Positions 1 to 21,148 of a DNA stretch of 21,148 bases are shown here, in pieces. This DNA comes from a virus: positions 1 through 21,148 of IMG/VR virus record IMGVR_UViG_3300046513_000362; one strand, written 5' to 3'. The position numbers and the translations under genes were made by a program. A model generated the notes under the pieces. It did not search any database. It was not told where the DNA came from and saw only the letters and a list, made by a program, of their open reading frames with translations. The stretch's first letter is position 1. Every line of letters starts with the position of its first letter.

Positions 1-650
1 GCTCAGCCAACCGGCACCTGCTGTTCGGCGGTGGTATCGGCATCACGCCCATGCTGGCCATGGCCTATGAGCTTTCACATCAAGGGGCCGACTTCGAGTT
101 GCACTACTGCTTCCGTTCCAGTGAACGCGCAGCGTTCGTGGCGATGCTTGCGCAAACACCGTTCGCCAGACGCATCAAGTTTCATGACGACAGCGGCGCA
201 CAACGCCAGAAGCTGGATGCGTCGGCCTTGCTGGCAACCCCAGACGCTGGCACCCATCTCTATGTGTGTGGGCCGGCCGGTTTCATGAATTACATCCTCG
301 ATTCGGCGCAGAACGCTGGCTGGTCGCAGCACCAGGTACACAAAGAGTTCTTCGCCGCAGACCCTATCGATCAAAGCGCCAATGCGCCCTTCGAAGTTGA
401 GCTGGCAAGCACTGGACAGGTGTTTCAGATTCCGGCCGAACGCACCGTATTCGAAGTGCTCGACGAGGCCGGTATCGCAATCGAGTCATCCTGCGAGCAA
501 GGCGTCTGCGGCACCTGCGTAACCCGTGTACTAGAAGGCATCCCGGAACATCGGGACAAGTTCCTGACCGTGGCCGAACACGCCAAAAACGACCGCTTTA
601 CCCCCTGCTGTTCGCGCGCCAAATCATCACGCCTCGTTCTTGATCTGTGA
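1..650 (+). CDS. VanB-type ferredoxin reductase subunit of an aromatic oxygenase (5' truncated by window edge)
   Basis: This is the C-terminal ~216 residues of a class IA oxygenase reductase, the protein that passes electrons from NAD(P)H through flavin and a 2Fe-2S cluster to a Rieske oxygenase. The reading frame is open from base 3 and begins with an FGGGIGITPM nucleotide-binding motif. A YVCGPAGFM motif follows, typical of the NAD domain. Near the C-terminus is a plant-type ferredoxin domain with CEQGVCGTC and a later CC pair as cluster ligands. The NAD-then-ferredoxin order is that of the vanillate O-demethylase reductase family (usually about 315 residues). The gene ends 32 bp before the Rieske oxygenase start, so the two are probably one operon. 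The substrate cannot be read from sequence; TsaB-like or other demethylase reductases are possible. Confidence 0.9.
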   Translation, partial: SANRHLLFGGGIGITPMLAMAYELSHQGADFELHYCFRSSERAAFVAMLAQTPFARRIKFHDDSGAQRQKLDASALLATPDAGTHLYVCGPAGFMNYILDSAQNAGWSQHQVHKEFFAADPIDQSANAPFEVELASTGQVFQIPAERTVFEVLDEAGIAIESSCEQGVCGTCVTRVLEGIPEHRDKFLTVAEHAKNDRFTPCCSRAKSSRLVLDL

Positions 651-682
651 ACTCAAACAACACCATCAACACGGAGAACACC

Positions 683-1783
683 ATGAACACATCCACTCTC
701 CAAACGCTTGCCGAAGAAATTCCGGCGCCGGCCTTACCCCGCTTTCCCCTCAACCAGTGGTACGTCGCAGCCCTGGGATGGGAGTTGAAGGACAAACCCG
801 TCGGCCGCACGCTACTCAACAAGCCTGTTGTACTGTTTCGCAAAGCAAGTGGCGAGGTCGCCGCGCTGGAAGACCGCTGCTGCCACAGAGCACTGCCACT
901 GTCGAACGGCACGCTCGAAGCCACTGGCATACGTTGCGGCTACCACGGCCTGCTGTTCGATGAACGCGGAAAATGCGTTGAAATCCCGGGCCAGGACAAG
1001 ATACCGAGCAAAGCCAAAGTGCCCGCGTATCACGTGCGTGAGCAGGACCAGATCGTCTGGATCTGGTTTGGCAGCGAGGTTCAACCGGAGCCGAACTGCG
1101 AGCCACCGACCTACCCAGTTCACAGCAATGGCAAGTACTTGTTCGACGGCGACGTGTACCACTACGATGCGCCTTATCAGTTAATCCACGACAATCTCAT
1201 GGACCTGAGTCATCTGGGTTATGTCCACCTGCGCACCATCGGTGGCAACGCCAGCATCCATATGAACGCGCGGATGAGTGTGGAAAGTGAAGGCAACGTG
1301 GTGCGGGTCGTGCGCCACATGCCGGGCTCGATTCCACCCCCCACCTACACGGCCGCCTACCCTTTCAAAGGCACCGTGGACCGTTGGCAGGAAATCGAAT
1401 TTCACGTCAGTCATCTGCGTATCTGGACCGGTGCAGTAGATGCCGGAACCGATGCCCTGGACGACCCCGATCGCGGTGGCTTCCATATGCGCGGATTCCA
1501 TGGGGTAACGCCGGAAACCGAAACCAGCAGTCACTACTTCTGGACCATTGCCACCAACCCTGAGAGCGATCCTGAAGCCATCAAGGCCAAGGTTGTTGAG
1601 CAAACGGTTATGACGTTTGATGAAGACAAGGTGATTATCGAAGCTCAGTACAAGAATATGTGCCGGTTCGGCATGCGGCCGATGATTGATATACATGTTG
1701 ATGTTGGTGCGAATCGGGCGCGCCGGATTATTGAGGAGCTTCGTCAATCCAATACAGGACCCGCGCGGCAGGGAGATCTGTAA
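683..1783 (+). CDS. VanA-type Rieske non-haem iron oxygenase
   Basis: A 366-residue terminal oxygenase of the Rieske family, which would take electrons from the upstream reductase to oxidise or O-demethylate an aromatic substrate in the cytoplasm. The Rieske 2Fe-2S ligands are C66-x-H68 and C85-x2-H88, with exactly 16 residues between the halves. The mononuclear iron motif is DNLMDLSHLGYVH, with H177 and H182 as likely ligands and D170/D174 in the electron-transfer position. Length fits VanA (about 350-365). The ATG at 683 is chosen because GGAG lies 7 bases upstream; an in-frame GTG at 647 would overlap the reductase stop. Here the reductase gene comes first, opposite to the usual vanA-vanB order, so vanillate is only one candidate substrate. 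The gene ends just before the prophage attachment repeat. Confidence 0.88.
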   Translation: MNTSTLQTLAEEIPAPALPRFPLNQWYVAALGWELKDKPVGRTLLNKPVVLFRKASGEVAALEDRCCHRALPLSNGTLEATGIRCGYHGLLFDERGKCVEIPGQDKIPSKAKVPAYHVREQDQIVWIWFGSEVQPEPNCEPPTYPVHSNGKYLFDGDVYHYDAPYQLIHDNLMDLSHLGYVHLRTIGGNASIHMNARMSVESEGNVVRVVRHMPGSIPPPTYTAAYPFKGTVDRWQEIEFHVSHLRIWTGAVDAGTDALDDPDRGGFHMRGFHGVTPETETSSHYFWTIATNPESDPEAIKAKVVEQTVMTFDEDKVIIEAQYKNMCRFGMRPMIDIHVDVGANRARRIIEELRQSNTGPARQGDL

Positions 1784-1825
1784 GTTAGCAGCGGATTTGG
1801 CACCTTTGCGCAGGTTTCGCAGACA

Positions 1826-1852
1826 CAAAAAAGCCGATCTATGTGATCGGCT
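1826..1852 (-). terminator. Rho-independent terminator behind the tRNA-Pro fragment
   Basis: An 8-bp perfect stem, AGCCGATC (1832-1839) with GATCGGCT (1845-1852), is followed on the minus strand by a run of six T (A run at 1826-1831). It lies downstream of the minus-strand tRNA 3' end. The loop is the main place where the two att copies differ. Confidence 0.85.
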
Positions 1853-1879
1853 TAACTGTCTGATTTTACTCAAGAAATA

Positions 1880-1924
1880 TGGTCGGGACGGAGTGATTCG
1901 AACACTCGACCCCTAGCACCCCAT
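1880..1924 (-). pseudogene. 3' fragment of tRNA-Pro(GGG), left att copy
   Basis: Read on the minus strand, this is the anticodon loop (ATGGGGT), variable region, T-arm (GAGTG-TTCGAAT-CACTC), the acceptor strand CGTCCCG, discriminator A and encoded CCA. The matching 5' acceptor strand (CGGGACG) and D-arm are not found to the right. The 5' side of the anticodon stem here reads CCAGC rather than the CTAGC needed for perfect pairing. It is therefore a displaced tRNA tail, not a working gene. Assignment to Pro(GGG) rests on similarity to the E. coli proL arm from memory. Confidence 0.8.
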
Positions 1925-1978
1925 GCTGGGGACGGTAGCGATCTAAGCGATTGTTTTATAACGATAACAGCCCTTCTT

Positions 1979-2012
1979 AAGCACGGCAAAAAATCCGCTT
2001 TTTTGTGCTTTT
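1979..2012. other. AT-rich hairpin just inside the left prophage end
   Basis: AAGCAC (1979-1984) pairs with GTGCTT (2005-2010), and inside it AAAAAA (1988-1993) pairs with TTTTTT (1999-2004); a GGC bulge separates the two stems. A short T run follows on the plus strand. It may be a terminator or bidirectional insulator close to the attachment site. The rest of 1926-2126 holds no gene that can be supported. Confidence 0.45.
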
Positions 2013-2043
2013 GCAAACGAAAATACGCGGCCTGCAGAGGAGG

Positions 2044-2051
2044 TTTTGCGC
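2044..2051 (+). promoter_or_regulatory. Candidate integrase arm-type site, left arm
   Basis: TTTTGCGC here, about 120 bp inside the left core, is the same octamer that occurs three times at 11-bp spacing beside the right core (20208-20237). A lambda-type integrase needs arm sites on both sides of the core, which is the inferred role. Confidence 0.4.
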
Positions 2052-2126
2052 ACGATACACCCTGCAGGTGCTCCTTTTCCTTCCTACACTGAAGGCTCAT
2101 GCGATTTGGCGACCTGGGGTGCGAAA

Positions 2127-2498
2127 ATGGAAAAAATTCTGCTCGTCCCTTTAACGTGTAGTGCACTCTTAGTTTGCATAATTTTGGCCCTTATTTTCAG
2201 TGGAAAATTTCGAGACGACATGCTGAAGCCTGCCGAGAATGAAACAAAGTTTTTCGGCATACTGACAGTAAAGGGTACGGCAATGCTCACGCTCTGCGCG
2301 CTGCTCATTGGCGGAATGACTTACCCATTGGTCCGAGAAAATAACTGCACAGCGCGTGTCAGCGAATTAAAAGCCCAAATTGTCGCTAAGTACGAAAACG
2401 AGATTACTTTTGCGCAAGGTCAAAACTTGGATCGATTGAAGGCTACGATCGACAGGTTGAAGGATTCGATGGCTGGCGTAGAAGCAGAATGTCAATAA
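2127..2498 (+). CDS. Small membrane protein with two transmembrane segments and a C-terminal coiled coil
   Basis: A 123-residue protein of unknown function and the first gene inside the left prophage end. It has an N-terminal hydrophobic segment (about residues 3-25, rich in L, V, I), a polar linker with DDMLKPAENET, a second hydrophobic segment (about 50-65), and a charged helix to the end (SELKAQIVAKYENE, then heptad-like LDRLKATIDRLKD). This predicts a hairpin inner-membrane anchor with a helical tail. The ATG at 2127 is chosen over upstream in-frame starts because it begins the hydrophobic segment and follows a GGGGTG stretch. Base composition is more AT-rich than the neighbouring phage genes, which suggests a separately acquired cargo gene. 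Not recognised as a known family. Confidence 0.6.
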   Translation: MEKILLVPLTCSALLVCIILALIFSGKFRDDMLKPAENETKFFGILTVKGTAMLTLCALLIGGMTYPLVRENNCTARVSELKAQIVAKYENEITFAQGQNLDRLKATIDRLKDSMAGVEAECQ

Positions 2499-2641
2499 AA
2501 AAGACAATTGAAAAATTAGGAACACCACCATGTCAAGGTGACCCAGAAACCCATGCAAGCATATGATCTATAAAGAAAAACAGGTGTTTTAACGCAGGTC
2601 CAAAACCGTGACATCCCTCTATAAGAATCAATAACTTAGCG

Positions 2642-2657
2642 TTGTATATTCCTACAG
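2642..2657. promoter_or_regulatory. Imperfect LexA-box-like palindrome
   Basis: TTGT-N8-ACAG, one base away from the CTGT-N8-ACAG LexA consensus, and similar in core (TATATTCC) to the perfect box at 3591. It lies 84 bp before the gene at 2742. Nothing else recognisable was found in the 243-bp gap 2499-2741. Confidence 0.3.
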
Positions 2658-2741
2658 TAGTTCCCCCTCTCCGGGGTTCTGCAAAGTTCTCCCAACACTC
2701 ATTTCCGCTGCTACGCTGTCCTCTTCCACGGAGGAATCGCG

Positions 2742-2951
2742 ATGCCCCACTCTGACCTGCTCCCTTCCCTACTATTCAAAATTAACGAAAACCAGCTTGC
2801 CTTGGAGGCTGCCATCATGGAGCTGACGCTTTGGGTCGAACAGCGCGGTGCGACCGAAGTCGGTGGCAACGTCCGGGGTGCCCTGGAAGCAATCGACCGG
2901 AATGAGGAATTCATCAAGATGACGCTCGCCGTCATGATGACGCCAGAATGA
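2742..2951 (+). CDS. Small prophage protein of unknown function (69 aa)
   Basis: A 69-residue acidic, mostly helical protein with a strong ribosome binding site (CGGAGGAATCGCG before ATG). It contains a patterned helix (NENQLALEAAIMELTLWVEQ) and a second helix near the C-terminus (EAIDRNEEFIKMTLAVMM). No membrane segment or catalytic motif is seen. It is followed closely by the convergent SLATT-like gene. I recall similar small proteins in Pseudomonas prophages but cannot name a function. A degenerate LexA-like site upstream may mean DNA-damage control. Confidence 0.65.
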   Translation: MPHSDLLPSLLFKINENQLALEAAIMELTLWVEQRGATEVGGNVRGALEAIDRNEEFIKMTLAVMMTPE

Positions 2952-2978
2952 CTGATATAAATCTAACCCGCTCGATCG

Positions 2979-3425
2979 CTACTCAATGCCAGTTTTCTTT
3001 GGTTGGGAAGGTGAGGAGCCGAATGCTGGCCATTCAATTTCCATATCTTCTGAGATATCACTAAATTCTTTACTAACATCTTCCGAATTCGGACTGACTG
3101 AGTCCCGCATCGTTCTCAGCAGTCGCTGAAGCTTCCGACATTTACGCCAAAACCATTTTGAACGCTCCTCGAATCGGAGGGTGTTGTTGATGAGGAGCAA
3201 TGCTGCGGGCATTGCCGTAAGAGCGGTCAGCAAATTACGCCCCCCTCTTTCACTCAATCCAATTGCCGTCCAATCCTTCGCATCTGAGCCGACTAATATT
3301 GCCGAAACAAAGCTGGCCATGACGGTAAATCCAAACACAAGATGAGCGTAGTTATAGTTTCGTCGCGCCCACAATTGGCAATTGTTTATTTCCTGTTTCA
3401 GTTCGCTCAATAACTCCTGCGACAT
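2979..3425 (-). CDS. Two-transmembrane protein resembling SLATT-domain effectors
   Basis: A 148-residue protein with an N-terminal amphipathic helix (about 3-22), two adjacent transmembrane helices (about 25-45 and 63-82), and a basic cytoplasmic helix after them (FEERSKWFWRKCRKLQRLL). An acidic tail ends in SSPSQPKKTGIE. The helix-2TM-helix plan is that of SLATT domains, which in known defence systems act as membrane effectors driven by nucleotide-sensing partners. No SMODS or SLOG partner is seen next door, so the assignment is inference from shape. Start: the ATG at 3425 has GGAG 7 bases upstream, whereas the in-frame TTG at 3440 has none. The gene is AT-rich and convergent with 2742, like a prophage cargo gene for exclusion or defence. 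Confidence 0.6.
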   Translation of the reverse strand: MSQELLSELKQEINNCQLWARRNYNYAHLVFGFTVMASFVSAILVGSDAKDWTAIGLSERGGRNLLTALTAMPAALLLINNTLRFEERSKWFWRKCRKLQRLLRTMRDSVSPNSEDVSKEFSDISEDMEIEWPAFGSSPSQPKKTGIE

Positions 3426-3590
3426 AATTTTCTCCGACAAGATAGACCAGTCCAGAACACTAAATCTGCTTTTGAAGACTAGCCGATCTTTTCGTAAAGA
3501 AAGGCGCGCAGTGATAGGTATGACTCAATGAGCACGAATCACAACGACGGCTCGTCGCCGCGCCCTCGCCGAATCACCCTGCCTCGATTA

Positions 3591-3606
3591 CTGTATATCC
3601 AAACAG
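3591..3606. promoter_or_regulatory. LexA (SOS) box
   Basis: CTGTATATCCAAACAG is a perfect match to CTGT-N8-ACAG. It lies 12 bases before the ATG of the gene at 3619, over the expected promoter or leader, so LexA should repress that gene until DNA damage. The rest of 3426-3590 holds the upstream region of the minus-strand SLATT-like gene and no other supported feature. Confidence 0.75.
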
Positions 3607-3618
3607 TATAGAAAAGGC

Positions 3619-3987
3619 ATGACCGTGGACCCCCTCGAAATCGAAGACACCAGCGATTGGCTTGGCTGCCCGACTGAGCTTGAGACCTGTCGCTACTTCC
3701 TGCGCGTGACCGAAAACGAGGTGCAGGAATTGACCCTGCAATTGCGCAAAGCCCGCGAAGACATTTTCGGCTTGGTGCAGATGCATGCTGATGCCACCAG
3801 AGAATGCGGAGTGCTGCGTGCCGAACTGGTGAAGGCCAAGGCGGAGCTCGCAGATTCAAACCGCAGAGCCTCCGACATCGAGACGAAAAACAATTGGGAG
3901 ATGATGGCCAATAACAAACTGCTCAGCGAGCTGTGCTCCAGAATCAAGGAACTGACAGGTTCCGATCCATTGGACGGGCGCCGGTAG
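3619..3987 (+). CDS. SOS-controlled coiled-coil protein of unknown function
   Basis: A 122-residue, probably fully helical soluble protein. Residues about 20-50 and 60-95 have coiled-coil character (ENEVQELTLQLRKARED; LRAELVKAKAELADSNRRASDIE). No membrane segment, signal peptide or catalytic motif is visible. It is a single plus-strand gene facing the lysis genes and ending 2 bp from the Rz stop. The perfect LexA box just upstream means expression is expected on DNA damage, independently of the phage repressor. The ATG at 3619 is the first in frame after the box; a weak AAAAGG lies just before it. Function unknown; an antirepressor, a host takeover factor or a cargo gene are possible. Confidence 0.7.
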   Translation: MTVDPLEIEDTSDWLGCPTELETCRYFLRVTENEVQELTLQLRKAREDIFGLVQMHADATRECGVLRAELVKAKAELADSNRRASDIETKNNWEMMANNKLLSELCSRIKELTGSDPLDGRR

Positions 3988-3989
3988 GA

Positions 3990-4508
3990 TCAGCGAGTCA
4001 CTTCCCGCACGTAGGACTGGCACGCTGCCAGCGCAATCAATCCTTGGTCGCCGGCGTCGGTGATTCCGATAATTCGTTGAGCATGCGCTGGGTCAAGTCG
4101 GGCGCGCGTTCCTCCATGAACCACGCCGACGGTTTCGGTACCGGCTGGCATTGAACAGCCACTGGCTGGATCCGTGGCGACGAGGAGGACTGACAGCCGC
4201 AGATCAGAAGTAGCAAGGCGAGCGCGCAGGCGAGCCTGATTTGTTTGAGCATCGGTCAGTTCCTTGTGGTGTGTTTGGTCGCTTACCGACAGACGCTGCT
4301 CGAGCGCCAGGCGCTTATCCTGATCGGAGCGCACCTGAGCAGCGGCCGCGTTGCTGATTGCGGAGAGATCGTCCTTGTGCAACCCGGCCTGTTCGGCGAG
4401 CTGATTACCGAAGCGCCAGTCCTGCACCATCCACGCGCCCACTGCGGCGCCAACCACCAGCATTAGAGCCAGTACCAACAGGCCGATCAGTTTCTGCGTC
4501 GGTGTCAT
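3990..4508 (-). CDS. Rz-type inner-membrane spanin
   Basis: A 172-residue i-spanin. It has an N-terminal signal-anchor (about residues 6-28, LIGLLVLALMLVVGAAVGAW), then a long periplasmic helix (about 40-105, rich in A, Q, D, L). With Rz1 it would fuse the inner and outer membranes at the last step of lysis. The start ATG at 4508 overlaps the endolysin stop (TGATG), as expected for a translationally coupled lysis operon. The Rz1 gene is nested inside in another frame, which is diagnostic for this family. Its C-terminus has two cysteines (GCSM, ACQS). A GTG one codon upstream is the alternative start. Confidence 0.88.
   Translation of the reverse strand: MTPTQKLIGLLVLALMLVVGAAVGAWMVQDWRFGNQLAEQAGLHKDDLSAISNAAAAQVRSDQDKRLALEQRLSVSDQTHHKELTDAQTNQARLRARLATSDLRLSVLLVATDPASGCSMPAGTETVGVVHGGTRARLDPAHAQRIIGITDAGDQGLIALAACQSYVREVTR
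4037..4252 (-). CDS. Rz1-type outer-membrane spanin lipoprotein (nested in Rz)
   Basis: A 71-residue lipoprotein fully embedded in the Rz gene in a different frame. It has a basic start (MLKQIR), a hydrophobic signal (LACALALLLLICG) and a lipobox cysteine at C20, followed by serine- and proline-rich sequence (QSSSSPRIQPVAVQCQPVPK). These are the hallmarks of o-spanins. It would sit in the outer membrane and bind the periplasmic part of Rz. Overlap in an alternative frame supports both genes together. Confidence 0.85.
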   Translation of the reverse strand: MLKQIRLACALALLLLICGCQSSSSPRIQPVAVQCQPVPKPSAWFMEERAPDLTQRMLNELSESPTPATKD

Positions 4509-4933
4509 CACGGCACATCCTTGAAGAAAACGTGATGACCGAATTTCAGTGTCTGGGTGGCCTTCGCCGTCCAGGCCGGTGCCTTCGGCATCGTGGTCGC
4601 GTAATAGTGCGTGGCGCCGCCGGTGGGATCCGGCACCTTGCCGTCGATCACCTGGTCAGCGGCGATCCGTGCTTGGGCCAGTTCGCGGAAAGGGATCGGC
4701 TTTGCGCCGGACAGGTAGGCGAAGTTCGGATCGCTCCTGTTCCAGCAGCTGAACTGGTACGGCTTCTGACAAACACCCGCGTAGCCCTCCCCCCACCACG
4801 ACTTGGCCTTTCCGTCGTTCACGCGGTTGCGAATGGTCCAGGCCACGGCAATCTGGCCGGCCAGGCTTTCACCACGGGCCTCCCCCCACAGCGTACGCGC
4901 GAGGATGTCGCGATCTGTTTCAGTTGCGGTCAT
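4508..4933 (-). CDS. SleB/CwlJ-type cell-wall hydrolase (phage endolysin)
   Basis: A 141-residue soluble muralytic enzyme of the Hydrolase_2 (SleB) family, cutting peptidoglycan glycan strands during lysis. It opens with DRDILARTLWGEARGE, where E18 is the likely catalytic acid. The conserved AVAWTIRNRV, CQKPYQFSCWN and a late GATHYYATTMPKAPAW block (commonly AtHyya in the family) follow. There is no signal peptide, so it needs a holin or another export route, and no holin gene is visible in this window. Start ATG 4933 has GGAG 6 bases upstream; a GTG one codon earlier is possible. A strong terminator lies immediately upstream, and Rz follows with overlapping codons. Confidence 0.88.
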   Translation of the reverse strand: MTATETDRDILARTLWGEARGESLAGQIAVAWTIRNRVNDGKAKSWWGEGYAGVCQKPYQFSCWNRSDPNFAYLSGAKPIPFRELAQARIAADQVIDGKVPDPTGGATHYYATTMPKAPAWTAKATQTLKFGHHVFFKDVP

Positions 4934-4947
4934 CACTTTCTCCAGGC

Positions 4948-4972
4948 AAAAAAAATCCCGCTCAATGGCGGG
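4948..4972 (-). terminator. Strong Rho-independent terminator between tail-fibre and lysis genes
   Basis: On the minus strand CCCGC (4968-4972) pairs with GCGGG (4957-4961), followed by eight T (A run 4948-4955). It sits in the 57-bp gap between the tail-fibre assembly gene and the endolysin. Late transcription would have to read through it, or lysis genes need antitermination or their own promoter. Confidence 0.8.
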
Positions 4973-4990
4973 TGGTCTGCAGCAAATGGG

Positions 4991-5284
4991 TTAAGCGGGT
5001 CGGGCCGGACGATGGCTCTGATCAGGAAAGAATTGAGCACCAGCCTTCCAATTGCTGACCTGGCCCCGATATTTGAGCCACTGCTTGCGCGTGCCGGATA
5101 AGAGGTCAGCCGGTGGTTCGTCGGCTTCAGCTTCCTCGATGGCTTCGAGCTGGCGAGCCACCACAACCAGCTCTTCGGAGCGCCAGTCTTCCTCGATCAG
5201 CGCATGCTGCTCTGCAACCAGCTTGGCGGCTTCAGCCTCTTTCATGTCCTTGGTGATCAACAACGACCAGTCAATGTTGCTCAT
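4991..5284 (-). CDS. Tail-fibre assembly-like protein
   Basis: A 97-residue acidic helical protein beginning MSNIDWSLLITKDMKEAEAA, with a long charged helix and a C-terminal GTRKQWLKYRGQVSNW segment. Its place directly behind the tail fibre genes, and its pattern of acidic helix plus W/Y-rich end, are those of phage tail-fibre assembly chaperones, which help fibre folding and are not in the virion. The start at 5284 has a GGAGG box and overlaps the previous gene by 14 bp; longer in-frame starts lack a ribosome site. Identification is by context and shape, so moderate. Confidence 0.65.
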   Translation of the reverse strand: MSNIDWSLLITKDMKEAEAAKLVAEQHALIEEDWRSEELVVVARQLEAIEEAEADEPPADLLSGTRKQWLKYRGQVSNWKAGAQFFPDQSHRPARPA

Positions 5285-5618
5285 CAGAAACCTCCAGATC
5301 TTCTGCGGTGACCGCAGGCAATGGCCCTGGCAGCACAACAGGTCCATCGGCTACGTTGATCAAGGGAACCGGGAAAGCCTGCTCGGGGCTAAAGTGAGCT
5401 GGAATAGGTAGCAGGAGCGTGAGCAAGATCTCGCCATCCAGTTTTTCAACATCGATGTCGCTGGCCAGCCACTCGCATTGAATCGCGCGGCGCGGCAGCG
5501 TGTCCCCCTCCCCCAGTGCCGAAAAATCAAAAGACTCGCCGTTGATGATGAGTGTGTCCCCAGCCTTGATGAGCTCAAGGGTGTCATCCCGGCGTTGCGG
5601 CAATAAATTGATAATCAT
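5271..5618 (-). CDS. Tail-fibre-region protein of unknown function
   Basis: A 115-residue protein starting MIINLLPQRRDDTLELIKAG. It looks like a small beta-rich domain (DTLIINGESFDFSALGEGD, CEWLASDIDVEKLDGEILLTLLLPIP), then a proline/valine-rich C-terminus (DGPVVLPGPLPAVTAEDLEV). The ATG at 5618 overlaps the tail fibre stop (TGATG), with GGGAG upstream, so it is translationally coupled to the fibre. It probably serves fibre maturation or is a minor tail component; no named family is recognised. Confidence 0.7.
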   Translation of the reverse strand: MIINLLPQRRDDTLELIKAGDTLIINGESFDFSALGEGDTLPRRAIQCEWLASDIDVEKLDGEILLTLLLPIPAHFSPEQAFPVPLINVADGPVVLPGPLPAVTAEDLEVSDEQH

Positions 5619-6595
5619 CAAAACCATCTCCCAATAGCGAGCCATTTGAGCGCGTAGGCCCCAGCAGCAATGCCGCTTCGGTCTAGTACAAAGAAACCGG
5701 CCGCCGTATTGCTTGATGTCGTAGACGTGGCAGTGTCGGTAATACGAGACCCAAGTACCGCAGTTAAATAGGTAGAAGGTAATGTCCCCGCCAAGAATGC
5801 GGCCGGGAAACTCCAGGCGGCCACGTCATACGACGAGCCGCCATAGGCGTTGGTCAAGCTCAACGATTTGGCCTCGCTCTGCGTGCAAATCAGTAGTCCG
5901 CTCGCAAACTTCCAGAACTGCCCCGTGGCGGTGGTACCGGACTCCATCAATGCGCCTGTCGGTACACCACCGGCCTGGCTGACCGTCCCCAGAATCGTCA
6001 GCCCGAGAGCTGCGCGAGCGAGCGCCGGCGTGTTCGCGCCAGTCCCCCCTTTATCAACGGCGACGGTTTTGTTGGTTCCACTCAGATCAGCCTTCGTCGC
6101 TTGAAGCTTCCCCAACGCTGAAAGAATTGTGTCGGTCTCGGAAGCAGCACCCGGGGTGATGACGTCGAGGCCCGTCAGCAGAGTTCCCCGAACCCCAGAG
6201 GCGGACATGTATTTGTTGGTCACGCCCTCAGGAAGACCGTCTGTGTTGGATAGATTCAGTGCCGCGCGAACTCCGGCAGTGGTGGGCGTCGTGCCCAGCA
6301 CCGCCAGTACACCGCCAAACTGATTGACCAGAGCGCGCAGCGCATCGGCTGAGTCTTTGACGTAGCCCTGCATGGGCGCCAACGCGTAACTACCGCTCGC
6401 GTTGGTGGTGCCCTGGTAATTCGGTGAAATCGACAACGCTGTGCTGCTGGGAATGTTGACGACTTCGTACCAACCACCGTCGGGCCCACGGAAGGCATCG
6501 CCGACCCGACTGTTGGCGAAAAAATCAACGCCAGCCCCAGTCACGGAACCTGAATTTTGGGTAACAGAAACCGTCCCGGTTTTATACCAAGGCAT
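5618..6595 (-). CDS. Phage tail fibre protein
   Basis: A 325-residue fibre. The N-terminus (MPWYKTGTVSVTQNSGSVTG, then VGDAFRGPDGGWYEV and SGSYALAP) matches the virion-attachment domain seen at the start of many Pseudomonas and lambdoid tail fibres. The middle has low-complexity fibre repeats (TTPTTAGVRAALNLSNTD; KGGTGANTPALARAALGL) that form trimeric shafts. The C-terminal part (GRWF at the end) is probably the receptor-binding tip, AWSFPAAFLAG being a common tip motif. It has AGGAAG about 5 bases before the ATG. It would recognise the host surface, but here the tail it attaches to has been deleted. Confidence 0.85.
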   Translation of the reverse strand: MPWYKTGTVSVTQNSGSVTGAGVDFFANSRVGDAFRGPDGGWYEVVNIPSSTALSISPNYQGTTNASGSYALAPMQGYVKDSADALRALVNQFGGVLAVLGTTPTTAGVRAALNLSNTDGLPEGVTNKYMSASGVRGTLLTGLDVITPGAASETDTILSALGKLQATKADLSGTNKTVAVDKGGTGANTPALARAALGLTILGTVSQAGGVPTGALMESGTTATGQFWKFASGLLICTQSEAKSLSLTNAYGGSSYDVAAWSFPAAFLAGTLPSTYLTAVLGSRITDTATSTTSSNTAAGFFVLDRSGIAAGAYALKWLAIGRWF

Positions 6596-6619
6596 GGCAA
6601 CTTCCTATTTAGAGTTTGT

Positions 6620-7300
6620 TTAAACGGCGATCTTTGCGAAAACGGCAGGCAGGAAAAACGCAAAGGGATTGGTAAACCCGTCGGTCACGGCGTAGAGCAC
6701 CCCGGCATTGAAGTCCCACAACGTTTTCAGCAGCCGCCCCGCCGGCGACCCCGTAACCATGTTCATGCCAAAGGTGTTGATCAGCAGGTACTCGTTTTGG
6801 GGAAAGTTGAACGGGACGGTGTAAAAGCTTCGGGTGCTACCCGTTGCCGTCGTTTCAGATCGAACATATGTCCAGTTCTGAAACGAGCGGGTGAACAACG
6901 CCGTGGGAGTGCCGGAGTCGAATAGCAGCCGGGATGAGCCATCCCACAAACGCAGGCCGTAAGTCGCGACAGCTTGCCCGCCGAACGTCGCCGCAAAATA
7001 GCGGCCGTTCGGCTGGTTGGTGTTCACGTCATAGGCCCGAACATAAAAGCCCGTCCAGTTGCCTGCCGACCCGAGTACCTGCATCGCCGTAAGGCCGGCG
7101 ATGCCACCGGAGTCCGGTCGACAAAACACCAGGGGCGGTTCCTGGCTGGTAATGACGCGGGGAAAATACGTGGCTGAACCGAGTCCGGATTCCTGAGTTG
7201 GCAAATACCGGCCACTGCAAATAACGTTCAGCCGAGCAAACTCCGAATCGATGACCACCTGGTTACTGTTGTTAACGAAGCTCAGTCCATAACTCGCCAT
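6620..7300 (-). CDS. Tail-associated protein upstream of the fibre
   Basis: A 226-residue, beta-rich protein (MASYGLSFVNNSNQVVIDSE at the start) with many aromatic and small residues and no transmembrane segment. It starts with a TGATG overlap to the previous gene, so the two are coupled. Proteins of this kind lie between gpJ-type tail-tip and tail-fibre genes in Pseudomonas siphophages and probably cap or decorate the tail tip. I cannot assign a specific activity. The ending VFAKIAV is directly followed by the fibre gene. Confidence 0.7.
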   Translation of the reverse strand: MASYGLSFVNNSNQVVIDSEFARLNVICSGRYLPTQESGLGSATYFPRVITSQEPPLVFCRPDSGGIAGLTAMQVLGSAGNWTGFYVRAYDVNTNQPNGRYFAATFGGQAVATYGLRLWDGSSRLLFDSGTPTALFTRSFQNWTYVRSETTATGSTRSFYTVPFNFPQNEYLLINTFGMNMVTGSPAGRLLKTLWDFNAGVLYAVTDGFTNPFAFFLPAVFAKIAV

Positions 7301-7623
7301 CAAGCAAACCTTATGACCATTAAACGCATGGTCCCGCTGGTGGAAAGACTCGCCGCGAAGGTGCGTGTGTAGTTGTATACACGAGCTACCCCCGACAGCA
7401 TCTCGGTTTCAAACTGAAAAGACGAAGACTCGTTGTAGGGACCGGTCGGGATCACGATGGCCACCGAGTTGGACGCATCACTACCGGGAGCCGAGAAGTC
7501 CTGAGTCGCCTTCGCGCCGGTCGCGAACGTGACCAGTGTTGAGAGCACCACTCGCATCGTGAACGAATTTTCATCGACCTGAAGCACGCCATCGGCGCCC
7601 CAGATCCGCATTCCATGAGCCAT
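7300..7623 (-). CDS. Small tail protein directly downstream of the tail-tip gene
   Basis: A 107-residue protein beginning MAHGMRIWGADGVLQVDENS, with serine/threonine-rich beta-like sequence and ending LMVIRFA. It lies 3 bp from the tail-tip stop and is coupled to the next gene by overlapping stop and start. GMRIWGADG resembles the N-termini of small phage tail proteins in this position (DUF6453-like, from memory). A virion or assembly role is inferred from synteny. Confidence 0.7.
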   Translation of the reverse strand: MAHGMRIWGADGVLQVDENSFTMRVVLSTLVTFATGAKATQDFSAPGSDASNSVAIVIPTGPYNESSSFQFETEMLSGVARVYNYTRTFAASLSTSGTMRLMVIRFA

Positions 7624-7626
7624 TGC

Positions 7627-9354
7627 TTACCCCAAATATCCAAGCCGCACGCGTAAAACGTTGTTCGCGTCGTAAACCGACACGTTCAGCGAATTGATCA
7701 CCAACCGCCCCTGTCCCGGGACAATGCCGTTGATCTCCAGCGTTCCATCCTTGTTGAGAATCCAACCCTGCTGACCGGCGATGTAGTTGGTGGAGCTGAT
7801 GTAGCTGCCAATCTTCGCATTGGTGATGGTGCCGTCCGCGATGAACGCCGAGTTCATGAACACTTGCCCGCCTTGCACCGCGAACGGCACCGAGATGGCG
7901 CCACCGGCGATGGTGTTGACGATGGCGAAGCGATCAGCGCTGACCAGGAACTGGCTTTGCAGACCGGCGCCGGTGTTCTCGATGCCGAGACCTATGCCCG
8001 CGGCGATGTATTGGCCTCCCGCAGTGACCTGCATCTTCACCGACCACATCGTCGTCAATTTGCCGTTGGTGTCCGCGAATGCGGTTGAGGTTTCCTGAAT
8101 CGCGGCGGTGTTTTGCCCGACCTTCACGTTGACCTGGGTGAGTGCCGTCGCAGTGGCTTCCTTGTCCGTGGCCACGGTTTTTCGCAGGTCTGTGACATTG
8201 GCTTCGTTTTCGCCCACCTGAGACGTCAATGTCGTGATCTTCTGCGCGGTGGCGAGGTTTTCCGACGCTCTGACCTTCTCCTCACTGGCGATGGCGGCCG
8301 TGCTACTCCAGCCCTTTAAGGCATCCGCGACCGCCCCCTCGCCGCCATCATCACGGGATGCGGCACGCAACGCCTGAAAGGCAGTGGCTTGGGCAGTAAC
8401 TACGCCATCGATCTCCGTAATGTCGGCGGTATTGGTGGCGACCTGTTGAGCCAGCCCATTCGCCGTCTCGATCGTTTGCCCCACATCCAACCAATAGGCG
8501 GCGTTCGGCGGTGATGTGTTGATGGGTACCGCGCTTGTGGCTTGATAGATCCGATTGCCAACCACCACAAGATCGTATTCCTCGTAGGTGGCGTCCGGGT
8601 CGTACCCCGCAAGCCCGTCGAGCGCATCAATCTGCGTCTGAAGGCCTGGGATCTTGTCGATCTCATCCAGCAGGTCCTGGCCAAGTTCCGTGCGACCGAT
8701 TTCACCGGCGATCATTTCCAGAATCGCGGCGGCGTCGGAGCTCGACTGGCCCTGCACCCCCATCCCGATCGGGTACCAAGGGCCGATGCTCCCGATCCGA
8801 TCCACCAAGCGCGCCCAGAAATAGAGCGTCACGCCGGCACGCAGCCCCAGCATCGAGAAATCGCTTTGAGGGTATGACAGGTCGGTCAACTTGGTGGCCG
8901 CGTCCAAACTGGTCGTCGGCCCGTACCAGATTTCCGTGCGCTGGGTATCTTCGGCACCAGCCGGAAACCCCCATTTCAGATAAATACCGAACAGCAGAGG
9001 CGTGGCCGTCAGGAACGACACCGCCGGCGGCAGACCTTGTTTACCCTTGAGGTTGGTCAGTATCGAAGCGCGCCAGATCGACGAGATGTCGAAGGCGCTC
9101 ACGGCACGGATGCGGGCCACGTAAGCACCGGCATAGATGCCCACCACGTCGACACTGGTCATCCCAGTGCGCTGCAGCTTGATCCAGTTGCCGCTGTCCT
9201 TGCGCCACTCGACGTCATACCCGACCGCGCCGTTCACCGCCGGCCAAGCGATGGTCATGGTGGCGACGGCAATGCCCTGGGATACGACCGAGTTCGATGT
9301 GACCGTGACGCTCGCCGGCGCAGGAACGACGGTGATCGGAATCACGCTGATCGG
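7627..9354 (-). pseudogene. C-terminal part of a gpJ-type tail-tip/host-specificity protein, 5' end deleted
   Basis: About 575 residues remain of a protein that is usually about 1,100-1,200 long. From its broken N-terminus there are fibronectin-III-like repeats (MTIAWPAVNGAVGYDVEWRK; AYVARIRAVSAFDISSIWRA), a YEEYDLVVVGNRIYQA segment like a carbohydrate-binding domain, and a long alternating coiled region (VATNTADITEIDG; KTVATDKEATATALTQVNVK). It ends in a DUF1983-like domain (FAIVNTIAGG; AFIADGTITNAKIGSYI) as in lambda gpJ. Upstream of residue ~PISVIPITVV the open frame runs into antisense of the coiled-coil gene, so there is no natural start. It is a relic of the deleted tail module. Confidence 0.85.
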
Positions 9355-9358
9355 CCGC
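9350..9358. other. Deletion junction joining the two prophage arms
   Basis: Left of this point the minus strand encodes tail-tip protein; right of it the plus strand encodes the coiled-coil C-terminus. Neither gene has its start. Both frames stay open across the junction by chance, giving long chimeric frames. The junction is placed by where protein character changes, so it is uncertain by about 10 bases. Confidence 0.7.
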
Positions 9359-9838
9359 TCTGCCGTTGAACGCGAAGACGCTGCCGCCAAGCTACTGGCC
9401 CAGCAAAAAGAACTCGACGAGCTGCGCGAGAAGCAACGTATTTCCGACGCTGAGGCTGAGGTGTTGCGCAAACAACGCGCCGAGGAAGACCGCCTGCGTT
9501 TGAAGAAGCAGCAGGAGGATCTGGACCAGCAGCGCCACGACATCGAAGCGCAACAACGCCAGCAACGCGAACGCGACGCTCAGTATCAGCGGGACCAGGA
9601 AGAGCTGGCCCGTCTACGCGCCCAGGCGGCCGCACCCGCTGCAACGACTTCTGTAATTGCGCCAGCGATCACAGAGAAAGTCGAAGTCGCTCCTCTCGGC
9701 GAGCATGCGGCCGCTGCTGAGTCCGACGACGTGACCGTCGATGCACCACCGGTTGAAGACATTGTCGAGGTTGTAGCCCTGGGCTTCGACGTGGACCTCG
9801 ACACTGCTCGCGCCTGGCTTCACGCCATCCGCTTCTAA
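9356..9838 (+). pseudogene. C-terminal coiled-coil part of an early phage protein upstream of recT
   Basis: About 160 residues remain. It begins RSAVEREDAAAKLLAQQ, continues as a long charged coiled coil (about 70 residues of E/R/Q/L heptads), then an alanine-rich linker (LRAQAAAPAATTS) and an acidic C-terminal domain ending DLDTARAWLHAIRF. Proteins with this tail lie directly before RecT in many Pseudomonas and enterobacterial phages and probably act in recombination or nuclease inhibition. The N-terminal half is missing, cut at the deletion junction. An in-frame GTG near 9333 comes from the tail-tip antisense and could allow translation of the stump. Confidence 0.75.
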
Positions 9839-9891
9839 ACATCCTTTCCATCTGAAGGCCGACCTTCCTCTTGTCGGCCACGGAGAGCGCA

Positions 9892-10881
9892 ATGACCGAT
9901 TCAGACACCCAAGCACAAACCGGCCTCGCCACGTACCACGATCCATCGCACAACGCAGCAGCGCTCATCCTCGACCCCGGCACCATGAAGTCGATGAGTG
10001 ACCTCGCGCTGATGATGTCGAAGGGTGTGACAACAGTCCCCAAGCACCTGAAGGGCAATCAAGCTGACTGTATGGCGGTAGTGCTACAAGCAATGCAGTG
10101 GCAGATGAACCCCTTCGCTGTTGCGCAGAAGACGTTCATCGTCAACGGCGGTGCATTGAGCTATGAGGCGCAGCTCGTCAACGCGGTGATCACCGCCAAG
10201 GCACCAGTCAAGGGCCGCTTGAATTTCGAGTGGTTCGGTAGCTGGGAAAACGTCATCGGGAAGATGCGCGAAGTCATCAGCAAGACCAAGAAGGACGAGG
10301 ACACTGGCGAGTTCAAGAAGTACCGTGTTCCGGGCTGGAGCTTTGACGACGAGAAAGGTCTCGGGATCAAGGTTTGGGCGACCTTCAAGGGCGAAGACGA
10401 GCCTCGCGTTCTGGAGCTTCTGCTCACCCAAGTCCGCACCCGGAACTCTACGCTTTGGGCGGAAGACCCCAAGCAGCAGATTGCCTACCTGGTGACAAAA
10501 AAATGGGCGCGACTCTTCTGCCCGGACGTCATCCTCGGCGTCTATACGCCCGACGAGTTCGAAGACTCGTACGGCGGCGAAATCGATGTCACCCCTTTGA
10601 AGCAGGCTGCGAACACTGCCGCCTCTTCCAGCGTGTCGTTCGGCCCGAAATCCCCGTCGCCGGAAATCGACGGAGTATTCGCAGACCTTTTGGCCGTCGC
10701 GAAGCAGCAGGACATCGAAGCTTATGCAGCAGCTTGGGCAGGTCTCAAGCCGAAGCAGCGCGCAGCAATCGGCCTGGAGTGCCATGAAGCGCTCAAGGCC
10801 ATGGCGGCAACTGTTGATGGCGACTTCACCTACATAACTGGCACCCACGACGACCTGTCTCAGGCCGAGGAAGCAGCGTAG
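9892..10881 (+). CDS. recT: RecT-family single-strand annealing protein
   Basis: A 329-residue recombinase that anneals complementary single strands during phage recombination, working with the exonuclease encoded next. The RecT core is clear: DCMAVVLQAMQWQMNPFAVAQ (about 60-80), GGALSYEAQLVNAVI, then LLLTQVRTRNSTLWAEDPKQQ and YLVTKKWARLFCPDVILGVYTPDE. The C-terminal ~90 residues are a less conserved acidic tail. ATG 9892 is chosen because GGAG stands 6 bases before it; an in-frame TTG at 9871 lacks a site. Its stop overlaps the GTG of the exonuclease (TAGTG), which shows translational coupling. Confidence 0.93.
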   Translation: MTDSDTQAQTGLATYHDPSHNAAALILDPGTMKSMSDLALMMSKGVTTVPKHLKGNQADCMAVVLQAMQWQMNPFAVAQKTFIVNGGALSYEAQLVNAVITAKAPVKGRLNFEWFGSWENVIGKMREVISKTKKDEDTGEFKKYRVPGWSFDDEKGLGIKVWATFKGEDEPRVLELLLTQVRTRNSTLWAEDPKQQIAYLVTKKWARLFCPDVILGVYTPDEFEDSYGGEIDVTPLKQAANTAASSSVSFGPKSPSPEIDGVFADLLAVAKQQDIEAYAAAWAGLKPKQRAAIGLECHEALKAMAATVDGDFTYITGTHDDLSQAEEAA

Positions 10882-11543
10882 TGAGAACGGAACTTCAGGG
10901 CACTGAAAAGTGGCATGCAGACCGATCTGGCCGAGTGACAGCCAGCCGGTTTAAAGACGTGATCGCCTGGGGGAAGCCAGACAAAAATGGGAAGCGCGAG
11001 CCTATGGGGGCTCGTACCTCATACATGCGTGAACTGTGCTTTGAGCGACTGGCGAAGAAGTCCAAGCACAACGTCAGCAGCGCTTCCATGAAGTGGGGTC
11101 ACACCGAAGAACAGAAGGCCCAGGACGCCTACGAGATGCTGACCGGCAACATCGTCATACCGTCAGAGTTCATCGTCCACCCGAAGTACGACTGGCTCGG
11201 CTGTTCACCAGACGGCCTCATCAATGATGACGGGGGCACCGAGTCGAAGTGCCCTTTCAACGAGGCGATTCACGTCAGGACCTGGCTCGAAGGTATGCCC
11301 GAGGAACACGTGCCACAGGTCCAGGGCTGCATGTTCGTCACGGGACGGAAATGGTGGGACTTTCTGTCGTTCGATTCTCGTCAGGATGAAGAGTGTCAGC
11401 TCTACATCGAAACCATTTACCGCGACGAAGACTACATCGCCAACCTTCACATAGAGCTGGTCCAGTTCAACCTGGAGCTGAATCGCATGGTGGATGAAGT
11501 CGCGGACAAGGCCAGGGCGCAGGCCCATCGCCTAGGAGCTTGA
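10881..11543 (+). CDS. YqaJ-type viral recombinase exonuclease
   Basis: A 220-residue PD-(D/E)XK nuclease, the RecE/lambda-Exo-like partner of RecT that would resect double-stranded ends 5' to 3'. It starts at GTG with WHADRSGRVTASRFKDVI, the classic YqaJ N-terminal motif. An MKWGHTEEQKAQDAYE segment carries the first catalytic glutamate. The core is WLGCSPDGLINDDGGTESKC (D, then E-x-K), followed by HVPQVQGCMFVTGRKWWDF, which supplies the conserved QxQ-like region. Operon with recT and the small gene at 11546. Confidence 0.92.
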   Translation: MRTELQGTEKWHADRSGRVTASRFKDVIAWGKPDKNGKREPMGARTSYMRELCFERLAKKSKHNVSSASMKWGHTEEQKAQDAYEMLTGNIVIPSEFIVHPKYDWLGCSPDGLINDDGGTESKCPFNEAIHVRTWLEGMPEEHVPQVQGCMFVTGRKWWDFLSFDSRQDEECQLYIETIYRDEDYIANLHIELVQFNLELNRMVDEVADKARAQAHRLGA

Positions 11544-11545
11544 TC

Positions 11546-11788
11546 ATGATCAGCGATCTGAAATACGACATCGAGTTCCGGCGCGATAAAGCGCACGAGC
11601 TTTCCAGTCAGGTCGAACAGCACCTAGCCGCGGGCGGACGCTTCTCCAGAGCAGAGCCCACTCAGATCAATCCCCCACCGGCGGAGCGCTCGGCGAAGAT
11701 CGATCCCGACACCATCCTCAAGCGTCGGCGTCCCGCCATCACCGCAGCTGAACGCAAGGCGCTGCGGAAACTCGCGGAGGCGTTATGA
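11546..11788 (+). CDS. Small early protein of unknown function (80 aa)
   Basis: An 80-residue charged protein starting MISDLKYDIEFRRDKAHELS, with a proline-rich middle (INPPPAERS) and a basic helical end (RRRPAITAAERKALRKLAEA). The ATG at 11546 follows AGGAGCTTGATC. It starts 2 bp after the exonuclease stop and overlaps the next gene by 4 bp, so it belongs to the early operon. Many phages carry such small basic proteins near their recombination genes; no named family is recognised. Confidence 0.7.
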   Translation: MISDLKYDIEFRRDKAHELSSQVEQHLAAGGRFSRAEPTQINPPPAERSAKIDPDTILKRRRPAITAAERKALRKLAEAL

Positions 11789-12246
11789 GCAAGCGCAAGG
11801 CAAACAACGGCTTCGCCCGGGCCGAACGAAGCTGCCGGGCACTACTCCGAACCAACCACGTCGCGGTCGTGAACATCGACCCTAGCGGCACGCAGATCAT
11901 GGCGAACTGGAAGAGCTGTCGGCAGATCCGGAGCCTGGCGATTGCCAACGCTCTATTCGACTTCGCATACCACTGGACGATATACCTCAGCGCCATGTGT
12001 CGAGACGAGCGAGGCGTCGAGTACGTCAAATCGGTGGAGATATCGCCGAAGGGTATTTACAAGGTCGAGCGCCTGACGGATGCCATCGAGCATTACTACC
12101 TGGAACTGCGGAATAGCTGCAACCCAAACCACATGGTTGCGTCTGGATGGATCGCCGTTCCCGCCGAGCTATCACTTGAAGAGGCGCAGGCAGCGCAGTT
12201 GTTCTACGCCGCCGGTGCCTGGCATCAGGTGAAGGTCGCAGCATGA
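11785..12246 (+). CDS. Early phage protein of unknown function (153 aa)
   Basis: A 153-residue protein (MSKRKANNGFARAERSCRAL at the start) with the sequence LLRTNHVAVVNIDPSGTQIMA, a central helical part (LAIANALFDFAYHWTIYLSA), and a C-terminal segment ending AWHQVKVAA. It has four cysteines without a clear metal-binding spacing and no membrane segment. The start overlaps the previous stop (ATGA). It is in the recombination/early operon and resembles a common Pseudomonas prophage hypothetical protein, but its activity is unknown. Confidence 0.75.
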   Translation: MSKRKANNGFARAERSCRALLRTNHVAVVNIDPSGTQIMANWKSCRQIRSLAIANALFDFAYHWTIYLSAMCRDERGVEYVKSVEISPKGIYKVERLTDAIEHYYLELRNSCNPNHMVASGWIAVPAELSLEEAQAAQLFYAAGAWHQVKVAA

Positions 12247-12327
12247 GACGGATCAACAACCAGGTGCGCCAGCGCCGACGACAGACATGGCTGGATATAC
12301 CAGCCCACGGAATTGAAGAGGCAGGCC

Positions 12328-12636
12328 ATGGCCAAGAGCAACGCGGAATTGCAGAAGGACAAGCGCGCCAAGGAGAAAGCCTTGCTCGACCGGATCGGCG
12401 CCGAGAAGCGCACGCTGATTGTGTCGAAAGCGCTCGCTGATGCACTTCAGGTGCTGGGTGATCGGCACGCCTTCGAGGAATGGCAGGAGACGGTGTCGAC
12501 GTTCCTGATCAACCTCGCCGCCGCGCCAGCGGAAGAATCTGCCCGCTTCGCCAGCATGTCGCGACCTGAAATCGTTGTTTCTGAAAAGTGGTCGCGACAG
12601 CTTGATAGGTTCGCAAAGACTGGTATCGAGCCTTAG
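12328..12636 (+). CDS. Small helical early protein of unknown function
   Basis: A 102-residue protein: a charged N-terminal helix (MAKSNAELQKDKRAKEKALL), then helical sequence with EWQETVSTFLINLAAAP, and a mixed C-terminus. The N-terminal arm and size resemble small DNA-binding or ribbon-helix-helix-like phage proteins, but no motif is decisive. ATG 12328 follows AAGAGGCAGGCC; an in-frame TTG at 12313 is less likely. Its TAG overlaps, tail to tail, the stop of the minus-strand membrane gene, which interrupts the early operon here. Confidence 0.65.
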   Translation: MAKSNAELQKDKRAKEKALLDRIGAEKRTLIVSKALADALQVLGDRHAFEEWQETVSTFLINLAAAPAEESARFASMSRPEIVVSEKWSRQLDRFAKTGIEP

Positions 12637-13298
12637 CTATCTTGGCGCTCTAACTTGATCATAAGCTCATAGAGCCTTGAGTACTCAGTCAGTGCTTCTT
12701 TTATTTCAACTTTGTAATTATCAGGCGTTGGACTTGTAGCGGCCTCTGCCGCCGCAATGCCTTGCACATCAAAGGCTATCGACGCCAAATCAAGCGGATC
12801 CAAAAACGGTTCAGAAACAAAAATTTTACTGGCTCTGTTTCTTCTAGCTATGTTTGCCAATTGAGCAGCAAGAAGAACTTTCACGCTGACAGTAATCTCA
12901 ACTTTAAGCTCGTTAAGACAATCATATTCTTTTACGAGATCTAACAGCTTCCAAAATTCATGGGCCCTTGGATCTACAGGGGAAGAACTTGCAAAGCCGC
13001 CACCATGCTTGAGGGCGAGCCCTAGAAAAACTCGCAGCATTTCAATTCGAGACTTATTCAAGCTCGCAATTGCTTTTAAAGCTTCCGCCTTTACCTCTTT
13101 CAGCTTGACAACATTCCCAGCAATTGAAATCTCCTGCACTTCTGGCGCATAGCCTATGACCATACCAAGCACCGCAAACGCCACAACAAATGCAGTGAAT
13201 TCAGTCCCTGAAAATTTACCCAAACCTAACAAGTAAAACGCTAAGTACGTAGCAACCCCAAATAGCAAAAAACCAAGTATCCCCAGAAAAACGCGCAT
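12633..13298 (-). CDS. Low-GC membrane-anchored protein inserted against the early operon
   Basis: A 221-residue protein with two transmembrane helices at the N-terminus (about 2-24, LGILGFLLFGVATYLAFYLL, and 32-50, AFVVAFAVLGMVIGY). A mostly helical soluble domain follows (ISIAGNVVKLKEVKAEALKA; then EFWKLLDLVKEYDCLNELKV and LLAAQLANIARRNRASKIFV). ATG 13298 is fixed by GGAGGGG upstream; longer in-frame starts run into the methyltransferase leader. It is on the opposite strand to all its neighbours, visibly AT-richer, and its stop overlaps the convergent gene by 4 bp. This is the pattern of a prophage 'moron' expressed from its own promoter. A role in superinfection exclusion or defence is a guess; the family is not recognised. 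Confidence 0.75.
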   Translation of the reverse strand: MRVFLGILGFLLFGVATYLAFYLLGLGKFSGTEFTAFVVAFAVLGMVIGYAPEVQEISIAGNVVKLKEVKAEALKAIASLNKSRIEMLRVFLGLALKHGGGFASSSPVDPRAHEFWKLLDLVKEYDCLNELKVEITVSVKVLLAAQLANIARRNRASKIFVSEPFLDPLDLASIAFDVQGIAAAEAATSPTPDNYKVEIKEALTEYSRLYELMIKLERQDS

Positions 13299-13343
13299 AA
13301 ATCCCCTCCGCAAAAAAGGGACTATACCTCCCGAGGATCCCCT

Positions 13344-15257
13344 ATGTCCGCACAACAGAAATTACCCCAGTTCATCCATGGCCAGCCAAGCATGGGCCTG
13401 CCGTTCGAAAAAGAACTGGTCGTGGACCTGTTCGCCGGGGGCGGCGGCGCCAGCACCGGCATTGCCCGGGCGTATCGCGAGCCGGACGTGGCGGTAAACC
13501 ACAACCCAATCGCCCTGGCCGTGCATCGCGCCAACCATCCGCAGACGGCGCACTATGTTGCCGACGTGTACGAGGTAGACCCGCGCGAAGCCACAGGCGG
13601 ACAGCCGGTGGCGATCATCTGGGCGTCACCTGATTGCCGTCATCACAGCAAGGCGAAAGGCGGTGCGCCGCGCGATCGCGGTGTTCGTGGGCTGGCATGG
13701 GTGGTAATTCGCTGGCTGTTCGTCACCAGGTCTCGCCTGCTCTTCCTCGAAAATGTTGAAGAGTTCTGCGACTGGGGCCCGATCGATGACGATGGCCAGC
13801 CAATCAAGGCCGAGCGCGGGCGCACGTTCAAGGCATTCATTACCGCGATCAGCACGGGGCTCGCCGCCGATCACCCGGACATGCCGGAGATCATGCAGGC
13901 CATCGGCGAGTTCGTACCGATGGACGCACTGGTGCGTGGCCTTGGCTACAACGTCGAATGGCGTGAGCGCATCGCGGCCAACGCCGGCACGCCGACCATT
14001 CGCAAGCGTCTCTACCTGGTAGCTCGCAGCGACGGCAAGCCGATCGTCTGGCCAGTGCCGAAGCGCCACAAGTTGCCGACCGCCAAACAGCAACCCTGGC
14101 GCACTGCCGCGGAGTGCATCGACTGGAGCAACTTGGGCCGCACGATCTTCCGCGCCAAGCCTATGGCTGTGAACACGATGCGCCGCGTGGCCAAGGGCTG
14201 TTGGAGGCATGTGCTGACCAGCGCGAAGCCGTTCATTGTCCCGATGCGCGGCACGTCAGAATCGCACACCAGCACTCACGGCGTGGATGGAGCCTTATCG
14301 ACCATCAGCGCCGGCGGCACGCATCACGCACTGGTGCAGCCGGTAGCGGCGCCATTCCTCACCGAGTGCGCCAACGGCTCATCTCAACGGAACTTCAGTG
14401 CGGTCGAGCCTTTGCGTACACAGGTTGCACAGGTCAAGGGCGGCCACTTCGCCTTGGCTGCCTGCCACCTGACCCACCTCACCCATCACGGAGAACGCAG
14501 CGGCTACTCTCCCGATGATCCCTTCCGGACAGTAACTGGCGCCAACCGAGGCGAGCAGGCGCTTGTCGCCGCGAACATGGTCACCCTGCGGAAAGGGTCG
14601 GTTGGGGCCGACGTTGCTGGCCCGCTCGGCGTAGTCGCCACCAGCACTGGACACCACGCCATATCGACGGCGTTCTTCGAGCAGGCGAACGGCGGCTTCT
14701 ACGACGGCGATGGCCGCGCCGCAGATTCACCACTTTCGACCATCTGCCAATCCGGCGCTAACCAGCGGCTGGTCAACGCCTACCTGGTGAAGTACTACGG
14801 GAACGAGAAGGACGGCATCTCGCTCACTGAGCCGATGCACACCCTGCCGACAAAGGACCGGGTTGCGCTGGTCGAGGTTGTTCAGGTGCCTGACACGCTG
14901 ACGCCTGAGCAGATGGAGGGCGCCCGCCGTTGCGCCGCATTCATGCACGAGCATCTGCCGGAGCATTTCAAAGACCCGGCCGGAATGGTCATGGTCGGCG
15001 GCTATGTGCTGGTCGACATCACCCTCCGCATGCTGCAGCCACCTGAGCTGAAGGCGGCGCAGGGCTTCGACAAGGGTTACATCATCGACCGCGGGTTGTT
15101 CGTCGACCCGGTAACCGGTGTCGAAGAATGGCGCGACATAAACAAAACGGACCAGGTTCGGCTGATCGGCAACAGTGTCTGTCCGGACGAAGCCGAAGCA
15201 CTGGTCGCCGCAAACGCCGCCGACATCATCGAGCTTTACCAGCGCCTAGCGGCCTGA
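13344..15257 (+). CDS. Phage C5-cytosine DNA methyltransferase
   Basis: A 637-residue AdoMet-dependent enzyme that would methylate cytosine at C5, probably to shield phage DNA from host restriction. Motif I is VVDLFAGGGGAS (about 26-37). The catalytic motif IV is ASPDCRHHSK, with C98 as nucleophile in an unusual PDC rather than PPCQ context. Motif VI is LENVEE (135-140), motif VIII is TIRKRLYLVA, and motif X is RLIGNSVCP near the end. A long middle section with TISAGGTHHALVQP-type repeats is the target recognition region. It is longer than bacterial Dcm, as is usual for phage versions. No restriction enzyme is adjacent, so it is an orphan. ATG 13344 has a GAGG site upstream. Confidence 0.9.
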   Translation: MSAQQKLPQFIHGQPSMGLPFEKELVVDLFAGGGGASTGIARAYREPDVAVNHNPIALAVHRANHPQTAHYVADVYEVDPREATGGQPVAIIWASPDCRHHSKAKGGAPRDRGVRGLAWVVIRWLFVTRSRLLFLENVEEFCDWGPIDDDGQPIKAERGRTFKAFITAISTGLAADHPDMPEIMQAIGEFVPMDALVRGLGYNVEWRERIAANAGTPTIRKRLYLVARSDGKPIVWPVPKRHKLPTAKQQPWRTAAECIDWSNLGRTIFRAKPMAVNTMRRVAKGCWRHVLTSAKPFIVPMRGTSESHTSTHGVDGALSTISAGGTHHALVQPVAAPFLTECANGSSQRNFSAVEPLRTQVAQVKGGHFALAACHLTHLTHHGERSGYSPDDPFRTVTGANRGEQALVAANMVTLRKGSVGADVAGPLGVVATSTGHHAISTAFFEQANGGFYDGDGRAADSPLSTICQSGANQRLVNAYLVKYYGNEKDGISLTEPMHTLPTKDRVALVEVVQVPDTLTPEQMEGARRCAAFMHEHLPEHFKDPAGMVMVGGYVLVDITLRMLQPPELKAAQGFDKGYIIDRGLFVDPVTGVEEWRDINKTDQVRLIGNSVCPDEAEALVAANAADIIELYQRLAA

Positions 15258-15494
15258 TTGAAGAGCCCATCTTTCGGTACCGCTCTGAATGAGTGGCGGA
15301 TAATGACCAACATCACGTTCAGCCTGAAGCCACGCCCTGGTTTGCTCGATATCGAAGTGATAGTTGTTCACCCGCTTAACCGCCAACACAGTGCCAGTGA
15401 TGTCGTATCGACTGCATTCCACGCAGTCGACTGATCTGCCGCCGTCTGCAAATGGCCACGTCTGGGCTAATGCCCCGCAAATGTAGCACTCCAT
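15246..15494 (-). CDS. Small zinc-ribbon protein, copy A
   Basis: An 82-residue protein with two CxxC knuckles, C3-x2-C6 and C24-x2-C27, followed by YDITGTVLAVKR and NYHFDIEQTRAWLQAER. It is a paralogue of the gene at 17110-17349: cysteine positions and the RxxxITGT and HFD(I/V)E-TR-W motifs coincide. The ATG at 15494 follows GGAGG closely; the GTG two codons earlier lies inside that site. It is antisense to the early operon and overlaps the methyltransferase stop by 12 bp. It probably binds zinc; its function is unknown. Similar small proteins recur in Pseudomonas genomes (from memory). Confidence 0.75.
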   Translation of the reverse strand: MECYICGALAQTWPFADGGRSVDCVECSRYDITGTVLAVKRVNNYHFDIEQTRAWLQAERDVGHYPPLIQSGTERWALQSGR

Positions 15495-15595
15495 ATTCAC
15501 CTCCGTTTTGCTGATCGCTGAACTGTAGCTGATCCCTCACCACCCTCCACCGCCCGGGCATGACCCGGCATAGGACGCCCCATGCCCACAGAAAA
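15494..15595. repeat. Duplicated cassette flank, copy A (offset 1855 from copy B)
   Basis: From the zinc-ribbon start codon through a GCCCGGGC block (15552-15559) to the start of the next plus-strand gene (ATGCCCACAGA at 15582), each landmark has a diverged partner exactly 1855 bp downstream, at 17349, 17407 and 17437. CCGGG-CATGA-CCCGG (15554-15568) can form a hairpin just before the ribosome site. Confidence 0.7.
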
Positions 15596-16052
15596 CAAAA
15601 TTGCTGAGCCGCTTAAGGTCGAGCGCTCGACAGTGACGAAGCTGGTCATCACCGGCGCGCCGCGGCTTGACGCGATCACCGTGTTTCTCGAGGACTTCGG
15701 CCGCCGCGACTGCCCGATCGAATCCAACCCGAACTATCAGACCGCCCAAGGCAAGATCACCATCAACTGCTGGGACAACAGTTGGAACGCCTACTGGGGC
15801 GGCATGGGGCCGCGCACCGTCGCCGAGTTCGTCGCTGACTGCGGCTGGGACTACGTCCTGAATTGCTTGGATCGCGGCATCAGCCCCACCGTCTTCAGCG
15901 GCGACACGCTGAACGCCCTGGCCAAGAAGTGCATCGTCCAGCGCCGGCGCCAACAGACTGGGCGACACGACTGGGAACTAGGCGAGCTAGGCAAAGAGGA
16001 AGCTCGCGAGCTCTGGCAGGACATCGACGCGCTCCGCAGCATCGAGAGCTAA
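15582..16052 (+). CDS. Phage protein of unknown function (156 aa)
   Basis: A 156-residue soluble protein starting MPTENKIAEPLKVERS. A core with LVITGAPRLDAITVFLEDFG, then CWDNSWNAYWGGMGPRTVAE and YVLNCLDRGISPTVFSG suggests a compact alpha/beta domain. The C-terminus is a charged helix (EELGKEEAR-like, ALRSIES). An AGGA site precedes ATG 15582. The first five residues MPTEN recur in the truncated gene at 17073 and, decayed, at 17437. The frame after its stop stays open to 16223, so the original gene may have been longer. No named family recognised. Confidence 0.75.
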   Translation: MPTENKIAEPLKVERSTVTKLVITGAPRLDAITVFLEDFGRRDCPIESNPNYQTAQGKITINCWDNSWNAYWGGMGPRTVAEFVADCGWDYVLNCLDRGISPTVFSGDTLNALAKKCIVQRRRQQTGRHDWELGELGKEEARELWQDIDALRSIES

Positions 16053-16223
16053 AGCGAATGCTGGCATCAAAGCGCGCTGCTGACCGAGTTGTTCGGTGAT
16101 GAATGGCAATACCCGCTCGACGGCAAGGCAGTCGAAGAGAACCACAAATTCACGTACCTGCGCCGCGTTGTCGAAGCGGTCCAGCAGGCGCTGCGTCAGG
16201 AACAGCAGCAGGTGGCAGCATGA
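16053..16223 (+). pseudogene. In-frame continuation or remnant of a small phage gene
   Basis: Directly after the TAA at 16050 the same frame is open for 56 codons, reading CWHQSALLTELFGDEWQYPL and then HKFTYLRRVVEAVQQALRQE. It looks like real protein, ends at a TGA overlapping the next ATG (ATGA at 16220), but has no ATG start. Either it uses a rare start, or a start has been lost, or it is the tail of the preceding gene cut by a stop mutation. Confidence 0.45.
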
Positions 16224-16558
16224 AGCGCATCTACCTCAGCGGGCCGATGTCCGGACTGCCCGAACTCAACTTCCCCGCCTTCGCCGCAATGACCGCCAAC
16301 CTGCGCACCGGCGGCCATGCCGTAACCAATCCAGCCGAGCTGAACCCTGACGGCGGTTTATGGAACGACTGCATGCGCCGCGACATCGCCGCCCTGATGG
16401 ACTGCGACACGGTGGCCACGCTCCCGGGCTGGGAGCATTCAAAGGGCGCCCGCCTCGAAGTGCTGATCGCTGAACGCCTCGGCATGACGGTGGTGAACGC
16501 CCATGATCTGGTATCGATGGAGATTGGAGGAACATCTGAGCAGTGCAAAGGCCATTAA
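16220..16558 (+). CDS. DUF4406-type nucleoside deoxyribosyltransferase-like protein
   Basis: A 112-residue protein of the DUF4406 family, a branch of the nucleoside 2-deoxyribosyltransferase/TIR-like fold. It opens with RIYLSGPMSGLPELNFPAF, the signature of the family, followed by LRTGGHAVTNPAEL and a later MDCDTVATLPGWEHSKGARL, where the WEHSKGA motif carries the usual active-site region. Such proteins are frequent in phages and may alter nucleotide pools or NAD, but activity is unproven. ATG 16220 overlaps the previous TGA. The last residues (SEQCKGH) may be non-native, as the gene abuts a low-GC minus-strand insertion. Confidence 0.85.
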   Translation: MKRIYLSGPMSGLPELNFPAFAAMTANLRTGGHAVTNPAELNPDGGLWNDCMRRDIAALMDCDTVATLPGWEHSKGARLEVLIAERLGMTVVNAHDLVSMEIGGTSEQCKGH

Positions 16559-16567
16559 AACTGGCCG

Positions 16568-16954
16568 TCACTCAGACAAGCGTCGTATTTCCTCACGCGT
16601 GGGCATTGTCCAGTCCGACGCTCTTTTCTCATAGATTGATTGTTCTGGCTTTGTAGGCTCGTAACAAAAGGCTAAAAAATAGATAGCTAGTGACAATGCT
16701 GCAACACCTGCACGCGCGAGAGGATCCGCGTTTTTGGAGAGGCGTCCGCCAGGCGCAACTTGGATCGTTGTACCCCGAATATATGCAAACACTGCCTGAC
16801 CAAAAAACACCTGCAAAAAAAGCACGGTCCAAAAACTCTTCCAGTCACCTACGAATCGAGCAAATACATTCGTAAGCGAAGCGGTCGTCATCACTAGAAA
16901 TAACCAAAGCTTATAGCGCCTCAAAAACTCCATAGCTCTATTTTCCGACTTCAA
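16568..16954 (-). CDS. Low-GC membrane protein, antisense to the early operon
   Basis: A protein of about 129 residues with three likely hydrophobic segments: about 13-32 (WLFLVMTTASLTNVFARFV), 40-58 (TVLFLQVFFGQAVFAYI) and 83-97 (GVAALSLAIYFLAFC). A polar tail ends TREEIRRLSE. The start is uncertain: a TTG at 16954 has GGAGAA 6-7 bases upstream, an ATG at 16933 begins just before the first membrane segment, and a TTG at 17041 would add 29 residues. It is AT-rich, on the minus strand between plus-strand early genes, and its 5' end abuts the palindromic leader at 17036. Unknown function; probably a prophage cargo gene. Confidence 0.6.
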   Translation of the reverse strand: MKSENRAMEFLRRYKLWLFLVMTTASLTNVFARFVGDWKSFWTVLFLQVFFGQAVFAYIRGTTIQVAPGGRLSKNADPLARAGVAALSLAIYFLAFCYEPTKPEQSIYEKRASDWTMPTREEIRRLSE

Positions 16955-17035
16955 ATCGCTTTCTCCAATCAACGAACTCAGCGTATTCAGATATCGGCCA
17001 GAGTAAGCCGATCCTAAATCACGCGATCCCTCCCG

Positions 17036-17072
17036 CTTCAAAGTCAGCCGCTATAGCGGCAAGGAAGAAGAC
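17036..17072 (+). repeat. Palindromic leader, copy 1
   Basis: CTTCAAAGTCA followed by the perfect 14-bp palindrome GCCGCTATAGCGGC (17047-17060), then AAGGAAGAAG and ATG at 17073. Copy 3 at 17885 has the same layout with one palindrome change, offset exactly 849 bp. The hairpin abuts the ribosome binding site and may affect translation. Confidence 0.65.
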
Positions 17073-17150
17073 ATGCCCACAGAAAACCAGTTCCTAGATC
17101 CATTTGACCCTAAACGTCGATCAAACGAGCTGCCTGGTTCGAATCGATGA
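17073..17150 (+). pseudogene. Truncated 5' end of a plus-strand early gene (MPTENQ-)
   Basis: The leader palindrome and AAGGA site lead into ATG and only 25 codons (MPTENQFLDPFDP at the start) before a stop at 17148. Its last 41 bases overlap the 3' end of the minus-strand zinc-ribbon gene. The good ribosome site and the shared MPTEN start with the gene at 15582 suggest that an intact early gene was cut by arrival of the zinc-ribbon cassette. Confidence 0.55.
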
Positions 17151-17349
17151 TTGGAATCGCCCCAGTGCCTTGATGTTCTGAAAACCACTCCCGCGTTAAT
17201 TCCACGTCAAAGTGCCATTTATGGGCTTTCATCAGCACAAGCGCAGTACCAGTGATTCGATAGTACCCGCACTTCGGACAGCCTCTTTGCTGATAATCGA
17301 CACCAGCATCGACGATTGCCGCTGGCCCATAGCAAACCAAACAAGTCAT
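17110..17349 (-). CDS. Small zinc-ribbon protein, copy B
   Basis: A 79-residue paralogue of the gene at 15246-15494. It has C3-x2-C6 and C24-x2-C27 at identical positions, followed by YYRITGTALVLMKAHKWHFD and ELTREWFSEH. The C-terminus (GAIPIIDSNQAARLIDV) differs from copy A. The ATG at 17349 has GGGGGAG upstream. The start codons of the two copies are 1855 bp apart, matching the offset of their flanks, so gene plus flank was duplicated as a unit or arrived twice. Likely zinc binding; role unknown. Confidence 0.75.
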   Translation of the reverse strand: MTCLVCYGPAAIVDAGVDYQQRGCPKCGYYRITGTALVLMKAHKWHFDVELTREWFSEHQGTGAIPIIDSNQAARLIDV

Positions 17350-17450
17350 CGCTCTCCCCCTTTGGGCTAATGGCTCCGCTGTAAGAATTCCTCCCCGCTC
17401 TCACTCGCCCGGGCGAGACCTGGCGAAGTACGCTCTACGCCCACAGACAC
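17349..17450. repeat. Duplicated cassette flank, copy B
   Basis: Partner of 15494-15595. GCCCGGGC is at 17407-17414 and the CCCACAGA that follows the start codon in copy A is at 17440-17447, all with offset 1855. Divergence is substantial, so the duplication is old or the copies came from different phages. Confidence 0.65.
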
Positions 17451-17498
17451 AACACGGCCGAGCCGTTCCAGCGCGAAGACCGCTACGAAACTCCTCTC
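17437..17498 (+). pseudogene. Decayed start of a MPTEN-type gene
   Basis: At the position homologous to the ATG of the 15582 gene this copy has ACG, followed by CCCACAGACAC and then sequence that only loosely follows the paralogue (gccgagccg aligns with gctgagccg). No open frame survives. It is explained only as the dead right end of cassette copy B. Confidence 0.45.
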
Positions 17499-17532
17499 CT
17501 TCAAAGTCAGCCAAACGGCGGCACATCGAATG
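17499..17532 (+). repeat. Decayed palindromic leader, copy 2
   Basis: CTTCAAAGTCAGCC matches copy 1 exactly for 14 bases, but the palindrome is broken (AAACGGCGGC) and the following ATG-AAA-TGA cannot encode a protein. A minus-strand gene ends 11 bases further on. Confidence 0.5.
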
Positions 17533-17543
17533 AAATGAGAAGC

Positions 17544-17762
17544 TCAGATAGCAGGCGGGAGGTTGTTGGTATGAGCAATGATCGGGGCATTCATAAAGGC
17601 GTCCCAGCACTGATAGGCGTCGTGCTGCCTCTTAGTCGCAATTTCCCACTCGGGTCCCGAAACACAGCTGGATGACACAAGCATCATCATTCCCATGGTT
17701 GCGGCGTCCAGCTCTAAAAGGAGCTCGTGTGATTTCAATCTGAAGTCATCGATCGATGCCAT
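17544..17762 (-). CDS. Small protein of unknown function (72 aa)
   Basis: A 72-residue mainly helical protein: MASIDDFRLKSHELLLELDA, then a methionine-rich stretch (TMGMMMLVSSSCVSG), then EIATKRQHDAYQCWDAFMNA. Two cysteines, no clear signal or transmembrane helix. The ATG at 17762 follows a weak AGGG; an in-frame ATG at 17792 would add ten residues. It is one of several minus-strand genes set between decayed plus-strand gene starts. Unrecognised. Confidence 0.55.
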   Translation of the reverse strand: MASIDDFRLKSHELLLELDAATMGMMMLVSSSCVSGPEWEIATKRQHDAYQCWDAFMNAPIIAHTNNLPPAI

Positions 17763-17884
17763 GTCTGTGCCCTGGGCGGAGCACACCGCCATCGAGTAAC
17801 TGTTGTCACTCAGGCGGTTGAGTGCAACGTGAAGAGGTTAGTTCATACCCATTCGACCGTAGTTACGCCGACCCTCACCTCCTC

Positions 17885-17921
17885 CTTCAAAACAAGCCGC
17901 TATGGCGGCAAGGACGAAGTC
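17885..17921 (+). repeat. Palindromic leader, copy 3
   Basis: CTTCAAAACA, then GCCGCTATGGCGGC (17896-17909), AAGGACGAAG and ATG at 17922. The same layout as copy 1 at 17036, at a fixed offset of 849 bp. Here it precedes an intact gene. Confidence 0.65.
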
Positions 17922-18170
17922 ATGCCTGAAGAAAGCGAACAAAACCTACGGAAGCAGATCACCGCCTATATGAGCGGCGCGGGGGGCTCCCGGGACAACT
18001 GGTTCTGCACCTGGTGGTTTCGGTTCCATATCGAGCCGTTCACCACCAAGCAGGTCCGAAGAGAGCTGGAGTGCATGAAACATGACGGGCTCGTTGAGTC
18101 GGATCACAGCCAAAGCAATAACACCAAATGGCGGCTCACCAAATACAAGTCTGAAGGGGTGAAACCATGA
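17922..18170 (+). CDS. Small winged-helix-like DNA-binding protein
   Basis: An 82-residue protein: MPEESEQNLRKQITAYMSGA, a WFCTWWFRFHIEPFTTKQVR segment, and then the helix-turn-wing pattern VRRELECMKHDGLVESDHSQ followed by NNTKWRLTKY. This resembles a compact winged helix, as in small phage regulators. ATG 17922 is preceded by the palindromic leader and AAGGA; upstream in-frame starts would cover that leader. Its stop overlaps the ATG of the next micro-ORF, so it heads a short coupled operon. A regulatory role is inferred. Confidence 0.7.
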   Translation: MPEESEQNLRKQITAYMSGAGGSRDNWFCTWWFRFHIEPFTTKQVRRELECMKHDGLVESDHSQSNNTKWRLTKYKSEGVKP

Positions 18171-18220
18171 TCGCCCTCGCCTGGTTCGCCTACATGTACT
18201 GCTACAAGGGGCCGCGGTGA
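18167..18220 (+). CDS. Membrane microprotein (17 aa)
   Basis: MIALAWFAYMYCYKGPR, coupled by ATGA overlap to the gene before it and by GTGA overlap to the one after. It is hydrophobic with a basic end, so it may sit in the membrane. It is below normal annotation length; coupling on both sides is the main support. Confidence 0.4.
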   Translation: MIALAWFAYMYCYKGPR

Positions 18221-18297
18221 ATAGAAACCGCCTCATCAGCCACCGAATGAACCGGAAAGTAGTTCGACAACTGATGAGGCGCAAGCTCAAACAATAG
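18217..18297 (+). CDS. Very basic microprotein (26 aa)
   Basis: A GTG start with AAGGGG five bases upstream gives MNRNRLISHRMNRKVVRQLM and a basic KLKQ end: about ten R/K residues in 26. It contains an 11-bp perfect inverted repeat in its DNA, so the region may be selected as an RNA hairpin or protein site rather than as protein. Confidence 0.35.
   Translation: MNRNRLISHRMNRKVVRQLMRRKLKQ
18229..18281. repeat. Inverted repeat 1 (CGCCTCATCAG / CTGATGAGGCG)
   Basis: Perfect 11-bp arms at 18229-18239 and 18271-18281 with a 31-base spacer. The same half-site recurs with one base changed in inverted repeat 2. Confidence 0.6.
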
Positions 18298-18364
18298 CTC
18301 ACTTACTCAACTTGTCGTGGACGGAACCATGTCCGGGGCCGCGGCGATAGCCAAGAAGTGTCCC

Positions 18365-18413
18365 CCTCACCAGTCACTTCAGGGACGAGCTGATTGGGCT
18401 GCAACTGGTGAGG
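18365..18413. repeat. Inverted repeat 2 (CCTCACCAGT / ACTGGTGAGG)
   Basis: Perfect 10-bp arms at 18365-18374 and 18404-18413 with a 29-base spacer. It lies in the 225-bp gap 18298-18522, which holds no supported gene. Together with repeat 1 it may bind a regulator or shape mRNA ahead of the Cys-rich, xis and int genes. Confidence 0.6.
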
Positions 18414-18522
18414 TGAACGATTAAACGTTAGCCGACCTTCTCCGCTTTGTATGTTGCCCTTCATCTCATTTTTTCAACACTCATTTATCAGCTGCCGGTA
18501 AACGGCCGGCGAGGAATTCTGC

Positions 18523-18846
18523 ATGCGAAAAGTTATGCGATCGGTCGCAGATCCAGGCGCGGAACACGGCTTCCGAATCGAGCCTGCAACATATGAGCAG
18601 GCCGAAGAGGTTGCTGGGTTCCGGCTTGATCGACGGCGAAAATATTGGATCACCAAGGACGGCGAGGTCGAGGAAGAAGGTGTTGTGACGATGGCGTGTA
18701 GCGGGTGCAGCTGCGGATGTGAGGGTGGCTGCAGTTGCGGCCCGTCGTCCGGATGCAGCGAGTGCGGATACACGGGCAAACGGCGCTTCTACTTCGGTTA
18801 CCCCGCTCAATCCCCCGAGCAGCGAAAAGAACTTCACAGCCTTTAA
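18523..18846 (+). CDS. Cysteine-rich small protein of unknown function
   Basis: A 107-residue protein with a helical N-terminal half (PATYEQAEEVAGFRLDRRRK and WITKDGEVEEEG). A dense cysteine cluster, CSGCSCGCEGGCSCG then CSEC, holds nine cysteines in 24 residues with serine and glycine between them. A short basic/aromatic end (KRRFYFGYPAQSPEQRKEL) follows. The cluster could bind several metal ions or be disulphide-linked. ATG 18523 follows GAGGAATTCTGC. It lies directly before xis and int in the same direction, so it may be co-transcribed. No known family is recognised; the region is not a simple zinc ribbon. Confidence 0.65.
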   Translation: MRKVMRSVADPGAEHGFRIEPATYEQAEEVAGFRLDRRRKYWITKDGEVEEEGVVTMACSGCSCGCEGGCSCGPSSGCSECGYTGKRRFYFGYPAQSPEQRKELHSL

Positions 18847-18882
18847 CCACCTTCTGCCGCCACGCGCGGCATGGAGCACCCA

Positions 18883-19095
18883 ATGAAACGAGAACTGATC
18901 AAGATCAGTGAGTTCCAGCGCCGGCGCTGGGGCGAGAACGGCACCCCGCAATGCCCGCAGGCCATCCGTAACCACATCCGAAACGGCATGGTGCCCGGCG
19001 AGCAGATAGGAAAACTCTGGTACGTTGACTGGACAGCATTCAATCGCTCGGACGGCAACGATCTGGTGGCGATGGTATTGAAAGGAGCTGCATGA
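18883..19095 (+). CDS. xis: Excisionase (Xis)-like recombination directionality factor
   Basis: A 70-residue protein starting MKRELIKISEFQRRRWGENG, followed by QAIRNHIRNGMVPGEQIGKL and WYVDWTAF. This is the winged-helix plan of phage excisionases: a helix-turn-helix start, then a wing with GxxxGKxWYVD. It would bend the attachment-site DNA so the integrase favours excision. ATG 18883 has GGAG 7 bases upstream; an in-frame ATG at 18871 contains that site. The stop overlaps the integrase ATG, giving translational coupling of xis and int. Confidence 0.85.
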   Translation: MKRELIKISEFQRRRWGENGTPQCPQAIRNHIRNGMVPGEQIGKLWYVDWTAFNRSDGNDLVAMVLKGAA

Positions 19096-20207
19096 TGGTC
19101 CCACGGCCGCGCAACAAGGCGAACAAGAGCCTCCCGCAGAACCTTTATTTCGATTCGCGGCGCTCGACTTATCGCTACCGGCGGCCAACCGACGGGAAGT
19201 GGTTTCAGTTCGGAACCGATCGCATCAAAGCAATCGATGCAGCGAAGCAACTGAATCTGGAATTTATGCGCGGCGCTGACCTGATCGGCGCCGTGATGGG
19301 CAGCTCGTCAGAATCATTTGCCGGCTTCCTCAACACCTACGAACGCGACGTTTTGCCACCGCGCGAGCTCGCCAAAGGTACGCTGGGTCTTTACGCGGTG
19401 CACTTCCGGCGTTTCCGCAAGCAGTTCGAGGGCAAGGCCGTCGATCAGATCACCATTCGCATGGTCGCGGAGATGCTCGACGCGCTCACCCCGCGCACCG
19501 CGAACCAGTGCCGGGCGCTACTGATCGACATCTTCAATCACGCAGCGTCCAAAGGACTGTGCCCGGACAACCCGGCGGCCAGCACCATCAACCGGATCGA
19601 GAAGAAGCAGCGCAAACGCCATACGGTTGAAGGACTGAAAGCCATCCGGGAGAAGTCGCCGGCCTGGCTGCAGAACGCAATCGATTTGGCGTTGATCACC
19701 GCCCAGCGCCGGACAGACATCCTTGATATGCGTTTTGATGGCAGTCGGGAGGGTTACCTGTACGTGGTGCAGAAGAAGACGGCCAAGGCCAGTGACGCGG
19801 CATGGATACGATTTCTGATAACGCCGGAGTTACAGGCGGTCATCAGCCGATGCCGCGACGATGTCGTATCGCCCTACTTGGTGCACCGGAAGCCCGAGCG
19901 ACGGAAACAGAAACAGGCGCAGACCAAGGATCACTGGACAAAGGTTGAGGAGAGATATTTGACGCGAGCATTCAAGGAGGCCAGGGAGGCGGCGAACTGC
20001 TACGCGGAATGGAAGGAAGAAGAGATGCCGGGCTTCCACGAAGTGCGAGCGCTGTCGCTGCATCTGTACAAGAAAGCCGGAAAGGACGGTCAGAAAATTG
20101 CTGGCCATGCGAGCGAGGGCATGACCAGAAACTACCAGCGGGACCACGAGGAAATCGTCTGGTCCGAAGCAATTCCGGACCTGAATATCAGCGAAATCAC
20201 CGGGTAG
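19092..20207 (+). CDS. int: Lambda-type tyrosine integrase
   Basis: A 371-residue site-specific recombinase responsible for integrating this prophage at tRNA-Pro. The N-terminal arm-binding domain (PRPRNKANKSLPQNLYFDSR, then YRYRRPTDGKWFQFGTDR) resembles that of lambda Int. A core-binding domain follows at about 75-170. The catalytic set is complete: R206 (TAQRRTDILDMRF), K229, H316-x2-R319 (FHEVRAL), H339 (IAGHAS) and nucleophile Y348 (TRNYQR). It starts inside the xis stop (ATGATG at 19092) and ends one base before the phased TTTTGCGC repeats and 28 bp before the right att repeat. No truncation is seen, so it may be functional. Confidence 0.93.
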   Translation: MMVPRPRNKANKSLPQNLYFDSRRSTYRYRRPTDGKWFQFGTDRIKAIDAAKQLNLEFMRGADLIGAVMGSSSESFAGFLNTYERDVLPPRELAKGTLGLYAVHFRRFRKQFEGKAVDQITIRMVAEMLDALTPRTANQCRALLIDIFNHAASKGLCPDNPAASTINRIEKKQRKRHTVEGLKAIREKSPAWLQNAIDLALITAQRRTDILDMRFDGSREGYLYVVQKKTAKASDAAWIRFLITPELQAVISRCRDDVVSPYLVHRKPERRKQKQAQTKDHWTKVEERYLTRAFKEAREAANCYAEWKEEEMPGFHEVRALSLHLYKKAGKDGQKIAGHASEGMTRNYQRDHEEIVWSEAIPDLNISEITG

Positions 20208-20237
20208 TTTTGCGCCAGTTTTGCGCGGGTTTTGCGC
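20208..20237 (+). promoter_or_regulatory. Three phased TTTTGCGC repeats, candidate integrase arm sites
   Basis: TTTTGCGC occurs at 20208, 20219 and 20230, exactly 11 bp apart, between the integrase stop codon and the right core. The same octamer is in the left arm at 2044. One helical turn spacing is as expected for cooperative binding on one face of DNA. Confidence 0.5.
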
Positions 20238-20242
20238 AGACA

Positions 20243-20269
20243 CAAAAAAGCCGATCTGACTGATCGGCT
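20243..20269 (-). terminator. Rho-independent terminator, right copy
   Basis: The same AGCCGATC/GATCGGCT stem as at 1832-1852, with loop TGACT instead of TATGT, followed on the minus strand by six T. Confidence 0.8.
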
Positions 20270-20296
20270 TAACTGTCTGATTTTACTCAGGAAATA

Positions 20297-20341
20297 TGGT
20301 CGGGACGGAGTGATTCGAACACTCGACCCCTAGCACCCCAT
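20297..20341 (-). pseudogene. 3' fragment of tRNA-Pro(GGG), right att copy
   Basis: Identical to the left fragment from anticodon loop to CCA. The 5' half does not follow to the right; unrelated AT-rich sequence starts at 20342. Because neither copy is complete, the intact gene should lie beyond the second element, right of the window. Confidence 0.8.
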
Positions 20342-20471
20342 CTCCTTTTTCATACTTCTTGAAAGCTTCCAAAATTTTACTCTGGATTTTTCTAAGCTAG
20401 TATTTACTTGAGCTCCAGCGGTGTTCTGTTCTACGAGAGTCCAGTAACGTCCATCAAGAGCCGACGCTTTT

Positions 20472-20492
20472 GTGGGGGTAAAAGTAGGGGAA
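20472..20492 (+). promoter_or_regulatory. G-rich repeats before the P4-type integrase
   Basis: GTGGGGGTA (20472-20480) and GTAGGGGAA (20484-20492) stand 12 bases apart, directly before the integrase start. Similar G-rich repeats commonly precede P4-type integrase genes and are thought to be arm or autoregulation sites. The rest of 20342-20471 holds nothing that can be supported. Confidence 0.4.
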
Positions 20493-20501
20493 GTCCATTT
20501 T

Positions 20502-21148
20502 ATGGCCAAAATCACCATCAAAGAACTCGATTCGCTGACCACCAATGATGCCGGCCGCATCCTCCGGGAGGATGGCAATCTGGCCGGTCGAATCTCAGTC
20601 CGCAAGGACGGTGTGTCGGTCAGCTTTTTCTATCGTTATCGCTGGGGCGACCAGAACAAAGAGTACGCCTGCGGAACCTGGCCGCGCAAATCCCTGACAG
20701 ACATCCGCAAGGCCCGCAACCAGGCCCGGGCGCTCATTGATGAGCAGATCAATCCCAACGAGCAAAAGAAAACCGCCAAGGCACAAGCATACGCCGCTGC
20801 TAACCTAGAGGCTGAACTAGTAAAAACGACGAAGGTGAAAACGCTGACCGTCCAGGATCTAGCCAAGGCGTGGCTGTTGGATGGCGTGGCGCGCAAAGAT
20901 GGCAATGCTGAATTGCAGCGCCGTTTTAACAAGGACCTTTTTCCGGCACTCGGCAAGACCGCGGTGAGCAGCGTCTCCGAACACGATGTTCGGGCGCTGA
21001 TCCGGGCCGTGATCAACCGCGGCGCTCACCGGCAAGCCATCAGTTTCTTCGCCGACCTCACTCAGATGTTCAGCTGGGCCAGAAAGCGTCAGCCCTGGCG
21101 GGCCTTATTGATCGAGGGCGATCCGACTGAGCTGGTCGACATCTCCCC
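20502..21148 (+). CDS. P4-type tyrosine integrase, 3' end outside the window
   Basis: The first 215 residues of an integrase with an N-terminal DUF4102/P4-type arm-binding domain (DGNLAGRISVRKDGVSVSFF, FYRYRWGD, GTWPRKSLTDIRKARNQARA). The core-binding domain begins at about 120 (VKTLTVQDLAKAWLLDGVAR, then RFNKDLFPALGKTAVSSV). The catalytic domain lies beyond 21148. ATG 20502 has AGGGGA about 12 bases upstream. It differs in family from the lambda-type integrase at 19092, so it belongs to a separate element in the same tRNA site. Confidence 0.88.
   Translation, partial: MAKITIKELDSLTTNDAGRILREDGNLAGRISVRKDGVSVSFFYRYRWGDQNKEYACGTWPRKSLTDIRKARNQARALIDEQINPNEQKKTAKAQAYAAANLEAELVKTTKVKTLTVQDLAKAWLLDGVARKDGNAELQRRFNKDLFPALGKTAVSSVSEHDVRALIRAVINRGAHRQAISFFADLTQMFSWARKRQPWRALLIEGDPTELVDIS

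Follow-up and report, generated by a model that had tools for sequence, protein, structure and literature searches.

The window, by which we mean the whole stretch of 21,148 nucleotides analysed (IMG/VR record IMGVR_UViG_3300046513_000362, positions 1 to 21,148), carries two zinc-ribbon genes on the minus strand, set among plus-strand early genes and two types of short leader, termed T1 and T2. The features considered here are as follows.

9889–10881, plus strand: RecT-family annealase (Pfam RecT, E=1.6e-37)
10881–11543, plus strand: YqaJ exonuclease (Pfam, E=3.6e-25)
15246–15494, minus strand: zinc-ribbon gene 1, 82 aa, Cx2C-x17-Cx2C, antisense and divergent from the gene at 15582
15521–15528, minus strand: -10-like element of zinc-ribbon gene 1, AACTGTAG on the plus and CTACAGTT on the minus strand, ~34 nt before the start
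15543–15599, plus strand: T1 leader, with near-palindrome CCGGG-CATGA-CCCGG (15554–15568), Shine-Dalgarno AGGA (15572–15575), ATG at 15582 and codons MPTEN
15582–16052, plus strand: early gene started from T1, phrog_3451 (PHROG E=1.9e-25), no assigned function
16220–16558, plus strand: DUF4406/nucleoside deoxyribosyltransferase-like early gene (Pfam, E=2.2e-26)
16568–16954, minus strand: antisense membrane-protein gene upstream of a T2 leader, GC about 0.47
17029–17085, plus strand: T2 leader joined to the T1-type start MPTEN (T2/T1 hybrid), with palindrome GCCGCTATAGCGGC (17047–17060), AAGGA and ATG at 17073
17073–17150, plus strand: remnant gene MPTENQFLDPFDPKRRS..., 25 codons, cut short beside zinc-ribbon gene 2
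17110–17349, minus strand: zinc-ribbon gene 2, 79 aa
17398–17450, plus strand: degenerate T1 leader and start of an MPTEN..EPFxREDRY gene remnant (AGGA to AGTA, ATG to ACG)
17499–17535, plus strand: T2 remnant CTTCAAAGTCAGCC..., family D9
17544–17792, minus strand: antisense gene, 82 aa, whose family occurs at 11 sites upstream of T2 (median dN/dS 0.24)
17878–17934, plus strand: second copy of the T2 leader, start codon ATG at 17922
17922–18170, plus strand: early gene from the second T2 leader, 82 aa, read from the sequence

As the first-pass annotation had noted, the two zinc ribbons have identical cysteine spacing (both C3-x2-C6-x17-C24-x2-C27), and their starts, at 15494 and 17349, lie 1855 bp apart. 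The block containing GCCCGGGC recurs at the same distance as a 61-nt direct repeat (15532–15592 and 17387–17447, 74% identical), which ends over the next plus-strand starts, ATG at 15582 and ACG at 17437, again 1855 bp apart. The block matches at 45 of 61 positions (shuffled maximum, 37), and similarity outside the coding part, on which that annotation had staked its proposal of a duplicated cassette, is therefore present. At the 1855-bp offset, identity reaches 0.74 across the block, falls to 0.43 over the zinc-ribbon coding sequence and is 0.24–0.34 elsewhere; neither the spacer on the zinc-ribbon side nor the codons that follow the start exceed background.

If a zinc-ribbon gene and its flank had been duplicated in place and had then diverged, the exact offset of the three landmarks and a repeat above chance would both be accounted for, but we regard this as very improbable. 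The two proteins align with 28% identity and fall into separate, well-supported clades (copy 1 with L005, 100/96; copy 2 with L008/L012/L013, 100/99), which argues against such an event: each copy has nearer kin in other phages than in the other copy, and the homologues L008 and L009 are 95% identical to zinc-ribbon gene 2. Likewise, other contigs with two zinc-ribbon genes (L008, L048, L055 and L059) carry members of different clades. Moreover, the leader is 74% identical, yet the adjoining spacer and post-start codons are not above background. Thus, a gene-plus-flank unit does occur twice, antisense among early genes, but it was not duplicated: the zinc-ribbon copies are of different clades and the flank is a widespread leader. 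Beyond the 3′ end of the zinc-ribbon gene and past the leader, flanks are as a rule unrelated. We attribute the repeated 1855-bp offset to two mosaics that were assembled separately but share a conserved geometry (zinc-ribbon start, spacer, divergent start).

The dead start of the second copy is real (ACG for ATG) but had been assigned to the wrong gene; it belongs to the divergent plus-strand gene at 17437, which has also lost its Shine-Dalgarno sequence (AGGA to AGTA), and the hairpin of this degenerate T1 is kept with one G-U pair. The gene described as cut short at 17073 is indeed a 25-codon plus-strand remnant, whose end meets the 3′ end of zinc-ribbon gene 2 and which resembles the intact MPTENNQANPFCPNGR family (L089). 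A stronger repeat had been missed: 17029–17085 and 17878–17934 are 81% identical over 57 nt and represent the second leader type, T2.

T1 consists of a near-palindrome, a Shine-Dalgarno sequence and ATG-CCC-ACA-GAA-AAC, and occurs at no fewer than 120 distinct sites in Pseudomonas phages and prophages; T2, present twice in the window, occurs at 87 or more. T1 sites were collected by the T1 pattern itself, and the site counts are lower bounds. Both leaders have AGGA 6–7 nt before the terminal ATG. T1 is present once in 17 of 20 records (maximum, 3), and in all 14 phage records having both leaders T1 is followed by T2 on the same strand, 0.5–2.0 kb away; each prophage usually has one T1 and then one T2. 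Leaders with other hairpins at the position of T1 are also found, equally far from the start. Energy folding of T1 favoured a structure pairing the start codon (GGGCAUG with CAUGCCC) over the local hairpin; we do not claim an RNA switch that sequesters the start codon, because variants such as L008 break this pairing without compensation. RsmA/CsrA binding at T2 was dropped as well, since the motif CAAGGACG is not kept in T2 variants, and Rfam covariance models gave no match in 14600–18600 up to E=5.

The genes on the two sides of T1 combine at random. Across at least 120 sites, with 59 upstream and 34 downstream clusters, the downstream gene was common to 22 of 343 pairs with like upstream genes, and the permuted expectation was 22.1; two windows inside the downstream gene, used as a control, were linked in 280 of 375 pairs versus 23 expected. 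The equilibrium was robust to clustering thresholds. For T2 (at least 87 sites), 13 of 89 like-upstream pairs shared the downstream gene versus 10.3 expected, with slight linkage kept at one stricter threshold (8 of 90 versus 2.8, P=0.009). At the level of sequence comparison, this free reassortment shows T1 and T2 to be points of flank exchange. In PP9W and H66, the zinc-ribbon gene and spacer are kept next to different divergent genes.

Near-perfect palindromes, linkage equilibrium across the element and a fixed position near the integrase could indicate sites of a dedicated site-specific recombinase, with integron- or invertase-like cassette exchange. This is quite unlikely, as the leader sequence varies and unrelated hairpins substitute for one another, the window shows no recognisable second recombinase, and most records have one T1 and one T2 rather than cassettes with two identical ends. 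A possibility to be taken more seriously, though still a doubtful one, is that T1 and T2 are purely translation elements (hairpin plus Shine-Dalgarno) and no seam, exchange being illegitimate recombination sorted by selection. The conserved Shine-Dalgarno and start, the replacement of the T1 hairpin by others equally distant from the start, and the likewise start-linked repeats of mycobacteriophages (PMC3203893) are consistent with it. Against it, DNA identity over 45–60 bp is high enough for annealing, and the T2/T1 hybrid at 17029–17085 places a joint inside the leader.

The zinc-ribbon genes are under purifying selection, and AlphaFold2 modelled protein 1 with a mean pLDDT of 90. Among the matches listed, homologues come only from Pseudomonas genomes, viral contigs and Pseudomonas phages. 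The members checked had nothing above cut-off in Pfam or NCBIfam, weak generic zinc ribbons aside; matches in PHROGs and PADLOC were weak and uninformative, and neither Foldseek against PDB and viral models (E<=0.001) nor sequence search against PDB gave a significant match. A fixed neighbour was sought for the chromosomal subfamily, but its neighbours are mostly unrelated. CTACA[GT]T lies 31–37 nt upstream in 29 of 62 unique zinc-ribbon upstream sequences (shuffled mean, 0.4); a sigma-70 promoter was not assigned, the -10-like element (CTACAGT) having no clear -35.

Zinc ribbons are often nucleic-acid binders, and both the divergent geometry and the palindrome are conserved; the protein might thus bind GCCCGGGC and control itself and the divergent early gene. 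We consider such a regulatory pair unlikely. Among the matches listed, a zinc ribbon stands at 17 of 121 T1 sites (~14%), and the remaining ~86% have many other antisense families instead. Zinc-ribbon genes also stand beside T2, a third leader or no leader (none was recognisable beside 17 of 49 phage-type genes). In addition, the palindrome forms part of the sense-gene leader and is not adjacent to the promoter-like element of the zinc-ribbon gene. We see the zinc-ribbon genes as one type among the many small antisense genes arriving at leader seams.

Upstream of the leaders lie small antisense genes from many families, with lower GC than the downstream genes (0.535 versus 0.589, p=3e-10). They include matches to putAbiC (1.4e-12), PIN_12 (3.3e-28) and HNH (2e-9), along with TIR-like (2e-6) and HEPN-like (3e-6) domains; some of these genes (putAbiC, PIN_12, HEPN-like, TIR-like) thus appear defence-like, and many others have no defence domain. 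In most families with usable pairs dN/dS is well below 1, and some listed antisense ORFs are shadow ORFs (dN/dS of 1 or more).

Based on these findings, we propose, with a probability of roughly two in three, that the window holds an accessory-gene (moron) slot of a Pseudomonas prophage, in which the leaders serve as translation-start modules and recombination seams. Each slot unit would be divergent, with a small antisense gene, a conserved start leader and, pointing towards the integrase, an early gene in sense orientation. T1 and T2, in which a palindrome abuts the Shine-Dalgarno sequence, start and first codons, may supply a ready-made translation start, and RecT/YqaJ annealing across 45–60 bp is a possible agent of exchange. 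Antisense arrivals would bring their own promoter and start, as the CTACAGT element and Shine-Dalgarno suggest, and would therefore be expressible in the lysogen independently of the early operon. Zinc ribbons probably arrived at the slot at least twice, each further use leaving remnants of a displaced gene. Judged by the slot-mates, the likeliest benefit would be lysogenic conversion, e.g., phage defence or superinfection control. More tentatively, Pseudomonas temperate phages might share a two-anchor exchange system in which T1 and T2 are plug-in starts doubling as RecT annealing sites, minus-strand accessory and plus-strand early genes are shuffled independently, and the slot forms an anti-phage reservoir with the zinc ribbons as a new family. 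The leaders offer a simple marker by which to search for small antisense genes of prophages, some defence-like and many without known domains, in a genus of weight for plant and human health.

No description of this leader-slot arrangement was found in the literature searched. Its closest relative is the start-associated sequences (SAS, ESAS) of cluster K mycobacteriophages (PMC3203893): repeats with a Shine-Dalgarno core that lie where translation begins in some of the non-structural genes, the extended form (ESAS) also having an inverted repeat immediately upstream; they are mentioned there as possible recombination targets. T1 and T2 are also short repeats with a Shine-Dalgarno sequence a few nucleotides before the start. 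The SAS 13-mer GGGATAGGAGCCC resembles GGCATAGGACGCC of T1, yet 3 of 13 positions differ where two deviations were allowed, and T2 is unrelated to it on inspection. SAS number 11–19 per genome, whereas one T1 and one T2 are usual here; mRNA hairpins have little support there, whereas unrelated hairpins swap at the same place here; and the host genus differs, with antisense accessory genes not described as part of SAS.

The slot genes resemble morons in being small, opposite to their neighbours, equipped with their own start signals and variable between related prophages, in their lower GC (0.535 versus 0.589), and in that the zinc-ribbon gene is present in some related phages and absent from others (17 of 121 T1 sites among the matches listed); they differ in adjoining one of two recurrent leaders. 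In lambdoid phages, conserved boundary sequences are short shared segments at gene borders, where unrelated genes replace one another. Phage-encoded annealing recombinases of the Red type promote homeologous exchange between diverged DNA (PMC2327257). The arrangement here likewise has a short shared segment at gene borders together with annealing recombinase genes, but this segment extends from the palindrome through the Shine-Dalgarno sequence into the first codons, with linkage equilibrium between its two sides. The usual accounts of phage mosaicism invoke illegitimate joints or shared boundary sequences, and few seams have been quantified. Here, the two sides of one 45–60 bp leader are in linkage equilibrium although linkage is strong a few hundred bases away, and the seam idea can therefore be tested directly by a recombination assay.

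The first-pass annotation had reported that the starts of the two zinc-ribbon genes, a GCCCGGGC block and the start of the next plus-strand gene each recur 1855 bp apart, and had read this as a small gene-plus-flank unit inserted or duplicated among early genes. Each of these spacings was confirmed. Gapless identity at the 1855 offset is 0.74 in 15532-15592 (45 of 61 positions, versus a maximum of 37 among all shuffles tested), 0.43 in the zinc-ribbon coding part and 0.24-0.34 outside; a second repeat, 17029-17085/17878-17934, is stronger. Duplication of the cassette was not borne out. In a 53-row tree, copy 1 groups with the collected locus L005 (100/96) and copy 2 with L008, L012 and L013 (100/99), and members of different clades also co-occur in other contigs with two zinc genes (L008, L048, L054, L055 and L059). 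Thus, the two window genes differ in descent, and this clade placement rules out simple in-place duplication. The two-gene phage contigs look as if within-prophage diversity were maintained.

The repeated blocks lie at start leaders of two types, T1 and T2, and an antisense gene (the "slot" gene) lies immediately upstream of every leader in the window:

15246-15494, minus strand: zinc-ribbon gene 1, antisense, upstream of leader
15543-15599, plus strand: T1
16568-16954, antisense: membrane protein, upstream of leader
17029-17085: T2/T1 hybrid
17110-17349, minus strand: zinc-ribbon gene 2, antisense, upstream of leader
17398-17450: degenerate T1
17544-17792, antisense: 82-aa gene, upstream of leader; its family lies by T2 at 11 sites
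17878-17934: T2
19092-20207: integrase, inside the integrated element

Both leaders recur at gene starts. The same T1 stretch, CCACCGCCCGGGCATGMCCCGGCATAGGACGCCCCATGCCCACAGAAAAC, precedes many different divergent genes, as seen in the sequences ahead of 63 unique zinc genes, and a pattern scan of viral contigs returned at least 119 stretches. T1 sits ahead of about ten unrelated protein families; of 121 sites, just 17 have a zinc ribbon on the other side of T1. In these loci the second leader, T2 (TTCAAAGTCAGCCGCTATAGCGGCAAGGACGAAGTCATGCC), occurs almost as often. T1 is single in 17 of 20 phage records (three copies at most). In all 14 that also carry an exact T2, both leaders share a strand, with T1 the upstream one by 0.5-2.0 kb. 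Because sites were collected by the T1 pattern and around zinc genes, leader conservation partly reflects how the sites were chosen; the reassortment test concerns the flanks, on which this sampling does not have the same effect.

Flanks are freely combined at the leaders. Clustering of the flanks at 120 distinct T1 sites gave 59 clusters from the 150 nt upstream and 34 from the 200 nt downstream. Among 343 pairs of sites whose upstream flanks are alike, 22 have a downstream cluster in common, versus 22.1 by permutation. Control windows remained linked, both within the downstream gene (280/375 vs 23 expected) and further upstream (135/571 vs 35). T2 gave 13/89 vs 10.3. Stricter clustering left the T1 result unchanged and gave slight residual T2 linkage at one threshold. 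Reassortment is visible by eye in phages PP9W and H66, in which the divergent gene differs while the zinc gene and spacer are near-identical. The leader at 17029-17085 is itself a hybrid: its palindrome is that of T2, whereas its start (MPTEN) is of the T1 type. Phage Red proteins efficiently recombine 22% diverged DNA (PMC2327257). The window encodes RecT (1.6e-37) and YqaJ (3.6e-25), which may make the joints at leaders; annealing recombination would then join the flanks there.

The T1 (CCGGG/CCCGG) and T2 (GCCGC/GCGGC) stems end 12-13 nt ahead of the start codon, and the same downstream tag carries other stems in the same place (CCGGTTATCAACCGG, TCGGGCACGGCCCGA and GCCGAACATCGGC). Among 42 tagged starts that are not strict T1, 28 carry a hairpin of this kind, versus 1.3 in shuffles; most of the 28 are T2, and the excess in the remainder over ordinary genes (46/373) is modest. 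We suggest that the leaders aid translation start. Energy folding of T1 RNA (15556-15587) favors a different predicted structure, in which GGGCAUG pairs with CAUGCCC of the start region and the start codon is masked; covariation gave this fold no support, and an RNA switch is not claimed.

The antisense slot is variable and filled by constrained genes, some of them defence-like. GC content is 0.535 upstream of T1 vs 0.589 downstream (p=3e-10), and T2 is similar. Antisense ORFs starting upstream of leaders belong to many families; dN/dS is well below 1 in most of those with usable pairs, and a few are clearly shadow ORFs. Slot domains include putAbiC (PF16872, 1.4e-12), PIN_12 (3.3e-28) and HNH (2e-9), and PADLOC matched TIR-like (2e-6) and HEPN-like (3e-6) proteins. 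Slot genes would act in the lysogen. A second recurrent small antisense family, MTKHDIYDE... (L197:3408-3641, L198:4355-4585; upstream of T1 in L081 and L173), has its own conserved leader around ATCGTAGCAC.

Both zinc-ribbon proteins are short (Cx2C-x17-Cx2C) and 28% identical to each other. Among the matches listed, relatives are confined to Pseudomonas genomes (at least 27 loci across the 84,980 species of one collection), viral contigs and three Pseudomonas phage records. Substitution ratios are mostly well below 1 (e.g., 0.03-0.3; one close pair exceeds 1), and the genes are therefore coding and constrained. Structure prediction gave a confident fold (mean pLDDT 90.2), with no significant match among solved or viral structures and no curated family assignment. 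CTACA[GT]T lies 31-37 nt before the zinc-gene start in 29 of 62 cases, versus 0.4 in shuffles, consistent with these genes having their own promoter. The zinc ribbon may serve in defence or superinfection control. One subfamily, MNCLICVG... (L025, L026, L030, L032, L034, L035 and L038-L043), occupies mostly unrelated Pseudomonas chromosomal places, with ~160 nt of upstream DNA conserved in most members (ATACGACCTATTTGTACTGAAAGCGTCA...) and dN/dS of about 0.04-0.16.

The window, a 21,148-base virus record, holds an integrated element flanked by 110-nt repeats (1815-1924 and 20232-20341, 95% identical). Its 18.4 kb showed no recognisable head or terminase gene, and it therefore resembles a prophage from which a large internal part has been deleted. 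Shine-Dalgarno sequence and start codon are both gone from the second T1, and two displaced sense genes survive as remnants, so the locus is partly decayed. The N-terminal part of the tail-tip gene (7627-9543, minus strand) reads like the antisense of the early region. An antisense membrane-protein ORF (12633-13304, minus strand) begins a short way upstream of where the C5-methyltransferase gene starts (13344); the start region of the latter gene, ATGTCCGCA, resembles leader-type starts, and the pair is possibly a further divergent unit.

The literature searched, which included few subscription papers, contained no description of T1/T2 or the zinc-ribbon family. Related concepts are morons and the boundary sequences of lambdoid phages. 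Closest to T1/T2 are the start-associated sequences (SAS) of cluster K mycobacteriophages, which differ in copy number and sequence and are without hairpin support (PMC3203893). T1 15567-15579, GGCATAGGACGCC, has three differences from the SAS 13-mer given there, GGGATAGGAGCCC, two of which would leave intact a G-C pair spanning the Shine-Dalgarno loop; this likeness may be chance. SAS resemble T1/T2 in being start-linked, in their Shine-Dalgarno core and inverted repeats, and in having been suggested as recombination targets (PMC3203893).
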